Source: Micromonospora echinospora (GTDB lineage: Bacteria; Actinomycetota; Actinomycetes; Mycobacteriales; Micromonosporaceae). From it: DNA of 64,000 nucleotides. Within the stretch, counting starts at the first letter, position 1. The number at the start of each line of letters is the position of its first letter. Position numbers and translations under genes: made by a program. The notes under the pieces are model-generated. The model was not told the origin of the DNA, did no database searches, and was given only the letters and a program-made list of their open reading frames with translations. Shown in pieces: positions 1-64,000 of this stretch. Where the stretch lies: contig NZ_LT607413.1 in NCBI RefSeq assembly GCF_900091495.1, positions 124,001 through 188,000 on the forward strand. The letters run 5' to 3'.

Positions 1-1
1 G

Positions 2-256
2 CCCCGGGCGCAGAACCCGGACTGGCAGATCACCCCGACCGTGGTGCGCCGGGGCGCCTCCATCGGCGCGAACGCCACCCTGATCTGCGGGATCGAGGTC
101 GGCGAGTACGCGATGATCGCCGCCGGCTCGGTGGTGACCCGGGACGTCGCCCCGTACCAGCTCGTCGCCGGCAACCCGGCCCGGCCGAAGGGCTGGGTGA
201 ACGAGAAGGGCGAGGTCGTCTCCCGCGACCCGGCCACCCCGCCCGCCCGCGGCTGA
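2..256 (+). CDS. UDP-sugar 3-N-acetyltransferase, WbpD-like (5' partial)
   Basis: The reading frame is open from the first bases of the window and ends at TGA 254-256, so only the C-terminal 84 residues are present. They form a left-handed beta-helix (hexapeptide repeat) pattern with the motifs GASIGANATLICG and GEYAMIAAGSVVTRDV, and end with the cap VAGNPARPKGW. This is typical of WbpD/WlbB-type acetyltransferases, which transfer acetyl from acetyl-CoA to the 3-amino group of UDP-GlcNAc(3N)A. The assignment is supported by dehydrogenase, oxidoreductase, aminotransferase and epimerase genes of the same route within 17 kb. The substrate itself cannot be read from this fragment; other hexapeptide transferases such as NeuD or PglD types are possible. 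Confidence 0.75.
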   Translation, partial: PRAQNPDWQITPTVVRRGASIGANATLICGIEVGEYAMIAAGSVVTRDVAPYQLVAGNPARPKGWVNEKGEVVSRDPATPPARG

Positions 257-259
257 GGT

Positions 260-281
260 GGTAGCAGGGGCCCCTGTTACC
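260..281. repeat. Dispersed palindrome, copy 1 (GGTAGCAGGGG/CCCCTGTTACC)
   Basis: A 22-bp near-perfect palindrome starts 4 bases after the acetyltransferase stop. The two 11-bp arms pair fully apart from one G.T position. The same unit occurs at 23,053-23,106 (two face-to-face copies) and 40,955-41,004. All three sit at gene 3' ends. Confidence 0.85.
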
Positions 282-285
282 GCGG

Positions 286-316
286 ACGGACCCCGACCGG
301 ATCGGTCGGGGTCCGT
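286..316. terminator. Bidirectional terminator-like hairpin
   Basis: A perfect 14-bp stem with a 3-base loop (GAT) lies between the converging acetyltransferase and dehydrogenase genes. No T-tract follows, as is usual for high-GC actinomycete terminators. Function is inferred from position and stem strength. Confidence 0.7.
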
Positions 317-352
317 GTCGACCTCGGGTGTGGCGCGGTGGGCCGGTGCGGC

Positions 353-1636
353 TCAGCCGCCGATGACGACGCGCCGGACGTCGGCCCAGCGGGCCGGGTC
401 GGTCACCCGCCGGCCGTCGACCAGCACCCGTACGTCGGGCAGGTCACTGGCGGCCAGCGAACGGTACTCGGCGTGGTCGGCCTGCACGACGGCGGCGGTG
501 ACCCGCTCCCCGGAGTACGGGGGCAGGCCGTGCGCGGTCAGCTCCTCAGCGGTGTACATCGGGTCCGAGACGTACGGCCGGGCGCCCCGGGCGCGCAGCG
601 CCTCCACCGTCGGGAAGACCCCGGAGAAGGCGGTCTCCTTGACCCCGCCCCGGTAGGCGGCGCCGAGCACCAGCACCTCTGCGCCGGTGAGGTCGCCGTA
701 CGCGGCGGCGAGCAGGTCGACGGCGTAGTCCGGCATCGCCGCGTTCGCCTCACGGGCGGACCGGACCACGGTGGCGGCCGGGTCGTTCCACAGGTACATC
801 CGCGGGTAGATCGGGATGCAGTGCCCGCCGACCGCGATGCCCGGGGAGTGGATGTGGCTGTACGGCTGGGTGTTGCAGGCCTCGATGACCTTGGTGACGT
901 CCACGCCGACGGTGTCGGCGAACCGGGCGAACTGGTTCGCCAGGCCGATGTTGACGTCCCGGTAGGTGGTCTCGGCGAGCTTGGCCAGCTCGGACGCCTC
1001 AGCCGAGCCGAGGTCCCACACGCCGTTCGGCTTGCCCAGGTCGGGGCGCTCGTCGAAGTCGAGCACCGACTCGTAGAAGCGCACGCCGTGCGCGGCGGAC
1101 GCCTCGTCGATGCCACCGACCAGCTTCGGGTAGCGGCGCAGGTCGGCGAAGACCCGGCCGGTGAGCACCCGCTCGGGGCTGAACACCAGGTGGAAGTCCT
1201 TGCCGGCGGTGAGCCCGGAGCCCTGCTCCAGCATGGGCGCCCAACGGTTGCGGGTGGTGCCGACCGGCAGGGTGGTCTCGTAGCTGACCAGGGTGCCCGG
1301 CTTCAGTCCGGCGGCGATGGCCCGGGTCGCGTCGTCCATCCAGCCGAAGTCCGGCACGCCCTCGGCGTCGACGAACAGCGGTACGACCACCACGACGGCC
1401 TCGCTGTCGGCCACCGCGGCGGCGGTGTCGGTGGTGGCCGAGAGGAGACCGGCCGAGACCACCTCCTTGAGCTTGACGTCCAGATCGGTTTCCCCGGGGA
1501 ACGGCACCGCACCGTCGTTGACCAGGCTGACCACCCGCTCGGAGACGTCGGCACCGAGGACCCGGTGCCCCTTCGTCGCGAACTGCACGGCCAGCGGCAG
1601 TCCGATCTTCCCGAGGGCGACGACGCAGATGTTCAT
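353..1636 (-). CDS. UDP-N-acetyl-hexosamine 6-dehydrogenase (WbpA/WecC family)
   Basis: This 427-residue protein belongs to the UDP-glucose/GDP-mannose dehydrogenase superfamily. Members oxidise C6 of a nucleotide sugar to the uronate in two NAD-dependent steps. The N-terminal Rossmann motif is ALGKIGLPLA (residues 7-16). The central domain contains the SPERV motif (about 153-157), and the catalytic Cys273 lies in GGHCIP. The C-terminal UDP-binding domain ends near residue 425. It reads from the end of a minus-strand run (membrane protein, GT4, GT2, this gene) with only 5 bp to the GT2 gene. WbpA (UDP-GlcNAc) and WecC (UDP-ManNAc) are hard to separate by sequence; WbpB-, WbpE- and WbpD-like genes nearby favour the WbpA role. 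Confidence 0.88.
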   Translation of the reverse strand: MNICVVALGKIGLPLAVQFATKGHRVLGADVSERVVSLVNDGAVPFPGETDLDVKLKEVVSAGLLSATTDTAAAVADSEAVVVVVPLFVDAEGVPDFGWMDDATRAIAAGLKPGTLVSYETTLPVGTTRNRWAPMLEQGSGLTAGKDFHLVFSPERVLTGRVFADLRRYPKLVGGIDEASAAHGVRFYESVLDFDERPDLGKPNGVWDLGSAEASELAKLAETTYRDVNIGLANQFARFADTVGVDVTKVIEACNTQPYSHIHSPGIAVGGHCIPIYPRMYLWNDPAATVVRSAREANAAMPDYAVDLLAAAYGDLTGAEVLVLGAAYRGGVKETAFSGVFPTVEALRARGARPYVSDPMYTAEELTAHGLPPYSGERVTAAVVQADHAEYRSLAASDLPDVRVLVDGRRVTDPARWADVRRVVIGG

Positions 1637-1641
1637 GTCTA

Positions 1642-3201
1642 CTACTTTCCTCCTAGTGGGAGCCTGCGCCGCAGGCGGGCCATCACCCGGCGTGGCGTCA
1701 CAGGTGCTACGGCGACGATCAGTTGACCCTTGTGGTTGACGGTGGCGGTGAGGACGTGCAGACGCGCGCCGCGGCGGACCACCACACGCTGGGGCACCGC
1801 CCGACGGGGACCGCGCAGGGGGGCCGTCCCGGTCGTACCGAACGCGTCGATCCGCGCCTGGATGAGTCGAAGCTTACCGCCGGGGGCCAGGTCGGTGAGG
1901 AGAGCGGGCAACAGGATGCGGGCCCGGATGGTGGTGCCGGTGATGTCCGGGACCAGTTCGGTGGTCTCCGCCGGCACGTCGTCGCCCGCCATGACCCGCA
2001 ACGCGGAGGCGAGGTGCGGCAGGTCGGGACGGGGACTGCGGGCGGTCACCACGAGGGTGCGGGAGCCTTCGAAGGTCACCTGGACGGTGTCGAGGCGGGC
2101 GATCCACTCCGCGGCGCTGCCGGTGATCTCGAACCAGTGGTCCGGGATGCCGAGGCGGGGGTCACGGAAGCCGGGGTACTCGGCGTACCACCGGTCGTCC
2201 TCCACCACCGTGGGCGGGTTGCCGTGGTCGGCGTCCTGTCGGATCACCGCGAGCAGGTCGTCCAGCTCGCCGTGCCGGGCCAGGGCGAGCCGGACCCGGG
2301 GCTCGATGCCGAGCTGGTCGCGGATGGTGTCGGTGAGATACCGCTCGGCCAACGACCGCACCCCGGCGTGGACGCTGGCCTGGGTGGGCCGGTCCAACCC
2401 CAGGAAGTCGTTCTCCAGCAGCCGGGCGACCTCCCAGGCGAAGTGGCGCAGCAGCACCGCGTCCCGGCGGGGACCGGCCTCGATCAGCCCGCCCACGAAG
2501 TTCATGATCGACTCGGCGCAGTGCAGCCGTTCCAGGTGTCGGCTCTTGTAGGTGATGTTGCGCGCGTTGAACCGCCGCACCGCGAAGTAGTAGTCGTAGT
2601 CGGCGAGCACGGAGATCCGCCGGGCCCGGTAGCAGGCCTCGATGGTGAACGGCTGGTCGCTGCCGACCGGCATGTCCTCCGGGTAGCGCAACTTGTGCCG
2701 CTCGATCAGCTCACGCCGGAACAGCTTGGTGTTCGACAGCGAGAAGGGCAGCGGCGAGGTGAACAGGTCGACGTCCGACTGGCTCGACTCGAAGATCGCC
2801 TGGTGGATGTACCGGCTGTTCACCCCGACCATCCGCCCGAGCACCACGTCGGCGTCCTGCCGGTCGGCGGCGGCGACGAGCCGTTCCAGCGCCTCCGGGC
2901 CGAGGTAGTCGTCCGACCCGATGAAGAAGACGTACCGACCGGTGGCGATCTCCAGCGCGCGGTTGCTCGGGTTCGCCGGGCCACCGGAGTTCGGTTGGTG
3001 GATCACCTTCACCGTGCCCGGGTACGCCTTGGCGAACCGGTCCAGCTCCCGGCCGCTGCCGTCGGTGGACCCGTCGTCCACCGCGACGACCTCCAGCCGG
3101 TCGAGCCCGATCGTCTGTTCGAGCACCGACGTCAGGCACCGGGTCAGGTACGGCATGGTGTTGTAGACGGCGGTGATGACGGTCACGTCGGGGACGGTCA
3201 C
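1642..3201 (-). CDS. Family 2 glycosyltransferase with TarS-like C-terminal region
   Basis: The first 280 or so of 519 residues form a GT-A glycosyltransferase: VTVITAVYN at the start, VAVDDGSTDGS, then the metal-binding FIGSDDY, and SDQPF near residue 185. The C-terminal 230 residues are not catalytic; they resemble the linker/trimerisation part of teichoic-acid glycosyltransferases such as TarS/TarP, an assignment by overall pattern only. The start ATG overlaps the upstream GT4 stop by 4 bp (ATGA), indicating translational coupling. It probably adds a sugar to a cell-wall polymer in the cytoplasm. Donor and acceptor are unknown. Confidence 0.8.
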   Translation of the reverse strand: MTVPDVTVITAVYNTMPYLTRCLTSVLEQTIGLDRLEVVAVDDGSTDGSGRELDRFAKAYPGTVKVIHQPNSGGPANPSNRALEIATGRYVFFIGSDDYLGPEALERLVAAADRQDADVVLGRMVGVNSRYIHQAIFESSQSDVDLFTSPLPFSLSNTKLFRRELIERHKLRYPEDMPVGSDQPFTIEACYRARRISVLADYDYYFAVRRFNARNITYKSRHLERLHCAESIMNFVGGLIEAGPRRDAVLLRHFAWEVARLLENDFLGLDRPTQASVHAGVRSLAERYLTDTIRDQLGIEPRVRLALARHGELDDLLAVIRQDADHGNPPTVVEDDRWYAEYPGFRDPRLGIPDHWFEITGSAAEWIARLDTVQVTFEGSRTLVVTARSPRPDLPHLASALRVMAGDDVPAETTELVPDITGTTIRARILLPALLTDLAPGGKLRLIQARIDAFGTTGTAPLRGPRRAVPQRVVVRRGARLHVLTATVNHKGQLIVAVAPVTPRRVMARLRRRLPLGGK

Positions 3202-4820
3202 GTGCCGGCCCCCACCGCCGGCCAGTCGGCCGCCGGGTCCACGGCCGGGGCCGGGTGCGTGCCGGGTGGTGTCGGGCCGGGCCGGCCCGGCAGGAGCCGG
3301 CGGTAGACGGCGTCCAGCACCTCGGCCTGCGCCTCCCAGGTCCAGCTCTCCAGCAGGCCGGGGCGGTCGTAGGCGGCCCGGTAGCGCGCCGGGTCGGCGA
3401 GCACCGCCTTGACGGCCCGGACGTAGTCGGTCACGTCCTCGGCGCGGAACACCTCGCCCTGGCCGGTGGAGCGCACCGTACCGGCCATCGTCTTCACGTC
3501 ACTGACCACCATCGGCAACCGGGCGTGCGAGTACTCGAAGAACTTCGTGATCAGCGCGATCTCGTGGTTGGGCCAGTGGTGGATCGGGATCGCCCCGGCG
3601 TCCGCCCCGGAGAGGAAGGGCACCACCTGCCAGTGCGCCACGTACGGCAGGGCGTGCACCCGGTCGGCGACGCCGAGCCGAGCCGCGCGGGCGAGCACCC
3701 CGGTCACGTACGGGCCGGCGGGCTTGTTGACCACCAGCGCGACGTGCACACCGGGCAGTTGCGGCAGCGCGTCGACCATGATGTCCAGACCGCGCTGTTT
3801 CGCCGCCGCCCCGCTGTACACCAGCAACGGCACGTCCGGGCCGACTCCACAGAGGGCGCGCAGGTCGGGCGCGGGCGCGTCCGGAACCAGCTCACCGTGG
3901 TCGGCCGCCGGGGCGTTGAGCACCACGTCCGGCATGGACGTCAGCCCGTGTTCGCGGCGCAGCAGCTCGGCCAGGCCGTCGGAGACGGTCATCACCGCGT
4001 CGGCGTATGGGGCGTACTCCCGCTCGTGGGCCCGGTGCGCGGGCAGCCAACGGGCGTTGTCCTGCCACGGCTTCAGACCGGGCAGGAACTCGTGCGCGTC
4101 CCAGACCACCTTGATCTCACGTCCCTGCGCGGCGGCACGGATCTTGGCACGGGCGGCGACCCCGAGCATCCGGAAGTCGTTGGCGTGGATCAGGTCAGGT
4201 CGCAGTTCGTCGACCACCGGCCCGTAGGCCAGCTCGTAGTCCCACAGGCCCGGCTCCAGGCGCCGCCACGCGCCGTCGCCCTTCACCGTCTGCCAGAACT
4301 TGGTGTACGCGCGGTCCCAGGGGTTACGGAAGCGACGACGGGTGCGGGCCCGGGTGAGCATCCAGTACCGCCCCGAGACCCAGGTACGGGTCACCTTCGC
4401 CGCGACCTGCTCGGCCTGGAGCACCCGCCGGCTCAGTCCCAGTCGCGGGGTGGAAGGGTCGGCGACGGCCAACTTCGCGGCCCGGACGGCGAGGTCGGCC
4501 TGCCAGGCCCGGACCGCCTGCTGACGATGGGCGGCGATCCCGCTCGGCGGGTACGCCAGCGGCCAGCGCAGCCAGGCCCGGCGGAACTCGTGCCGCCGAC
4601 GGGCCAGTGGGGCGGGCATGGCCAACAGCCGCACCTCGGCCTCGCCGAGCCGCCATGACTGCGCCACTCCGCCCGGAGACCGGCCCAGCAGGACGACGTC
4701 CCAGCCGGCGTCAGCGGCCGAGCGGGCTGTCTTCTGCACCCGGGAGTCGCCGTTCACACCGTTGTCGACCAGCATGACAACCCGTCCACGGGGCTGCCCA
4801 TTCGCGCTGTCAATCGCCAT
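3198..4820 (-). CDS. Family 4 (GT-B) glycosyltransferase
   Basis: The N-terminal domain opens with VVMLVDNGVNGDSRVQK, a sequence typical of actinobacterial GT4 enzymes. HANDFRMLG and VWDAHEFLPG lie mid-protein, and the C-terminal nucleotide-sugar domain has YSGAAAKQRGLDI. The E-x7-E region reads HEIALITKFFEYSHARLPMV, so it is slightly atypical. About 540 residues, longer than the usual 380-400 because of a helical insert around residues 60-160. Start is uncertain: in-frame starts exist at 4895, 4892 and 4868 and none has a convincing ribosome site; 4820 is chosen because homology begins soon after it. It is coupled to the GT2 gene through ATGA. Confidence 0.8.
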   Translation of the reverse strand: MAIDSANGQPRGRVVMLVDNGVNGDSRVQKTARSAADAGWDVVLLGRSPGGVAQSWRLGEAEVRLLAMPAPLARRRHEFRRAWLRWPLAYPPSGIAAHRQQAVRAWQADLAVRAAKLAVADPSTPRLGLSRRVLQAEQVAAKVTRTWVSGRYWMLTRARTRRRFRNPWDRAYTKFWQTVKGDGAWRRLEPGLWDYELAYGPVVDELRPDLIHANDFRMLGVAARAKIRAAAQGREIKVVWDAHEFLPGLKPWQDNARWLPAHRAHEREYAPYADAVMTVSDGLAELLRREHGLTSMPDVVLNAPAADHGELVPDAPAPDLRALCGVGPDVPLLVYSGAAAKQRGLDIMVDALPQLPGVHVALVVNKPAGPYVTGVLARAARLGVADRVHALPYVAHWQVVPFLSGADAGAIPIHHWPNHEIALITKFFEYSHARLPMVVSDVKTMAGTVRSTGQGEVFRAEDVTDYVRAVKAVLADPARYRAAYDRPGLLESWTWEAQAEVLDAVYRRLLPGRPGPTPPGTHPAPAVDPAADWPAVGAGT

Positions 4821-5018
4821 TCTGCCCGTTTCCGCCTCTCTGCGGGCACTTGGTTCACGTCGAGACATCTCACCGGTTGATGGGTCGGCCATCACCCGGA
4901 CCCACCGACGAGCCCACGAGAGTCTACGGCAGGCCGGAACGCATCGACCTCGACCTCACCCGCACGGCCGGCGGGCCGGTCACCGGCCCACCGCGACGTC
5001 CTCCGCTCCGGCCGACGC

Positions 5019-6461
5019 CTACCGACCCCGACGCGCCGCCCACCGGGTCGACGCCGTGTCGAGCGCGACGACGACCAGCAGGATCAGCGCCACCCGTAGA
5101 TAGATCGCCTCCTGGATGCCGAACCGGCTGTACTCGCCGGCCGAGAACATCAGGCTGACCAGGACACTCGCCACGCTGGCCAGCGCCGCGGCCAGCCCGG
5201 CCACCACCAGCCACGGCCGGCGGCGCCACGCCCCACTGGCCACCGCCACGGCGACCGCGACCAGCCCCGCCACCACCAGGGCGGGCAGTACCACGGTGAC
5301 CGGCGGGAAGTAGGCCCGCTGCACCGTCGTGGGCAGCATCGTCACCGGTTTGCCGTACGTGTGCAGGGGGTGCCCGCCCAACGCGTACCGCAGATCCTCG
5401 CGGGTGGTGGTGGCGTAGTGCCCCGGATCGGCCAGGGCGTACCGGTAGCCGGAGAGCAGGCTGTGCTCCTCGGTCCAGGCGATCAGCTCCGGGCAGCTCC
5501 GGTACGCCTTGGCGACCTCGCTGATCCGCCAGGCGACCCGGTCGGTGGCCGTCTCCACCGCCACGCATCGGGGCATGCCGAGATCGGTGTAGTAGGTGGC
5601 CCGCATCTGCGGGTCGTCCATCACCTGGACCATCAGCCGGTAGAGGAAGGTCTCCTCGGTCTGCGGCAGCCCGGTGGCGCTCCACCTCGCGAAGGTACGG
5701 TCGGTCGAGCCCTGGATCGCCGCCATCCAGCCCAGCCCGGCCAGCAACACGGCCAGCACCGCCACCGCACCCCGCCGGCGCTGGGGCAGCCGCCAGACGA
5801 CCAGGACCAGCGCCACCAGCACCAGCCCCACGTAGAGCAGGACGTCCGGCCGGGTGAAGATCCACCAGACCGCGACCGGGGCGGCCACGGCCAGCGCCAC
5901 TCGGCTGCCGGTCCGCAGTCCGATCACCAGCAGACCGGCGGTGAGGAGGCCGAGGCTGATCGACAGCGACTCGGACAACAGGGTGTGGTCCCAGACGTAC
6001 ACCTGCGGCGTCAGTGCCAACAGGAGCAGGGCGACCGTCGCCACCACCCGCGCCGTCAGCCCGCGCAGGCACAGACAGACCGCGACCACCAGCACCACCC
6101 AGGCGACCATCCCGACCAGCCCCTGGAGCCACGCGCGGGACTGGTCGTCACCGGTCAGGGCGTAGAGCAGCGGCGCGCCCCAGGGCCGGGGCGACCCGCC
6201 GGTGAACGACAGCACCTCGGTGAAGTTGCGGCCGTCGAGCCGGCCGGCGTAGGAGCGGGAGTCGAACGTCCGGAACGCCTCCGCGTTGACCATCATCACC
6301 AGCCGGGCCACGACGTACCCGGCCAGGAGCGCAGCGACCGCCACGACGGACCGTCGACGCAGGACGTCCCGCCACCGGGACGCCCGCGCTCCGGTGGGTG
6401 TGTCGCTACGAACTCCGTCCTGCTCAGGGTGGTCGATGACGGCCGGTTGCTCCGTTGCCAC
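5019..6461 (-). CDS. Polytopic membrane protein, GT-C glycosyltransferase-like
   Basis: A 480-residue protein with roughly ten hydrophobic segments: one at 40-56, a cluster at 110-240, and three near the C-terminus. A large hydrophilic loop (about residues 245-375) contains several Cys. The first loop, after TM1, carries FDSRSYAGRLDG, reminiscent of the acidic first-loop motif of GT-C enzymes that use polyprenyl-phosphate sugars. A GTG start with GAGG 6 bases upstream is chosen. It is the first gene of the minus-strand run toward 353. Likely role: extracellular glycosylation of a wall polymer or lipid carrier. No specific family could be assigned. Confidence 0.6.
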   Translation of the reverse strand: MATEQPAVIDHPEQDGVRSDTPTGARASRWRDVLRRRSVVAVAALLAGYVVARLVMMVNAEAFRTFDSRSYAGRLDGRNFTEVLSFTGGSPRPWGAPLLYALTGDDQSRAWLQGLVGMVAWVVLVVAVCLCLRGLTARVVATVALLLLALTPQVYVWDHTLLSESLSISLGLLTAGLLVIGLRTGSRVALAVAAPVAVWWIFTRPDVLLYVGLVLVALVLVVWRLPQRRRGAVAVLAVLLAGLGWMAAIQGSTDRTFARWSATGLPQTEETFLYRLMVQVMDDPQMRATYYTDLGMPRCVAVETATDRVAWRISEVAKAYRSCPELIAWTEEHSLLSGYRYALADPGHYATTTREDLRYALGGHPLHTYGKPVTMLPTTVQRAYFPPVTVVLPALVVAGLVAVAVAVASGAWRRRPWLVVAGLAAALASVASVLVSLMFSAGEYSRFGIQEAIYLRVALILLVVVALDTASTRWAARRGR

Positions 6462-6691
6462 GGGGATCCTCAGGGGTCGGGACGGTTACCGTCCGTTGGA
6501 AGACAGCCCAGATGTTAGCCTGGGCCGCCTTCGACACGGATGGCCGACGCGACACGCCACCGGTCGTCGGCCGACCGTCCACGCGGTGGGATGCTGGCCA
6601 GGGGGTTCCCGCGCACCGGCGACGGTGTCCGGCGGGTCCGGCCGCAGCGGCCGTTCGCACAACACCGCACACTCGGAGGAGACAACCGGAG

Positions 6692-7783
6692 ATGAAGGTA
6701 CTCAGCGTCGTCGGCGCCCGGCCGCAGCTGGTCAAACTCGCCCCGATAGCCGCGGCGTTCGCCGCCACCGAGCACGAGCATGTCATCGTGCACACCGGGC
6801 AGCACTACAACGCCGACCTCTCCGACGTCTTCTTCTCCGGCCTGGGCATCCCGGACCCGGACGTCCACCTCGGGATCGGCTCCGGCAGCCACGGGGCGCA
6901 GACCGGCAAGACGCTCGCCGCGCTGGACCCGGTGCTCGCCGAGCAGCAGCCGGACTGGGTGCTCGTCTACGGCGACACCAACTCGACCCTCGCCGGTGCG
7001 CTGTCCGCGGTCAAACAGCACCTGCCGGTCGCCCATCTGGAGGCCGGGCTGCGCTCGTTCAACCGGCGCATGCCGGAGGAGCACAACCGGGTGCTCACCG
7101 ATCACTGCGCGGACCTGCTGCTCGCCCCCACCGGGGAGGCGATGCGGCACCTCGCCACCGAGGGCCTCGCCAACCGGTCGGTACTGGTCGGTGACGTGAT
7201 GGTGGATGTCTGCCTACGGGTGCGGGACGCGGTGCTCGCCGGCACGCAGGCCCGTCCGGAGCTTCCCGAGGGGATCGACCCGGAGGCACCGTACCTGCTG
7301 GCGACCCTGCACCGGGCGGAGAACACCGACGACCCGGAGCGACTCGCCGCGCTGGTGGCCGCCCTGGCCGACCTGCCGGTGCCGGTCGCGCTGCTGGCCC
7401 ACCCCCGACTGCTGGCCCGCGCCAACGAGCAGGGACTCAAGCTGGCCGGAGGGTCACTGCACGTCGGGCGTCCGCTGCCCTACGCCGCGCTGGTGGCTGC
7501 GGTCCTCGGCTCGGTCGGCGTGGTCACCGACTCCGGGGGGTTGCAGAAGGAGGCCTACCTGCTGGACCGGCCGTGCACCACGCTGCGTCCGGAGACCGAG
7601 TGGGTGGAGACCCTGCACGACGGCTGGAACGTGCTCGTGCCGGACCCGGCCGCACTGGGTCACACCGGCTGGGTGTCCACCGCGACCCGGCCGACGCCGG
7701 AGGCTCCACGCGGTGAGCCGTTCGGCGACGGGCGGGCCGCCGAGCAGGTGGTACGGGTCCTCGCGGAGCACGTCCGCCGGTGA
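6692..7783 (+). CDS. wecB: UDP-N-acetylhexosamine 2-epimerase, non-hydrolysing (WecB/WbpI family)
   Basis: A 363-residue GT-B-fold epimerase. Family marks are KVLSVVGARPQLVK at the N-terminus, HTGQHYN, VYGDTNSTLAG, HLEAGLRSFNRRMPEE and VTDSGGLQKEA. The frame is open further upstream but GGAGGA at 6675-6680 fixes the ATG at 6692. WecB converts UDP-GlcNAc to UDP-ManNAc; WbpI epimerises UDP-GlcNAc(3NAc)A to the manno form. With WbpA, B, D and E homologues around it, the WbpI role is plausible but not proven. It is divergent from the membrane protein at 5019-6461. Confidence 0.9.
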   Translation: MKVLSVVGARPQLVKLAPIAAAFAATEHEHVIVHTGQHYNADLSDVFFSGLGIPDPDVHLGIGSGSHGAQTGKTLAALDPVLAEQQPDWVLVYGDTNSTLAGALSAVKQHLPVAHLEAGLRSFNRRMPEEHNRVLTDHCADLLLAPTGEAMRHLATEGLANRSVLVGDVMVDVCLRVRDAVLAGTQARPELPEGIDPEAPYLLATLHRAENTDDPERLAALVAALADLPVPVALLAHPRLLARANEQGLKLAGGSLHVGRPLPYAALVAAVLGSVGVVTDSGGLQKEAYLLDRPCTTLRPETEWVETLHDGWNVLVPDPAALGHTGWVSTATRPTPEAPRGEPFGDGRAAEQVVRVLAEHVRR

Positions 7784-7789
7784 CGACGG

Positions 7790-7833
7790 GACGCCGCAGG
7801 TGGATGCCGGATCGTCGGCCCGCCTGCGGCGTC
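7790..7833. terminator. Bidirectional terminator-like hairpin
   Basis: Perfect 11-bp arms (GACGCCGCAGG and its complement), extendable by three pairs including one G.T, around an internal loop. It sits between the epimerase and the converging gene at 7893-8480. Confidence 0.6.
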
Positions 7834-7892
7834 GTGTTCGTCCCGAGTGGTGTCCGCTCCGGGCCGGGTGGCTGACCCGGGGGCGTCCCGGC

Positions 7893-8480
7893 TCAGCGTT
7901 CCGCGGTGAGGACGGGCGGATCCAGTGAGGTGGTCGCCACCGCGTTCGGGAACCGCTTGGCGAGCTTCCAACCGAGCGTCACGGTGAGCATGTCGGACGC
8001 GATGATCGCGTCGACCCGGTCGATACCGAGATCCGGCAGCCGACGCTCGAAGAGCCGGGACAGCACCATGGGCCGGACCGCCGCGTAACTCTTCATGAAG
8101 ACCCGGCGGTGGAACGCGCCGGCGAGCTTCTCGTGCCCCCGCACCAGCGGCCGGACCGGCCGCTGGCCGGTCAGCTTGCCGAGACCGGAGAGCACCGCGC
8201 CGGGCCCCCGGAAGACGGCCACCCGTTCGGCCCGCATGACCAGGTGCCGTCGCTCCGCCCCGTCCAGCGAGTGCACCCGCAGGTTCGGCCGTCCGATGAC
8301 GTCCTGCCAGCCCTGGTCGTCCATGACCAGGACGTCGACCAGCGCGCCCTGCTCGATCAGGTTTTCGGCCAGAGCGATGACCCGCTCGTGCGGCCGGAGG
8401 TTGAAGGAGAGCAGGAGCACTCTCGGCTGCCGCCCGGCCGTCACCGTCGCGGCCTCCGCGTTCTCGCCTGTCGTCGTCAC
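7893..8480 (-). CDS. Half-length GT-B-like protein (N-terminal domain only)
   Basis: 195 residues beginning with a Rossmann-type strand (RVLLLSFNLRPHERVIALAENLIEQG), as at the start of GT4 glycosyltransferases, but with no C-terminal donor-binding domain. A second 192-residue protein of similar layout (9856-10434) lies on the other side of the full GT4 gene. The GTG start at 8480 has GGAGG 5 bases upstream and overlaps the GT4 stop by 4 bp. Ends before a convergent terminator. It may be an acceptor-binding partner or regulator of the neighbouring transferase; no enzymatic motif is evident. Confidence 0.65.
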   Translation of the reverse strand: MTTTGENAEAATVTAGRQPRVLLLSFNLRPHERVIALAENLIEQGALVDVLVMDDQGWQDVIGRPNLRVHSLDGAERRHLVMRAERVAVFRGPGAVLSGLGKLTGQRPVRPLVRGHEKLAGAFHRRVFMKSYAAVRPMVLSRLFERRLPDLGIDRVDAIIASDMLTVTLGWKLAKRFPNAVATTSLDPPVLTAER

Positions 8481-9859
8481 GATGCCTCCGCTCCGCCCGC
8501 GATGATCCGCCGCTTGACCATGGCCCGCAGCCGGGCCTCCAGGGGGGCGGTCACCGCCTCCCGGGTGAAGGCGGCGGCGTGGGTCTGCGCGTCCGCCCGC
8601 AGCTGCGGGGTCATGTCCCGGGCCGCCTTACCAGCGGCGATCATCGCCTGGGCGATCTCGTCCACGTCGAGGCTGTTCGGGTTGAACCACAGCGGATAGC
8701 CGGTCAGCACGTCCTGCGCGGCGATGCCCGGGGCGTGCACCGACACGATCGGCCGGCCGCTGGCCATGTACTCGAAGATCTTGCCTGAGGTGACGTAACG
8801 CGCCCCGCCGGCCAGGAAGACCAGCACGTCGCTCTCCTGGTAGACCCGCCCGACCTCGGTCTTGGAGACCGGCCCCCGATAGTGGATGGCACCGTCCTCC
8901 TCCGCCGAGCCCTCGCCGGACAGCCCCAGCCGTTTCATCATCTCGGACTGGCTCTGCTTGAAGTAGCCCAGGTGACCGTGGATGTTCAACTCCGCGCCGG
9001 CCAGGTCGGGGTGCCGCCGGGCCCGCTCGAAGGCGTCCGCCAACTGCTCGACCGGCTGGGTGTTGTTGACCGTGCCCAGGAAGCTGAACCGCAGCGGACG
9101 GGCCGGGTCGGTGAATCCCGCGTCGACTGGTTCCCCCTGCGTGAACAGGTCCGGGTCCCAGCCGTTGGGCACCACCATCATCCGGTCCGCCCGCTCCGGG
9201 TAACGGTCGGCGTGCCAGGCGCGCAACGGGTTGTTCACGAAGATGGACGCCGACGCGTCCCGCAGGATCCGGTGCTCCCACTTCCAGGCCAGGTGGCCGT
9301 CCGGGTAGCCGGGCTTCTCCTCGAACATGTTCAGCGTCCACGCGTCGCGGTAGTCCACCGCGTACGGCACCCCGGTCAGTCGGTGGATCATCCAGGCCGC
9401 GGCGAACGACGCGAACGGGTTGCCGGTGGCGAGCACCACGTCGAACCGGCGGCGGGCATGCATCGCCAACGCCTTACGCACCGAGGCGGCGGCCCAGGAG
9501 AGGTAGTGCTCGGGGAAGATCTTCGCCAACCCCAGCTTGTACATCTTGCTGGCCATCACCGGGGACATCCCCCGGAAGCGGCTGAACCGCCGCAGGTCCC
9601 GTTCCCAGGCGAACTGGCTCAGCGGGGGGCGCTCGATCCGGACCCGGGGGTCGACCGTCTCGGCCAACTGCTCGTCGACGGAACCGATCACCTCGCGCAG
9701 GAACTTGATCGGCGCCGCGAAGGCGGTCACGTCCCAGCCGTGGGCGGCGAGATAGTTGGCGGTGGCCCGCGCGCGGTAGACGCCACTGGCCCGGGAGGGC
9801 GGGAAATAGAACGACAGGTAGAGAATGCGTGGCTGACGCGGTTCCCGCGTCCGGTTCAT
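8477..9859 (-). CDS. Family 4 glycosyltransferase
   Basis: A 460-residue GT-B enzyme. The N-terminus reads RILYLSFYFPPSRASGVYRA; the acceptor domain has YAVDYRDAWTLN; the donor domain has NGWDPDLF, FLGTVNNTQPVEQL and the conserved SGKIFEYMASGRPIVSV (E-x7-E region). The frame is open upstream, but ATG 9857-9859 is chosen because it overlaps the stop of the upstream half-GT gene as ATGA, and homology starts there. Likely a cytoplasmic transferase in wall-polysaccharide assembly; the sugar is unknown. Confidence 0.82.
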   Translation of the reverse strand: MNRTREPRQPRILYLSFYFPPSRASGVYRARATANYLAAHGWDVTAFAAPIKFLREVIGSVDEQLAETVDPRVRIERPPLSQFAWERDLRRFSRFRGMSPVMASKMYKLGLAKIFPEHYLSWAAASVRKALAMHARRRFDVVLATGNPFASFAAAWMIHRLTGVPYAVDYRDAWTLNMFEEKPGYPDGHLAWKWEHRILRDASASIFVNNPLRAWHADRYPERADRMMVVPNGWDPDLFTQGEPVDAGFTDPARPLRFSFLGTVNNTQPVEQLADAFERARRHPDLAGAELNIHGHLGYFKQSQSEMMKRLGLSGEGSAEEDGAIHYRGPVSKTEVGRVYQESDVLVFLAGGARYVTSGKIFEYMASGRPIVSVHAPGIAAQDVLTGYPLWFNPNSLDVDEIAQAMIAAGKAARDMTPQLRADAQTHAAAFTREAVTAPLEARLRAMVKRRIIAGGAEAS

Positions 9860-10434
9860 GAGTTGTCCCCCTGGACAGCGTTCGGAACGGGCCGGTGCTG
9901 GGTTGCTGAGGTACGGCCAGAGTAGTCGTAACTGAAGCAAACCTGCTGCGACGATACCCGGCCGGCACCGGTGGCGACCCGGGCCGCGAACGGCATGGCC
10001 ACCGGGTCGCTGGCCACCACCAGGTCCACTCCGGGCCCCCGCTCCACCAGCTCGGCGACCAGCCGCAGCCGTGCCTGTGCGCGCGCACCACCCCAGGCCC
10101 GTAGGAAAACCCGGTGCGCCCGAGCGGCGACCCGGGTTTCGTACGACCGTCCGGCCCGGCGGGCCACGTCGCGCAGCGGCCCCCGGCCCACCGTCCGCAC
10201 CACCCGGCGGGGCGCCTTGAAGAACACCGCCTGTTCGATCCGCAGCGCCGGCAGGCGTTGTTCGAGCAGAGCCAGCTCGACCACCGTGACCCCGGCGGGG
10301 AACTGGTCCCGGGTCCACTGGGCGATCCGATCGACGACCACGGTCACCCGGTGCCCGTCCGCCACCGCCCGCGCCGACTCCTCCACCACGGCACGTCGAC
10401 GGGTACCCCCGACGGCCAGAAACAGGACGTGCAT
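9856..10434 (-). CDS. Half-length GT-B-like protein (N-terminal domain only)
   Basis: 192 residues starting MHVLFLAVGGTRRRAVVEESARAVADGH, a GT-B-like first strand and helix, with GPGVDLVVASDPVAMPFAARVATG as a later Rossmann strand. There is no nucleotide-sugar domain. Topology and length match the protein at 7893-8480, so the two are probably paralogues flanking GT4 8477-9859. All three are coupled by 4-bp overlaps. Function not recognised. Confidence 0.65.
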   Translation of the reverse strand: MHVLFLAVGGTRRRAVVEESARAVADGHRVTVVVDRIAQWTRDQFPAGVTVVELALLEQRLPALRIEQAVFFKAPRRVVRTVGRGPLRDVARRAGRSYETRVAARAHRVFLRAWGGARAQARLRLVAELVERGPGVDLVVASDPVAMPFAARVATGAGRVSSQQVCFSYDYSGRTSATQHRPVPNAVQGDNS

Positions 10435-10464
10435 CTCACCCCATCCGTTCGTCGCCGCGACAGC

Positions 10465-11682
10465 TCAGGGAGCCGGGGCGGGCTCGGTGTCGCCGAACCA
10501 CAGACCGTGGTGGGACCGGGCGACGGCGGCGTACCCGTACCGGTCGGCGAGAGTCTTGTGCGCGAGCGTCAGGTCGAGCCCGTGCGGGTACCGGGCGCGC
10601 AGCTCGCGGTACCCGGCGACGATGGTCTCCGGGTCGTCGGTCACGTCGATCATCAGCCCGGCCGCGTCCTCGATCCCGGCCAACGTCCGCTCCGGCCCGC
10701 CGCACCGGGTGACCAGCACCGGCAGCCCGGCCGCCAGCGCCTCGACCACGGCCACCCCGAACGTCTCCTTACGGCTCGGATGCACCAGCAGATCGTGCTC
10801 GCGCATCAGGCGCAGCGCCTCGTCCGGCGGGATCGCACCGGTGAAGGTCACCGCGTCGGCCACCCCCAACTCCACGGCCCGGGCGGTCAACGACGCCAGC
10901 AGCGCGCCCTCACCGACCAGGGTGAGGGTGAGCGACGGGTCGTCCGCCCGGCACCGGGCGAACGCCTCCAGCAGCAGCGGGACGCCCTTGAGATCGGAGA
11001 GCGCACCGACGAACAGCCAGCGGCTCAGCGCGGTCACCGGGGCGGAACGCGGCTGGTCGAAGGAGATCGGGTTGGAGATCGCGCCGATCCGCTCGGCGTG
11101 GTGCGGGAACGCCTCGACCAACGGACGGCGGACCCCCTCGCCCACCGCCAGGAATCCGGTGCAGCGGTGCAACACCTCGTCGTACATCTCCCGGCCCCGG
11201 GGAGTCTCCAACACCTTGTCCAGGAAGCTCGCGTGCTCGGTGACGAACACCCGCGCGTCCGGGCGGGCGTTACGGATCGCGGCCCACCCGCTCGGCAACC
11301 CGACGTGGGCGTGGACCACCGATGCGTCGAGGGGCCGGCCGCCCAACGCCGCGCGCAGCGCCCGGTCGTTCCGGTCGGCGATCTCCGGGTGGCCCTGGCC
11401 ACGGGGCACCGGCACCGGGATGTAGACCAGGTCGGCCCCGCCCACGGTGGGGGTGCGGTGCATGGTGTGCGGCATCAGCGCCCGGTGAGCGGCGAGCACC
11501 TCCCGTTCGGCGGGCTCGTCGAGCGCGGCGACCCAGGCGTCGCAGTGAAAGACCGTCATCCGGTCACAGCCGGGCCCGGTGGCGTCGACCATCGCCCGGA
11601 CGAAGGCGCCACGGAACGGAAGCTCACGGGTTGGGTACCAAGGGGTGATAACAGCAACATCCCGGTGAGAAATCGTCGGCAC
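10465..11682 (-). CDS. Family 4 glycosyltransferase
   Basis: About 405 residues of a standard GT4 enzyme: DVAVITPWYPTRELPFRGAF at the start, HAHVGLPSGW, VTEHASFLD, then ISNPISFD, FVGALSDLKGVPLLLEA and the canonical HPSRKETFGVAVVEALAAGLPVL with the E-x7-E motif. GTG 11682 is chosen because AGGGAAGG lies 5 bases upstream; ATGs at 11700 and 11727 have no such site. It is upstream of the half-GT/GT4/half-GT trio (30-bp gap), so all four may share one transcript. Confidence 0.85.
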   Translation of the reverse strand: MPTISHRDVAVITPWYPTRELPFRGAFVRAMVDATGPGCDRMTVFHCDAWVAALDEPAEREVLAAHRALMPHTMHRTPTVGGADLVYIPVPVPRGQGHPEIADRNDRALRAALGGRPLDASVVHAHVGLPSGWAAIRNARPDARVFVTEHASFLDKVLETPRGREMYDEVLHRCTGFLAVGEGVRRPLVEAFPHHAERIGAISNPISFDQPRSAPVTALSRWLFVGALSDLKGVPLLLEAFARCRADDPSLTLTLVGEGALLASLTARAVELGVADAVTFTGAIPPDEALRLMREHDLLVHPSRKETFGVAVVEALAAGLPVLVTRCGGPERTLAGIEDAAGLMIDVTDDPETIVAGYRELRARYPHGLDLTLAHKTLADRYGYAAVARSHHGLWFGDTEPAPAP

Positions 11683-11819
11683 CCAAACCTTCCCTGCCAT
11701 ATGGCCCAGACAGCCTGACGTTAACATGAGCCGCGTCGATCACGCCCGCCAGCCTGACCGGGCTCGGGACACCCCTGCGCTCCCATCGGAAGGTCAGACA
11801 TGAAGCGAGTCCACCGGCC

Positions 11820-13466
11820 ATGAGGAACCCGCTGGCCTCCGTACTCCGTCGGGCCACCTCCCCCGCCGTGCTCCGGCACCGCGCCGCCGTCCGGCTGCTG
11901 CGGGGGGTCGCCGGCACGCCGGTGCTGCCGGCCCGGGCCCGGGGAGCGCTCGCCCACCAACTCCGGTCCGGGATGACCCGCGCCGGGTGGGCCCCGGCCG
12001 ACGCGCGGGCGGCTCTGGCCGGACTGGCCCGCACCGCCGACGCTCCCACCCGGGCCGGCCTGCTGATGCGGGAGGCCACCGACGACCTGGCGGCTGGCCG
12101 GACACCCGACCACCTCATCGAGGCGGTCGGCGCCGAACTGGCGGTCGCCGACGAGCGGTACGCCCGGGGTGACCGGCGGACGGCAGCCCGGCACCTGAAC
12201 CGGGCGCTACGGGTGCTGTTCCACCGCGCGCTGCACTTCGACCAGCTCGGTTCCCCGCTGGCCGAGGACCCGGCCGGTTTCCTCGCCCCGTTACGCGACA
12301 GTGCCGTGGGCCGGGCCCTGCGGATGCCCCGGGGACGTACGACGCCAGCGGCGCCGCCGCCGGGCGACCGGCCGCTGCGACTGTTGGTCCTCACCAACGG
12401 CAACCCGCACTTCCTGCGCGAGATCCGCCAGCGGTACGCCGATCACCCGGCGGTGGAGCTGCGGTACGTGCACCTGTCCGACGACCCGACCACCGCGCCG
12501 CTGATCCGGCGGGTCGAACCGGTGGTCGAGCACCTGCTGACCGGGGCCTCGGCACACGGCGACCAGGTCGAGACCTGGCTACGGCCACAGTTGGACTGGG
12601 CGGACGTCCTGTTCGTCGACTGGTGCGTGGCGACCGCCGCGCTGGTCACCCTGGTCGACCCCGGGACGACCCGGGTGGTACTGCGACTGCACAGCTTCGA
12701 GGCGCTCAGCTTCTGGCCGCACCTGGTCGACTTCAGCCGGGTCGACGACGTGGTGTTCGTCTCCGACCATCTCCGGGAACTGGTCACCGACGTGGTGCCG
12801 GAGTTGCTCACGTCGGACGCGCCCCGGCTGCACGTGATCGCCAACGCGATGGACCTGCACGCCTACCCGCGCGCCAAGGACCCGGACGCCCGGTTCACCC
12901 TCGGCCTGGTCGGGGTCGGCGCGGTGGCCAAGGATCCGCTCTGGGCGGTCGAGGTGCTCCGCCTGCTGCGCCGGACCGACCCCCGGTACCGGCTCCTGTT
13001 GGTCGGCGACGGGCTCCGGGCGGACGCCAGCGGAGCGGTGCGCGAGTACCACGAGACACTCACCCGAGAGCTCGCCGAGTGGGAGCCCTCCGGTGCCGTG
13101 GTCCGGGTCGGACAGGTCAGCGACGTTCCCGGGGTGCTCACCCGGATCGGCGTCATCCTCAGCACGTCGGTGCGGGAGAGCTTCCACTGTGCGCTGGTGG
13201 AGGGTACGGCGAGCGGTGCGGTGCCGGTGGTCCGCGACTGGCCCTTCTTCGCCCGCCAGGCGCACGGTCCACGCACGCTCTTCCCCGCCGGATGGGTGGT
13301 CGACACGCCAGCCGAGGCCGCCGACCGGATCCGTGCGGAGACCGCAGACGAGGAACGCTGGCGGACGGCAGGGCGGGAAGCCGCCGGACACGCCCTGGCG
13401 ACCTGGGACTGGACAGTCACCCTGCGCCGCTTCGACACGCTGTTCGGGCTACCCCCGCAGCCCTGA
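11820..13466 (+). CDS. Glycosyltransferase family 1/4 with helical N-terminal extension
   Basis: 548 residues. The first 180 are Ala/Arg-rich helices without a recognised motif. From there on it is GT-B: LRLLVLTNGNPHFLREI, LDWADVLFVDWCVATAAL, VVLRLHSFEAL, VIANAMDLHAYP, FTLGLVGVGAVAKDPLWAVEVL, then STSVRESFHCALVEGTASGAVPVV as the donor-site region. It is divergent from GT4 10465-11682 across a 137-bp gap. It probably contributes to the same surface polymer; donor unknown. Confidence 0.78.
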   Translation: MRNPLASVLRRATSPAVLRHRAAVRLLRGVAGTPVLPARARGALAHQLRSGMTRAGWAPADARAALAGLARTADAPTRAGLLMREATDDLAAGRTPDHLIEAVGAELAVADERYARGDRRTAARHLNRALRVLFHRALHFDQLGSPLAEDPAGFLAPLRDSAVGRALRMPRGRTTPAAPPPGDRPLRLLVLTNGNPHFLREIRQRYADHPAVELRYVHLSDDPTTAPLIRRVEPVVEHLLTGASAHGDQVETWLRPQLDWADVLFVDWCVATAALVTLVDPGTTRVVLRLHSFEALSFWPHLVDFSRVDDVVFVSDHLRELVTDVVPELLTSDAPRLHVIANAMDLHAYPRAKDPDARFTLGLVGVGAVAKDPLWAVEVLRLLRRTDPRYRLLLVGDGLRADASGAVREYHETLTRELAEWEPSGAVVRVGQVSDVPGVLTRIGVILSTSVRESFHCALVEGTASGAVPVVRDWPFFARQAHGPRTLFPAGWVVDTPAEAADRIRAETADEERWRTAGREAAGHALATWDWTVTLRRFDTLFGLPPQP

Positions 13467-13603
13467 CCACGGCTACCTTCCCCCACCCGTCGCACCCCCA
13501 CCGCACCGACCCGTGCCGGGCCGGTGGACCACCGCTGCCGCGGCCGGTCGCCCGACCCGGCATCGGACGCGCGCCCCCTCCTCCTGCCTGAGCTGGAGCA
13601 CCG

Positions 13604-14782
13604 ATGACCGCAGCCCCTCTCGACAGCCGCCCGCTCCCGACCCACCCGCACGCACCGGCGTCGCACCGGGTCCCGCACGGCCACAACCGGTTACGCGCCG
13701 CCGTCCGGACGTTCGCGCCGGCGGTCGCCGCCTTCGCGGCCGCCCGGGTGGCCGGCCTGGTCGTCCTCACCCTCTGGAACGGCGGCGGGTTCAACGACCT
13801 GCTCGCGCTGCTCGCCGGCTACGACGGCGCCTGGTACCTGGGCATCGCCGCGGACGGCTACGGCGGGCCCGGGATCGGCGAACGGGACCTCGCGTTCTTT
13901 CCGCTGTACCCGATGCTCATCGCCGGCCTGGAACCGCTGCTGCCGCTGGGGGCACGGAACACGGCGCTGCTGATCGGCTGGGTGGCCGCCCTGGTCGCGG
14001 CGGCCGGACTGTTCGCATTGGGCAGTCACCTGCACGACCGGCGGGTCGGGTTCGCGCTCGCGGTGCTCTGGGGTTGCCTACCGCACTCCGTGGTGCTGAC
14101 GATGGCGTACACCGAGGCGCTGTTCACCGCTCTGGCGGTCTGGGCGCTGCTGGCCCTGCTCCGCCGGAACTGGCTCACCGCCGGCGTGCTGTGCCTGGTC
14201 GCCGGCCTGAGCCGGCCCACGGCGACCGCGCTGATCGGGGTGGTCGGGCTGGCCGGGTTGATCGCCGTGTTCCGGCGTCAGGACGGCTGGCGGCCCTGGG
14301 CGGCGGTGGTCATGGCCCCGCTGGGCTGGATCGGGTACATCGGATGGGTGGCCGTCCAGACCGGCCGGATCGACGGCTGGTTCCACCTGCAACGGGCCGG
14401 TTGGGGCAGCTACTTCGACGGTGGCCGCTACACCCTGCGGGTCGCCCACGACCTGCTCGGCAAGGCGTCGGCTCTGAACCTGGTCGTGGTCACCCTGCTC
14501 CTGTTCGCCGCCGCCACGCTGGTCGTGCTGGGCCTACTGGACCGGCAACCGTGGCAGTTGGTCGTGTTCGGCCTGGTCATGGTGGTGATGACGGTGGGCA
14601 GTGCCGGCTACTACCACTCGAAGGGGCGGTTCCTGCTGCCGGCCGCCACACTGCTGCTGCCACTGGCGGTGGTCCTGGGCCGAGCCGGCCGGGCGAAGGC
14701 GGGAACGGTGCTGGTCGCCCTGGCGCTGGCCTCCGCCTGGTACGGCGGGCACCTGATGCTGATCTGGACCTACTCGCCCTGA
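13604..14782 (+). CDS. Polytopic mannosyltransferase-like membrane protein (PIG-V-like, GT-C)
   Basis: 392 residues with about nine membrane segments. The first periplasmic loop carries YDGAWYLGIAADGYG and AFFPLYPMLIAGLEPL, the signature of bacterial PIG-V/GPI-mannosyltransferase-2-like proteins, followed by AYTEALFTALAVWALL. Such enzymes use polyprenyl-phosphate mannose on the outer face of the membrane. GGAG precedes the ATG. Follows GT 11820-13466 in the same direction and may be co-transcribed; a strong hairpin follows it. Confidence 0.78.
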   Translation: MTAAPLDSRPLPTHPHAPASHRVPHGHNRLRAAVRTFAPAVAAFAAARVAGLVVLTLWNGGGFNDLLALLAGYDGAWYLGIAADGYGGPGIGERDLAFFPLYPMLIAGLEPLLPLGARNTALLIGWVAALVAAAGLFALGSHLHDRRVGFALAVLWGCLPHSVVLTMAYTEALFTALAVWALLALLRRNWLTAGVLCLVAGLSRPTATALIGVVGLAGLIAVFRRQDGWRPWAAVVMAPLGWIGYIGWVAVQTGRIDGWFHLQRAGWGSYFDGGRYTLRVAHDLLGKASALNLVVVTLLLFAAATLVVLGLLDRQPWQLVVFGLVMVVMTVGSAGYYHSKGRFLLPAATLLLPLAVVLGRAGRAKAGTVLVALALASAWYGGHLMLIWTYSP

Positions 14783-14796
14783 CCGGAGAGGGCGGC

Positions 14797-14828
14797 GGTG
14801 GGGGTGGCCCGGCCGGACCACCCCCACC
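14797..14828. terminator. Bidirectional terminator-like hairpin
   Basis: Perfect 11-bp arms (GGTGGGGGTGG and complement) with a 10-base loop between the convergent PIG-V-like and oxidoreductase genes. Confidence 0.65.
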
Positions 14829-14832
14829 CTCG

Positions 14833-15867
14833 TCATCGCGCGACGGTCCGGTCGACGCTGTCGATGCGGGTCGGGCCGACGTCGACCGTGGCCCCGACCG
14901 ACGCCGACTCCAGCAAACCGGCCGCGACCTGCACGGTCCGCAGGCCCTGGCGCAGCGTCACGATGTCGCTCTCCTTGCCCTCCACCGCGTCACGGAAGCG
15001 CTCGTGCTCGACCAGCAGCGGCTCCCGCTTGGGGATCGCGTAACGGACCATGTCGCCCTCGGCCACGCCGCGGAACGCGCGCAGCGCCTCCCACTCGGTG
15101 TCGATGGCGCCGTTGGCGTAGAAGGTCAGGTCGGCGGTGAGCGTGTCGGCGACGAAACAGCCCTTGTCGCCGGTGATCACGGTGGACCGTTCCTTGAGCG
15201 GGCTCAGCCAGTTGACCAGGTGGTTGACCATCGTGCCGTCGACGAGCTGACCGACGACGGCGACCATGTCCTCGTGCAGTCGGCCGCTGCGGGAGACCGT
15301 CCGGGCGGAGACCGAGGTGTACTCCTGGCCGGTCACCCAGCTGGTCAGGTCGATGTCGTGGGTGGCGAGGTCCATGACCACGCCGACGTCGGCGATCCGG
15401 TGCGGGAACGGACCCTGCCGGCGGGTGACGACCTGGTAGACCTCACCCAGCTCGCCGGCCTCCAGCCGGGTACGCAGGTTCTGCAGGGCGGGGTTGTACC
15501 GCTCGATGTGCCCCACACCGGCCACCAGGCCGCGCGACTCGAACGCCTCGACCAGCCGGGTCGCCGCCTCGACCGACTGGGCGAGCGGCTTCTCGATCAG
15601 TGCGCAGACGCCGTTGCCGGCCAGTTCCAGGCCGATCTGCTCGTGCAGCGCGGTCGGACAGGCCACCACCGCGTAGTCGATGCCGAGGGCGAGCAGCTCG
15701 CCCAGCTCCGGGACGACCGGGGCGTGCAGCGTGCCGGTCGCGTCGCCGGCCGGGTCGACGATGCCGACCAGCTCGACGCCGTCCAGACCGGAGAGGATCC
15801 GGGCGTGGTTGCGTCCCATCGCGCCGAGGCCGATCAGTCCGGCGCGCAGCTTCCTGCCCTCGCTCAT
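14833..15867 (-). CDS. Gfo/Idh/MocA oxidoreductase, WbpB-like
   Basis: 344 residues with the NAD-binding GLIGLGAMGRNHARIL near the N-terminus, the catalytic-lysine motif EKPLAQS, and a C-terminal alpha/beta domain including ATHDIDLTSW. In WbpB-type enzymes the 3-hydroxyl of UDP-GlcNAcA is oxidised to the 3-keto sugar. The start ATG at 15867 overlaps the aminotransferase stop (ATGA), as expected for the WbpB/WbpE pair, which passes an unstable keto intermediate. The frame is open upstream but has no ribosome site. Other Gfo/Idh activities cannot be excluded without the pairing. Confidence 0.82.
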   Translation of the reverse strand: MSEGRKLRAGLIGLGAMGRNHARILSGLDGVELVGIVDPAGDATGTLHAPVVPELGELLALGIDYAVVACPTALHEQIGLELAGNGVCALIEKPLAQSVEAATRLVEAFESRGLVAGVGHIERYNPALQNLRTRLEAGELGEVYQVVTRRQGPFPHRIADVGVVMDLATHDIDLTSWVTGQEYTSVSARTVSRSGRLHEDMVAVVGQLVDGTMVNHLVNWLSPLKERSTVITGDKGCFVADTLTADLTFYANGAIDTEWEALRAFRGVAEGDMVRYAIPKREPLLVEHERFRDAVEGKESDIVTLRQGLRTVQVAAGLLESASVGATVDVGPTRIDSVDRTVAR

Positions 15868-16976
15868 GCCGCACCCCCGGCGACGTTGGCGGCGTCGGCG
15901 ATCCGCTCCAGGTCGGACTGGCTCAGCGACGGGTGGACGGGCAGGGAGATCACCTGGGCGGCGGCCTTCTCGGTCTCCGGCAGGTCCCACGGGCCCGGCT
16001 CGCCGTCGGCGTTGAGGTACGGCTTGAGCCGGTGGATCGGGGTCGGGTAGTAGACCGCGTTGCCGATGCCCAGGTCGGTGAGGCGCTGCTGGGCGGCGTC
16101 CCGGTCACCGTCGACGACCCGGACGGTGTACTGGTGGTAGACGTGCCGGGCGTTGTCGGCCACCGGCGGGGTCACCATCGCGGAGATCCGGGCGTCCAGG
16201 AACTTGGCGTTTGCCCGCCGCTGCTCCGTCCAGTCGGCGAGCTGCCGCAGCTGCACCCGACCGATGGCCGCGGCGACGTCGGTCAGCCGCATGTTCGCGC
16301 CCACGACCTCGTTGGCGTACCGCTGCTCCATGCCCTGGTTGCGCAGCAGTCGCAGCGTCCGGGCGAGCGCCGGGTCGGCCGTGGTGATCATGCCGCCCTC
16401 GAGGGAGTGCATGTTCTTGGTGGGGTAGAAGCTGAAGCAACCAGCGGTGCCGAACGCGCCCACCGGGTGGCCGTTCAGGCTGGCGCCGTGCGCCTGGGCG
16501 GCGTCCTCGACGACGGCCAGGCCGTGCTTCTCGGCGATCGCCATGAGCTTGTCCATCGCGGCCGGGTGTCCGTACAGGTGCACCGGCATGATCGCCTTGG
16601 TCCGGGGGCCGACGGCCGCCTCCACCGCGGCCGGGTCCACACAGAACGAGCCCGGCTCGATGTCGACGAAGACCGGCTCCGCGCCGACCAGCCGGATCGA
16701 GTTGGCGCTGGCGGCGAAGGAGAAGGACGGGACGATGACCTCGTCACCCGGGCCGAGTCCGAGGGCCATCAGGGTGAGCTGGAGCGCGGAGGTGCCTGAG
16801 TTGACCGCGACGCAGTGCCGCCCGGCGACCAGCTCGGCGAACTCCTCCTCGAAGGCGGCGACCTCGGGGCCCTGGACCACCCGGCCAGTGCGCAGCACCC
16901 GAACGGCGGCCTCGATCTCGGCTTCGCCGATCACCGGCCGAGCGGGTGGGATGAATTCGGCGTTCTGCCCAGTCAT
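15864..16976 (-). CDS. DegT/DnrJ/EryC1 sugar aminotransferase, WbpE-like
   Basis: 370 residues of the PLP-dependent sugar aminotransferase family. NSGTSALQLTL binds the cofactor phosphate, VVEDAAQAHGA holds the Asp that contacts the pyridine nitrogen, and the Schiff-base Lys187 lies in SFYPTKNMHSLEGG. In WbpE the 3-keto sugar receives an amino group from glutamate. Two ATGs compete: AGGAGG abuts 16982 but is 6 bases from 16976, so 16976 is taken. Followed without gap by the WbpB-like gene. Confidence 0.86.
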   Translation of the reverse strand: MTGQNAEFIPPARPVIGEAEIEAAVRVLRTGRVVQGPEVAAFEEEFAELVAGRHCVAVNSGTSALQLTLMALGLGPGDEVIVPSFSFAASANSIRLVGAEPVFVDIEPGSFCVDPAAVEAAVGPRTKAIMPVHLYGHPAAMDKLMAIAEKHGLAVVEDAAQAHGASLNGHPVGAFGTAGCFSFYPTKNMHSLEGGMITTADPALARTLRLLRNQGMEQRYANEVVGANMRLTDVAAAIGRVQLRQLADWTEQRRANAKFLDARISAMVTPPVADNARHVYHQYTVRVVDGDRDAAQQRLTDLGIGNAVYYPTPIHRLKPYLNADGEPGPWDLPETEKAAAQVISLPVHPSLSQSDLERIADAANVAGGAA

Positions 16977-17088
16977 GGGCATCCTCCTGTCGTGTGGAGC
17001 TCGTCCGGCCGCGATGCTAGCCGGTTCCGGTGTCCCCGGAACCTGGCGGTACGAAATGGGGGTGATCGGATGAGACGAGCACGGTTTG

Positions 17089-17739
17089 TCAGGGTCCTAC
17101 GGTGAGCTGGACGCCCGGCTCGTCCCGGATTGGTGGTTCACATGCTACTCGGAGCGCCTCGACGACCGCCGCCGCCATCCGGGGCAGCTCGGCCGGGTCG
17201 AGCGGAAGCCGGGCGATGGCCAACCGCCAGTACAGCGGCCCGACGATGAAGTCGATCGCGGCATCCGGGTCCGCTCCGACGGGCAGTTCGCCGCGCTGCA
17301 CCGCCCGGTCGATCAGCAGGCCACCCACGGTGCGCTGGTTGAGTCGTAGGGCCGCTTCGAGGGTCTGGGCCATCTGCGGGTTCCGGGCCGCCTCGGCGAG
17401 CAGGTCGGGAATGATCTGGGAGGCGAGCGGGTGCCCCAGGGCGCGTGCCATGATCATGTAGAGCATCTCCAGGTCGCCCTGGAGCGTGCCGGTGTCCGGC
17501 AACGGCAGGCGCTTGCCGGCCGCGGCCGAGACGACCTCCAGCACCAGTTCGAGCTTGGAGCTCCACCGCCGGTAGATGGCGGTCTTGCTCACTCCGGCCC
17601 GGCGGGCGACCGCCTCGATGGAGAGGCGACCGTAACCGACGGCGGCCAGTTCCTGCATCACGGCGCGGCGGATGGCCGTGGTGATCTCGCCACGGAGCAC
17701 CGCCGCTCCCGCCGGAGCACGCCTCTTCTCGGTCGTCAC
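17089..17739 (-). CDS. TetR/AcrR-family transcriptional regulator
   Basis: 216 residues. The N-terminal helix-turn-helix covers about residues 15-65 (EITTAIRRAV to AIYRRWSSKLELV, with VARRAGVSKTAIYRRW as recognition helix). The remaining C-terminal all-helical domain resembles TetR_C of the YsiA/RutR sort. GTG 17739 is preferred: a TACATT -10 box lies 7 bases upstream, typical of leaderless actinomycete genes, and upstream sequence lacks TetR homology. It sits between the diamino-uronate genes and the divergent TagGH operon (170-bp gap), so it may control either; ligand unknown. Confidence 0.82.
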   Translation of the reverse strand: MTTEKRRAPAGAAVLRGEITTAIRRAVMQELAAVGYGRLSIEAVARRAGVSKTAIYRRWSSKLELVLEVVSAAAGKRLPLPDTGTLQGDLEMLYMIMARALGHPLASQIIPDLLAEAARNPQMAQTLEAALRLNQRTVGGLLIDRAVQRGELPVGADPDAAIDFIVGPLYWRLAIARLPLDPAELPRMAAAVVEALRVACEPPIRDEPGVQLTVGP

Positions 17740-17746
17740 GTGGAAC

Positions 17747-17752
17747 AATGTA
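17747..17752 (-). promoter_or_regulatory. Putative leaderless -10 box (TACATT)
   Basis: TACATT on the minus strand ends 7 bases before the GTG of the TetR gene, so transcription would start at or next to the start codon. Supported only by spacing and consensus. Confidence 0.4.
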
Positions 17753-17909
17753 GCGCAGCGACGGTACGGTTGCGTCCCGACGTGTTTTCCACTACGGTCC
17801 ACGCAGCGATGAGGCTCGACGTTCCCACCGCGTGCGGTCCGGTCGGACGACATGCCGGAGGCCCGCCTCACCCGCAATCCGTCAACCTGGAAGATCGGAG
17901 CGCCTTCCC

Positions 17910-18806
17910 ATGGCCAACACGGCGGTGGCTGACGCCGACTCAGGACTGACCCGGGCGCAACTGGCCGCCCGGTACGGTCTGACGGTCGCCGGCGAACGGC
18001 CCACCCTGGCCGGATACACCCGGCAGTTGTGGTCCTATCGGCACTTCATCGCGGCGTACGCGAACGCGAAGCTGATCGCCACCTTCGCCACCGCCCGGCT
18101 CGGGCGGGTCTGGCAGGTCCTGACGCCGCTGACCAACGCGGCGATCTACTTCCTGATCTTCGGGGTGATCCTCAACACCAAGGCCGGGATCGACAACTTC
18201 ATCGCCTATCTCTGCGTGGGGTTGTTCGTCTTCAACTTCACCCAGTCCGTGGTGCTCCAGGGCACCCAGTCGATCACCAGTAACCTCGGCCTGATCCGGG
18301 CGCTGCACTTCCCCCGGGCCAGTCTGCCGATCGCGGTGACGCTGACCCAGTTCCAGAACCTGCTCACCGCCATGCTCGTGCTGATCGGGATCGTGCTGGT
18401 CACCGGGGAGCCGTTCGGCCCGGAGTGGCTGCTGGTGGTGCCGGCGCTGGTACTCCAGTCGGTGTTCAACGTCGGGATGGCGCTCGGCATGGCCCGGCTC
18501 GGCTCGAAGATGACCGACCTGAAGCAGCTCATGCCATTCGTGATGCGGACCTGGATGTACGCCTCCGGGGTGCTCTACAGCGTGGAGAACTTCGCCAAGC
18601 ACCTGCCCGGCTGGGCTCAGACGGTGATCGAGCTGAACCCGCTGTTGATCTACATCGAACTGGTCCGGCACGCGCTGATGGAGGACGTCCTGCTGACGTC
18701 CGCGGCACCGCGCCTCTGGCTGATCGGCACCGCCTGGGCGCTGATCGCCTTCTTGGGCGGGTACGTCTACTTCTGGCGCGGCGAGAAGGAGTACGGTCGT
18801 GGCTGA
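17910..18806 (+). CDS. ABC exporter permease, TagG/Wzm-like (ABC-2 type)
   Basis: 298 residues with six membrane segments (about 75-95, 105-130, 150-180, 190-215, 225-245, 265-285) and the ABC-2 polysaccharide exporter pattern YANAKLIATFATARLGRVWQ before TM1. CGGAG lies about 10 bases before ATG 17910. It overlaps the ATPase start by 8 bp. Wzm/TagG permeases move an undecaprenyl-linked glycan or teichoic acid across the membrane; the teichoic-acid synthesis genes just downstream fit that role. Confidence 0.86.
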   Translation: MANTAVADADSGLTRAQLAARYGLTVAGERPTLAGYTRQLWSYRHFIAAYANAKLIATFATARLGRVWQVLTPLTNAAIYFLIFGVILNTKAGIDNFIAYLCVGLFVFNFTQSVVLQGTQSITSNLGLIRALHFPRASLPIAVTLTQFQNLLTAMLVLIGIVLVTGEPFGPEWLLVVPALVLQSVFNVGMALGMARLGSKMTDLKQLMPFVMRTWMYASGVLYSVENFAKHLPGWAQTVIELNPLLIYIELVRHALMEDVLLTSAAPRLWLIGTAWALIAFLGGYVYFWRGEKEYGRG

Positions 18807-19608
18807 GCACAACCAGGTCACCCCCGGCGTCGCCACCGTCGCCGACCAGCGCATCCCCACCGTCATCGCCGACGACGTCCACCTGATCTACCGGGTCTAC
18901 GGTGCCGGCACCCCGGGCAGCGGTTCACCGGTGGCCGCCCTCAAGCGGATCGTCACCCGCACCAACGCGCCGAACATCCGCGAGGTGCACGCGGTCAAGG
19001 GGGTCAGCTTCACCGCGTACCGGGGTGAGGCGATCGGGCTGATCGGCAGCAACGGCTCCGGCAAGTCGACCCTGCTGCGGGCGATCGCCGGCCTGATGCC
19101 GGTGAGCCGGGGCGCGATCTACACCCAGGGGCAGCCCTCCCTGCTCGGCGTCAACGCCGCCCTGCTCAACGACCTCTCCGGCGAGCGGAACGTGGCGCTC
19201 GGCTGTCTGGCCATGGGCATGACCCCGGCACAGGTCCGCCGACTCACTCCGCAGATCATCGAGTTCTCCGGGATCAACGAACGCGGCGACTTCGGCTCCC
19301 TGCCGATGCGGACGTACTCCTCCGGCATGTCGGCCCGGCTGCGCTTCTCCATCGCCGCCGCGAAGAAGCACGACGTGCTGCTGATCGACGAGGCGCTGGC
19401 CACCGGTGACGCCCGGTTCCGCCGACGCAGCGAGGACCGGGTCCGCGAGCTGCGCGCCGAGGCGGGCACGGTGTTCCTGGTCAGCCACGCCATCGGCACC
19501 ATCCGCGACACCTGCGAGCGGTCGATCTGGCTGGAGTCCGGCGTGATCCGCATGGACGGCCCGACCGACCAGGTCGTCGCGGCGTACAACGAGTTCATGA
19601 AGAAGTAG
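18799..19608 (+). CDS. ABC exporter ATPase, TagH/Wzt-like
   Basis: 269 residues. Walker A GSNGSGKST (83-91), signature YSSGMSARLRFS, Walker B VLLIDEALATGD and a switch His in FLVSHAIGTI are all present. There is no C-terminal carbohydrate-binding domain of the Wzt type, so substrate gating would be TagH-like. GTG start within the permease 3' end. A 30-base hairpin follows 10 bases after the stop. Confidence 0.88.
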   Translation: MAEHNQVTPGVATVADQRIPTVIADDVHLIYRVYGAGTPGSGSPVAALKRIVTRTNAPNIREVHAVKGVSFTAYRGEAIGLIGSNGSGKSTLLRAIAGLMPVSRGAIYTQGQPSLLGVNAALLNDLSGERNVALGCLAMGMTPAQVRRLTPQIIEFSGINERGDFGSLPMRTYSSGMSARLRFSIAAAKKHDVLLIDEALATGDARFRRRSEDRVRELRAEAGTVFLVSHAIGTIRDTCERSIWLESGVIRMDGPTDQVVAAYNEFMKK

Positions 19609-19618
19609 CGTGTGGCGG

Positions 19619-19648
19619 CCTGCCCCCCGGTGAACACCGGGGGGCAGG
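19619..19648 (+). terminator. Hairpin between tagH-like and cytidylyltransferase genes
   Basis: Perfect 14-bp arms (CCTGCCCCCCGGTG and complement) around AA. It lies between two same-direction genes, so it may terminate or attenuate TagGH transcription ahead of the TarIJ-like gene. Confidence 0.6.
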
Positions 19649-19734
19649 CGCGTTCGGCGGCGGAGCTAAGGTCGTACCGCGCCCGCCCGAGGAGTCGGGC
19701 ACGGACGACGGCGCGTGGATCAGTGAGGATCACG

Positions 19735-21303
19735 ATGACGCAGGACCACCCCAACGGAGCCGGCACCGGTACGGAGGCCCCGCCTCCGTGGCGCCCCTCG
19801 CGGACGGTGGCGGTGGTGCTGGCCGGCGGGACGGGCTCCCGGGTCGGGCTGGGCATCCCGAAGCAACTCGTCAAGATCGCCGGCAAGCCGATCATCGAAC
19901 ACACCATCGCGGTCTTCGAGGCGGCTCCCGAGATCGACGACATCCTCGTGCTGATGGCCCCCGGCTACGTCGACGACGCCCGCGCCATCGTCGAGGCGGC
20001 CGGTTTCCGCAAGGTCCGCCAGGTCCTCCCCGGCGGCGGGACGCGCAGCGACACCACCCGGCTCGCGCTGGAGGCCATCGGCCCGGAGGACTGCAACATC
20101 CTCTTCCACGACGCGGTCCGCCCCCTGCTCAGCGGACGGATCGTCCGGGAGTGCGTGAACGCGCTCTGGACCTACCAGGCGGTGGACGTGGCGATCCCCT
20201 CGGCGGACACCATCGTCGAGGTGGGCGAGGACGACTGCATCACCGGCATCCCGGTGCGGTCCCGGCTGCGGCGCGGGCAGACCCCGCAGGCGTTCCGCTC
20301 CGGCACCATCCGCGAGGCGTACCGCCGGGCGGCCGACGACCCGCACTTCGCCGCCACCGACGACTGCGGCGTGGTGCTGCGCTACCTGCCCGAGGTGCCG
20401 ATCAGAGTGATCGACGGCGCGGACGAGAACATCAAGGTCACCCACCCGGTGGACGTGCACCTGGTGGACAAGCTCTTCCAGCTCGCCGCCGCGCGGGCAC
20501 CCCGTCCGGTGGACGAACACCGGTACACCGAGGAGCTGACCGGCCGGACGCTGGTGGTCTTCGGGGGCAGCTACGGCATCGGCCACGAGCTGGCCGAACT
20601 GGCCCGCCGCTACGGCGCGCAGGTCTTCCCGGTCAGCCGCTCCACCACCGGCACCCACGTCGAGCGGGACGCCGACGTGCAGGCGGCGTTGCGCACCGCG
20701 TTCGAGGCCACCGGCCGGATCGACCACGTGGTGGTGACCGCCGGGATCCTGGAGAAGGGCGCCCTGGCCGAGATGGACGAGGCGACCATGGACCGCCTCC
20801 TCCAGGTCAACTTCGTCGGGCCGGTGACCGTCGCCCGGCACGCGCTGCCGTACCTGCGCCAGACCAGGGGGCAGCTGCTGCTCTACACCTCCAGCTCGTA
20901 CACCCGGGGCCGGGCCCGGTACGCGCTCTACTCGGCGACCAAGGCCGCGCTGGTCAACCTCACCCAGGCCCTCGCCGACGAGTGGGCCGAGTTCGGCGTC
21001 CGGGTCAACTGCGTCAACCCGGAACGCACCGCCACCCCGATGCGCACCCGGGCGTTCGGCGCGGAGCCGGAACACACCCTGCTCGCCGCCGCGACGGTGG
21101 CCCGGGCCTCGCTGGACGTGCTGCTGTCCGACCTCACCGGCCAGGTGATCGACGTCCGCCGCTCGGCCGACGATCCGGTGGTGCCGGCCCAGACCGGGCC
21201 GGCACCCTCCGCCGGACCCGCACCCTCCGCCGGGCCGGCACCCTCCGCCGGATCCGCACCCTCCGCCGGGCCGGCACCGTCGGCCGCGCCGTCGGCCCGC
21301 TGA
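19735..21303 (+). CDS. Bifunctional cytidylyltransferase / SDR reductase (TarI-TarJ or Bcs1-like fusion)
   Basis: 522 residues. Residues 24-255 are an IspD-family cytidylyltransferase (VVLAGGTGSRVGLGIPKQ, HDAVRPLL, QTPQAFR). Residues about 262-480 are a short-chain dehydrogenase (FGGSYGIGHELAEL and catalytic YSATKAAL). Haemophilus Bcs1/Acs1 have the same order: they reduce ribulose-5-P to ribitol-5-P and make CDP-ribitol. With TagGH and a TagF-like polymerase adjacent, CDP-alditol supply for a teichoic acid is likely; ribitol versus another polyol is not resolved. The tail after residue 480 is a low-complexity GPAPSA repeat. GAGGA lies 5 bases before ATG 19735. Confidence 0.85.
   Translation: MTQDHPNGAGTGTEAPPPWRPSRTVAVVLAGGTGSRVGLGIPKQLVKIAGKPIIEHTIAVFEAAPEIDDILVLMAPGYVDDARAIVEAAGFRKVRQVLPGGGTRSDTTRLALEAIGPEDCNILFHDAVRPLLSGRIVRECVNALWTYQAVDVAIPSADTIVEVGEDDCITGIPVRSRLRRGQTPQAFRSGTIREAYRRAADDPHFAATDDCGVVLRYLPEVPIRVIDGADENIKVTHPVDVHLVDKLFQLAAARAPRPVDEHRYTEELTGRTLVVFGGSYGIGHELAELARRYGAQVFPVSRSTTGTHVERDADVQAALRTAFEATGRIDHVVVTAGILEKGALAEMDEATMDRLLQVNFVGPVTVARHALPYLRQTRGQLLLYTSSSYTRGRARYALYSATKAALVNLTQALADEWAEFGVRVNCVNPERTATPMRTRAFGAEPEHTLLAAATVARASLDVLLSDLTGQVIDVRRSADDPVVPAQTGPAPSAGPAPSAGPAPSAGSAPSAGPAPSAAPSAR
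21202..21300 (+). repeat. 18-bp tandem repeat encoding a (GPAPSA)n tail
   Basis: Four 18-bp units starting GCACCCTCCGCCGG, alternating GGACCC/GGGCCG/GGATCC ends, then two degenerate units. They encode a flexible Pro/Ala-rich C-terminus of the cytidylyltransferase-reductase and are likely copy-number variable. Confidence 0.8.
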
Positions 21304-21348
21304 ACCCGCGCTCCCCCATTCCACGCGACAGGCAGGAGAGTCAGCGAG

Positions 21349-23037
21349 ATGCGTGGCACCCTGGTCCGGAAACTGCTCGCCCGGTGCCTCACCGTGGGCC
21401 TGGCGGTCCTGGCCTTCCTCCTGGTCGCGCTCACCGGGGCGACCCTGCCCGGGCTGGTGCTCGCGGTCGCCGCGCTGGCCGCCGGGGTGTGGGAACGCCG
21501 GGTCCGTCCCGGTGCGGACGTGGTGGCCGAGTCCGTCCTGGTCGCCGCCGGCGTCCTGGTCGGGTACGCCCGCCGCCTCGACGCCGGCTTCGACCCCGCC
21601 TTGGTGGCGACCGCGCTGGTGCTGCTCGCGCTGGTGCTGCTCGACGGCCCGCTGCGGGACGCCGGAGGGCTGGAGATCCGCACCGCCAACCTGCCGGTAC
21701 GGCCCGGACTGACCACCACCCACGTCGGCACGGCGATCCCCGTGCTGCTCGGCGCGGTCGCGCTCGGCGCGCTGCTCGCCCTGCCCAGCTGGTACGCCCT
21801 GGTGGTCAGCCTGCTCGTCGGCGGACTGGCCGGAGTGGTCGGGATGCGCCTGGCCCGCCGGCGGTTCCGCCCGTCGGCCGCGGCCAGCCCGGTGGCCCGC
21901 GCGCTGGCCCGGCACCAGCCGGAGTTCCTGCTCTACTTCTCCGCCCCGCCCGGCTCGGAGTACCAGGTCACCATGTGGCTGCCGTACCTGGAGCGGATCG
22001 GCCGGCCGTTCCTGGTGCTGCTGCGCGAACCGGAGTTCCTGGCCCCGATCGCGGCGGCCACCCGCGCGCCGGTGGTGTACTGCCCGACGCTGAAGGCGAT
22101 CGACGAGGCGCTCGTCCCCAGCCTGAAGGTGGCGTTCTACGTCAACCACGGGGCGAAGAACGCCCACTGCATCCGGTTCACCCAGCTCACCCACATCCAG
22201 ATCCACCACGGCGACAGCGACAAGGCCCCGAGCGCCAACCCGGTCTCGGCGATCTTCGACCGGAACTTCGTGGCCGGGCAGGCGGCGATCGACCGGTACG
22301 CCCGCGCCGGGGTGCACATTCCCCGGGAGAAGTTCGTCGTCGTCGGCCGCCCCCAGGTGGAGGCGATCGGGGTACGCCGACCGCCGGTGCCGATGCCGGC
22401 CCAGCCGACCGTGCTCTACACGCCCACCTGGACCGGGCACCACGCGGACGCGAACTACTGCTCGCTGCCGGTGGCCGAGGCGGTGGTCGGGCGGCTGCTG
22501 GCCCGGGGCGCGACGGTGATCCTGCGGGCCCACCCGTACACCGCGCAGAACCCGGAGTCGGCACGGCAGCTCGCCCGGGTGGAGGAGTTGCTCGCGGCGG
22601 ACCGCTCCCGCACCGGCCGGCAGCACGTCTGGGGCACCGACGCCAGCCGGGCGATGAGCCTCGTCGACTGCGTCAACCGCTCCGACGCGCTGATCTCGGA
22701 CGTCTCCGGGGTGATCTCCGACTACCTCTACTCCGGCAAGCCGTACGCGGTCACCGACATGGGCGCGGACGGCGACGCGTTCACCGAGCGCTTCCCGCTG
22801 GCCCGCTCCGGCTACGTGCTGCGCCGGGACCTGGCCGACGTCGACGGCGTGCTGGAGCAGCTGCTCGGCACCGACCCGCTGGCCGAGGCGCGCTGGGCGA
22901 TGCGCACCCACTACCTGGGTGACTTCCCGATCGAGTCGTACGCCGAGGGCTTCCTGGCGGCGGCCCGGGCGCACCTCGCGCCGGCTGCCGTTCCGGCCAC
23001 CCACCCCGACCAGGCGGACCAGCCGGTCGGCGCGTAG
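21349..23037 (+). CDS. CDP-glycerol/CDP-ribitol glycerophosphotransferase (TagF/TarL-like) with N-terminal membrane domain
   Basis: 562 residues. Residues 1-170 hold about five hydrophobic segments (ARCLTVGLAVLAFLLVAL onward). From about 185 the protein is a teichoic-acid polymerase domain: YVNHGAKNAHCIRF, the catalytic-His motif IHHGDSDKAPS, TVLYTPTWTGHH, ILRAHPYT and SDALISDVSGVISDYLYSGKP. TagF enzymes add polyol-phosphate units to a lipid-linked primer at the inner membrane face. Family members usually attach through amphipathic helices, so the membrane domain is unusual but also occurs in actinobacteria. AGGAGA precedes the ATG; 45 bp after the TarIJ-like gene, so probably one operon. Confidence 0.86.
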   Translation: MRGTLVRKLLARCLTVGLAVLAFLLVALTGATLPGLVLAVAALAAGVWERRVRPGADVVAESVLVAAGVLVGYARRLDAGFDPALVATALVLLALVLLDGPLRDAGGLEIRTANLPVRPGLTTTHVGTAIPVLLGAVALGALLALPSWYALVVSLLVGGLAGVVGMRLARRRFRPSAAASPVARALARHQPEFLLYFSAPPGSEYQVTMWLPYLERIGRPFLVLLREPEFLAPIAAATRAPVVYCPTLKAIDEALVPSLKVAFYVNHGAKNAHCIRFTQLTHIQIHHGDSDKAPSANPVSAIFDRNFVAGQAAIDRYARAGVHIPREKFVVVGRPQVEAIGVRRPPVPMPAQPTVLYTPTWTGHHADANYCSLPVAEAVVGRLLARGATVILRAHPYTAQNPESARQLARVEELLAADRSRTGRQHVWGTDASRAMSLVDCVNRSDALISDVSGVISDYLYSGKPYAVTDMGADGDAFTERFPLARSGYVLRRDLADVDGVLEQLLGTDPLAEARWAMRTHYLGDFPIESYAEGFLAAARAHLAPAAVPATHPDQADQPVGA

Positions 23038-23052
23038 CTGTCTGTGGTGGTT

Positions 23053-23106
23053 GGTAGCAGGGGTCCCCTGTTACTCCTTTCTGAGTAACAGGGGACCCCT
23101 GCTACC
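23053..23106. repeat. Dispersed palindrome, copy 2 (double, head-to-head); probable bidirectional terminator
   Basis: Two copies of the GGTAGCAGGGG-type palindrome facing each other as a perfect 24-bp inverted repeat with a 6-base loop. Each arm is itself nearly palindromic, so cruciform or alternative folds are possible. It sits exactly between the converging TagF-like and C39-like genes. Confidence 0.88.
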
Positions 23107-23138
23107 ACCCGGCCGGCGGTTACGACCGTGGCGTGGGC

Positions 23139-23978
23139 TCAGGCGGAGTAGCCCCGGGTGGCGGCCCAGTGCGCCAGGCTGATCGTGGTCATCCAGTACG
23201 AGCCGGCGGCGGCGTTCGCCGGGTCCGCGATCTTGACGGTCCGGCCGTTGTCCCGGTAACCGACCACGGTCAGGTAGTGCCCGCCGGGGTAGGAGTGCCA
23301 GCCACCGGCGACGTCGGTGGCGGAGCCGGCGATGTTGACGACGACGGCGTACCCGTTGCCGACCGCCCGCACCACGTCGGCCTGGAGCCGGTCCATCTGG
23401 GCCGGCGTGGCCGCGCTACCGGGGATCGTCCTGGTCCGGTAGACGTCCCGGCCGACCAGGTCGTTCAGGACGCGGGTGGTGTCCTCGGCGGAGTTGGTGC
23501 CGGCCTGGGTGGTGTTGAGCCGCTGGGCGAGGTCGTCCTGGCTGCGGACGACGTCCCGGGCGGTCAGCGCGATCCGGGTGGCGGCCGGGCCGCAGTAGTA
23601 GAAGGTGGTCTGCTCCTGGTACTGGATGTCGAGCACCTTCGACGCGGGCGGCTTCGGCGGGGTGGGGCTGGCCGTCAGGTCCGGGTTCGACGAACCGGTG
23701 GCGGTGGGCGACGCGGACGGGGTGGCCGGCGGGGTGGTGGCGACGGCCGACGGGCTGGCCGGGGACGCGGTGGCACGGCCGTGCTGCCGCGAGGCGGCGG
23801 TCGACCGGTCCGGCTCGGCCGCCGTGGCGACGGTGTCCTCGCGGTGCGCCGGCGGGTCGGGGTCGACGAGCAGGACGCCGGCGGTGGACGCCGCCACCAG
23901 CACCGCCGCCGAGGCGGCGACCTGGTACGACCGGCGGGCTGGGAACAGGTTGAACGGTCGCGGGACCGGGTACTTCAC
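23139..23978 (-). CDS. Secreted or membrane-anchored C39-like cysteine peptidase
   Basis: 279 residues. The N-terminal hydrophobic segment YQVAASAAVLVAASTAGVLLV (about 18-38) follows a basic stretch and could be a signal or anchor. A Pro/Ser/Thr/Ala linker runs to about 125. The C-terminal papain-like domain has the catalytic Cys in TFYYCGPAATRIAL, His in PGGHYLTVVGY and Asp in VKIADPA (Peptidase_C39_2 pattern). GTG 23978 has GGAGGAA 4 bases upstream. A ydaO-type riboswitch lies upstream on the same strand, which fits control of cell-wall or secreted hydrolases by cyclic di-AMP. Substrate unknown. Confidence 0.8.
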   Translation of the reverse strand: MKYPVPRPFNLFPARRSYQVAASAAVLVAASTAGVLLVDPDPPAHREDTVATAAEPDRSTAASRQHGRATASPASPSAVATTPPATPSASPTATGSSNPDLTASPTPPKPPASKVLDIQYQEQTTFYYCGPAATRIALTARDVVRSQDDLAQRLNTTQAGTNSAEDTTRVLNDLVGRDVYRTRTIPGSAATPAQMDRLQADVVRAVGNGYAVVVNIAGSATDVAGGWHSYPGGHYLTVVGYRDNGRTVKIADPANAAAGSYWMTTISLAHWAATRGYSA

Positions 23979-24102
23979 GGGTTCCTCCACGGAAGACAGG
24001 GGTGGAGAGCGGCGCACCCGGTCGACGCACGGCGGACCGTGCGTGGGGTCGACGTCGGTGTGGGGTGCCCGCTCGGACGGCGTCCGGGGGTGGACGCCGG
24101 AG

Positions 24103-24180
24103 TCAGTGCCGGCGGCGCGGGCGGACGGCCGGCGGCACCGGGGCACCGTGGAGGAGCCGGGTAACGGGGGCGTACGGCAC
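24103..24180 (-). CDS. Possible 25-residue leader ORF downstream of the riboswitch
   Basis: GTG at 24180 with a strong GGAAGGAG site 6 bases upstream opens a frame ending at TGA 24103-24105; the product begins VPYAPVTRLLHG and ends RPRRRH. The ribosome site lies only 10 bases after the aptamer, where it could be sequestered. It might be a leader peptide or a small protein co-regulated with the peptidase 124 bp downstream. There is no homology evidence. Confidence 0.45.
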   Translation of the reverse strand: MPYAPVTRLLHGAPVPPAVRPRRRH

Positions 24181-24198
24181 GAGGTACTCCTTCCGATA

Positions 24199-24315
24199 CC
24201 GCCTACCGGGTTAGCTGACGGATTCGGGCGGGAAGATCGCCCTACCACGGGTCGGCCCCGCGGATTCACCCCGGACGTACGTGGGTCCCCGGCTCGTTGC
24301 GCACGATTAGGCGGG
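24199..24315 (-). promoter_or_regulatory. ydaO/yuaA (cyclic di-AMP) riboswitch aptamer
   Basis: On the minus strand the conserved blocks occur in order: CCCGCCTAATCGTG (5' P1 strand, 24315 downward), GGGGACCCACG, GGGGTGAATCC (24272-24262), CCGTCAGCTAACCC (about 24221-24208) and TAGGCGG closing P1 with the first block. This matches the ydaO consensus, especially GTCAGCTAACC and GGTGAATCC. In actinobacteria this class senses cyclic di-AMP and precedes peptidase, NlpC/P60 and Rpf genes, as here. The GGAAGGAG following it suggests translational or anti-termination control. Confidence 0.9.
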
Positions 24316-24682
24316 CCGGCGCGGTGTCGCCCTTTGCGACCTACGACCGCACCAGACGGGCCGACACTACTGACGCCGCAATCCACTGCCAACCCCCGTG
24401 AGCTGGGCAAACCGCACAGCACACCCGGAAGTCGGGTACGTTCACGCGCTGACGTCGCTCAATGGGACGACCGGTTCCCCGAGTACCGTCGGGCGATTTC
24501 CGGACGGCATCGGCACAACCACCTCGGCGCACTCGACGCGGAACGGGACGCCCGGGGTCGAAGGTGCGGGAAACCGGGGCGTGGCCCGGGTCACGTCACG
24601 ATCCGGTCACGCTCGCGCCGAGCGCGGCACGCCGGCCGGCGCGATCCGGCCGACCGCGCATCCCACATCTGCCCCGGCGGGG
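24316..24682. other. Intergenic region, no gene seen
   Basis: Between the riboswitch and the gene ending at 24683. It should hold the promoter of the riboswitch transcript. A small GTCGC/GCGAC hairpin (24326-24340) directly precedes the aptamer. No frame with convincing codon use was found. Confidence 0.5.
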
Positions 24683-25441
24683 TCATCCCACCCGCGCCGG
24701 CCGCCACCGGGCGGCGAGGCGAACCGCACCGGGCAGCCGCCGGGGCGCGACGACCGTCCGGGTGCTCGCCCGGAGCCGTTCCGCCGCGAGGGACGCCTCC
24801 GCCGCCAGGGACCGCGCCGCCGTCGCGGCGACCTCCGCCTGCCGCCAGGCCACCCGTTCCCGCTCGGCCGCCGTCCGGTACTCCACCCGCCGCAGGTCGC
24901 GGACCACCCGGTGCAGGACCGCTTCCTGCACGACGGGGTGCAGCCGCGGATCCCAGCCGTTACGGCGGGCGAACACGTCGCTGAGCTGCCGCACCGACAG
25001 GTCGCCCCGCCAGTAGGCGGCCATCGCGGCCCGGTGCAGGAAGCGTTCCCGGGCGACGTACTCGGCCGGGGTGCGGGGTGTCCGGGGGGCGGGCAGGGCG
25101 GCGGCCCCGGCGAAGCGACGGGCGGCGGTCTCCGCCTCGTCGTACGCCCGCCAGGCCTGGTCGACCCGTTCCTGCGCGGTGAGCCACCGCTCCCGGCGGC
25201 GGCGGGCGGTCCGGGCGGCACCGGCCGCCGCGACGGCCACCTCCTCGGCGTACCGGCGCAGGTCCGCCGGGTCGGGGGCGGCGGGGTCGGCGGCAGCGGC
25301 AGCCGGCGGGGAGAGCGTCGGCTCCCGCTCGGGGCGGGCCACCAGGACGGTGAGCACGGTCAGGGCGAGCACGAGCAGGGCGGACCAGATGGCGGCCGCC
25401 CGGGGCACGTCGACCAGGAACTCGTAGAGAACGACGTCCAC
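24683..25441 (-). CDS. Single-pass membrane protein, unknown function
   Basis: 252 residues: a transmembrane helix at about 15-35 (AIWSALLVLALTVLTVLVA), then an Ala/Arg-rich, strongly helical cytoplasmic or extracellular part with probable coiled coil (residues 58-115 and 195-235), ending in a basic tail. GTG start with GAGGTG 6 bases upstream. Codon third positions are nearly all G/C, so it is coding. Family not recognised. Confidence 0.65.
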   Translation of the reverse strand: MDVVLYEFLVDVPRAAAIWSALLVLALTVLTVLVARPEREPTLSPPAAAAADPAAPDPADLRRYAEEVAVAAAGAARTARRRRERWLTAQERVDQAWRAYDEAETAARRFAGAAALPAPRTPRTPAEYVARERFLHRAAMAAYWRGDLSVRQLSDVFARRNGWDPRLHPVVQEAVLHRVVRDLRRVEYRTAAERERVAWRQAEVAATAARSLAAEASLAAERLRASTRTVVAPRRLPGAVRLAARWRPARVG

Positions 25442-25594
25442 GTCGGCACCTCACGGGACACGGGAGCGGGTGGGGGCCGCACACCTCGGGCGCCGGGTCC
25501 GCTGGCGGCGGAGCCGGGACCCCCGTCGGCGGGTGCGGGGTGAGGTTCGTCGGGTCAGCTTCTCCCCGGGGGCAGGACACCCGGGATGGACGGA

Positions 25595-26068
25595 TCAGCG
25601 ACGTGGTGGGGCCCGGGAACCGACCACGCCGGCGTCGGTGGCGGCCAACGGCCGGACCGGCCGGTGTCCGGTCGACACCGGCCCGGCCGGCGGGGCGTCG
25701 GTCGCGGTGGCCGGACCGGTGGCGACGAGCGGCGTCTGGTGGTGGGTGTCCGGCCCGGCGGCGCGGACGGTGCTCGTGGTGCTGTCGGCGACCCGGCCGG
25801 AGGGCGAGGACGGCGCCAGCACGTCGTGGGCGACCGGGCCGGCGAGCGGGGACGTGCCCGGCACCCGGTGGGCGACCCGCTCCGTGGTGACGGGTGCGCC
25901 CCGGTCGACGGGGGACCACTCGGCCGGGGCGGGTGGACTCCCGGCGGGGAGGCCCCCGGCGAGGCCGCCGCTCAGCGCGAGGGCGACCGCCACGGCGAGG
26001 CTGGTGAACACCCGCAACGCCCGGCGCACCGACCACCAACGGAGGCAGCCGAGCACGACGGGAGGCAC
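25595..26068 (-). CDS. Small secreted protein, unknown
   Basis: About 157 residues. A hydrophobic signal-like segment (ALRVFTSLAVAVALALSGGLAGGLPAGS) is followed by a Pro/Ala/Thr-rich segment without a recognised domain. Start is a guess (GTG 26068; GTG 26056 also possible; no good ribosome site), but third-position G/C is very high throughout. It begins 10 bp after the acyltransferase stop and is probably co-transcribed with it. Confidence 0.55.
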   Translation of the reverse strand: MPPVVLGCLRWWSVRRALRVFTSLAVAVALALSGGLAGGLPAGSPPAPAEWSPVDRGAPVTTERVAHRVPGTSPLAGPVAHDVLAPSSPSGRVADSTTSTVRAAGPDTHHQTPLVATGPATATDAPPAGPVSTGHRPVRPLAATDAGVVGSRAPPRR

Positions 26069-26078
26069 GGGAAGCAGA

Positions 26079-27353
26079 TTACCCCGGTCGTCGGGCACCC
26101 GCGTCGATGCCGGCCGGGTCGGATTCCCCGGCCTGGTCACCGGGCGGGACGTCGGCGTGTCCCTCCCGGTCGACGCCGGCGGCCCGCTGCCGGGGCGCGA
26201 CGGTCGCCGGCCGTCCCCCGGTCGCGGACGGCCCGTCGGCCGTCGTCGCGGGGCTCCCGGTGGGGGCGCGCTTCCGGCTGGGGGCGAGCAGCCGCATCAT
26301 CGGGGTCTCCACCCACCGGTACAGCAGCCAGGCCAGCAGGAGGTTCAGCAGCAGGAAGCCGACCGCCACCAGTGGCCCCCTCCAGCCGGTGAAGCCCACG
26401 CCGTGGTCGCCGGTGAGCCGGAGGATGGTGACCATCACGAAGACGTGCACCAGGTAGAAGGCGAAGGAGACCTCGCCGAGCCAGACCAGCGGCCGGGAGC
26501 GCCACGGCGAGGGCAGGCCCCGCACGTCGGCCCGGGCCGCCGAGGTGATCACCAGGATGTACGCGGCCGACAGCAGCGCCGCCCAGAACTCGGCGCGGAT
26601 CCACTCACCGGCCACCGCCCAGGTGACCACGAAGATCAGGCTGGCCAGCGGCAGGCCGGGGCCGCGCCAGTGGCCGCGCCGCATCAACTCGGCCGCGGCG
26701 ACGCCCATCCAGAACTCGGTGGAACGCACCAGCGGGAAGATCTGGGTGAACCACCACCGGCTCTCCTCCGGCACCAGGAGCTGCCCCGGCCAGAGCGCGA
26801 GGATCACCAGCGGCACCGCCACGACCACGGCCCAGAGCGCCACCGACGGCGTCCGGCGCAGCGCCGGCAGCACGAACGGCAGACAGAAGTAGAAGAACAG
26901 TTCGCAGGAGAGCGACCAGCTCACCGTGTTGACACTGTAGAAGTAGCCGGGAGTCGGGTTCCAGGCCTGCACGAGCAGGAGGTTCTGCACCGCCGCCGAG
27001 GGGTTCACCGGGTCGGCGAACCAGAGCCCGACCAGCAGCACCACCGCCCACATCAGCAGGTGGTTCGGGTAGATCTTGGCCAGCCGGCGGCGCCAGAACG
27101 CCCACTTCGTGTCCTGCTCACGGGCCGACCAGACCAGCACGAACCCGCTGAGCACGAAGAAGAACTGCACCCCGGAGAGACCCAGGGTGAACAACTGGTC
27201 CACCACGGCCTTGAACTCCGGCTCGACGATGATCCGCATCGTCCCGACGTGGAAGCCGAAGACCAGCATCGCCGCGATCCACCGCAGTCCGGTCAGGGAC
27301 GGCAGGCGGGACAGGGACCGGTCGGCCCCGGGCGTCGGGGTGAGGCTGGTCAT
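26079..27353 (-). CDS. Acyltransferase family 3 membrane protein (OafA/YrhL-like)
   Basis: 424 residues with about ten membrane segments. The N-terminus carries SRLPSLTGLRWIAAMLVFGFHVG with the family's catalytic-type His, then GLSGVQFFFVLSGFVLVWS and a cytoplasmic RRRLAKIYPNHLL. Such enzymes O-acetylate exported glycans, lipids or antibiotics. The C-terminal 60 residues are a disordered tail. ATG 27353 is chosen at the start of homology. The substrate is open; the surface polysaccharide made by genes at 1-23,000 is one candidate. Confidence 0.83.
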   Translation of the reverse strand: MTSLTPTPGADRSLSRLPSLTGLRWIAAMLVFGFHVGTMRIIVEPEFKAVVDQLFTLGLSGVQFFFVLSGFVLVWSAREQDTKWAFWRRRLAKIYPNHLLMWAVVLLVGLWFADPVNPSAAVQNLLLVQAWNPTPGYFYSVNTVSWSLSCELFFYFCLPFVLPALRRTPSVALWAVVVAVPLVILALWPGQLLVPEESRWWFTQIFPLVRSTEFWMGVAAAELMRRGHWRGPGLPLASLIFVVTWAVAGEWIRAEFWAALLSAAYILVITSAARADVRGLPSPWRSRPLVWLGEVSFAFYLVHVFVMVTILRLTGDHGVGFTGWRGPLVAVGFLLLNLLLAWLLYRWVETPMMRLLAPSRKRAPTGSPATTADGPSATGGRPATVAPRQRAAGVDREGHADVPPGDQAGESDPAGIDAGARRPG

Positions 27354-27491
27354 GACACCGCCCGCGGATACGGCTCGCGGATCGGCATGCGGGTTCTCCC
27401 GTCGGTCGGCCGGCGTACGCCGGGATTGGTCACATGGGGCGGAACCGGTCGCCGCCGCCCCGCCGGGCACCCTACCCCGACCATCCGCCTC

Positions 27492-27507
27492 TCGTACGTG
27501 TGTACGA
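27492..27507 (+). promoter_or_regulatory. LexA-like palindrome upstream of the AlkB-like gene
   Basis: TCGTACGTGTGTACGA has the 6-4-6 geometry of the actinobacterial SOS box (TCGAAC-N4-GTTCGA) with one symmetric change per half-site. It lies about 9 bases upstream of the -10 box, covering the -35 region of a DNA-repair gene. Confidence 0.45.
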
Positions 27508-27515
27508 CAGGTGGG

Positions 27516-27521
27516 TAGGAT
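27516..27521 (+). promoter_or_regulatory. Putative leaderless -10 box (TAGGAT)
   Basis: TAGGAT ends 7 bases before the GTG of the AlkB-like gene, the classical spacing of leaderless actinobacterial promoters. No Shine-Dalgarno sequence is present. Confidence 0.5.
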
Positions 27522-27528
27522 CGGCCGG

Positions 27529-28164
27529 GTGGCCGACATCGCGTACCAGCCCTCGATGCTGGACCTCACCGACTCCGGCCCCGCTCTGGAGCCGCTGGCC
27601 GGGCGGGTGCGCCGGCACGAGCTGGGCCGGGGCGCCTGGGTCGACCACCTGCCCGGCTGGGTGCAGGGCTCCGACCCGGTCCTCGCCACGCTCCTGCGGG
27701 AGGTGCCCTGGCGGGCCGAGCGCCGCCGGATGTACGACGCCGAGGTCGACGTACCCCGGCTGCTCTGCTGGTACGCCGCCGGCCGCCCCCTGCCCCATCC
27801 CGTGCTGACCGAGGCCCGCGCGGCGCTCAACCGGCACTACGCCGCCGAACTCGGTGAGGAGTTCGTCACCGCCGGCATGTGCCTCTACCGGTCCGGCCGG
27901 GACAGCGTCGCCTGGCACGGCGACACCATCGGTCGGGGCGCGCACGCGGACACCATGGTGGCGATCGTCTCGTTCGGCACGCCCCGCCCGCTGCTGCTGC
28001 GCCCGCGCGGCGGCGGGACCGGCCCGCGCTTCCCGCTCGGCCACGGCGACCTGGTCGTCATGGGCGGCTCCTGCCAGCGCACCTGGGAACACGCCGTCCC
28101 GAAGACCAACCGCCCGGTCGGCCCCCGGGTCAGCGTGCAGTTCCGTCCCGCCGGCGTCGCCTGA
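27529..28164 (+). CDS. alkB: AlkB-like 2-oxoglutarate/Fe(II) dioxygenase
   Basis: 211 residues, the usual AlkB length. Iron ligands are the H-x-D of AWHGDTIGR and the His of WEHAVPK; the 2-oxoglutarate arginine lies in RVSVQFRP. MYDAEVDVPRL and FVTAGMCLYRSGRDSVAWH match the nucleotide-recognition lid of AlkB/ALKBH2-type proteins, which remove N1-methyladenine and N3-methylcytosine from DNA. GTG 27529 is chosen from the -10 spacing and start of homology. It is divergent from the acyltransferase. A LexA-like palindrome suggests damage control. Confidence 0.85.
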   Translation: MADIAYQPSMLDLTDSGPALEPLAGRVRRHELGRGAWVDHLPGWVQGSDPVLATLLREVPWRAERRRMYDAEVDVPRLLCWYAAGRPLPHPVLTEARAALNRHYAAELGEEFVTAGMCLYRSGRDSVAWHGDTIGRGAHADTMVAIVSFGTPRPLLLRPRGGGTGPRFPLGHGDLVVMGGSCQRTWEHAVPKTNRPVGPRVSVQFRPAGVA

Positions 28165-28347
28165 GCCGGGTCCGCGCGGGCGGACCCTCGCGGAGACCAC
28201 GGCTGGCACGCGTCCGACCCCACCGGCGGACCCGTTCGCACCGCCCGGTGCCGGTCCGGCGGACCGGCCGCCAGCGGCACTCTGTTAGAAACGTCCAGGG
28301 TCGCCGCTGCCCCACCAGGTCCCACCGACGTGAAGGGCAGTGCCGCC

Positions 28348-29673
28348 ATGACCCCACCACCACCCCCCACCACGACGACGAGCCGGACACCCTGGCGGCT
28401 GCACGGCGACGGCCGGGCGGTACGCCCCGGCGACGTGGTCGCCCCGGACGAACGCCTCTCCTGGCCGCGCACCGTCGGGGTCGGCGTGCAGCACGTGGTG
28501 GCCATGTTCGGCGCCACCTTCACGGTGCCGCTGATCACCGGCTTCCCGCCGGCCACCACGCTGTTCTTCTCCGGGCTGGGCACCCTGCTGTTCCTGGTGA
28601 TCACCGGCAACCGGCTGCCGTCGTACCTCGGCTCGTCGTTCGCCTTCATCGCACCGGTCATGGCGGCGAAGGCCGGTGGTGACATCGGTCCGGCGCTCGG
28701 CGGCATCGTGGTCGCCGGCGCGGCGCTGGCCCTGGTCGGCCTGGTCGTCCAGGTGGCCGGGACGCGGTGGATCGACGCGCTGATGCCTCCGGCGGTGACC
28801 GGCGCGATCGTCGCGCTGATCGGGCTCAACCTCGCTCCGGTGGCCTGGGACGGCAACGGCAGCGGCACCGGCGTCAAGGCGCAGCCGCTGGTCGCGGCGG
28901 TCACCCTGGCCGCCATCCTGCTCACCACGGTGGCCTTCCGGGGCTTCACGGGTCGGCTGTCGATCCTGCTCGGCGTGGTGGTCGGTTGGCTGTTCGCGGC
29001 CGCGACGAACGGGCTCGACCTGGCCACCCTCACCCGGCTGCGCGAGGCGGCCTGGGTGGGACTGCCCGAGTTCCACGCGCCCAGCTTCAGCGTCCAGGCG
29101 GCGGTGCTGGTCATCCCGGTGGTCCTGGTGCTGATCGCGGAGAACGCCGGCCACGTGAAGGCGGTGGCCGCGATGACCGGCCGCAACCTGGACCGGGACA
29201 TGGGCCGGGCGTTCCTGGGTGACGGGATCGCCACCGTGCTCGCCGGCTCCGCCGGCGGCTCCGGCACCACCACGTACGCGGAGAACATCGGCGTGATGGC
29301 GGCGACCCGGGTCTACTCCACCGCCGCGTACTGGGTGGCCGGGGCGGCGGCGGTGCTGCTCGGGCTCAGCCCGAAGTTCGGGGCGTTGATCCTGACCGTG
29401 CCGGCGGGGGTGCTCGGCGGCGCGACCACCGTCCTGTACGGGCTGATCGCCGTCCTCGGCGCACGGATCTGGATCGAGAACCGGGTCGACTTCCACGACC
29501 CGGTGAACCTCTTCACCGCCGCGGTCGCCCTGATCATCGGAGCCGCCGACTACACCCTCACCGTCGGCGACCTGTCCTTCAACGGCATCGCCCTGGGCAC
29601 CGCCGCCGCCCTGGTCACCTACCACGTCATGCGCGCCGTCGCGCGCCTGCGCTCCCCCCGCGTCCCGACCTGA
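28348..29673 (+). CDS. NCS2 family uracil/xanthine permease
   Basis: 441 residues with about 12-14 membrane segments. NCS2 marks are VQHVVAMFGATFTVPLITG (TM1), GSSFAFIAPV (TM3), LIAENAGHVKAVAAMTG and the substrate-site segment TTTYAENIGVMAATRVYS, as in UraA. It is a proton-coupled nucleobase importer; uracil is more likely than xanthine because of the AENIG sequence. ATG 28348 is chosen (GAAGGG about 10 bases upstream); an in-frame GTG lies at 28330. Confidence 0.88.
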   Translation: MTPPPPPTTTTSRTPWRLHGDGRAVRPGDVVAPDERLSWPRTVGVGVQHVVAMFGATFTVPLITGFPPATTLFFSGLGTLLFLVITGNRLPSYLGSSFAFIAPVMAAKAGGDIGPALGGIVVAGAALALVGLVVQVAGTRWIDALMPPAVTGAIVALIGLNLAPVAWDGNGSGTGVKAQPLVAAVTLAAILLTTVAFRGFTGRLSILLGVVVGWLFAAATNGLDLATLTRLREAAWVGLPEFHAPSFSVQAAVLVIPVVLVLIAENAGHVKAVAAMTGRNLDRDMGRAFLGDGIATVLAGSAGGSGTTTYAENIGVMAATRVYSTAAYWVAGAAAVLLGLSPKFGALILTVPAGVLGGATTVLYGLIAVLGARIWIENRVDFHDPVNLFTAAVALIIGAADYTLTVGDLSFNGIALGTAAALVTYHVMRAVARLRSPRVPT

Positions 29674-29685
29674 CCCCGTCCGCTA

Positions 29686-29723
29686 CCTCCGGGTCCGGCC
29701 GACGTGCGGTCGGACCCCGGAGG
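29686..29723. terminator. Bidirectional terminator-like hairpin
   Basis: Arms CCTCCGGGTCCGGCCG and CGGTCGGACCCCGGAGG pair with one bulge and one G.T. It fills the 55-bp gap between the converging permease and topoisomerase A genes. Confidence 0.65.
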
Positions 29724-29728
29724 AACGG

Positions 29729-32218
29729 TCACTCGCGGGTCTGGTGGTGGCCCAGCAGGGTGGGACCGAGCATCACCGCGAAGCCGGACCCGTCCCGGCG
29801 CGGATCCTCCGCCGGCAGTTCGACCGGCTCCCCGGTGGCGGTGGAACCCACCGGCCGGGCGCCGACCCAGGCCACGACCAGGTCCGTCTCCCCCTTCAGG
29901 AGACGCTGGGCACGCACCCCGCCGGTCGCCCGTCCCTTGGCCGGGTACGCCGCGAACGGCGTCACCTTGACCGTGGCACCGGTCGAGGTGACCACCATCG
30001 GCTCCCCGTGCACCGGGTCGTCGGTGCGCACCGCGCCGAAGAAGACCACCCGTGCCCCGTCCGGCAGGTTGATGCCGGCCATGCCGCCGCCCCGGATGCC
30101 CTGCGGCCGGACCAGGCCGGCGGCGAAGCGCAGCAACGACGCCTCCGAGGTGACGAAGGTCAGCGTCTCCGCCCCGTCGGTGAGCCAGGTTCCCCCGACC
30201 ACCTCGTCCCCCTCGCGCAGGGAGATCACCTCGAACTCGTCCGAGCGGACCGGCCACTCCGGCGCGCAGACCTTGACCACGCCCTGCCGGGTGCCCAGGG
30301 CCAGGCCCGGCGACCCCTCGGCGGTCGGACCGAGCGGGGCCAGCGTGACCACGGACTCCCCCGGCTCCAGCGGCACCAGCTCGGTGACGGACATCCCGCC
30401 GCTGAGCGACACCGTGCCGGACTGCTGCGGCAGGACGGGCAGCGGCAGCACGTCGACCTTGAACGCCCGCCCGGCGCTGGTTACCACGAGCACCCGGCCC
30501 CGGGCGGTGGAGTGCACCAGCGCGCGTACCGCGTCGTGCTTGACCCGGCCGCGCCGGCCGCGCCCCTCGGCGGCCTCCTCCGACTCGGCCGCGGTCCGGG
30601 CGATCAGCCCGGTGGCGGAGAGGATCACCTGGCACGGGTCGTCGGCGACCTCCAGCGGCCCGGCCGGCACGGACGCCGCCAGCACCTCCTTCAGGTCACC
30701 GTCGACCAGGGTGGTCCGGCGGGGACTGCTGAACTGCTTCGCCACCGCGCCCAGTTCGTCGGAGACCAGCTTCTTCAGCACCTTCTCGTCGTCGAGGATC
30801 CGGGACAGCTCGGCGATCTCACCGCGCAGCTTCTCCTGCTCGGCCTCCAGCTCCAGCCGGTCGTACTTCGTCAACCGGCGCAGCGGGGTGTCCAGGATGT
30901 AGGTGGCCTGGATCTCGGAGAGGCCGAACCGGCTCATCAGGCCGTCCTTGGCGGCCTGGGCGTCCTCGCTCTCCCGGATGAGCCGGACCACCCGGTCGAT
31001 GTCGAGCAGCGCGACGAGCAGGCCGTCGACCAGGTGCAGCCGCTCCTCCCGCCGACGCCGCCGGTACGAGGTGCGTCGGGTCACCACGTCGTACCGGTGG
31101 GCGAGGAAGACCTCCAGCAGGGCCTTGAGCCCCAGGGTGCGCGGCTGCCCGTCGACCAGGACGAGGTTGTTGACGCCGAAGGACTGCTCCAGCGGGGTGA
31201 GCCGGTAGAGGTCGGCCAGGAGCGCCTGCGGGTTGACCCCGACCTTGCACTCGACGACCAGCCGGGTGCCGCTCTCCCGGTCGGTGAGGTCCTTGACGTC
31301 GGCGATGCCGGTCAGCCGCTTGGTCTTCGTCACCTCGTTGGTGATCGCCGCGATGACCTTCTCCGCGCCGACGCCGTACGGCAACTCGACCACGGTGATC
31401 GCCTGCCGGCCCCGACTGCCCTCCACCGGGCCGATCTCCACCCGGCCGCGCATCCGCACCACGCCCCGGCCGGTCTCGTAGGCCCGGCGGACCTCGTCCA
31501 GGCCGAGCAGCAGGCCGCCGGTGGGCAGGTCCGGGCCGGGGACGAACTCCATCAGCTTGTCGAGGGTGGCGTCCGGGTGCCGGATCAGCCAGCGGGCCGC
31601 CGCGACCACCTCGCCGAGGTTGTGCGGGATCATGTTGGTGGCCATCCCGACGGCGATCCCGGACGCGCCGTTGACCAGCAGGTTCGGGAAGGCGGCCGGC
31701 AGCACGGTGGGCTGGGTCAGCGAGCCGTCGTAGTTCGGCTCGACGTCGACGGTCTCCTCGCCCAGCTCGCCGACGAGCAGCATCGCCTCCCGGGACATCC
31801 GGGCCTCGGTGTAGCGCGCCGCGGCCGGGCCGTCGTCCGGGGAGCCGAAGTTGCCGTGCCCGTCGATGAGCGGGACGTTGAGCGAGAAGTCCTGGGCGAG
31901 CCGGACCATCGCGTCGTAGATCGCGGTGTCGCCGTGCGGGTGGTAGCGCCCCATCACGTCGCCGACCACGCGGGCGGACTTCACGTGCGCCCGGTCCGGG
32001 CGGAACCCGGACTCGTGCATGGAGTAGAGGATGCGGCGGTGCACCGGCTTCAGGCCGTCCCGGGCGTCTGGCAGGGCACGGGAGTGGATGACCGAGAACG
32101 CGTACTCCAGGTAGGAGTCGGAGACCTCGGTGACCAGCGGGTTGTCGAAGACCCGTGCACCGGCCCGGTCGAACGCGGACAGGTCGACCTTGTCGCGGGT
32201 TTCCTTACGGCGTGCCAT
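29729..32218 (-). CDS. Type IIA topoisomerase subunit A (ParC/GyrA-like)
   Basis: 829 residues. The winged-helix domain carries the catalytic Tyr136 (AAARYTEARMS) and the quinolone pocket HPHGDTAIYDAM. The tower and coiled-coil domains continue to about 500. The C-terminal half is a beta-propeller of GyrA-box type but without an intact QRRGGKG, which argues for topo IV or a second actinobacterial gyrase-like enzyme rather than housekeeping GyrA. ATG 32218 has GGGAGAG upstream; 29 bp separate it from the B subunit. It cuts and passes DNA duplexes together with subunit B. Confidence 0.88.
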   Translation of the reverse strand: MARRKETRDKVDLSAFDRAGARVFDNPLVTEVSDSYLEYAFSVIHSRALPDARDGLKPVHRRILYSMHESGFRPDRAHVKSARVVGDVMGRYHPHGDTAIYDAMVRLAQDFSLNVPLIDGHGNFGSPDDGPAAARYTEARMSREAMLLVGELGEETVDVEPNYDGSLTQPTVLPAAFPNLLVNGASGIAVGMATNMIPHNLGEVVAAARWLIRHPDATLDKLMEFVPGPDLPTGGLLLGLDEVRRAYETGRGVVRMRGRVEIGPVEGSRGRQAITVVELPYGVGAEKVIAAITNEVTKTKRLTGIADVKDLTDRESGTRLVVECKVGVNPQALLADLYRLTPLEQSFGVNNLVLVDGQPRTLGLKALLEVFLAHRYDVVTRRTSYRRRRREERLHLVDGLLVALLDIDRVVRLIRESEDAQAAKDGLMSRFGLSEIQATYILDTPLRRLTKYDRLELEAEQEKLRGEIAELSRILDDEKVLKKLVSDELGAVAKQFSSPRRTTLVDGDLKEVLAASVPAGPLEVADDPCQVILSATGLIARTAAESEEAAEGRGRRGRVKHDAVRALVHSTARGRVLVVTSAGRAFKVDVLPLPVLPQQSGTVSLSGGMSVTELVPLEPGESVVTLAPLGPTAEGSPGLALGTRQGVVKVCAPEWPVRSDEFEVISLREGDEVVGGTWLTDGAETLTFVTSEASLLRFAAGLVRPQGIRGGGMAGINLPDGARVVFFGAVRTDDPVHGEPMVVTSTGATVKVTPFAAYPAKGRATGGVRAQRLLKGETDLVVAWVGARPVGSTATGEPVELPAEDPRRDGSGFAVMLGPTLLGHHQTRE

Positions 32219-32247
32219 GGTTGCGCTCTCTCCCGTGACAGGGGTGG

Positions 32248-34305
32248 TCAGGCGTCGATCGCGTCGCGGTCGACACGGTCGGCGGACTCGATCAGCCAGT
32301 TGCGGCGCGGTTCGACCTTCTCGCCCATGAGCAGCTCCAGGATCCGCTCGGCGGCGTCGACGTCCTCCAGGGTGATCCGCCGGACCGACCGGGTGGCCGG
32401 GTTCATGGTGGTCTCCCACAGCTCGTCGGCGTCCATCTCGCCGAGGCCCTTGAACCGGGGGATCGGGGTGACGATCTGCTTGCCGGCCTTCTCCAGCTTG
32501 CGAACCGTCGCCTCCATCTCGGCCTGGGTGTAGGTGTAGACGGTCTGCGGGTTGCGCCCCCTCGTGGTGATCTTGTGGAGGGGCGGCATCGCGGCGTAGA
32601 GGCGTCCGGCCTCGATCAGCGGTCGCATGTAGCGGGCGAAGAGGGTGATCAGCAGGGTCCGGATGTGCGCGCCGTCCACGTCGGCGTCCGCCATGATCAG
32701 GACGCGGCCGTACCGCATGGTGGAGAGGTCGAACGTCCGCCCCGAGCCGGCCCCGAGCACCTGCACGATCGCCGCGCACTCGGCGTTGTCCAGCACCTGC
32801 TGGAGGTTCGCCTTCTGCACGTTGAGGATCTTGCCCCGGATCGGCAGGAGCGCCTGGTACTCGGCGGACCGGGCAAGTCGCCCGGTCCCGAGGGCGCTGT
32901 CCCCCTCCACGATGAACAACTCACTTCTTTCAATGCCTGCGGAGCGGCAGTCGACCAGCTTCGCCGGCATCGCCGCCCCCTCCAGGGCGGTCTTGCGGCG
33001 GGCGGCGTCCTTCTGCTGCTTCTGGGTCAGGCGCACCCGGGCCGCGTCGACGATCTTCTGGAGGACGGTGCGCGCCTCGGCCTTCGACCGGCGGTCCTCC
33101 AGCCACGCCTTGAGGTGCTGCTCCACCAGGGACTGCATGACCTTGGTGATGCCGGCGGTGGAGAGTTCGTCCTTGGTCTGCGAGGTGAACTGCGGTTCGG
33201 GGATCCGCACGTGCACCACGGCGGTCATCCCCTCCAGGACGTCGTCCAGGGTGGGCGGGTCCTCCTTGGCCCGCAGCAGGCCCCGGGTGTTGCGGACGGC
33301 CTCGGCGAGGGTACGCGTCAGCGCCCGCTCGAACCCCTTGCGGTGGGTGCCGCCGTGCGCGTTGCGGATGGTGTTGGTGAAGCACTCGACGGTGCGCTCG
33401 TAGCCGGTGCCCCAGCGGAAGGCCACCTCCACCTCGGCGCGACGCTGCACGTTGGACTGCATGACGCCGTTGGCGTCGGCGGCGTTCTCCCGGTAGGTGC
33501 CCTCGCCGGTGACCAGCAGGGTGCCGGAGACCGCCCGGTCGCCGGCCGGGGCGAGGAACTCCACCATGTCGGTGAGCCCGTTGGGGTAGTGGAACTCCTC
33601 CCGGGTCGGCTCCTCGCCGGTCTCGTCACGGAGCAGGTAGTTGACGCCGGGCACCAGGAAGGCGGTGTTGCGCAGCTTCATCCGGACCGCGTCGACGTCC
33701 AGTCGGGCGCCGGTCTCGAAGTAGCGCGCGTCGTGCCAGTACCGGATCGAGGTGCCGGTGCGCTGGCCGCGTTTGGTCGCGCCGACCACCTGGAGGCCGG
33801 GGCCGGGGGTGAACGGGTCGTCCGGGCCGGGGCCGTCGAAGATGCCGGGCACCCCGTGCCGGAACGACATGGCGTGCACCTTGCCGTCCCGCCGGACGGT
33901 CACGTCGAAGCGGCGGGAGAGCGCGTTGACCGCCGACGCGCCGACGCCGTGCAGGCCGCCGGAGGTCTTGTAGCCCGAGCCGCCGAACTTGCCGCCGGCG
34001 TGCAGCCGGGTCAGCACCAGTTCGACGCCGGAGATGCCGGACTTGGCGTGCACGTCGGTGGGGATGCCCCGGCCGTCGTCGTCGACCTGCACCGAACCGT
34101 CGGCGTGCAGCACGACCTCGATCCGGGTGGCGTGGCCGGCGACCCCCTCGTCGGTGGAGTTGTCGAGGATCTCGTTGACGAGGTGACCCACGCCACGGCT
34201 GTCGGTCGAGCCGATGTACATGCCGGGGCGTTTGCGGACGGCGTCCAGCCCCTCCAGGTGGGTGAGGTCGTCGGCCCCGTAGAGGGGCTCAAGCTCTGCG
34301 GTCAA
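32248..34305 (-). CDS. Type IIA topoisomerase subunit B (ParE/GyrB-like)
   Basis: 685 residues: GHKL ATPase (VRKRPGMYIGS, EILDNSTDEG, DDGRGIPT, GGLHGVGASAVNALS), transducer, and TOPRIM (SELFIVEGDSALG, MADADVDGAHIRTL). A start at TTG 34305 is inferred: GGGAG lies about 9 bases upstream and no ATG or GTG fits the family start. Genome-distal gyrAB normally lies near the origin, so this pair is probably the second type IIA enzyme. Upstream is a 314-bp divergent gap. Confidence 0.88.
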   Translation of the reverse strand: MTAELEPLYGADDLTHLEGLDAVRKRPGMYIGSTDSRGVGHLVNEILDNSTDEGVAGHATRIEVVLHADGSVQVDDDGRGIPTDVHAKSGISGVELVLTRLHAGGKFGGSGYKTSGGLHGVGASAVNALSRRFDVTVRRDGKVHAMSFRHGVPGIFDGPGPDDPFTPGPGLQVVGATKRGQRTGTSIRYWHDARYFETGARLDVDAVRMKLRNTAFLVPGVNYLLRDETGEEPTREEFHYPNGLTDMVEFLAPAGDRAVSGTLLVTGEGTYRENAADANGVMQSNVQRRAEVEVAFRWGTGYERTVECFTNTIRNAHGGTHRKGFERALTRTLAEAVRNTRGLLRAKEDPPTLDDVLEGMTAVVHVRIPEPQFTSQTKDELSTAGITKVMQSLVEQHLKAWLEDRRSKAEARTVLQKIVDAARVRLTQKQQKDAARRKTALEGAAMPAKLVDCRSAGIERSELFIVEGDSALGTGRLARSAEYQALLPIRGKILNVQKANLQQVLDNAECAAIVQVLGAGSGRTFDLSTMRYGRVLIMADADVDGAHIRTLLITLFARYMRPLIEAGRLYAAMPPLHKITTRGRNPQTVYTYTQAEMEATVRKLEKAGKQIVTPIPRFKGLGEMDADELWETTMNPATRSVRRITLEDVDAAERILELLMGEKVEPRRNWLIESADRVDRDAIDA

Positions 34306-34619
34306 CTTGGTCGTACTCCCAGGTCTCGGCGGTGCGGGGCCACCTCCGGCGGAGATCGCCGGTGGACGGCACGCCGCAGCGAGCCTAGCCGGATGCGCCG
34401 ACATACCCACGCCGCCCCGCGCCGGGGCCGTCCGCACGCACCGATCGTGAGCAGGGCCACGGGCCCGCGAGGCGGGGTCGGGGTAGGCCCCTCCGACCCC
34501 CGGGAGCACGAAGTCCATCGATCGAAAACGGCGGCGAACCGTTGACGCCCGCGAGACGGGCGTGGTGTGATCGCGATCTCAAAGACTTTCTCACATTTCC
34601 ATCGATGGATGGAGGTCCG
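34306..34619. other. Divergent intergenic region
   Basis: Separates topoisomerase B and the SGNH hydrolase. A possible sigma-70-type promoter for the hydrolase is TTGACG (34542-34547), 18-base spacer, TGTGAT (34566-34571); the spacer contains a GCCCG/CGGGC hairpin. No gene seen. Confidence 0.4.
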
Positions 34620-35876
34620 ATGTCCCTGTTCCGTCGTACCGCGCTCGCGGCGGCGCTGGTCGTGGCCGCGGCCGGGCTCACCGCCACGGCCGCGCCCCCC
34701 GCCCCGGCGACCGCCGCGCTCCCCACCGCCGCGGTGGCGCTCGGCGACAGCTTCATCAGCGGCGAAGGCGCCGGCGCGTACGCCCCGGTGGTCGACGTCA
34801 ACGGGGTGCCCCAGGGCTTCCCGGGCTGGTCCGCGCCGAACAACAACGCCTACTTCTGCCACCGCTCGGCGAACGCGTCCCTGCACCGGGCCAGCCTCCC
34901 GGGCATCCAGGACCGGTTCAACCTGGCCTGCTCCGGCGGGCAGCCGTACGACATCGGCGCCGCCTCGGCCGCCCGCGCCAAGGGCCGGCAGGTGACGTCC
35001 CAGCTCGACCAGCTCCGCGCGGTCGCCCGGACCCACGACATCGACCTCGTCCTGATCGGCCTCGGTTCCAACAACAGCTCGTTCACCTTCGGCTCGGTGG
35101 CGGAGAAGTGCGCCAACCGGTTCATCGCCGACGCCTGGACCGGCTGGTGGGAGTTCTGGGCGTACCTGGGCGGCCCGGTCCCGCAGGAGCCGTGCGCCGA
35201 CGCCGACCTGGCCACCCCGGCGCAGCTGACCGCCGCCACCGGGGAGACCACCTCGGCGGTCCGCCAGATCCTCGCCACGCTCGCCCAGGTCGACGCCGAC
35301 GGCCAGCACCGGGTGGTGTTCCAGGACTACACCAACCCGCTGCCGTTCGACCTGTACCCGACCTTCCACGAGCAGGACGGCCGGGCCGACGACCGGGACA
35401 AGTTCCGGGACCTCGGCGCCGAGCGGTACGCGGCCGGCTGCCCGATCCACCGGGCCAGCCTGGCCCCGGGGCACCGCTTCTCCGCCAGCCTCGGCACCCT
35501 GGTCCGGTCGACCCGGGACACCCTCGCCGCCGAGTTCCCCGGCGCGGACCTGGTCTACCTGAACGTGCAGCGGGCCTTCGACGGCGCCCGGCTCTGCGAG
35601 TCGCCGAGCAGCCCCACCGGCACCCTGGCCACCCCGATCCGGCTCCAGGACGGGCCCTCGGGGGTCTTCGTGACCAGCCTCTCCGGCTACGACAAGCTGG
35701 ATATCCAGGACATCGCGAACACCTGCGTCAGCTACTTCCAGACCTGCCAGGAGTCCTGGCACCCGAACGCCGCCGGGCACCAGGTGCTCGGGCAGTGCCT
35801 GACCGGGGCCGCCACCGCCACCGCCCGCAGCGTGGCCTGCGTACGGTCGCCGGACGGCAGCGTCAGCGTCTCCTGA
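34620..35876 (+). CDS. Secreted SGNH/GDSL-type hydrolase
   Basis: 418 residues with a signal peptide (MSLFRRTALAAALVVAAAG to about residue 35). Block I is VALGDSFISGEGAG with the nucleophilic Ser; IGLGSNNSSF supplies the oxyanion Asn; ESWHPNAAGH holds the catalytic His. Many Cys (CHRS, NLACSGG, EKCAN, AGCP, ETC near the end) suggest disulfides in the exported enzyme. GGAGG lies 4 bases before the ATG. Family members are esterases or lipases; substrate unknown. Confidence 0.83.
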   Translation: MSLFRRTALAAALVVAAAGLTATAAPPAPATAALPTAAVALGDSFISGEGAGAYAPVVDVNGVPQGFPGWSAPNNNAYFCHRSANASLHRASLPGIQDRFNLACSGGQPYDIGAASAARAKGRQVTSQLDQLRAVARTHDIDLVLIGLGSNNSSFTFGSVAEKCANRFIADAWTGWWEFWAYLGGPVPQEPCADADLATPAQLTAATGETTSAVRQILATLAQVDADGQHRVVFQDYTNPLPFDLYPTFHEQDGRADDRDKFRDLGAERYAAGCPIHRASLAPGHRFSASLGTLVRSTRDTLAAEFPGADLVYLNVQRAFDGARLCESPSSPTGTLATPIRLQDGPSGVFVTSLSGYDKLDIQDIANTCVSYFQTCQESWHPNAAGHQVLGQCLTGAATATARSVACVRSPDGSVSVS

Positions 35877-35924
35877 GAGGCGGCGTCACCGCCGCCAGGG
35901 ACGTCGCCGCCTCGGACGGACCAC

Positions 35925-35955
35925 CGGGACCCCGCCCACCTCGGGCGGGGTCCCG
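35925..35955. terminator. Bidirectional terminator hairpin
   Basis: A perfect 13-bp stem (CGGGACCCCGCCC and complement) with a 5-base loop, followed by TCTTGT, between the converging SGNH and NsrR genes. Confidence 0.75.
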
Positions 35956-35974
35956 TCTTGTCACACACACCCCG

Positions 35975-36406
35975 TCAGAGCGGCCGGCCACCGAGGGTGA
36001 GCAGCACCGGGCCGGCCGAGCCGGCCACCAGGTCACCGAGGCGGACCTGGTCGAGCACGCCGAGGAACGCGTCCTGCGCGCGGCGCAGCTCGCCGCGCAG
36101 GCGACACGCGGGCCGCAGCGGACAGGCCGGGCGGTCGCAGTCCACCACCTCGTCGTCGCCCTCGAACGCCCGGACCATCGCGCCGACGGTCAGCGCGGTC
36201 GCCTCCTCGGCGAAGACCACCCCGCCGGCGCGTCCCCGGATGGTGACCAGCACACCGAGCCGCTGGAGGCGTTGGACGACCTTCGCCACGTGGTTGCGGG
36301 GCAGGGCGAGCTGGACGGCCAGCTCGTCCACGGTCGTCCGGCCCGGTGACGCGGCGGTCAGCATGGCGATCCGCAGCGCCATGTCGGTGGACCGGTTGAG
36401 CTTCAC
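35975..36406 (-). CDS. nsrR: Rrf2-family nitric-oxide sensor NsrR
   Basis: 143 residues. The winged helix reads STDMALRIAMLTAASPGRTTVDELA, LPRNHVAKVVQRLQRLGVL. Three cysteines at 90, 95 and 101 have the 5/6 spacing of NsrR, which carries an NO-sensitive iron-sulfur cluster. It is divergent from the flavohemoprotein gene, with an 11-1-11 imperfect palindrome between. It presumably represses hmp until NO destroys the cluster. Confidence 0.88.
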   Translation of the reverse strand: MKLNRSTDMALRIAMLTAASPGRTTVDELAVQLALPRNHVAKVVQRLQRLGVLVTIRGRAGGVVFAEEATALTVGAMVRAFEGDDEVVDCDRPACPLRPACRLRGELRRAQDAFLGVLDQVRLGDLVAGSAGPVLLTLGGRPL

Positions 36407-36503
36407 GTCCCGACCCTAGTCAGCGGGACGGGCCGCCGCTGACGGCCGGAGGTCCCCCGGCGGTGTGATCCGGACGACCCCGGATCCGGGACCTTCGACC
36501 CTG

Positions 36504-36526
36504 AAGAAGTATTTGATCTACCTGTT
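36504..36526 (+). promoter_or_regulatory. Putative NsrR operator (11-1-11 inverted repeat)
   Basis: AAGAAGTATTT, G, ATCTACCTGTT: 7 of 11 positions are symmetric, with the 11-1-11 geometry of known NsrR sites and higher A/T than its surroundings. It ends 44 bases before the hmp GTG. Confidence 0.5.
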
Positions 36527-36570
36527 TAGCTGAGCGCGCTCGACCGACCAGTGACCAGGAGGAGTGAGTC

Positions 36571-37784
36571 GTGCTCACGGAGACATCAGCAGCGGTGGTC
36601 AAGGCGACCCTGCCGGCCGTACAGGCGCACGGGGAGGCGATCACCGGCCGGTTCTACCAGCGGATGTTCGAGGCCCACCCGGAGCTGCTCGACATCTTCA
36701 ACCAGGGCAACCAGGCGACCGGACGGCAGCGGGCGGCGCTCGCCGCGGCCGTGGTCGCGTACGCCGAGCACCTGATCGGGGTGAGCAACCTGCCGTGGGG
36801 ACCGGTCCTGGACCGGATCGCGCACAAACACGCCTCGCTGGGCATCACCCCGGCGCAGTACACGATCGTCGGCCGGCACCTGATGGCCGCCGTCGGCGAG
36901 GTGCTCGGCGACGCGGTCACCGCCGAGGTGGCGGCGGCGTGGGAGGAGACGTACTGGCTGCTCGCCTGCGAGCTGGTGGCCCGCGAGGCGCGGCTCTACC
37001 ACGGCGCCGGGATCGGCGAGGGCGAGCCGGTGTGGCGCCCCTGGCGGGTCGACCGGCGGACCCCGGAAACCGCCGACGTGGTCTCCCTCACCCTCGTCCC
37101 GGCCGACGGCGGCCCGGTGCCCGACTTCGTCCCGGGCCGGTACGTGTCGGTCGCCGTCGACCTCGGCGATGGGCGGGGCCAGCAGATCCGGCAGTACAGC
37201 CTCTCCGGCCGCCCCGGCGCGGACCACTGGCGGATCACCGTCAAGCGGGTACGCGGCACCGACGGCGCCCCGGACGGGGCGGTCTCCACCTTCCTGCACG
37301 AGCAGGTGGCCGTCGGGGACACGCTGCGGCTCAGCCCGCCCTTCGGCGAGGTCGCCTCGGCCCCCGGGGAGGGCCCGTTGCTGCTGATCAGTGCCGGGAT
37401 CGGGGTGACCCCGGCGATGGCCGCGCTGGAGCACCTCGCCGTCACCGCGCCGCACCGGCCGGTGACCCTCGTGCACGCCGACCGGGCCGGCGGCACGCAC
37501 GCCCTGCGCGACCAGCTCCCCCGACTCCGTGCCGCCCTGCCCCACCTGCGCCTGCACCTGTGGTACGAGGAGGACGGAGACCTGCTCGACGGGCTGTCGG
37601 CCGAGGTCAACCCGGCCGGGTGGACCCGGAGCTGATCCCGCTCACCCCCGACGCGCACGTCCACCTCTGTGGACCGTTGCCGTTCATGAACCTGGTCCGC
37701 AGCGGGCTGGTGCGCCGGGGTGTACCGGCCGGTCGGATCGCGTACGAGGTGTTCGGCCCGGGCATGCTCCGCGACGACGTCTGA
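36571..37784 (+). pseudogene. hmp: Flavohemoprotein (nitric-oxide dioxygenase) with a frameshift near the 3' end
   Basis: Residues 1-140 are the globin domain (GRFYQRMFEAHPELLDIFNQG, distal/proximal pattern with HASLGI and HYL-type helices). Residues 150-260 are the FAD domain with RQYSLSGRP. An NAD domain with LLISAGIGVTPAMAAL follows. The frame ends prematurely at TGA 37633-37635 after AEVNPAGW. The missing tail (DPELIPLTPDAHVHLCGPLPFM to the terminal EVFGPG) continues in the -1 frame to 37784. One extra G in the run at 37618-37620 restores a normal protein of about 404 residues. AGGAGGAG lies 6 bases before the GTG. Either a real inactivating deletion or a homopolymer sequencing error. Confidence 0.85.
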
Positions 37785-37890
37785 CCGGAAGTGCCCGGAC
37801 GTGACCCGATCGGTTGGTTAGGCCGCACGGCTCAGGGTACGGACCCTGCCATGCGGGTCGGGCGTCCGCTCCAGCCGGAACGTCACGGAC

Positions 37891-37922
37891 GCGTCCCGGT
37901 CGGCACCCGCCGACCGGGACGC
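37891..37922. terminator. Terminator-like hairpin after hmp
   Basis: Perfect 13-bp arms (GCGTCCCGGTCGG and complement) with a 6-base loop, about 107 bp downstream of the hmp stop and upstream of the GT4 gene. Confidence 0.5.
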
Positions 37923-38011
37923 GCTCCACCGGCCCGCGTCGAACGCGGAACGGCACGGTTCGGCGGTCGACCGTTCCCGGGGCGACGGGACCGGCTGATG
38001 GAGGAGGAAGC

Positions 38012-39229
38012 ATGCGCATCGCGATGATCTCGGAGCACGCCAGCCCGCTCGCCGTACCGGCCGAGCCGGACGTCGGTGGCCAGCACACGCACGTCGCGGA
38101 GCTGGCCACCGCCCTCGTCGGCGCGGGCCACGACGTGCGCGTCTACACCCGCCGGGACTCCACCGCGATGCCCGACGCCGTGCCCACCGGGGACGGCTAC
38201 CTGGTCTGTCACGTGCCCGCCGGCCCGCCCGAGCGGCTGCCCCGGGACGAGCTGCTCCCCTACCTCGGCGAGTTCGGGCGCTGGCTCGCCGGAGCGTGGC
38301 GGGACGGTGACTGGGCACCCGACGTCGCCCACGCGCACTTCTGGATGAGCGGCCTGGCCACCCTGCACGCCGCCCGCCGGACCGGGGTGCCGGTCGTGCA
38401 GACGTACCACGGGCTCGGCACGGTGGCCCGGCGGCAGCTCGGCAACCAGGACACCAGCCCACCGGGGCGGATCGGCTACGAACGGGCCATCGGCCGGGCC
38501 GTCGACCGGGTGGTCGTGCAGTGCCAGGACGAGGTCGCCGAACTGCTCCGGCTGGGGGTGCCCCGCTCCCGGATGACCCTGGTCCCCACCGGGGTCGACG
38601 AGGAACTGTTCGGCCCCGAGGGACCGGTCGTGCCCCGGGATCCGGCCCGGCCCCGGATCCTCACCGCCGGCCCGCTGGTCGCCGCGCAGGGTCTGCCGGA
38701 CGTGGTCCGGGCGCTGCCCGGTGTGCCGGACGCGGAGTGCGTCGTGGTCGGTGGTCCCCCCGCCGACCTGCTGCCCAGCGACGGCACGGCGCGCCGGCTG
38801 CTGGCTCTCGCCACGGCCTGCGGCGTGGCCGAGCGGGTCCGCCTCGTCGGCGCGGTGCCCCGTACGGAGCTGGGCCGGTGGTACCGCTCCGCCGACATCC
38901 TCGTCGCCGCCCCCTGGTACGGACCGTCCGGCCTCACGCCCCTGGAGGGCATGGCCTGCGGGGTGCCCGTGATCGGCACCACCGTCGGCGGGATCACCGA
39001 CACCGTGGTCGACGGGCTCACCGGTGACCTCGTCCCGCCGCGCGACCCCCGGGCCCTCGGGACGGCGGTCCGCCGGCTGCTGCGCGACAACGTCCGCCGC
39101 TTCTCGTACGCCACCGCGGCGCTGGACCGGATCCGCAGCCGGTACTCCTGGAAGCGGGCCGTGGAACAGCTCGGGGCGGTGTACGAGACGGTCGCCGGCA
39201 TCGGTCGGGCGGCCCCGGCGGTCGCCTGA
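38012..39229 (+). CDS. Family 4 glycosyltransferase
   Basis: 405 residues: MRIAMISEHASPLAV with VGGQHTHVAELATAL (acceptor domain), VVQTYHGLG, VPTGVDEELFG, and the donor domain ending YGPSGLTPLEGMACGVPVIGT with E-x7-type spacing. GGAGGAGGAAG precedes the ATG. It resembles MshA/PimB-like actinobacterial GT4 proteins in general but lacks specific marks. It stands alone rather than in a polysaccharide locus; substrate unknown. Confidence 0.82.
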   Translation: MRIAMISEHASPLAVPAEPDVGGQHTHVAELATALVGAGHDVRVYTRRDSTAMPDAVPTGDGYLVCHVPAGPPERLPRDELLPYLGEFGRWLAGAWRDGDWAPDVAHAHFWMSGLATLHAARRTGVPVVQTYHGLGTVARRQLGNQDTSPPGRIGYERAIGRAVDRVVVQCQDEVAELLRLGVPRSRMTLVPTGVDEELFGPEGPVVPRDPARPRILTAGPLVAAQGLPDVVRALPGVPDAECVVVGGPPADLLPSDGTARRLLALATACGVAERVRLVGAVPRTELGRWYRSADILVAAPWYGPSGLTPLEGMACGVPVIGTTVGGITDTVVDGLTGDLVPPRDPRALGTAVRRLLRDNVRRFSYATAALDRIRSRYSWKRAVEQLGAVYETVAGIGRAAPAVA

Positions 39230-39310
39230 CCAGCGCGGCGACCGACCGTGCGGGAATAGCCGTCCGGGGGGTGGGTATGCCGCAGCGCCCACACGGCGGA
39301 AGGGGATCAG

Positions 39311-39958
39311 ATGTCCGAACGGCACACCGTCCTGCGCTCGATGCACGACCTCGGCCTCGCGGCCTGGTTCGGCGGCTCGTTGATGGGCGCCACCGGGGTC
39401 AACGGCGCGGCGGCGCAGATCAGCGACAGGACCCAACGACTGCCGATGGCCTCGGCGGGCTGGGCCCGGTGGACACCGGTGAACGCGGCGGCCATCGGGG
39501 CGCACCTGGCCGGCGCGGTCGGCGAACTGGTGACCGAGAGCCCCCGAGTGCTCAGCCAGTCCGGGGTCGGCCGGATGAGCGCGGTCAAGACCGCGCTGAC
39601 CGTCGCCGCCCTGGCGGTCACCGGGTACAGCCGGATGCTCGGTATGCGGTTGGAGAAGGCGGGGCAGCCACCGGTCGCCGGGGTCACCGAACCCCAGCAC
39701 GACACGCCGCGCGCGGTCGCCTCCTCACAACGGCAGATGAAGGTGCTCCAGTGGGCCGTCCCGGCCATCACCGGGGCGCTGATCGTGGTCACCAGCTACG
39801 CCGGCGAACAGCAGAAACCCGGCCAGGTGCTGCGGGGCATCCTCGGTCGCGCGGGCGGCAGGACGAACGGGGCCCGGGGACCGGGGATGGGCATGGGCGT
39901 GGGCATGCTCGGTGCGAACGGCAACGGCCGGATGCACCGGATGATGGCCCACCGCTGA
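39311..39958 (+). CDS. Conserved membrane-associated protein, unknown
   Basis: 215 residues with hydrophobic stretches at about 12-30, 58-72, 92-106 and 148-162, and a C-terminal Gly/Met/Arg-rich tail (GMGMGVGMLGANGNGRMHRM). The start is fixed by AAGGGGA upstream of ATG 39311. Homologous proteins are common in actinobacteria but without known function. A strong hairpin follows. Confidence 0.6.
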   Translation: MSERHTVLRSMHDLGLAAWFGGSLMGATGVNGAAAQISDRTQRLPMASAGWARWTPVNAAAIGAHLAGAVGELVTESPRVLSQSGVGRMSAVKTALTVAALAVTGYSRMLGMRLEKAGQPPVAGVTEPQHDTPRAVASSQRQMKVLQWAVPAITGALIVVTSYAGEQQKPGQVLRGILGRAGGRTNGARGPGMGMGVGMLGANGNGRMHRMMAHR

Positions 39959-39971
39959 CCGCGGGGCCGCG

Positions 39972-40000
39972 CGACCCGCGACCGGTTCGGTCGCGGGTCG
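39972..40000. terminator. Bidirectional terminator hairpin
   Basis: A perfect 13-bp stem (CGACCCGCGACCG and complement) with loop GTT, between converging genes. Confidence 0.75.
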
Positions 40001-40012
40001 ACGCGTGTCCGG

Positions 40013-40231
40013 TCACTCCTCGTCGGCGCGTTCCTGGTTACCGGTCGCCTCGAAGTGCCAACCCTGGTCGGTGTCGCGGGTGCGCCGGTACTCGACGTAC
40101 CAGACCCCACCGTCCCCCCGGTGGTCGAACTCGATCCGTTCGGCGGGTCGCCCGTCGGCCTCCATCGGGGCCGGGCGCACCGTCCCGTCGAGCGGTCCGC
40201 CGTGCAGGTGGGCCTGGACGCTGCGGTTCAT
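40013..40231 (-). CDS. Small protein, GGPLDG-type, unknown
   Basis: 72 residues: an N-terminal HLHGGPLDGTVR turn, then a predicted beta segment VWYVEYRRTRDTDQGWHFEATG. GGGAG lies 5 bases before the ATG. The protein at 42584-42844 has the same plan (GGPWHNER then VTYTRRY), so they are likely members of one small family. Function unknown. Confidence 0.6.
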   Translation of the reverse strand: MNRSVQAHLHGGPLDGTVRPAPMEADGRPAERIEFDHRGDGGVWYVEYRRTRDTDQGWHFEATGNQERADEE

Positions 40232-40416
40232 GTCGACTCCCGTCCTCGCGGCCGCCCGGCGTACGGCCGGCGGCCCGGTAGCTGCTGGCCTCCGCTGCGG
40301 TTACCCGGCCCGGCCGACGGGTAACGGTCCGGCCCACCCGAGCGGACGGGGCGGGCATGCAGCCGCTCCCGACGGGGATTCCACCTCGACAGACGCAGCC
40401 GACCAGCGAGGTGACC

Positions 40417-40797
40417 ATGAAGGAACGGGACGCCGAGGGACGCGGGCCCCAGCGACCGGGGCCGTGGGGCAGCACCGGCGAGTACGAGGGAGAGCTGCCC
40501 TGGGGAGTCGGCGAGGACTCGCCGATGGACGAGGGCAGCGAGGTGGCCGGCGTGCCACCCGGACGACGGGGCGAGCGGCGCGCGGGCGAGCCCGCGCGGG
40601 TGTCCCGCCCGGCCGGCCGGCACGGGTTCGGCCCGGTCGAGCCGAGCCGCCACGTCGAGGCCGGGCCGGGAGCGCCCCCGGACCCGGCGCCGTCCCGTCG
40701 CCCCTTCCCCGACGACCGGGCCGGCGGCGACCTGCCGGACAACGCGCTGGAGGAGGCGACGGGCATGCATCCGGAGACCCGGTCACCGGGCGGGTGA
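40417..40797 (+). CDS. Small hydrophilic, probably disordered protein
   Basis: 126 residues, rich in Gly, Pro, Arg and acidic residues, with WGSTGEYEGELPWGVGEDSPMDEG near the N-terminus split by charged stretches. GAGG precedes ATG 40417. Third codon positions are G/C-rich, which supports coding, but no domain is recognised. Confidence 0.5.
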   Translation: MKERDAEGRGPQRPGPWGSTGEYEGELPWGVGEDSPMDEGSEVAGVPPGRRGERRAGEPARVSRPAGRHGFGPVEPSRHVEAGPGAPPDPAPSRRPFPDDRAGGDLPDNALEEATGMHPETRSPGG

Positions 40798-40954
40798 GAG
40801 CCGGCTCCGGTCTCCGCGACCCGACGGCCGGCCCGGTTCTTCTACGACGAGCGGCACGTCCGGCGGCACGGGGCGCTGCCCGAGCGGGCCGGCCGCTCAC
40901 GGTGCCTCCGCCCGCCGTGCCTCCGCCCGCCGTGGTCCGGGATGCGGGTGAGGT

Positions 40955-41004
40955 GGTAGCAGGGGACCCCTGTTACCGCTTTCTGCCGAGCAGGGGTCCC
41001 CTGC
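40955..41004. repeat. Dispersed palindrome, copy 3 (overlaps a CDS end)
   Basis: A full 23-bp unit (40955-40977) faces a partial unit AGCAGGGGTCCCCTGC (40989-41004). The second half and part of the first encode the last residues and the stop of the DUF72 gene, so the repeat forms that protein's C-terminus. Confidence 0.85.
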
Positions 41005-41890
41005 AGTCAACCCAGCCGGCCGGCACGCCCAGCAGGTCGGCCAGCCGGGCGGCGTCCCGCTGGGCCTGGTCGCCACAACAGTTGTTCATCAGCACGTGTA
41101 GCTCGTCGGCCTGCCCGGCCAACTCGGTCAGCAGTTCCGCCCAGCGGGCGAGTTCCTCCTCGGCGTACGCGTAGCGGAACCGCTCCTGCTTGTCGCCGCT
41201 CTCCCACGCGGTGCTGTGCCCGTGGAACCGCACCATCGCCAACCCGGCGGTGACGGTCAGGACGGGCGGCACCGACGAGACGAACCCCTGGGGCATGTCG
41301 ACGCAGACGTAGGTCAGGTCCTGGTCGCGGAGCAGGTCGAGGGTGTCCAGCACGGTCGGCTCGGCGAACCAGGAGTGGTGGCGCAACTCGACGGCGACCC
41401 GGTGCGGGCGGCACCGGCCGGCGAGTTCCACGATCCGCCGTTTCGCCGCCTCGCCGTGGGCGAACCACGGCGGGAACTGCAACAGCACCGCGCCCAGCCG
41501 GTCGGTCCCGGCGAGCGGGGCCAACGCCGCGTGGAACCGCCCCCACAGCTCGTCGTACGCCTCGTCGGACAGGTCACGGCGCTGGACCCGGCGGCGCGTA
41601 CCGGCCGGACGCAGGTCCCGGGGCAGCACGGAAACCGGTGTCGGGTGCCCGGTGAACAGGCTGAACGCCTTGACGTCGAAAATGAACCCGTCCGGGGTGG
41701 CCGCCGCCCAACCCTCGGCGGTCTCCGGCGTCGGCACCGCGTAGTAGGAGGTGTCCACCTCGACCAGACCGAACTGTCCGGCGTAATGGCCGAGCCGGGC
41801 CGCGGGGGTCCGGGCCGTACGGGGGTACCAGCCGGAGCGCAGCAGCATCTGGTCGGCCCAGGACGACGTACCCACCCTGATCACACCCAT
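40973..41890 (-). CDS. DUF72 family protein
   Basis: 305 residues with a TIM-barrel-like pattern: IRVGTSSWADQMLL at the start, VEVDTSYYAVPTPETAEGWAAATPDGFIFDVKA, VLLQFPPWF, VAVELRHHSWF and VHVLMNNCCGDQA. ATG 41890 is chosen at the start of family homology. DUF72 (YecE-like) function is unproven. The last residues, RGPLLGRKR, are encoded by the dispersed repeat, so the C-terminus is probably strain-specific. Confidence 0.83.
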   Translation of the reverse strand: MGVIRVGTSSWADQMLLRSGWYPRTARTPAARLGHYAGQFGLVEVDTSYYAVPTPETAEGWAAATPDGFIFDVKAFSLFTGHPTPVSVLPRDLRPAGTRRRVQRRDLSDEAYDELWGRFHAALAPLAGTDRLGAVLLQFPPWFAHGEAAKRRIVELAGRCRPHRVAVELRHHSWFAEPTVLDTLDLLRDQDLTYVCVDMPQGFVSSVPPVLTVTAGLAMVRFHGHSTAWESGDKQERFRYAYAEEELARWAELLTELAGQADELHVLMNNCCGDQAQRDAARLADLLGVPAGWVDCRGPLLGRKR

Positions 41891-42019
41891 GTCACCAGTT
41901 GACCCCCGGTGTCCGGATTCGGCAACCGGAGGCGGTTCGAGCGGAAGCGCGTGCCGGTGGAGTGTCGGGGGTGGTCCGTAGCGTGCGTACTGATCGGACG
42001 ACGTGAAAGGACGCCACAC

Positions 42020-42526
42020 GTGACCGTTACCGACCTACCGACGACCGGGGAACGCGCCGACCTGCTCCAGTCGCTGGCCCTGCACCGCGGGTTCCTCCGG
42101 CACACGGTGCAGGGGCTCACCGACGAGCAGGCAGCCCGGCGCACCACGGTCAGCGAGCTGTGCCTCGGCGGCCTGATCAAGCACGTCGCCGGGGTCGAGG
42201 AGAGGTGGCTGCGCTTCGTGATCGAGGGGCCCGCCGCCATGCATGCCGACCCGGACTCCTGGACGGACCAGTTCCGCATGTCCGCCGGGGAGACACTGAC
42301 CGGTCTCCTCGACCGGTACGCCGACGTGGCGCAGCGCACCGACGAGCTGGTGGCCACCCTCGACCTCGACGTGACCCGTCCGCTGCCGTCGGCCCCCTGG
42401 TTTCCTCCGGGTGCCCGCTGGTCGGTGCGCCGGGTGCTGCTGCACGTCATCGCCGAGACGGCCCAGCACGCCGGGCACGCCGACATCATCCGGGAGGCGC
42501 TCGACGGACAACGGACCATGGGCTGA
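42020..42526 (+). CDS. DinB-family protein
   Basis: 168 residues: a four-helix DinB/DUF664 fold with metal-ligand type histidines in LIKHVAGVEERWL, and HVIAETAQHAGHADIIREA near the C-terminus, a hallmark of the family. GAAAGGA lies about 8 bases before GTG 42020. Members are often thiol-dependent transferases (mycothiol in actinobacteria). Specific substrate unknown. Confidence 0.83.
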   Translation: MTVTDLPTTGERADLLQSLALHRGFLRHTVQGLTDEQAARRTTVSELCLGGLIKHVAGVEERWLRFVIEGPAAMHADPDSWTDQFRMSAGETLTGLLDRYADVAQRTDELVATLDLDVTRPLPSAPWFPPGARWSVRRVLLHVIAETAQHAGHADIIREALDGQRTMG

Positions 42527-42542
42527 CCGGACCGCCCCGCAA

Positions 42543-42569
42543 CGTCCCCGGGCAGCGGGCCCGGGGACG
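42543..42569. terminator. Bidirectional terminator hairpin
   Basis: An 11-bp stem (CGTCCCCGGGC and complement) with a 5-base loop between converging genes. Confidence 0.65.
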
Positions 42570-42583
42570 GGACGAGGCGGGGA

Positions 42584-42844
42584 TCAGGCGCGGGGCGGGC
42601 CCTGGTAGTTCGGCGCGACGTAGACGGGCAGGCGCTCACCGCCAGCGCGGGCGTAGCGACGGGTGTACGTGACGTGGCCGCCGACTCGCGGCGGCGGAGG
42701 CCCTTCCGCAGCTTCACCGTTGCGCTCCGTCGGGAGCGGAACGGTGAAGCTCAGCGGGAGCGACCGCAGGGCGGCGGACGCCCGCGCGGGCGTCACCTCG
42801 TGACGTTCGTTGTGCCAGGGACCACCGAGGAAGAGCACCTTCAT
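42584..42844 (-). CDS. Small protein, GGPWHNE-type, unknown
   Basis: 86 residues starting MKVLFLGGPWHNERHEV, with HVTYTRRYARAGGERLPVYVAPNYQGP at the end. AGGAG stands about 11 bases before ATG 42844; an out-of-frame ATG at 42850-42852 is followed by a stop. Related in plan to 40013-40231. Function unknown. Confidence 0.6.
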   Translation of the reverse strand: MKVLFLGGPWHNERHEVTPARASAALRSLPLSFTVPLPTERNGEAAEGPPPPRVGGHVTYTRRYARAGGERLPVYVAPNYQGPPRA

Positions 42845-43072
42845 GCGTTCATGTTCTCCTGTCGCTGACTGTGACACCTCATCCATCGGTCTGTCGACGG
42901 GTACCGTCCCGGTTGGACCTTGAGGTGTCGATCCGTCCGTTCTGCCGGTGGCCCCAGGGATGATCCCCGACTGGTCCCGGGGACCGGGAGGGTGGTCCTC
43001 CGGTCGGCCATCCCGGAGGCCCCGGGGCACCCGTGTGACGTCGAGGCAGGCCCCGGCGCTGATGGACACGAG

Positions 43073-44059
43073 ATGAGCTCACATCACCAGCACCGGATCG
43101 ACCGGGACACCGTCGAACGCCTGCTCGACGGGGTCGCCGCCGTCGAGCGCCGACAGGTCCCCGACGACCTCGTCCGGCTGCTCGACGCGGCCCGCGCCGC
43201 CCCACGGGCCGAGGAACTGCGCGGTGAACACCTCGCGGTACAGGCGTTCCACGCCGCACGGTCGGCACCGGCCCGACGACCGTCGCGTCGTCCAGCACGC
43301 CGGGGCGCCCTGGCTCGCCTGCTGCCGGCGAAGACCATCGCCGCCCTGGCCGTGGCCGCGACCGGCGGCATGGCCCTCGCCACGGTACAGGGGGCGGTGC
43401 CCAATCCGCTGCGTCCGGTGCCACCGGCGACGACCACGCCGGTGGACGGGCCGTCCGGCGGCGTCCCGGAGCGGGTGCGGACGGCACCCACCGCCGGGCC
43501 GCCCACCCACGGGCCGCCCGGCGGTGGGCCACGGTCACCGGAGCTGGTTCCGGCGTGCCGGTCCTGGCGGGACGCGCGCGCCGTCGACCCGGACCGGGCT
43601 CTGCGGGACCCGGCCTTCGCCCCGCTGGTCCGGGCAGCCGCCGGGCGGGACAGGGTCGACGCGTGGTGCGACACGGTGCTGGGCGGCGGGCGGACGCCGG
43701 TGCCCCCGACCGGCGTTCCACGCGACGCGCCGACCGCCGGTCCCGGCAGTCCTCCGCCCGCACCGCCGACCGGCCAGCCGGCGGTACCGTCGGTGCAACC
43801 GGCGAGACCGACCGGGCAGCCGGCGGCACCGACCCCGCCGGTGGGCGACATCCCGGGCCGGCCCGACCACACCGGCGGCCCGTCGGAGCCCGTCGTCGGC
43901 CTACCCGACCCGGGCGTCGGCCTGCCCGACCCGGGCGTCGGCCTGCCCGAGCCGGGCGTCGGCCTGCCCGAGCCCACGGAGCCAGGCGTCGGCCTGCCCG
44001 AGCCGGGCGTCGGCCCACCGGAGCCCACGGAGCCGGTCCGGGACGCCGCTGGCCGGTGA
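43073..44059 (+). CDS. Anti-sigma-like membrane protein with Pro-rich repeats
   Basis: 328 residues. The N-terminal 65 are helical (IDRDTVERLLDGVAAVERRQ, LVRLLDAARAAP), as in actinobacterial proteins encoded beside sigma factors. One hydrophobic segment (TIAALAVAATGGMALATVQG, about 84-103) follows a basic patch. The rest, presumably outside the membrane, is Pro/Gly-rich and ends in repeats of VGLPEPG. No sigma-factor gene is adjacent, so anti-sigma function is speculative. Confidence 0.6.
   Translation: MSSHHQHRIDRDTVERLLDGVAAVERRQVPDDLVRLLDAARAAPRAEELRGEHLAVQAFHAARSAPARRPSRRPARRGALARLLPAKTIAALAVAATGGMALATVQGAVPNPLRPVPPATTTPVDGPSGGVPERVRTAPTAGPPTHGPPGGGPRSPELVPACRSWRDARAVDPDRALRDPAFAPLVRAAAGRDRVDAWCDTVLGGGRTPVPPTGVPRDAPTAGPGSPPPAPPTGQPAVPSVQPARPTGQPAAPTPPVGDIPGRPDHTGGPSEPVVGLPDPGVGLPDPGVGLPEPGVGLPEPTEPGVGLPEPGVGPPEPTEPVRDAAGR
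43894..44036 (+). repeat. 21-bp tandem repeat encoding VGLPEPG/VGLPDPG
   Basis: About six units of GTCGGCCTGCCCGAGCCGGGC type, two interrupted by CCCACGGAGCC. In-frame in the preceding CDS; likely length-variable. Confidence 0.8.
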
Positions 44060-44130
44060 CGGGCCGGGTAGGGACTGTTAACGTGCGCGGTTGACCTGAC
44101 GGCCGGGGTGTCCACGGAAGGAAACTGTCG

Positions 44131-44856
44131 ATGACTCTGCGGCGTGGATCGGCGGCGATGGTCCTCCGACTGCTGGTCGTCCTCAGCGTGCTGGCCGGGA
44201 TCGTGCTCACCGCCGCCGGTCCGGCCACGGTGACCGGGCTGCTGCCGTACTTCACCATCCAGAGCAACATCGCGGTCGGACTGCTCGCCGGGTACGCCGT
44301 CGCGCGGGCCCGGCAGGGGCGACCCGACCCGCCGTCGGCCCTCCGGGGCGCGGTCACCCTCTACATCACCATCACCGGGGTGGTCTACCACCTGGTGCTG
44401 GCCAACCCGGCGAGCCCGTTCGCGATGGCGCAGCCGGACCGTAGCCTGGCCGACGCGGTCGGCAACCAGTTCCTGCACACCGTGGTCCCGTTGCTCGCGG
44501 TGGCCGACTGGGCGTTCTTCGACCGCCGGGGCCGGCTGCGCCCCCGGTACGCGGTCTGGTGGCTTGCCTTCCCGCTGGCCTACCTGGCGTTCGCGCTGGT
44601 CAGAGGGGCACTGGTGGATTCCTACCCGTACCCGTTCGTGGACGCCGGCCAGCTCGGCTACACCGGGGTGACGACGAGCGCGGTGGGCTTCGCCGTGGCG
44701 TTCTGGCTGCTCGGCCTGGTCTTCGTCGGGGTGGACCGGGGCCTTGCCCGGCGCGCACGGCCGCCAGCGTCGGTCGCCCCGCCGCCACGGGCGGCACCAC
44801 CGAATTCGACCGGGACGACCGAAACAGCCGGGACGGCGGGAACGGCCGGGAGCTGA
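44131..44856 (+). CDS. Pr6Pr family membrane protein
   Basis: 241 residues with six membrane segments. LLPYFTIQSNIAVGLLAGYA, ITGVVYHLVLA, QFLHTVVPLLAVADWAFF and YPYPFVDAGQLGY are characteristic of Pr6Pr (FAR-17a/AIG1-like) proteins. GGAAGGAAA precedes ATG. A Pro/Thr tail follows residue 210. Function is unknown in bacteria. It ends 4 bp from the converging glucosidase gene. Confidence 0.8.
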   Translation: MTLRRGSAAMVLRLLVVLSVLAGIVLTAAGPATVTGLLPYFTIQSNIAVGLLAGYAVARARQGRPDPPSALRGAVTLYITITGVVYHLVLANPASPFAMAQPDRSLADAVGNQFLHTVVPLLAVADWAFFDRRGRLRPRYAVWWLAFPLAYLAFALVRGALVDSYPYPFVDAGQLGYTGVTTSAVGFAVAFWLLGLVFVGVDRGLARRARPPASVAPPPRAAPPNSTGTTETAGTAGTAGS

Positions 44857-44860
44857 GCGG

Positions 44861-46924
44861 TCAGCGCAGGGGACGTTGGCCGTTCCGCGCCGCCGCCCGG
44901 TCCCGTCCGTACGCGTCGGCGTGTCCCCATCGACCCGGGATGTCGAGCAGTTCGACCCGGCCGAGCCCCTCGGGCAGCGCCGGATCCACCAGGAGGTTGC
45001 CGCCGCACGGGGCCAGCCCGAGGATGGTGCTCAACACCATCAGCGTGGCTCCCGCCGACCACGACTGCGGGGAGCCGCCGGCCGGCAGGGGCACGGGGTA
45101 ACGGGTCATCTGCCGGTCGTACCCGGCGACCAGCTCGGGGAGCCGGCCGGCGAAGTGCGCCGCCATGTCGACGACGCCCCGGGCGACCCGGGCCGCCTCC
45201 CGGTGGAAGCCGTAGCGGCGCAGACCCGCCACGGCGAGCGCGGTGTCGAACGGCCAGACCGCGCCGAGGTGGGACCCGACCGGGTTGTAGCGACGTTGCC
45301 CGGAGCCCAGGGTGCGGACACCCCAGCCGCTGAAGAGTTCCGGGCCGACCAGGTGCCCGGCCACCTCGTCCGCCCGCCCGGCGTCGACGATGCCGCTCCA
45401 GAGCAGGTGTCCCAGGTTGGAGGCGACCGCGTCGACCGGTTCCCCGTCCGGGCCGAGGGCGAGGGCGTACGCCCCACGGTGCGGCAGCCAGAAGTCCCGG
45501 TCGAACCGCTGCCGCAGCTGCGCCGCCTCGCGTTCGAGCCGGTCGGCGTAGTCCGGGTCGGCCCAGAAGTCCCGGGCCAACCGGGCGCCCCGCAGCTTCG
45601 CGTCGTAGGCGTATCCCTGGAGTTCGCAGGTGGCCCGGGGGAAGCCGGGTTCCCGGCCGTCCCGGCCCACGATCGCGTGGTCGGAGTTCTTCCAGCATTG
45701 GTTGATCAGGCCGTCACGGGTGTTGCGGCGCTGGTAGCGCACGTAGCCGTCGCCGAGCGAGTCGCCGTACTCGTCGATCCAGTCGAGTGCCATCCGGGCC
45801 GGGTGGCGCAGCTCGCGGACCAGGTCGGCGTCGCCGGACCAGCGCTCGTACTCGTCGAGGAGGATCACGAACAGCGGGGTGGTGTCGGCCGCGCCGTAGT
45901 AGACCGTGGTCGCGTCCTCGCCGAAGGCGCCGCGCTCGCCGTAGCGGATTCCGGCGAGGATCTTGCCCGGCTCCTCGTCGTACCGGTCGTCGAGCCGGCT
46001 GCCCTGGTCCAGTGCCAGCATGCGCAGCACGGCCGGGGCGAACTCCGGCACGTACGGCAGCGTCTGGAAGGCGGTGATCAGGGCGTCCCGCCCGTAGAGG
46101 GTCATCGACCAGGGCATCCCCGCCACGGGCAGCGGCTCGGTGTACGCCAGCGGGGTGTACCGCAGGGCGGCCAGGTCGAGCAGGCTGCGGCGGTACGCCG
46201 TACCCAGCGTCTCGCTCTCGGCGACCAGCTCGGGTGCCCGGTCCAGGAACTCGCGCAGGTCCGCCCGCATGTCCTCACGGACGTGCCGGCGGTGTGACTC
46301 CAGCTCGAAGCGCAGGTCCCGCCCGACCTCGGTGCTCAGGAACATGACGACGTGCAGGTCGGTGGCCCACGCCCCGTGCGGCTCCACCACGATCCGGAAG
46401 GTCATGCCGCTCTCGTCGATCTCGGCCGGGCGGGTGGTGGTCACCACGGTCTCCCGGCAGAAGCGCTGCCGCGCGTACCGCAGGCGCAGCTCCCGCTGCT
46501 CCGGCCGGACGGTGGCCTGGATCGACCGCCGCTTCGGCGCGGCGATCTCGCCGGTGTCGGCGAAGTCGGTCCCGATGTCCAGCCGGACGACGAAGGCGGC
46601 CGGCTCGGCGGAGTGGTTGAGTACGGTGATCCGCTCGTTGAAGCTGTTGTCGAGGGACCGGTGCCGCAGCACCGAGACGTCCGCGTCGACGTAGTGGCTG
46701 GCGGCGCCGGGCACGAGGAGGAACCGGGTCTCGAAGTGCGTCATGTCGTCGCGGGACAGCGCGTTGAACCGCCGGCCGTCGATGGTGAGCACCCACCGGG
46801 ACAGGAACCGGGTGTCGAAGGAGAAGAGACCGGTCGGGGTACGCGGATCGCGCTCCATGTCGCCCTCGGTGTCGCTGATGGCGAAGGAGTTGCCGGTCAT
46901 GACGTGGACGCGGTCCTCCCGCAT
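44861..46924 (-). CDS. Amylo-alpha-1,6-glucosidase / glycogen debranching-like enzyme
   Basis: 687 residues. The N-terminal GDE_N-type beta domain begins VHVMTGNSFAISDTEGDM with GLFSFDTRFLSRWVL. The C-terminal (alpha/alpha)6 barrel has MPWSMTLYGRDALITAFQTL, CWKNSDHAI, PVGSHLGAVWPFDTALAVAGL and QSWSAGATLMVL. Likely hydrolyses alpha-linked glucans in the cytoplasm; exact linkage is not determined. AGGAGGG lies 6 bases before ATG 46924, which overlaps the SCP2 stop by one base (TGATG). Confidence 0.85.
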   Translation of the reverse strand: MREDRVHVMTGNSFAISDTEGDMERDPRTPTGLFSFDTRFLSRWVLTIDGRRFNALSRDDMTHFETRFLLVPGAASHYVDADVSVLRHRSLDNSFNERITVLNHSAEPAAFVVRLDIGTDFADTGEIAAPKRRSIQATVRPEQRELRLRYARQRFCRETVVTTTRPAEIDESGMTFRIVVEPHGAWATDLHVVMFLSTEVGRDLRFELESHRRHVREDMRADLREFLDRAPELVAESETLGTAYRRSLLDLAALRYTPLAYTEPLPVAGMPWSMTLYGRDALITAFQTLPYVPEFAPAVLRMLALDQGSRLDDRYDEEPGKILAGIRYGERGAFGEDATTVYYGAADTTPLFVILLDEYERWSGDADLVRELRHPARMALDWIDEYGDSLGDGYVRYQRRNTRDGLINQCWKNSDHAIVGRDGREPGFPRATCELQGYAYDAKLRGARLARDFWADPDYADRLEREAAQLRQRFDRDFWLPHRGAYALALGPDGEPVDAVASNLGHLLWSGIVDAGRADEVAGHLVGPELFSGWGVRTLGSGQRRYNPVGSHLGAVWPFDTALAVAGLRRYGFHREAARVARGVVDMAAHFAGRLPELVAGYDRQMTRYPVPLPAGGSPQSWSAGATLMVLSTILGLAPCGGNLLVDPALPEGLGRVELLDIPGRWGHADAYGRDRAAARNGQRPLR

Positions 46925-47322
46925 CACCGGCCCTCCTGTCGGGCGACGTCCCGGGGGTGCCGGGCGCCGGGCGGGCCGGGAAGGATCCGGTGCAGCACCG
47001 TCAGCAGCGGCAGTCGTCCCCGGGCCGTCACGTCGTTGCGCAGCAACGCGCCGATGATGTGGGTGCGGCCGGTGGCGAGTTGGTCGAAGACCTCCCGGTC
47101 GGCCCGGACCACCAGCTCCGCCTCCTCCGCCGACCGGGTCACCCGGACGGTCTGCCGCTCGACGGTCAGGTACCAGTGGTCGGTCCAGCCGTTCTCGCTG
47201 ATGTCTAGGCGCACCGTCCCGGCCGTCGTCTCGGCCACGCCGGTGTGCCGGCCCGGGGCGCGGTGCGTCAGGTACTCCACCGCCGGCCCGGTCAGGTCGC
47301 CGGCATCCCGCCACTCCTCCAT
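46924..47322 (-). CDS. SCP2 sterol-binding-domain-like protein
   Basis: 132 residues. The pattern GTVRLDISENGWTDHWYLTVERQTVRVTRS then AELVVRADREVFDQLATGRTHIIGALLRNDVTARGRLPLL matches the SCP2 fold, which holds lipidic ligands. Translationally coupled to the glucosidase. ATG 47322 is the first start with homology. Ligand unknown. Confidence 0.72.
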   Translation of the reverse strand: MEEWRDAGDLTGPAVEYLTHRAPGRHTGVAETTAGTVRLDISENGWTDHWYLTVERQTVRVTRSAEEAELVVRADREVFDQLATGRTHIIGALLRNDVTARGRLPLLTVLHRILPGPPGARHPRDVARQEGR

Positions 47323-47529
47323 GCCCGCACGGTCGCACCCGCGCAGGTGACGAGGCGTCACCCGGCGGGGGTGAGATCCCGGCCCAGCCGGGTAGACGGG
47401 GCCGGCGGGGCGGCTCGCCCGGACGCGCGGCGTCGGCTCCCCGACGGCCGGACGGCCGGTGACGGTCTCCGGCCCGGCTCCGCCGCGCGACGGAGGAGAC
47501 CGCACGGATCACGACGAAGGGCGACGACG

Positions 47530-48579
47530 ATGCGCGCGCTGCGACTGTTGGCATGGAAGAGCGAGCCGGAACTCGTCGAGGTGGACGAACCGACCCCCGG
47601 GCCGGGGCAGGTGGTGGTCAGGGTCGGGGCGGCCGGCGCCTGCCACTCCGACCTGCACCTGATGCACGACTTCGAGGCGGGGGCGGTGCCGTGGAACCCG
47701 CCGTTCACCCTCGGGCACGAGAACGCGGGATGGGTGCACGCCCTCGGTTCCGGCGTCACCGGGCTGGAGGTGGGGCAGCCGGTGGCCGTCTACGGCCCGT
47801 GGGGCTGCGGCACCTGCGCGCGCTGCCAGTTGGGTATCGACACGTACTGCGAGAACCCGGCCGGTGCGCCGGTGCCCGGCGGGGGCGGCGGCCTGGGCCT
47901 GGACGGGGGCATGGCCGAGTACCTGCTCGTGCCGGCCGCCCGGCACGTCGTCCCGCTGCCCGAGGGGCTGGACCCGGTGCAGGCCGCGCCCCTGACCGAC
48001 GCCGGCCTCACCCCGTACCACGCGGTCCGCCGGTCCTGGGGCAAGCTGCCGCCCGGCAGCACCGCCCTGGTGATCGGGGTGGGTGGTCTCGGTCACGTGG
48101 GCGTGCAGATCCTCAAGGCCACCACCTCGGCACGGGTGATCGCGGTGGACACCCGGGACGAGGCGCTCGCCCTGGCCCGGGAGTGCGGGGCCGACCTGGC
48201 CCTGCGCTCGGGCGAGGAGGCGGTGGCCGAGATCCGCGCGGCCACGCCGGGCGGCCGGGGGGCGGACGTGGTGCTCGACTTCGTCGGCGTCGACGCGACC
48301 CTCCGGATGGGCGCGGCCAGCGCCCGTACCGTCGGGGACCTGACCATCGTCGGCATCGGCGGCGGCACCCTGCCGGTCTCCTACTTCTCGGTGCCGTACG
48401 AGGTGAGCATCCAGACCACCTACTGGGGCAGCCGACCGGAGCTGGTCGAGGTGCTCGACCTCGGTGCCCGGGGGCTGGTCCGGCCGAAGATCACCACGTT
48501 CGGGCTGGACGAGGCGGTCGACGTCTACCGTCGGCTCCAGGCGGGCGAGGTGGCGGGACGGGCGGTGATCGTGCCCTGA
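47530..48579 (+). CDS. Zinc-dependent alcohol dehydrogenase
   Basis: 349 residues of the medium-chain dehydrogenase family. Catalytic zinc ligands are in GACHSDLH and GHENAG; the structural zinc site is CGTCARCQLGIDTYC. The NAD-binding fold carries VIGVGGLGHVGVQ and a terminal VDTRD strand, whose Asp favours NAD over NADP. GAAGGG precedes ATG 47530. Close to bacterial NAD-dependent primary-alcohol dehydrogenases. Confidence 0.87.
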   Translation: MRALRLLAWKSEPELVEVDEPTPGPGQVVVRVGAAGACHSDLHLMHDFEAGAVPWNPPFTLGHENAGWVHALGSGVTGLEVGQPVAVYGPWGCGTCARCQLGIDTYCENPAGAPVPGGGGGLGLDGGMAEYLLVPAARHVVPLPEGLDPVQAAPLTDAGLTPYHAVRRSWGKLPPGSTALVIGVGGLGHVGVQILKATTSARVIAVDTRDEALALARECGADLALRSGEEAVAEIRAATPGGRGADVVLDFVGVDATLRMGAASARTVGDLTIVGIGGGTLPVSYFSVPYEVSIQTTYWGSRPELVEVLDLGARGLVRPKITTFGLDEAVDVYRRLQAGEVAGRAVIVP

Positions 48580-48589
48580 CCGCGGGCCC

Positions 48590-48595
48590 TAGGGT
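48590..48595 (+). promoter_or_regulatory. Putative leaderless -10 box (TAGGGT)
   Basis: TAGGGT ends 6 bases before the GTG of the 2H-phosphoesterase gene; no ribosome site follows. Confidence 0.5.
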
Positions 48596-48601
48596 GGGCC
48601 C

Positions 48602-49117
48602 GTGGTCGCCGCGCTGGAGCTGTATCTCGACACCGACGCCACCCGCCGGATCCGGGTGCTCTGGGAGGCGTTGGAAGCGGAGGGGGTGCAGAGCCTCCGG
48701 TACCTGCTCGACCAACGCCACCGCCCGCACATGTCGCTGGCGGTGGCACCCCGACTGGACCCGGAGCAGGTCGCCGGGGCACTCGCCGGACTGACGGTGG
48801 CCGCGCCGCTGCGGTTGTCGTTCCAGCACGCCGGGCAGTTCGTCGGACGGGTGCTCTGGCTCGGTCCGACGCCGACGCCGGAACTGCTCGCCCACCACGC
48901 CGAGGTGTACGCCCGGCTCACCCGGGCCGGCGTCGGCATCTCCGAGCACTACCAGCCGGGACGCTGGGTGCCGCATTGCACGCTCTCCATGCGGGTGCCC
49001 AACGCGCTGATGGCCGCCGCCGTCCGCCGCTGCCTGGAGGTGCTGCCGATCGACGCCCGGGTGGTCGGCGCGGCGGTCACCGACCACGCCCGGGGCATCG
49101 CCCACCCGCTGTCCTGA
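48602..49117 (+). CDS. 2'-5' RNA ligase-like 2H phosphoesterase
   Basis: 171 residues with two H-x-S/T-hydrophobic motifs, HMSLAV and HCTLSM, which form the active site of the 2H phosphoesterase superfamily. These act on 2',3'-cyclic phosphates or 2'-5' linkages. A leaderless -10 box lies upstream. It converges on the MazF-like gene. Confidence 0.8.
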   Translation: MVAALELYLDTDATRRIRVLWEALEAEGVQSLRYLLDQRHRPHMSLAVAPRLDPEQVAGALAGLTVAAPLRLSFQHAGQFVGRVLWLGPTPTPELLAHHAEVYARLTRAGVGISEHYQPGRWVPHCTLSMRVPNALMAAAVRRCLEVLPIDARVVGAAVTDHARGIAHPLS

Positions 49118-49197
49118 CGGTGGTGGTGGCGGCGCGGGGCGCCTGACCGGCGGGCCCGGTCCACCCGGTCGGGGCGCGGGTCCCGGTCACGGCGGGC

Positions 49198-49683
49198 TCA
49201 GCGCCAGCCATACTCCGCCCGCAGCACCTCGGCGACCCGGTCGAACCGGGCCCGGTCCAGCACCGCGCCCTCCCGCCGGATCCCGTCCTCCCGCATCGTG
49301 AGCACCCGGTCGAGCCGGACCCAGCTCGGCCGGTTGTCCCGGTCCCACGCACCCGGGCCGAGGGGGAACCAGTGTCGCTGGCCGTCGCGGTCGCCCTGAC
49401 TGGAGAGCATGAGTCCGAAGAGGGTCCGGCTCTCCCGGCCGACCACCAGCACCGGCCGGTCCTTGCCCTGGCGGGGGTCGTCCTCGTACGCCACCCAGGT
49501 CCAGACGATCTCACCCGGGTCGGCCTGGCCGTCCGGTTCGGGCGCGTAGACGAGCTGGCGGCGGCGGAGGGCCGTCGCCTGACGCCTGCGGGCCACCTGG
49601 GCGGGGACGTGCGCCGGGGAGCCGGCACCGCCCCGGACGACCCGACCGACCCGTGCCGCCACACCTCTGAACAGTCCCGCCAC
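49198..49683 (-). CDS. PemK/MazF-family toxin-like protein (no antitoxin seen)
   Basis: 161 residues. After a basic N-terminal 50, GEIVWTWVAYEDDPRQGKDRPVLVVGR and LFGLMLSSQ match the SH3-like PemK/MazF fold, whose members cleave RNA. The actinobacterial variants of this length are often chromosomal singletons. GTG 49683 is leaderless-like: TAGGCT (49691-49696) ends 7 bases upstream. No small antitoxin gene is adjacent, so toxin activity is uncertain. Confidence 0.72.
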   Translation of the reverse strand: MAGLFRGVAARVGRVVRGGAGSPAHVPAQVARRRQATALRRRQLVYAPEPDGQADPGEIVWTWVAYEDDPRQGKDRPVLVVGRESRTLFGLMLSSQGDRDGQRHWFPLGPGAWDRDNRPSWVRLDRVLTMREDGIRREGAVLDRARFDRVAEVLRAEYGWR

Positions 49684-49763
49684 GGCCGGAAGCCTAGCCG
49701 CCGGTCGCCAGTCCCGCCCGTCGGCGACCACCGGGTGGCCGGGAGCGTGCTCCGGACCCGGTC

Positions 49764-50816
49764 TCAGGGGGTCACCAGGTAGTTCCAGGAACTCGGGCCG
49801 GGGGGCGTGGGGATCAGGGCGTGGTCGGCACCGTCCCGCGACTCGGCGATCACCCGCATCTCCACCTCGTGCCGGCTGGGGACCGACCCGGGTAGCCGGA
49901 GCAGGACGTTCGAGCGGATCCGGTCCTCTCCCTGGTTCCAGCGCAGGGTGTTCGAGGGCAGGTGGCAGACGGTGATCGTGACGCCGATCCGCGCGGCGAA
50001 GCGGGTCAGCTCGGACCGCCAGGACCGGCCGCCCGCCCCTGGGGAGTCCGCGACGATCAGCAGGTGGCCGGCCTGCTGGCTGGACTCCGCCCACCAGCCG
50101 CAGACGGTGGCCAGCGCCACCGCCCAGGTGTCCCGGTCGACCGGCTGGTCGGTCCAGTCGCCGTCGTCGTCGGCGGCCGTGCCCGTGTCCCCCGCCCCGG
50201 TGGCGGTGGACACCGCTGCGGTCCCGCCGGCCGTCGTCGTCTGTGTCCGACGGCGCAGACTGAGCACGATCACGGGTTGTCCGGCGAGCATGCACCGTTG
50301 CACGTGTTCGTTGACCCGGTGGAACTGGGCGTCCCGGTCGAGTCGCTGGCCGGCGAGCAGCGGACGGGAGCTGGTCGACAGCCGGAACCCGGCCTCCCGC
50401 AGCAGCCGACTGACCGACCAGGCCGAGACCCGGTGCCCCAGGCCGGCCAGTTCCTCGGCGAGCCGCCGGGTGGAGCGGGTGGTCCACTGGAGCACCGGGC
50501 GCGGCTGGTGGCGAGGTTCCATCAGCCCGAGCAGGTCGGTCATGAGTCCGGGATCGGTCTCGGTGAGCCGCTTGCGTCCGCCGCCGGGGCGCCGCACGCG
50601 TGGGGGGCGTGCTTCCGGCGACTCAAGCTCCTCGATCCCCTTCGAGACGGTGCTCGGATGCACCCCGGCGGCGAGCGCGATCCGGCTGATCCCACCCCGT
50701 CCGAGCGACCGGGCCCGAGCGGCCAGCACCAACCGGCGCTGCCGCTCGTCAAGATGCGGTTCGAGCATTCGGAACTCTTCGGCAAAACCCTTTACGCCAT
50801 CCCCGTTCATCCCCAT
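49764..50816 (-). CDS. ISAzo13-like transposase, catalytically incomplete
   Basis: 350 residues. An N-terminal helix-turn-helix (GISRIALAAGVHPSTVSKGIEEL) and RRPGGGRKRLTETDP match ISAzo13 transposases, followed by RSTRRLAEEL and VSAWSVSRLLREAGF. In the DDE domain the usual ISVDTKKKE is replaced by IVLSLRRRT, losing the first Asp; LIVADSPGAGG keeps the second Asp and RWNQGEDR keeps the Glu. A 35-residue Thr/Gly/Asp-rich insert lies between. No flanking terminal repeats were seen, so this looks like an immobile or domesticated copy. Next to the biosynthetic cluster boundary. Confidence 0.75.
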   Translation of the reverse strand: MGMNGDGVKGFAEEFRMLEPHLDERQRRLVLAARARSLGRGGISRIALAAGVHPSTVSKGIEELESPEARPPRVRRPGGGRKRLTETDPGLMTDLLGLMEPRHQPRPVLQWTTRSTRRLAEELAGLGHRVSAWSVSRLLREAGFRLSTSSRPLLAGQRLDRDAQFHRVNEHVQRCMLAGQPVIVLSLRRRTQTTTAGGTAAVSTATGAGDTGTAADDDGDWTDQPVDRDTWAVALATVCGWWAESSQQAGHLLIVADSPGAGGRSWRSELTRFAARIGVTITVCHLPSNTLRWNQGEDRIRSNVLLRLPGSVPSRHEVEMRVIAESRDGADHALIPTPPGPSSWNYLVTP

Positions 50817-51306
50817 GACTTGACGAGTATACGCATCTAAAACCGCCTGACGAGATCGCTTGTGGTGAATTTCTACACAGAAACCCTTCCATTCTCACCG
50901 ACGCGTGCGCGCATCGGCGTACGACTGGACCCCATCGACGGGTCTCGACGGTAACCACAGTGGACGGATCGCGCCGGCACCCCCTGGCCCACTGCCTTCA
51001 CCAGGCAAGAAGGCGCACGCCCCCTGCCCTCCCCTCACCCACGGGCCGGGCGGAACCCGACCGGACCCACCGCCCGCAGCTCCCTCTCGCCACGTAGTTA
51101 TTTCCTTGCGAAGCGCAACTTTCGACCCATCGGCCACCCGACTCGAAACGCGCTACCTGCTGCTGCGGCGAGCCCGGGTCAGCATGTGGAATCAAAGTTG
51201 ACGGCGCGAGGAAATAGGTATTTGCCGGGCACGGGAAAGTCGTGCTACCTCATTGGATCTGCGCGGCGCGAACTCGGGGGAACACAAGAGCCGGTTGGAG
51301 GCGTCA
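50817..51306. other. Intergenic region upstream of the NRPS operon
   Basis: 490 bases without a gene, locally A/T-richer than the rest of the window near 50,820-50,900 and 51,090-51,240. It must carry the NRPS promoter. Contains the inverted-repeat element 51099-51216; nothing else recognised. Confidence 0.6.
51099..51216. repeat. 118-bp element bounded by imperfect 23-bp inverted repeats
   Basis: The left end reads TATTTCCTTGCG (51099) followed by GCAACTTT; the right end is its complement with GGAAATA and CAAAGTTG (51193-51216). About 18 of 23 positions pair, separated by 70 bases. It could be a miniature mobile element or a regulator's paired binding sites; no target duplication is evident. 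Confidence 0.45.
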
Positions 51307-54300
51307 GTGTTGTTCGACCACGACAGACCGGACTGGCCGCTGCTGGGCGCCCAGTCCGGGATCTGGTACGCCGAGTCGCTGGACCCCACCGGGGCATCCT
51401 GGAGCATCACCGACCGGGTCGACATCCACGGTCCGGTCGACGCCGCCGTCATGACCGCCGCCCACCACCGGGTCGAACGCGACTGCGAGGCGCTGCGCCT
51501 GCGGTTCGCGGTCACCGCCGCCGGGCCCGTGCAGTACGTCGACCCGGACGCCTCCTCCCCGCTGCACCTGGTCGACGTCGGCGCGGAGAGCGACCCGGAG
51601 GCGGCGGCCGACGCCTGGATGGCCGCCGACATGGCCGCCCCGGTCGACCGGCTCGGCAGCGGGCTCTGCACCACCGCGCTGATCCGGCTGGCACCGGAGC
51701 ACTTCGTGCTCTACCGCCGGGTGCACCACCTGATGGTCGACGGCTGGAGTCTCGCCCAGCTGCACCGGCGGACCGCGGCGACGTACACCGCCCTGGTGAC
51801 CGGCGAGGAACCGCCGGCACCGCCCCCGCCGCTGCGGATCCTCGGCGACGGCGAAGCCGCGTACCTCGCCTCGAACCGGTTGGAGCGGGACCGGCGGCAC
51901 TGGCTGGAGCGGCTGGCGGACCGGCCGGAGCCCACCCGGCTCGCCGGACGGCACGACCAGCGCGGCGGGACGGTGATCCGTCGCCGGGCCCACCTCGGCG
52001 TCGCCCGGACCGAACGGATGCGGACCGCCGCCGAGCGGCTCGGGGTCGGCTGGTCGGAGTTCGCCGTCGGGGTCGCGGCGGCCTACGTCGGACGGATGTC
52101 CGGCAGCAGCGACGTCCTGCTCGGGCTCCCGGTCACCGGCCGGATGAGCCGCGCGGAGCGCGACGTGCCCGGCATGACCACGAACGCGATGCCGCTGCGG
52201 GTCCGGATGCCGGCCGGCACCAGCCTGGCCGACCTCCTCACCGGCGTGGGCGCGGAACTGCGGGCCGGCCTGCTGCACAGCCGCTACCCCGCCGCGATGC
52301 TCGGTCGCGACCTCGGCCGGACCGGGCAGGGCCGCCCCTTCTGGGGCGCGGTGGTCAACGTCATGGGCTCGACCGCCCCGCTGCACTTCGCCGGCCACCC
52401 GGCCATGGTGCGCACCCTCTCGCTGCCGGACGTCGACGACGTCTCCCTCGTCTTCTTCCAACTGCCCGACGGGGACACCGAACTGCTCCTCGACGCCGAC
52501 TCCGTCGCCCACCCGCCCGCCGCGCTCGACGCGCACCTGCGGCGGTTCCTCCTCTTCCTGGACGCGGCGACGTCGGCGCAGCCCGGCACCGCCGTGGACG
52601 ACCTGCCCCTGGTCGACGCCGAGGAACGGGAGCGCCTCCTCGGCTGGGGCCGGGGCCCGACCCGGGACATCCCGCCGGTCGGCGTGCACCAGCTCGTCGA
52701 ACGGTGGGCGGAACGGACCCCGGACGCGCCCGCCCTGGACGACGACGGCACGCCGGTGAGCTTCGGTGAGCTGGACCGGCGGGCCAACCGGCTGGCCCGG
52801 CACCTGGTCGACCGGGGCGTCGGTCCGGGCCAGGTGGTGGCGTTCGCGCTGCCCCGGTCCGCCACGCTGGTCACCGCCGCGCTGGCGGTGCTGAAGTCCG
52901 GGGCGGCCTTCCTCTCCCTCGACCCCGCCTACCCGCTCGCCCGGTTGTCGTTCATGGTCGCCGACGCGGAGCCGAGCCTGCTCCTGCTGTCCGGCGAGAC
53001 CGCGGCGCTCGGCGACCACCTGCCGGTGCCGCGGCTGCTCCTCGACGACCCGGAGCTGACCGGACGACTGGCCGCCCTCGACCCTCGCCCGCTGTCCGAC
53101 CGGGAACGGACCCTGCCCACCTCACCCTGGCAGCCGGCCTACCTGATCTACACCTCCGGCTCGACCGGCACTCCGAAGGGCGTGGTGGTGCGCCACCGGG
53201 GCGTGGTCAACCTGACCGCGGCGATGGTGGACCGGCTCGGCTCCGGGCCGGGCACCCGGACGCTCCAGTTCGCCTCCGCCAGCTTCGACGCCTTCGTCGG
53301 CGAGATGACGCAGTCGGTGCTGAACGGCGGCACCCTCGTCCTCGCCCCGGCCGACCGGTTGACGCCCGGTCCCGAGCTGGTGCGGCTGATCCGGGAACGC
53401 GGCGTCAACGACCTCGTCCTCGCCCCGTCCGTGCTCGACGTGCTCTCCCCGCAGGACCTTCCCCCGGACACCACCGTGTCGATCGTCGGGGAGGCGTCCG
53501 CGCCGACGGTGGTCGAACGGTTCGCGCCGGTCTGCCGGCTGATCAACGGGTACGGGCCGACCGAGGCGACCATCTCGACCGCGATGAGCGGTCGACTCAC
53601 CCCGGACCGGGCCGCCGCCCCGCCGATCGGCACCCCGCTGCGCAACGTCCGGGTCTACCTGCTCGACGCGCGGCGGCGGCTGGTGCCCACCGGCACCGTC
53701 GGCGAACTCCACATCGGTGGCGCCGGGGTGTCGCTGGGTTACCGGGGCAACCGGGCACTCACCGAGGAACGCTTCCTGCCGGACCCGTTCACCGACGACG
53801 GCGAGGCGCGGATGTACCGCAGCGGCGACCTGGCCCGGTGGACCGCCGACGGTGAGTTGGTCTTCGTCGGACGCGACGACGACCAGGTGAAGATCCGTGG
53901 TTTCCGGATCGAGCTGGGCGAGGTCGAGGCCGCGCTGGTCCGGCAGCCCGGGGTGGTCCGGGCCGCGGCCACGGTCCGCGACGACGGCACCGGCGGTCGG
54001 CACCTCGTCGGGTACGTGGTGCCGGCCCCGGGGAGCACGGTCGAGGCGGCCCGGATCCGGGCCGGGCTGGCCGAGGCGCTCCCCGCCCACCTGGTGCCCG
54101 GGATCGTCGTGCCGGTCGAGGACCTGCCCCGCAACGCCAGCGGCAAGCTCGACCGGGCCGCCCTGCCCGACCCGTTCGCCGCGTCGACCAGCCGGCCGGG
54201 CGCGACCGGCGTCGGTCCGGCCGGCCGGACCGACGCGGAGGAGGTGCTGGCCGCGCTCTTCGCCGAGCTGCTGGGCGTGCCGACGGTCGGCGCCGACGAG

Positions 54301-55332
54301 AACTTCTTCGACCTCGGTGGACACTCGCTCTCCGCCACCCGCCTGCTGGGCCGGGCCCGGTCCCTGCTCGACGTCCGCCTGTCGGTGCGGGACCTGTTCC
54401 GGCACCCGACCGTGTCCGCGCTGGCCGCCCGGATCGGTCCCCCCTCGGTGGCCGCCTCCGGTCCGGCCGTCGCCGTGCCGCTGCGGCGCACCGGCAGTCG
54501 CCCGCCGCTGTTCTGCCTGCCGCTGCCCGACGGCCGGAGCTGGCCCTGGCTGCGCCTGGTCGCCCAGTTGCCCGCCGAGGTCCCCGGGTACGGCCTCCAG
54601 GGCGGCGTCACCGGGTCGACCGGCTTCGAGGAGTTGGTCGACGCGTACGTGGCCCGGATCCGCGAGGTCCGGCCCGAGGGTCCGTACCACCTGCTCGGCT
54701 ACGGGACCGGCGGCTACCTGGCGTACCAGGTGGCGGTGGCGTTGCAGGCGGCCGGTGACCGGGTCGGGCTGCTGGCCCTGCTGGAGAGCTACCCGCCGGA
54801 CGAGACGCATCCCGCGCCACCGCCGACCGACCGGGAGGCGCTGCTCGGCGTCCTCGACCTGTACGGCGTGCCCCGACCCGGGTCGGTCACCCCGGACGCC
54901 GCCACCGTGGCCGGTCTGCTGCGGGAGCGGGGTGGCGGGCTGACCGGCGTCGACGAGCCGACCGTACGCGACCAGGCCGACGCCCTCGCCCGGCTCGGCC
55001 ACCTGGCGCACGAGTTCACGCCCGGCCGGTTCGTCGGGGATCCGCTGGTCCTCGCCACCCGCGCGGACGGGTCGGGGCACCCGCCGGTCGGGCCGGACTG
55101 GGGCAAGTACGTGACGGGTCGGGTTCGCGAGCACGTGCTCGACGTCGACGGCCACGATCCGCTGGCCCCCGGGTCGGTGACCGCTCTCGCCGCCGCGCTC
55201 GTCGCGGCCCTGGACACCGGCGACGACGCGACCGGCCCGGCACCGGCGGGCGCCGGAGCGGAGGCGCCACCCGACACCGTGGCCACCGAGCGACCGCAGG
55301 AGGAGACGGGGACCCGTGAAACCCACCGATGA
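51307..55332 (+). CDS. Single-module non-ribosomal peptide synthetase (C-A-T-TE)
   Basis: 1341 residues. Condensation domain about 1-430 with active motif HHLMVDG (140-146); adenylation about 460-960 with YTSGSTGTPKG at 615, NGYGPTE and GDLARW; thiolation with phosphopantetheine Ser1007 (DLGGHSL); thioesterase from about 1060. The TE motif is GYGTGG: the nucleophile Ser is Gly1133, although a His (VDGHDPL) remains. Specificity residues read roughly D-A-G-L-S-V-G-I-S, which I cannot match to a known substrate. GTG 51307 is fixed by GGAGG 5 bases upstream. An N-terminal C domain in a one-module enzyme implies that an ACP-bound acyl group is the donor. Confidence 0.9.
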   Translation: MLFDHDRPDWPLLGAQSGIWYAESLDPTGASWSITDRVDIHGPVDAAVMTAAHHRVERDCEALRLRFAVTAAGPVQYVDPDASSPLHLVDVGAESDPEAAADAWMAADMAAPVDRLGSGLCTTALIRLAPEHFVLYRRVHHLMVDGWSLAQLHRRTAATYTALVTGEEPPAPPPPLRILGDGEAAYLASNRLERDRRHWLERLADRPEPTRLAGRHDQRGGTVIRRRAHLGVARTERMRTAAERLGVGWSEFAVGVAAAYVGRMSGSSDVLLGLPVTGRMSRAERDVPGMTTNAMPLRVRMPAGTSLADLLTGVGAELRAGLLHSRYPAAMLGRDLGRTGQGRPFWGAVVNVMGSTAPLHFAGHPAMVRTLSLPDVDDVSLVFFQLPDGDTELLLDADSVAHPPAALDAHLRRFLLFLDAATSAQPGTAVDDLPLVDAEERERLLGWGRGPTRDIPPVGVHQLVERWAERTPDAPALDDDGTPVSFGELDRRANRLARHLVDRGVGPGQVVAFALPRSATLVTAALAVLKSGAAFLSLDPAYPLARLSFMVADAEPSLLLLSGETAALGDHLPVPRLLLDDPELTGRLAALDPRPLSDRERTLPTSPWQPAYLIYTSGSTGTPKGVVVRHRGVVNLTAAMVDRLGSGPGTRTLQFASASFDAFVGEMTQSVLNGGTLVLAPADRLTPGPELVRLIRERGVNDLVLAPSVLDVLSPQDLPPDTTVSIVGEASAPTVVERFAPVCRLINGYGPTEATISTAMSGRLTPDRAAAPPIGTPLRNVRVYLLDARRRLVPTGTVGELHIGGAGVSLGYRGNRALTEERFLPDPFTDDGEARMYRSGDLARWTADGELVFVGRDDDQVKIRGFRIELGEVEAALVRQPGVVRAAATVRDDGTGGRHLVGYVVPAPGSTVEAARIRAGLAEALPAHLVPGIVVPVEDLPRNASGKLDRAALPDPFAASTSRPGATGVGPAGRTDAEEVLAALFAELLGVPTVGADENFFDLGGHSLSATRLLGRARSLLDVRLSVRDLFRHPTVSALAARIGPPSVAASGPAVAVPLRRTGSRPPLFCLPLPDGRSWPWLRLVAQLPAEVPGYGLQGGVTGSTGFEELVDAYVARIREVRPEGPYHLLGYGTGGYLAYQVAVALQAAGDRVGLLALLESYPPDETHPAPPPTDREALLGVLDLYGVPRPGSVTPDAATVAGLLRERGGGLTGVDEPTVRDQADALARLGHLAHEFTPGRFVGDPLVLATRADGSGHPPVGPDWGKYVTGRVREHVLDVDGHDPLAPGSVTALAAALVAALDTGDDATGPAPAGAGAEAPPDTVATERPQEETGTRETHR

Positions 55333-56254
55333 GGCCACCGCGCGCGCCACCCGGGCCGACGTCCGCAGCGCCGCCCGACATCTGCGCACCGAGGTCGACG
55401 ACCGGTCCTTCGCGTCGAAACTGGCGCTCTGGGCCCTGCTGACCGTTGCCGGCGGGGTGCTGGCGACCCGCCCCGAGACCGCCCTGCGGGTGCTGGGCGT
55501 GGTGGTGCTGGGCTGCATGTTCGCCCACGCCGCCGAGTTGCAGCACCAGACGCTGCACGGGTTGGGGTTCCGCCACGCAAGGACGAACCGGCTGGTCGGC
55601 GTCCTGCTGGGACTGCCGATGCTGATCTCGTTCTCCGCGTACCGGGCGACCCACCTGCGGCACCACCGCGACCTGGGCACCCCGGACAACCGGGAGTTCT
55701 TCGACTACGGCGACCAGTACGGCACCGACCGACCCCGGTCCCGGGTGCGCACCGCCTGGGCCTGGACGGTGCGCTTCACCATGCTGCACCACTACGCGAT
55801 GTTCCTGTTCGACGCCGCACGGGCGCTGCGCGGCGCGGACCATCCCGGGGAGACGGCCACCGTCTCCCGCCGGATCCGCGCCGAACACCGGCTGATCCTC
55901 GCCGTGCTCGTCGCCGCGTCCCTCGGCTCGGTGCTGCTCGGCCAGGCCATCGTGGTGTGGTGCTGGCTGGCCCCGCTGCTGCTGGTCGCCGGGCCGGTGC
56001 ACGCGCTGGTCGAGCTGCCGGAACACTTCCGCTGCGCCACGCTGGACCGCGACCCCTTCGCCAACACCCGCACGATCCGGTCGAACCGGTTGATGACGTG
56101 GTTCACCAACGGCAACAACTTCCACGTCGAGCACCACCTGATGCCGAACCTGCCGATCGAACGCCTGCCCGAGCTGCACCAGCAGGTGCGGCACCAGCTG
56201 CGCCACTTCCACCCCGGATACGTGGACTTCTTCCGGACGTTGGTGCGCCGGTGA
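55316..56254 (+). CDS. Membrane fatty-acid desaturase/hydroxylase family protein
   Basis: 312 residues with three His boxes: FAHAAELQHQTLH, HLRHHRD and NFHVEHH, which bind a di-iron centre, and four membrane segments. Family members desaturate or hydroxylate acyl chains or small molecules. GTG 55316 lies inside the NRPS 3' end with AGGAGGAG upstream. The location suggests oxidation of the acyl group or of an enzyme-bound intermediate. Confidence 0.85.
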   Translation: MKPTDEATARATRADVRSAARHLRTEVDDRSFASKLALWALLTVAGGVLATRPETALRVLGVVVLGCMFAHAAELQHQTLHGLGFRHARTNRLVGVLLGLPMLISFSAYRATHLRHHRDLGTPDNREFFDYGDQYGTDRPRSRVRTAWAWTVRFTMLHHYAMFLFDAARALRGADHPGETATVSRRIRAEHRLILAVLVAASLGSVLLGQAIVVWCWLAPLLLVAGPVHALVELPEHFRCATLDRDPFANTRTIRSNRLMTWFTNGNNFHVEHHLMPNLPIERLPELHQQVRHQLRHFHPGYVDFFRTLVRR

Positions 56255-56895
56255 GCGCCCCGTCGATCGCCGGGGTCACGTTCCGGCTCGCCGAGTCGGC
56301 GGCGGACCGGGCGGCGGTGCTGCGGCTGCGCGACGCGGTCTACGTCCAGGACCAGGCACGACTGCACGACGCCACCGACACGGAGGAGACCTTCGACCGC
56401 TTCGACCCGTACGCCCACTACATCCTCGCGCTCGACGACGGGGAGCCGGTCGGCACCGTCAAGGTCATCCCCGACCAGGAGGCCGGGCTGCCCTGCGAGG
56501 ACGTGGTCGACCTGAGCGCGCTGCGGCCGGGCAACCGGCTGGTCGAGTTCGGCCACCTGATGACCCTGCCGGCGATCCGCAGCCGCTCGGTCGGGCTCGC
56601 GCTGATGCGCGAGGCGCTGGTGCACAGCGTCCGGCGCTTCGGCGCGACCCACGTCGTCGGGGACTTCTTCGTCGACGAGAACTCCGGCCAACTGCGGGAC
56701 TTCTACCTGGAGATCGGGTTCGTGGCGCTCGGGGAGCCGTACCTCGACGAGCGGTTCGCCGGTGGGCCGCTGAGCCTGGTGGCCTACCTGGACGTGCCGG
56801 ACGCGGTGGCCCGGTCCCGCACGCCGGAGGGGCGGCGCAGTCGCCTGTTGCAGTACTTCTTCGCCGACTACCACGCGTACGCCAGTGCCCGGTGA
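56251..56895 (+). CDS. GNAT / N-acyl-amino-acid-synthase-like acyltransferase
   Basis: 214 residues. VLRLRDAVYVQDQ near the N-terminus, LDDGEPVGTVKVIPD, and LVEFGHLMTLPAIRSRSVGLALMREAL form the acyl-CoA/acyl-ACP binding core shared by GNATs, LuxI-type synthases and FeeM-type N-acyl-tyrosine synthases. GTG start overlaps the desaturase stop (GTGA). It could join an acyl-ACP to an amine, perhaps tyrosine made by the hydroxylase at 62358. Substrates are inference. Confidence 0.75.
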   Translation: MSAPSIAGVTFRLAESAADRAAVLRLRDAVYVQDQARLHDATDTEETFDRFDPYAHYILALDDGEPVGTVKVIPDQEAGLPCEDVVDLSALRPGNRLVEFGHLMTLPAIRSRSVGLALMREALVHSVRRFGATHVVGDFFVDENSGQLRDFYLEIGFVALGEPYLDERFAGGPLSLVAYLDVPDAVARSRTPEGRRSRLLQYFFADYHAYASAR

Positions 56896-56917
56896 CCCCG
56901 GGCGGGAGGAGACGAGG

Positions 56918-58645
56918 GTGCGAACACGTCGTCAGGAGCTGGCCGAGGCGAAGGCGGCCCACAACCATCCGACCTACTCGACGATGTCCTTCGTCATGGG
57001 CTGCGGCGTGCAGGGTCCCGGCTCCGGCGCGCACGTGACCGACGGCGACGGCCGGGACCTGCTCGCCCTCTTCGACCAGTACGGCAACCAGTCGTTCGGG
57101 TACTCGCACGAGCGGATCCTGGCCGCCGTCGCCGAGCAGTTGGCGTCCGGCCGGATGAACAGCACGAAGATCCTCTTCGAGGAGGAGCAGATCCGGCTGA
57201 CCGCCCGGTTGGCCGAGCTGACCGGCGGCCGGCTCCCGTACGCCTACCTGGCGAACGGGGGCGGGGAGAGCATCGACAACGCGTTGAAGCTGGCCCGCGC
57301 CGCCACCGGCCGGAGCACGTTCGTCAGCGCCCTCGACTGCTTCCACGGCAAGACCTTCGCCGCGCTGAGCGCCGCCAACCGGCCCGAGCACGCCGCCCTG
57401 TACCGCCCGTTCCTGGAGCGGTTCCGGCAGGTGCCCTTCGACGACCTGGCCGCCGTCGACCGGGCGGTGGACGACGACACCGCGGCGGTGCTGCTGGAGC
57501 CGGTGCAGGCCGAGGGGGGTGTCATCGTCCCCGACCCGGACTACCTGGCCGGGGTCCGCCGGATCTGCACCGAGCGGGGGGCCCTGCTGATCCTCGACGA
57601 GATGCAGACCGCCTTCGGCCGGTGCGGTCCCTTCTTCGCCTTCGACCGGTTCGGCGTCACCCCCGACCTGGTCTGCGTGGGCAAGGCGTTCGGCGGCGGG
57701 GTGGTCCCGCTGTCGGCGGTGCTCGGCACCGAGGCGGTGTGGGCGAGCCTGCGGGCGCTGCCGTCCACCTTCGGGTCCAGTCTGGGCGGCAACCCGCTCT
57801 GCTGCCGGGTGGGACTGGCCGCCATCGAGATCGCCACCGAGGAGTCGTTCGGCCGGACGGTGGCCGCGCACGCGGAGACGCTCGGCGTCCGGCTGCCCGC
57901 CCTGGTGGCCCGCTTCCCCCGGCTGCTCGCCGCGCACCGGGGCATCGGCATGATGCACGGCCTGGAGTTCCACGACGAGATGCTCGGCGGGATGGTGCTG
58001 GCCCGGCTGCTGCGGCACGGCGTGACCTCGACCTACTCGCTCTACCACAGCCGGGTGCTGCGGGTGCAGCCGCCGATGGTCATCACGGCGACCGACCTGG
58101 CGTACGGGCTGGACGTGCTGGAACGGGTGCTGGCCGAGGTGGACGCCCGGCAGGACGACCCGGCAGGACGACCGGCGGTGCCCTGCTCGCCCGTGGTCCG
58201 GACGGCGGTGCTGCCGGTGCCCCACGCGGAACTGCGCGAGCTGCTGCACCGGCGGCCCCGCCTGCTGGACCCGTTCGCGCTCGACCCGGCCGGAGTGACT
58301 GACGACCAGCTCGACCCGGCCGGTCCGACCGACGACGGGCTGGAGCCGGAATTCGGCGGGACGCTCGGACACGACCGGGTGGTCTGGGCCGACCGGGTCA
58401 CCCGCACGCCGGACGGGGTGAGCGCCTCGGCCGTCCCGGACTGGCTCTGGCGGCGGCTGGAGCGCACCGTCCGGGTCCGGGCGGTCGACGGCGACGACCG
58501 ACGCAGCGCGGTGGAGGTCCGGATCGACTGGGACACCGGGTCCGGGCCGTACGAGCCGCTGCTGGCCGGGCAGCTCGGGCCGTTCGTCAGCGACCGGCTC
58601 GACGCCCTGCTCGCCCGACTGGCCGACGAGATGGCGAGGACGTGA
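56918..58645 (+). CDS. Class III PLP aminotransferase with unknown C-terminal domain
   Basis: 575 residues. Residues 1-410 are a class III (ornithine/4-aminobutyrate type) aminotransferase: YLANGGGESIDNALKLAR, LLILDEMQTAFGR and Schiff-base Lys256 in CVGKAFGGG. Residues 410-575 are extra: VRTAVLPVPHAELRELLHRR then a beta-rich segment ending LARLADEMART, which I do not recognise. GGAGGA lies about 8 bases before GTG 56918. The end overlaps the ligase's spare GTG. It would aminate an aldehyde or ketone, or shift an amino group, in the pathway. Confidence 0.82.
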   Translation: MRTRRQELAEAKAAHNHPTYSTMSFVMGCGVQGPGSGAHVTDGDGRDLLALFDQYGNQSFGYSHERILAAVAEQLASGRMNSTKILFEEEQIRLTARLAELTGGRLPYAYLANGGGESIDNALKLARAATGRSTFVSALDCFHGKTFAALSAANRPEHAALYRPFLERFRQVPFDDLAAVDRAVDDDTAAVLLEPVQAEGGVIVPDPDYLAGVRRICTERGALLILDEMQTAFGRCGPFFAFDRFGVTPDLVCVGKAFGGGVVPLSAVLGTEAVWASLRALPSTFGSSLGGNPLCCRVGLAAIEIATEESFGRTVAAHAETLGVRLPALVARFPRLLAAHRGIGMMHGLEFHDEMLGGMVLARLLRHGVTSTYSLYHSRVLRVQPPMVITATDLAYGLDVLERVLAEVDARQDDPAGRPAVPCSPVVRTAVLPVPHAELRELLHRRPRLLDPFALDPAGVTDDQLDPAGPTDDGLEPEFGGTLGHDRVVWADRVTRTPDGVSASAVPDWLWRRLERTVRVRAVDGDDRRSAVEVRIDWDTGSGPYEPLLAGQLGPFVSDRLDALLARLADEMART

Positions 58646-58647
58646 TC

Positions 58648-60165
58648 ATGAACCTGGCAGACCTGACCGCCCGGTACCGCGACCGGCGTACCGCGCGGAT
58701 CGTGGAGATCGACGCCGCCGGGCAGCGGCGGGAGATGACCCACGCCGAGCTGGCCGGGGCCGTCGACGAGCGGGTCGGCCGGCTGCGCGCCGCCGGTGTC
58801 GGCCCCGGCGACGTGGTCGGCATCCGGGCCGGCAACAGCATCGACTGGGTGGTGTGGGACCTCGCGGTGCTGGCGCGCGGGGCGGTGCTCCAGGCGTTCG
58901 GCGACGAGACCACCGTCGACGCCGGGTTCGCCGACCGGCACGGGCTGGCCCTGCTGGTCGACGGCGACCGGGCGTACCCGACCGGCCGCCGGCCGCACCC
59001 GGTCGGCGAGATCCCGCCGGACCTGCACAGCCTGGTCTACTCCTCGGGCACCTCCGGCACGTTGAAGGGGTTGCGGATCAGCCGGGCCGGCACCGAGTAC
59101 GTGATCAACCGGTTCGTCGACGCCTTCGGGATCACTGCCGCCGACCGGCACCTGATCTTCCTGCCGCTGGCCAACTACCAGCAGCGGCTCTCCGTCTACT
59201 GCTGCCTGTGGGTGGGGGCCGACCTGGTGCTCGCCCCGTACCAGCGGGTCTTCGCGGCGATCCGGCAGGAGCGGCCGACCTTCGTCATCGCCCCGCCGGT
59301 CTTCTACGACGCGGCCCGGCAACTGCACGCGCGGGGCGCGGCCGGCACGCCGCTGCCCGAGTTCCTGGGCGGCCGGATGCGCTTCATGATCACCGGCATG
59401 GCCCCGATCTCCCGGGCCACCCTGGACGCGTTCTGGGCCGGCGGGGTCCCGCTGCTGGAGGCGTACGGGATGACCGAGAGCGGCATGATCGCCTGGAACA
59501 CCGCCGACGCGCACCGGGTCGGTACGGTCGGCCGCCTCATCGACCCGGACGCGGTGGAGTTCCTCCCCGACGGTGAGCTGCTGATCCGGCGACCGGCCCC
59601 GCTGAGCCTCGGCTACTTCGACGTGCCGGCGGAGGTGGCCGGGGAGACCTTCCGTCCGGACGGCACGATCGTCACCGGCGACTACGGACGGCTGGACGCG
59701 GACGGCTTCCTCACCCTGGTCGGCCGGAAGAAGGACGTGATCACCCTCGGCAACGGCCGGAAGGTGCACCCGGCCGAGATCGAGGCCCACTTCACCGGCG
59801 TGCCCGGGGTGGCGGACCTGATCGTGGTTTCGACCCGCTCCCACCGGCTCGGCGCGATCGTCACCCCGTCCGCCGACACCCCCGAGCAGCGGAGGGCCGT
59901 ACGGGACGGCGTCGAGCGGGTCAACGCCGGCCTGGCCAGCCACGAACGCCTCGCCGCCGTGGTCTTCAGCGCCACGCCGCTGCGCGGCGACCCCCGGTTC
60001 CTGACCGCCAACCTGAAGCTCAGCCGCACCGCGGCGGCGGACTGGTTCGCCGACCACGTCGGCGCCGACGACCCGGCCGACCCCGGCGCCTCGGCTCAAG
60101 GTCCCGGCGCCGCCGGCCCGGCCCGCGTCGCGGTCGACGCGCCCGCCCAGGCGGGCTCGGCATGA
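58648..60165 (+). CDS. Acyl-AMP ligase (ANL superfamily)
   Basis: 505 residues. The adenylate-forming core has LVYSSGTSGTLKGL, EAYGMTESGMIAW and GDYGRLDADGFLTLVGRKKDVI, and the A10-type lysine in TANLKLSR. It probably activates a carboxylic acid and loads the ACP two genes downstream; a fatty or aryl acid is possible. AGGA is 7 bases from ATG 58648 and only one base from GTG 58642, which decides the start. It ends in ATGA with the next gene. Confidence 0.85.
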   Translation: MNLADLTARYRDRRTARIVEIDAAGQRREMTHAELAGAVDERVGRLRAAGVGPGDVVGIRAGNSIDWVVWDLAVLARGAVLQAFGDETTVDAGFADRHGLALLVDGDRAYPTGRRPHPVGEIPPDLHSLVYSSGTSGTLKGLRISRAGTEYVINRFVDAFGITAADRHLIFLPLANYQQRLSVYCCLWVGADLVLAPYQRVFAAIRQERPTFVIAPPVFYDAARQLHARGAAGTPLPEFLGGRMRFMITGMAPISRATLDAFWAGGVPLLEAYGMTESGMIAWNTADAHRVGTVGRLIDPDAVEFLPDGELLIRRPAPLSLGYFDVPAEVAGETFRPDGTIVTGDYGRLDADGFLTLVGRKKDVITLGNGRKVHPAEIEAHFTGVPGVADLIVVSTRSHRLGAIVTPSADTPEQRRAVRDGVERVNAGLASHERLAAVVFSATPLRGDPRFLTANLKLSRTAAADWFADHVGADDPADPGASAQGPGAAGPARVAVDAPAQAGSA

Positions 60166-61106
60166 TCGTCGACGGGCACGTGGTGCTGGCGAGCGACCGG
60201 GTCATCCCCCGCGAGTACCTGGAGGAGCAGGCCGCGAACGTCCACCACCGGCTGGCCGCGCACGGCCAGGACGTCGACCGGGCGGCGATCACCGAGCGGC
60301 TGCTGGCCATCCACTCCGACCACGACGGTGACCGCCTGGTCGCCGAGCTGGACGCCGCCGGGGTGGCCGGGGCGTTCCTGGTGGCCGCCGACTTCTCCCA
60401 CGTCTCGCCCCGGGCCACCCCGCCGGACGAGTTGGCCCGCCTGCACGACCGGGTCTGCCGCCGGCACCCGGGCCGGTTCCGGGTGTTCTGGGGGGCGGAC
60501 CCGCGCGCCGGGGCGGCCGGGCCGGAGGAGTTCGAGCGGACGGTGACCGAGTACGGCTTCGCCGGGCTGAAGCTCTACCCGCCGGCCGGCTACTCCCCCA
60601 GCGACCGGCGGCTCTACCCGTACTACGAGATCTGCGCGGCGCGCGGGCTGCCGGTGCTGACCCACACCGGGCCGGGCTGGGCCCCGCTGGACTTCACCTT
60701 CGGCCCGCCGCTGCTGGTCGACCAGGCGGCCCGGGACTTCCCACAGGTGAACTTCGTCCTCGGCCACGGCGGGGTGACCCACGTGGAGGAGGCCTCGTAC
60801 CTGTGCGCCCACCGCCCCAACGTCCACCTGGACATCAGCCAGTTCCCGTCGATGCTCTCCGCCGACGGCTGGGTGGCACACCTGAACCAACTGTTCCGCA
60901 GCGGCATCAACCACAAGATCGTGTTCGGCACCTGCTGGCCGTCGTACCGGATGTCGACGACCCTGCCGGCGGTGCTCGCCGCCTTCACCTCGGACGGCGT
61001 CTTCTCCGGCGTCCGTCCCTCCCACCAAAGAATGATCATGGGAGAGACCCTCGTCCGCCTGGCCGGCGACCCGGTCGCCGCCACCACCCCGGGAGACCAC
61101 CAGTGA
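60162..61106 (+). CDS. Amidohydrolase-2 family protein, probable pseudoenzyme
   Basis: 314 residues, the same length as the protein at 61351-62295 and closely similar over residues 120-310. Metal-site positions: DGHVV instead of DGHxH (second ligand at residue 8 is Val), THTGPG and LGHGGVTH kept, FGTCWP instead of FGTDWP (catalytic Asp replaced by Cys258). A typical amidohydrolase reaction is therefore unlikely. It may be a structural partner of the intact paralogue, or a carrier-protein docking subunit. Coupled by ATGA upstream and GTGA downstream. Confidence 0.85.
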   Translation: MIVDGHVVLASDRVIPREYLEEQAANVHHRLAAHGQDVDRAAITERLLAIHSDHDGDRLVAELDAAGVAGAFLVAADFSHVSPRATPPDELARLHDRVCRRHPGRFRVFWGADPRAGAAGPEEFERTVTEYGFAGLKLYPPAGYSPSDRRLYPYYEICAARGLPVLTHTGPGWAPLDFTFGPPLLVDQAARDFPQVNFVLGHGGVTHVEEASYLCAHRPNVHLDISQFPSMLSADGWVAHLNQLFRSGINHKIVFGTCWPSYRMSTTLPAVLAAFTSDGVFSGVRPSHQRMIMGETLVRLAGDPVAATTPGDHQ

Positions 61107-61354
61107 GCGTCGACGTCGCCGCGTTGCAGAAGGAAGCCATCGAGTGGGTCCGGGAGTGGAACGAGGACGACCTCCCGGTCGAGCTGGACGCCGACACCCC
61201 CCTGCTGGCCAAGGGGCTGCTCGACTCGATGGGCATGGTCGCCTTCGTGTCCTTCCTGGAGGAGCGGTTCGACCTGCGGTTCGACTTCACCAGCTTCGTG
61301 CCGGGACCGAACGCGTCGATCCGCACCCTGCTCGACCACTGCCTCGGACGATGA
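61103..61354 (+). CDS. Acyl carrier protein
   Basis: 83 residues. DTPLLAKGLLDSMGMVAFVSFLEERF gives the phosphopantetheine attachment Ser42 in LDSMG and the following helix. The acidic composition is typical for a carrier. It lies between two amidohydrolase paralogues with 4-bp overlaps on each side, so these three proteins probably work in equal amounts. Likely loaded by the AMP ligase and donor to the NRPS C domain or GNAT. Confidence 0.87.
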   Translation: MSVDVAALQKEAIEWVREWNEDDLPVELDADTPLLAKGLLDSMGMVAFVSFLEERFDLRFDFTSFVPGPNASIRTLLDHCLGR

Positions 61355-62295
61355 TCCACGACGGCCACTGCCACGTCGCCTCGACCGACTTCATCCCCCG
61401 GGCCTTCCTCACCGACGTCGCGGCGGGGATGCACCGGGGGCTGAGCGCGGTCACCACCGCACCGCCGCTGTCCACCCTGGTCGAGGGGTACGTGGCCCAG
61501 CACCAGGACCACCATGCCGACCGGCTGGTGGCCGAGATGGACGCCGCGGGCGTGGCCACGGCGGTGCTGCTCGTCCCGGACTTCGGGTTGGTGATGTCGA
61601 CCCCGCTGTCCCTGGCGGAGATGGCCCGCCGGCACCACGGGATCCGGACCCGGCACCCCGGCCGGTTCCGGGTCTACCTGGGAGCGGACCCGCGCCGGGG
61701 CGAGGCGGGGGCGCGGGAGTTCGCCGACCTGGTGGACCGGTACGGCTTCGAGGGGATGAAGCTCTACCCGCCCTGCGGCTACTCACCGTCGGACCGGGCG
61801 CTCTACCCGTACTACGAGGAGTGCCGGGCCCGGTCGATGCCGGTCTTCGTGCACACCGGGCCGACCGGGCGCAGCCTGAGCTTCGGCCCGGCCCACCCGC
61901 TCCTGGTCGACCAGGCGGCCCGGGACTTCCCGGACCTGGTGTTCGTGCTCGGCCACGGCGGGGTCAGCCACGTCGACGTCACCTCGTACCTGGCCCTGCA
62001 CCGGCGCAACGTCTACCTCGACACCGGGGGTTTCGCCGGCTCGCCCGGCACCGGCTGGCCGCAGCGGTTGAACCGGCTGTTCCGCATGGGCGTCAACCAC
62101 AAGATCATTTTTGGTACGGACTGGCCGTTGAACCAGCTCACCGGTGGGCTGCCCCGGCTGCTCGCCGAGGTGTGCGACGGGTCCGAGGTCTTCGCCGGGG
62201 TGTCCCGTGGCGACCGGGCGCTGCTGCTCGGCGGCAACCTGCTGCGGGTGCTCGCGTCGGCCGCCCGGCCGGCGCGGGCCGGGGCGGGACCGTGA
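61351..62295 (+). CDS. Amidohydrolase-2 family metal enzyme (intact site)
   Basis: 314 residues. N-terminal DGHCHV (His6, His8), FVHTGP, VLGHGGVSH and FGTDWP (Asp257) complete the metal/catalytic set of the family, which includes hydrolases and non-oxidative decarboxylases such as ACMSD and resorcylate decarboxylase. GMKLYPPCGYSPSDRALYPYYEECR is shared with the paralogue at 60162. It might hydrolyse or decarboxylate an ACP-bound intermediate. A hairpin follows directly. Confidence 0.87.
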   Translation: MIHDGHCHVASTDFIPRAFLTDVAAGMHRGLSAVTTAPPLSTLVEGYVAQHQDHHADRLVAEMDAAGVATAVLLVPDFGLVMSTPLSLAEMARRHHGIRTRHPGRFRVYLGADPRRGEAGAREFADLVDRYGFEGMKLYPPCGYSPSDRALYPYYEECRARSMPVFVHTGPTGRSLSFGPAHPLLVDQAARDFPDLVFVLGHGGVSHVDVTSYLALHRRNVYLDTGGFAGSPGTGWPQRLNRLFRMGVNHKIIFGTDWPLNQLTGGLPRLLAEVCDGSEVFAGVSRGDRALLLGGNLLRVLASAARPARAGAGP

Positions 62296-62337
62296 CCGGC
62301 CCGGCCGTCCCGCGCGGGCGGGTGACGGCCGGGCCGG
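62296..62337. terminator. Bidirectional terminator hairpin
   Basis: A 14-bp stem (CCGGCCCGGCCGTC and complement) starting at the amidohydrolase stop, before the converging phenylalanine hydroxylase. Confidence 0.7.
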
Positions 62338-62357
62338 GCCCGGTCAGCGCGCTCCGG

Positions 62358-63242
62358 TCAGGATCCGATCGCCCCGGCGAACTGTCCCCGGACGATCCGG
62401 TCGAGGAACCGGTCGAGGAACTCCTCCAGATGGTCGAAGGAGTCAGCGCAGAAGAGCACGGGCTGGTAGTCCTCCACCCGGTACCGCTGCGCGCCCATCG
62501 TCGCCGCGTCCAGCGGTCGGATCTCCGCCGCCGTCCGGAACTGGTCCAGCTCACCGATCGAGGAGAGCAGGCTCGCCCCGCAGGCGCGCACCTCGCCGTC
62601 CTCGCGGACCAGGCCGTACTCGAGGGTGAACCAGAAGACCCGGGAGAGCACGGAGAGCGCCTCGTGGCTCTCCAGCCGCCGGGCGGCCTCCCCCACCCGC
62701 CGGTAGATCGCCGCGAGCCGGTCGCTGGCCAACGCGCTGCCGTGCCCGACCACCTCGTGGATCATGTCCGGCTCCGGGGAGAACCGGGGCATCGAGCAGT
62801 GCCGGATGTACTGGGTCGCCTGGAACAGCCCGTCGGCGAGCGAGCCGTAGAAGTCGCCCATCTCGACGATGCCCGCGGCCGGCCGGAAGCGGAACCCGGT
62901 CAGCTCGGTCAGGCGCGCCGAGGCCGCCCCGAGCTGCGGCAGCCGGTCGGTGGGCAGGTCGAGCCGGCGCACCCCGTCGAGGAACTCCCGGCAGGCGTAC
63001 CGCTGGTGTCGTTCCCGCAGCTCGGGACCGACGATCCGCCACAGTTCGTGCTCCTCGTCGGTGTACTCCACGTCGGCGACCGGGCCGCCGGGCACGTGGT
63101 CCAGGGCGGCCTTCGCGATCTGCGCGCGGTGCCGCTGGTAGCCCGGGTCGTCCCGGCCCGGGTGTCCGTCGGCGAACACCACGGAGACCGCGCCGTTCTC
63201 GGTACGGATCACCGGCGAGTACAACGTCGCTTCCTTGAACAT
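62358..63242 (-). CDS. Phenylalanine-4-monooxygenase (aromatic amino-acid hydroxylase)
   Basis: 294 residues. Iron ligands are His162 and His167 (MIHEVVGHG) and Glu208 (TLEYGL); SMPRFSPEPDMIHE and YIRHCSMPR are family marks. It hydroxylates L-Phe to L-Tyr with tetrahydropterin. GGGGAGGAAG lies about 7 bases before ATG 63242. In actinomycetes such genes sometimes sit in biosynthetic clusters as precursor suppliers; here it converges on the cluster operon and diverges from the P450. Confidence 0.88.
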   Translation of the reverse strand: MFKEATLYSPVIRTENGAVSVVFADGHPGRDDPGYQRHRAQIAKAALDHVPGGPVADVEYTDEEHELWRIVGPELRERHQRYACREFLDGVRRLDLPTDRLPQLGAASARLTELTGFRFRPAAGIVEMGDFYGSLADGLFQATQYIRHCSMPRFSPEPDMIHEVVGHGSALASDRLAAIYRRVGEAARRLESHEALSVLSRVFWFTLEYGLVREDGEVRACGASLLSSIGELDQFRTAAEIRPLDAATMGAQRYRVEDYQPVLFCADSFDHLEEFLDRFLDRIVRGQFAGAIGS

Positions 63243-63552
63243 CGTCGCTTCCTCCCCCACGCCCGGCGGACGCGCGTCGAGGGACCGACGTGGTTCCACA
63301 CGCACCCGGCCGGTCCCGCGTTGCCATCGGATCGGGCGGCGGCATTTCCGCACCAGCCCGGCACGACCTCGTCCGCACAATTACGGGTGGTCACATGAGC
63401 CGAGCCTAACCCACAAATCCATATTTTCGAACGCCAGGAAATAAGTGATGGAAAACGCTCCGGAATGAGCTGGGAACCGGCGGCGTGCGACGCGCGCTGC
63501 CCATTTACGGCACTACCGCCACGGCCATTCCGCGTCTCGATCGGAGGGATCC
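63243..63552. other. Divergent intergenic region with an A/T-rich box
   Basis: 310 bases between phenylalanine hydroxylase and the P450. The stretch 63410-63470 is A/T-rich and contains GGAAATAAGT (63437-63446), similar to GGAAATAGGT at the inverted-repeat element upstream of the NRPS. A shared regulator site is possible. No gene seen. Confidence 0.45.
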
Positions 63553-64000
63553 GTGCTGACCCGTACTCCCCTGTTCACCGCCGGCGGCGCGGACTTCGAC
63601 CCGGCCGATCCCCACCTGTTCACCACCGACCGGCCCCACCAGGTCTGGCGGCAGGCCCGGCGCCGGCACCCCGTCGCCTGGCAGGAGTCGGCCGACGGCG
63701 GCTTCTGGTCGGTCACCGGCCACCGGCCGGGCAGTGAGCTGCTCCGGCGGCCCGCCGAGTTCACCTCGACCCTCGGCATGCGCCTGGGCAGCAGTCCGCA
63801 GGCCGTCCGCGCCGCCGCCGGACGGATGCTCGTGGTCGCCGACGGCCCCGCGCACCGTCGCCTGCGGACCGCCCACTCGGCCTGGTTCACGCCCCGGGCG
63901 CTGGCCGGGCTCCGCGCCGAACTGCTCCGCCGGCTCGACGCGCGGCTGGCCGAACTGCTCGACCGGGGCACCCCGTTCGACGTGGTCGGCGAACTCACCG
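63553..64000 (+). CDS. Cytochrome P450 (3' cut by window end)
   Basis: 149 residues are visible. The N-terminus (FDPADPHLFTTDRPHQVWRQARRRHPVAWQE) and VVADGPAHRRLRTAHSAWFTPRALAGL (B-C helix region with the H-x3-R motif that contacts heme propionates) identify a bacterial class I P450. The heme Cys loop lies beyond the window. GGAGGG is 4 bases before the GTG. Probably an oxidative tailoring enzyme of the same cluster. Confidence 0.82.
   Translation, partial: MLTRTPLFTAGGADFDPADPHLFTTDRPHQVWRQARRRHPVAWQESADGGFWSVTGHRPGSELLRRPAEFTSTLGMRLGSSPQAVRAAAGRMLVVADGPAHRRLRTAHSAWFTPRALAGLRAELLRRLDARLAELLDRGTPFDVVGELT

What the first reader, a model, noticed from the sequence alone, without database searches (positions are those of the whole stretch)
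60162..62295. Pseudoenzyme/enzyme amidohydrolase pair bracketing an acyl carrier protein
Two 314-residue amidohydrolase-2 paralogues flank an 83-residue ACP with 4-bp overlaps. The first has lost the second N-terminal metal His (DGHVV) and the catalytic Asp (FGTCWP), both kept in the second (DGHCH, FGTDWP). Strict equal length, tandem coupling and conservation elsewhere argue against decay. A heteromeric enzyme in which the degenerate copy docks the ACP or allosterically controls the intact copy would be new for this family.
Basis: partly seen in the sequence, partly recalled or inferred. Interest (0 to 1): 0.85.

Follow-up and report, generated by a model that had tools for sequence, protein, structure and literature searches.

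The report
Conserved metal-less amidohydrolase partner gene
Beside an intact metal-dependent amidohydrolase and a small carrier protein, a biosynthetic gene cluster of this Micromonospora-like bacterium keeps a sister copy that has lost key metal-binding residues; the sister copy is preserved in many related bacteria, so it probably works as a partner of the intact enzyme rather than being a decaying gene.

Summary
In detail: AmhA (60162-61106), ACP (61103-61354) and AmhB (61351-62295) overlap by 4 bp; AmhA lacks the second metal His and the catalytic Asp, AmhB keeps both. It is not strain decay. In a 216-sequence tree AmhA sits in one clade (support 1.0) of 87, none keeping both ligands, while all 127 other sequences with a readable N-terminus keep both; Lys137, His168 and His202 are invariant in all 216. 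AmhA is under purifying selection (dN/dS 0.18-0.34). The order AmhA-ACP-AmhB holds in 14 of 14 loci, inside a GNAT/aminotransferase/AMP-ligase/AmhA/ACP/AmhB cassette. Relatives outside the pair have one intact enzyme in a ligase/ACP/amidohydrolase operon, so AmhA looks like a duplicate that lost its metal site. Best reading: a non-metal auxiliary subunit for AmhB acting on an acyl-ACP; interaction and reaction are untested. "New for this family" fails: AibH1H2 is a published heterotetramer of two such proteins, one non-catalytic (PMC7782822). Equal length is coincidence. New points: near-complete loss of the metal set, and the ACP setting.

The parts
60162..61106 (+). AmhA: PF04909 paralogue without a complete metal site (DGHVV, FGTCWP), 314 aa
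   Evidence: clade statistics; model mean pLDDT 94.2
61103..61354 (+). ACP, 83 aa, GTG start, Ser of LLDSM; the Ser is kept in 14 of 14 loci
   Evidence: (PF00550, 21.5 bits, just over the 20.8 cut-off)
61351..62295 (+). AmhB: PF04909 protein with a complete ligand set (DGHCH, K137, H168, H202, D257), 314 aa
   Evidence: model mean pLDDT 93.6
58642..60165 (+). AMP-forming ligase (ANL), presumed to load the ACP; overlaps AmhA by 4 bp
56885..58645 (+). class III aminotransferase with a C-terminal extension of about 160 aa; nearest solved relative putrescine aminotransferase
56251..56895 (+). GNAT acyltransferase, FeeM-like (PF21926); that FeeM-type enzymes use acyl-ACP is recalled
   Evidence: (start)
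55316..56254 (+). membrane fatty-acid-desaturase/hydroxylase family protein
   Evidence: weak similarity to GntB, far below its cut-off
51253..55332 (+). NRPS, C-A-T-TE, first gene of the operon (TTG start as listed, uncertain)
62358..63380 (-). biopterin-dependent aromatic amino acid hydroxylase; flank shared with some relatives only

Best explanation
AmhA and AmhB are the auxiliary and catalytic members of a duplicated, ACP-dedicated PF04909 enzyme in an NRPS-associated acyl-building cassette. Shown: related ligase/ACP/amidohydrolase operons exist with one intact enzyme; in the paired lineage a copy lying between ligase and ACP lacks the second His and, in nearly all members, the Asp, yet remains under purifying selection with Lys137, His168 and His202 and its pocket loops retained, upstream of the ACP and the intact copy in every locus read. 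Inferred: the ligase loads an acid on the ACP; AmhB carries out the metal-dependent step on the acyl-ACP (ligand pattern HxH/H/H/D as in the ACMSD-type decarboxylases of the family, recalled); AmhA associates with AmhB as a non-metal subunit, AibH1-like, shaping AmhB's active site or holding the ACP or its acyl-pantetheine arm in its retained pocket; the FeeM-like GNAT then moves the finished acyl group to an amine.
Against: No interaction evidence of any kind was obtained here. In AibH1 the metal site is kept and described as structural (mutating it made the complex insoluble), whereas AmhA lost it, so the parallel is loose; sequence profiles give no sign that AmhA/AmhB are orthologues of AibH1/AibH2. 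Strict retention of His202 and Lys137 is more than a pure scaffold needs. Conserved gene order is equally expected for two successive enzymes. Six of 87 clade members keep the Asp.
Confidence: 0.5

Rival explanations
1. AmhA is itself an enzyme: a metal-independent catalyst using the retained His202/Lys137/His168 (with Asn8/Ser258 or Cys258) on the ACP-bound substrate, acting before or after AmhB.
For: Lys137, His168 and His202 invariant in 87 of 87; pocket loops under strong constraint; Ala215 of AmhB (53 of 53) is Cys215 in AmhA (71 of 71); PMC10811679 states that some characterised PF04909 enzymes lack a cofactor.
Against: Position 258 is Cys, Ser, Gly, Ala or Asp, so no fixed nucleophile there; the Asp is lost in 81 of 87; His6 is Gln in 34 of 87. 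Pocket conservation may be structural.
Confidence: 0.27
2. AmhA is a free-standing ACP or acyl-pantetheine-binding protein (substrate shuttle or gatekeeper) that does not form a stable complex with AmhB.
For: Gene sits directly before the ACP in 14 of 14 loci; retained pocket.
Against: No ACP-docking patch was tested; AmhA and AmhB keep 39-50% identity in the nine loci compared and the same fold, so a shared interface is at least as likely.
Confidence: 0.13
3. AmhA still binds one metal through a changed set (His6, His168, Cys258) and is an active variant metalloenzyme.
For: 18 of 87 members, including the window's, combine His6 with Cys258 and 6 more keep Asp258.
Against: 32 of 87 pair Gln6 with Cys258 and 27 pair His6/Asn8 with Ser258, so no common metal set survives across the clade.
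Confidence: 0.08
4. AmhA is a decaying pseudogene.
For: Loss of canonical ligands.
Against: Clade-wide loss, purifying selection, open reading frame to the expected end in 14 of 14 loci.
Confidence: 0.02

Closest known systems
AibH1H2 (2-aminoisobutyrate hydroxylase, Rhodococcus wratislaviensis)
   Same: Two neighbouring PF04909 paralogues of which one is catalytic and one is not; the gene table lists aibH1 (non-catalytic) before aibH2.
   Different: AibH1 keeps a mononuclear metal and AibH2 is a dinuclear Mn/Fe or Fe2 oxygenase working with a ferredoxin and a reductase; no ACP appears in the passages seen. AmhA has lost the metal set, AmhB has the hydrolase/decarboxylase-type set, and no AibH chain is among the PDB sequences matched by either profile (at E 0.001; AmhB profile to E 10).
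ACMSD/gamma-resorcylate-type PF04909 decarboxylases and LigJ hydratase
   Different: Act on free small acids (recalled); AmhB is tied to an ACP operon and has an unknown substrate.
BB4693 (PDB 3irs) and CAC3332 (PDB 3cjp), uncharacterised
   Same: Closest solved structures by sequence and fold for both proteins; BB4693 also lacks the beta-8 Asp (FGTAYP).
   Different: No function known from any call here; their gene neighbourhoods were not examined.
Butirosin-type ACP-borne acyl assembly (BtrI/BtrK/BtrH, recalled)
   Same: Single-Amh loci carry a ligase, an ACP, a PLP decarboxylase (L022, L024) and a weak BtrH_N match (L025, 22.2 bits, below the 29.7 cut-off).
   Different: Analogy only; no pathway was established.

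Membership tests
PF04909 amidohydrolase-related | Profile match over Pfam gathering score | tested here: met
   AmhA 115.1, AmhB 124.4 bits, cut-off 26.4
PF04909 amidohydrolase-related | TIM-barrel fold of solved members | tested here: met
Mononuclear-metal PF04909 enzymes (ACMSD-like) | HxH, His on beta-5, His on beta-6, Asp on beta-8 (pattern recalled) | tested here: met
   AmhB: H6, H8, H168, H202, D257; all 129 non-AmhA sequences keep H168, H202 and Asp, 127 of 127 readable keep HxH. Metal binding itself not tested
Mononuclear-metal PF04909 enzymes (ACMSD-like) | Same set in AmhA | tested here: not met
   second His absent in 87 of 87, Asp absent in 81 of 87
AROs (AibH2, PtmU3, SfbO) | Carboxylate on beta-6 and DxxH on beta-8 | tested here: not met
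   AmhB has His202 and D257-W-P-L260; ligands of AibH2 from PMC7782822; positions matched by strand order, not by superposition
AROs (AibH2, PtmU3, SfbO) | Rieske or ferredoxin partner gene nearby | tested here: not met
   none among the 10 proteins or the 5 window/L065 proteins; other open frames around were not scanned, and the feature is a discovery criterion rather than a strict definition
AibH1H2-like heteromer | Adjacent catalytic/non-catalytic paralogues | tested here: met
   (non-catalytic status inferred from ligands only)
AibH1H2-like heteromer | Physical alpha2alpha'2 complex | not testable with these tools
   no complex prediction or experiment available
AibH1H2-like heteromer | Non-catalytic subunit keeps a structural mononuclear metal site | tested here: not met
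   against the ligands given
Carrier protein PF00550 | Profile match and phosphopantetheine Ser | tested here: met
   21.5 bits against 20.8; Ser in 14 of 14

The most novel reading that the evidence does not exclude
A dedicated two-subunit amidohydrolase works on acyl-ACP in which one subunit has discarded the metal centre of the superfamily but kept its pocket (Lys137/His168/His202), either to cradle the carrier-bound substrate for its partner or to do a new metal-free reaction on the same carrier; it would be an ACP-dependent branch of PF04909, evolved independently of AibH1H2.
Probability: 0.4. Interest if true: 0.72.

Novelty: new variant of a known kind. Interest (0 to 1): 0.52.

Why it matters
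It gives a natural series (single intact enzyme, duplicated pair, ligand loss from Asn/Ser to Gln/Cys states) for how an enzyme becomes a partner protein, in an operon that can be expressed and tested. It also marks an uncharacterised ACP-dependent building-block cassette shared by NRPS clusters of Micromonospora, Actinoplanes and Streptomyces, found too in Actinospica and a Pseudonocardiales MAG, with a related cassette in a Rahnella strain.

Tried and rejected
ARO reading: fold searches listed SfbO and TruffO, so I asked whether AmhB could be a diiron oxygenase; the ligand pattern and the neighbours scanned do not fit. Strain-specific decay: rejected. Strict equal length: coincidence.

Product identification: five literature searches on the cassette and one by producer species named no pathway in their listings; NRPS specificity was not established. 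No paper on a PF04909 pseudoenzyme pair with an ACP was seen in the listings of searches, in a library that lacks most subscription journals; several of these returned nothing or were cut to the top rows (89: 15 of 1,765). I read part 1 of 3 of PMC10811679, 12 of 22 places found in PMC7782822, 12 of 42 and one further place in PMC10401708, and all 6 places found plus the outline of PMC12141560; other papers were seen as search listings only.

Not informative: scans of sampled genomes found the pair rarely: 3 of 300 genomes of the family including the window's own and one that is the Actinoplanes of L010, and in 394 genomes of the class only the window's own plus one single-Amh locus; 1 of 398 (phylum) and 1 of 14 (genus) around Rahnella, in both cases the starting genome itself. 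Rahnella: GNAT, aminotransferase and a cut-off ligase lie on one contig and a cut-off ACP with AmhB on another; its genome shows one match to the AmhA profile at E 1e-30, the AmhB-like gene, but a contig break lies where AmhA would be, so absence cannot be told. Several deeper intact relatives (for example P0160-P0188) have unknown neighbourhoods. An IQ-TREE run timed out; FastTree was used. Inside the AmhA clade some deep nodes have low support (0.46, 0.09), and although the node joining the clade with the AmhB group has 0.97, the AmhB side itself has 0.16, so the order of duplication is uncertain. NCBIfam and PHROGs gave nothing for AmhA or AmhB.

Rows dropped: the trees excluded proteins under 280 aa and the ACP; one possible pair whose AmhA is a 223-aa fragment (P0075/P0088) was left out, and AmhA sequences without a partner of equal contig length in the listed top 120 were not counted. 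Each homology search listed only its best 120 (of 242, 311 and 1037 hits), so divergent members may be missing. Of 43 loci, all were in the synteny BLAST but only L009-L028 were printed and examined; L027 and L029-L051 are distant amidohydrolases. The A-clade sample holds near-identical sequences (80 of 87 remain at 95%).
Full report
1. What is there. They end an operon that starts with an NRPS (C-A-T-TE, 51253), a membrane desaturase-family protein, a FeeM-like GNAT, a class III aminotransferase with an extra C-terminal region and an AMP-forming ligase. A biopterin-dependent aromatic hydroxylase lies convergently at 62358-63380, followed by a P450 (from 63553), and beyond the window an O-methyltransferase and a second NRPS. 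The genome is a single 7.78 Mb contig, and two of its nine PF04909 matches are this pair. Both proteins model with high confidence as the family's TIM barrel (mean pLDDT 94.2 and 93.6).

2. Is AmhA really without its metal site, and is that old? AmhA keeps Asp4, His6, Lys137, His168 and His202 but has Val8 for His and Cys258 for Asp. Homology searches, each listing its best 120, plus the loci gave 216 sequences for a FastTree tree rooted on the single-Amh type. AmhA falls in one clade of 87 (support 1.0). In it position 8 is never His (Asn 51, Gln 16, Thr 9, Val 4, Met 3, and Asp, Tyr, Ser, Gly 1 each), position 258 is Cys 50, Ser 28, Asp 6, Gly 2, Ala 1, and His6 is Gln in 34. Lys137, His168 and His202 are invariant in all 216. 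All 129 sequences outside the clade keep the Asp, and all 127 with a readable N-terminus keep HxH. Filtering to 95, 90 or 80% identity changes nothing (0 of 80, 0 of 75, 0 of 49 clade members with both). The six clade members with Asp all lack the second His. The first-splitting group of seven and the next of two carry Asn8/Ser258, so the window's Val8/Cys258 looks derived, with the caution that some deep nodes are weakly supported.

3. Is it maintained? In nine pairwise comparisons each, NG86 dN/dS is 0.18-0.34 for AmhA, 0.11-0.45 for AmhB, 0.20-0.41 for the ligase and 0.11-0.60 for the ACP. Column entropy in the loops at the barrel mouth is 0.68 against 1.32 elsewhere in AmhA (71 sequences) and 0.50 against 1.20 in AmhB (53 sequences), with 0 of 5000 random draws as low in either. 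The loop ranges were set by me from the model's strands and include glycines that may be conserved for folding alone.

4. Context in other genomes. A pattern scan of one genome per species and unnamed relatives gave loci from Micromonospora, Actinoplanes, Streptomyces, Actinospica and a Pseudonocardiales MAG. With the window there are 14 paired loci (window, L067, L009-L020); the order AmhA-ACP-AmhB holds in 14 of 14, the ligase precedes in 14 of 14 (cut by the contig end in L019), and GNAT and aminotransferase precede in the 13 whose contig reaches that far (GNAT cut in L020). AmhA/ACP overlap by 4 bp in 11 of 14 and ACP/AmhB in 11 of 14, start codons being my choice. The surrounding NRPS genes differ between genera, so the cassette behaves as a module.

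5. Origin. Loci L022-L026 and L028 carry ligase, ACP and one intact amidohydrolase (DFHCH, FGTDWP) in that order; L058 has the ligase and the same kind of amidohydrolase, its ACP not read. Their other neighbours differ from the pair's: PLP decarboxylase and GMC oxidoreductase in L022 and L024, PhyH dioxygenase and another GNAT in L024, ATP-grasp and MFS proteins in L025. The simplest history is a ligase/ACP/Amh operon, a duplication placing a second copy between ligase and ACP, and loss of that copy's metal site before the present diversity of the paired type.

6. Mechanism. AmhB has the ligand pattern of metal-dependent PF04909 enzymes such as ACMSD (recalled), and the ligase/ACP neighbours make an acyl-ACP its likely substrate; the chemistry is not known. 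For AmhA I favour an auxiliary subunit of AmhB. The direct precedent is AibH1H2: two amidohydrolase-superfamily proteins form a heterotetramer, cells expressing only one of the two made no product, AibH2 holds the dinuclear centre and AibH1 is thought non-catalytic (PMC7782822), and a review notes that the active-site loop of AibH2 lies close to the AibH1 interface (PMC12141560). The main rival is that AmhA is a metal-free enzyme, suggested by the invariant His202 and Lys137; PMC10811679 notes cofactor-less PF04909 enzymes.

7. Known or new. AmhA/AmhB nevertheless do not look like AibH1/AibH2: no AibH chain is among the PDB sequences matched by their profiles (at E 0.001; AmhB to E 10), AmhB lacks the beta-6 carboxylate and DxxH of the oxygenases, and AmhA lacks the metal set that AibH1 retains. 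What appears new, within the literature searched, is a clade-wide metal-less PF04909 protein tied by gene order to an ACP and an intact sister. Verdict: new variant of a known kind, interest 0.52.

Noticed in passing
window 62358-63380 (-): Biopterin-dependent aromatic amino acid hydroxylase (phenylalanine 4-monooxygenase model 263 bits, cut-off 247) beside the NRPS operon; found in the same place in L009, L010, L011, L018 and L067 but not in the other paired loci held (some are cut short), so it belongs to the product of a subset.
   Followed up: partly
window 56885-58645: Class III aminotransferase with a C-terminal region of about 160 aa that no Pfam family covers; the extension aligns in the cassette relatives, including Rahnella.
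   Followed up: partly
L022-L026, L028 (10 kb flanks): A separate, uncharacterised actinomycete cluster: AMP-ligase, ACP, single intact amidohydrolase; with PLP decarboxylase, GMC oxidoreductase, PhyH dioxygenase, GNAT, ATP-grasp and MFS genes as read in parts from L022, L024 and L025.
   Followed up: partly
L021 and L068: Rahnella perminowiae carries GNAT, aminotransferase and a truncated ligase on one contig and a cut ACP, an AmhB-like gene and an NRPS on another: a related cassette in a gammaproteobacterium.
   Followed up: partly
window 49764-50816 (-): Transposase-like gene (DDE_Tnp_ISAZ013) just upstream of the NRPS operon.
   Followed up: no
PDB 3irs (BB4693): The closest solved relative also lacks the beta-8 Asp (FGTAYP), so another PF04909 lineage may have lost its metal site.
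   Followed up: no
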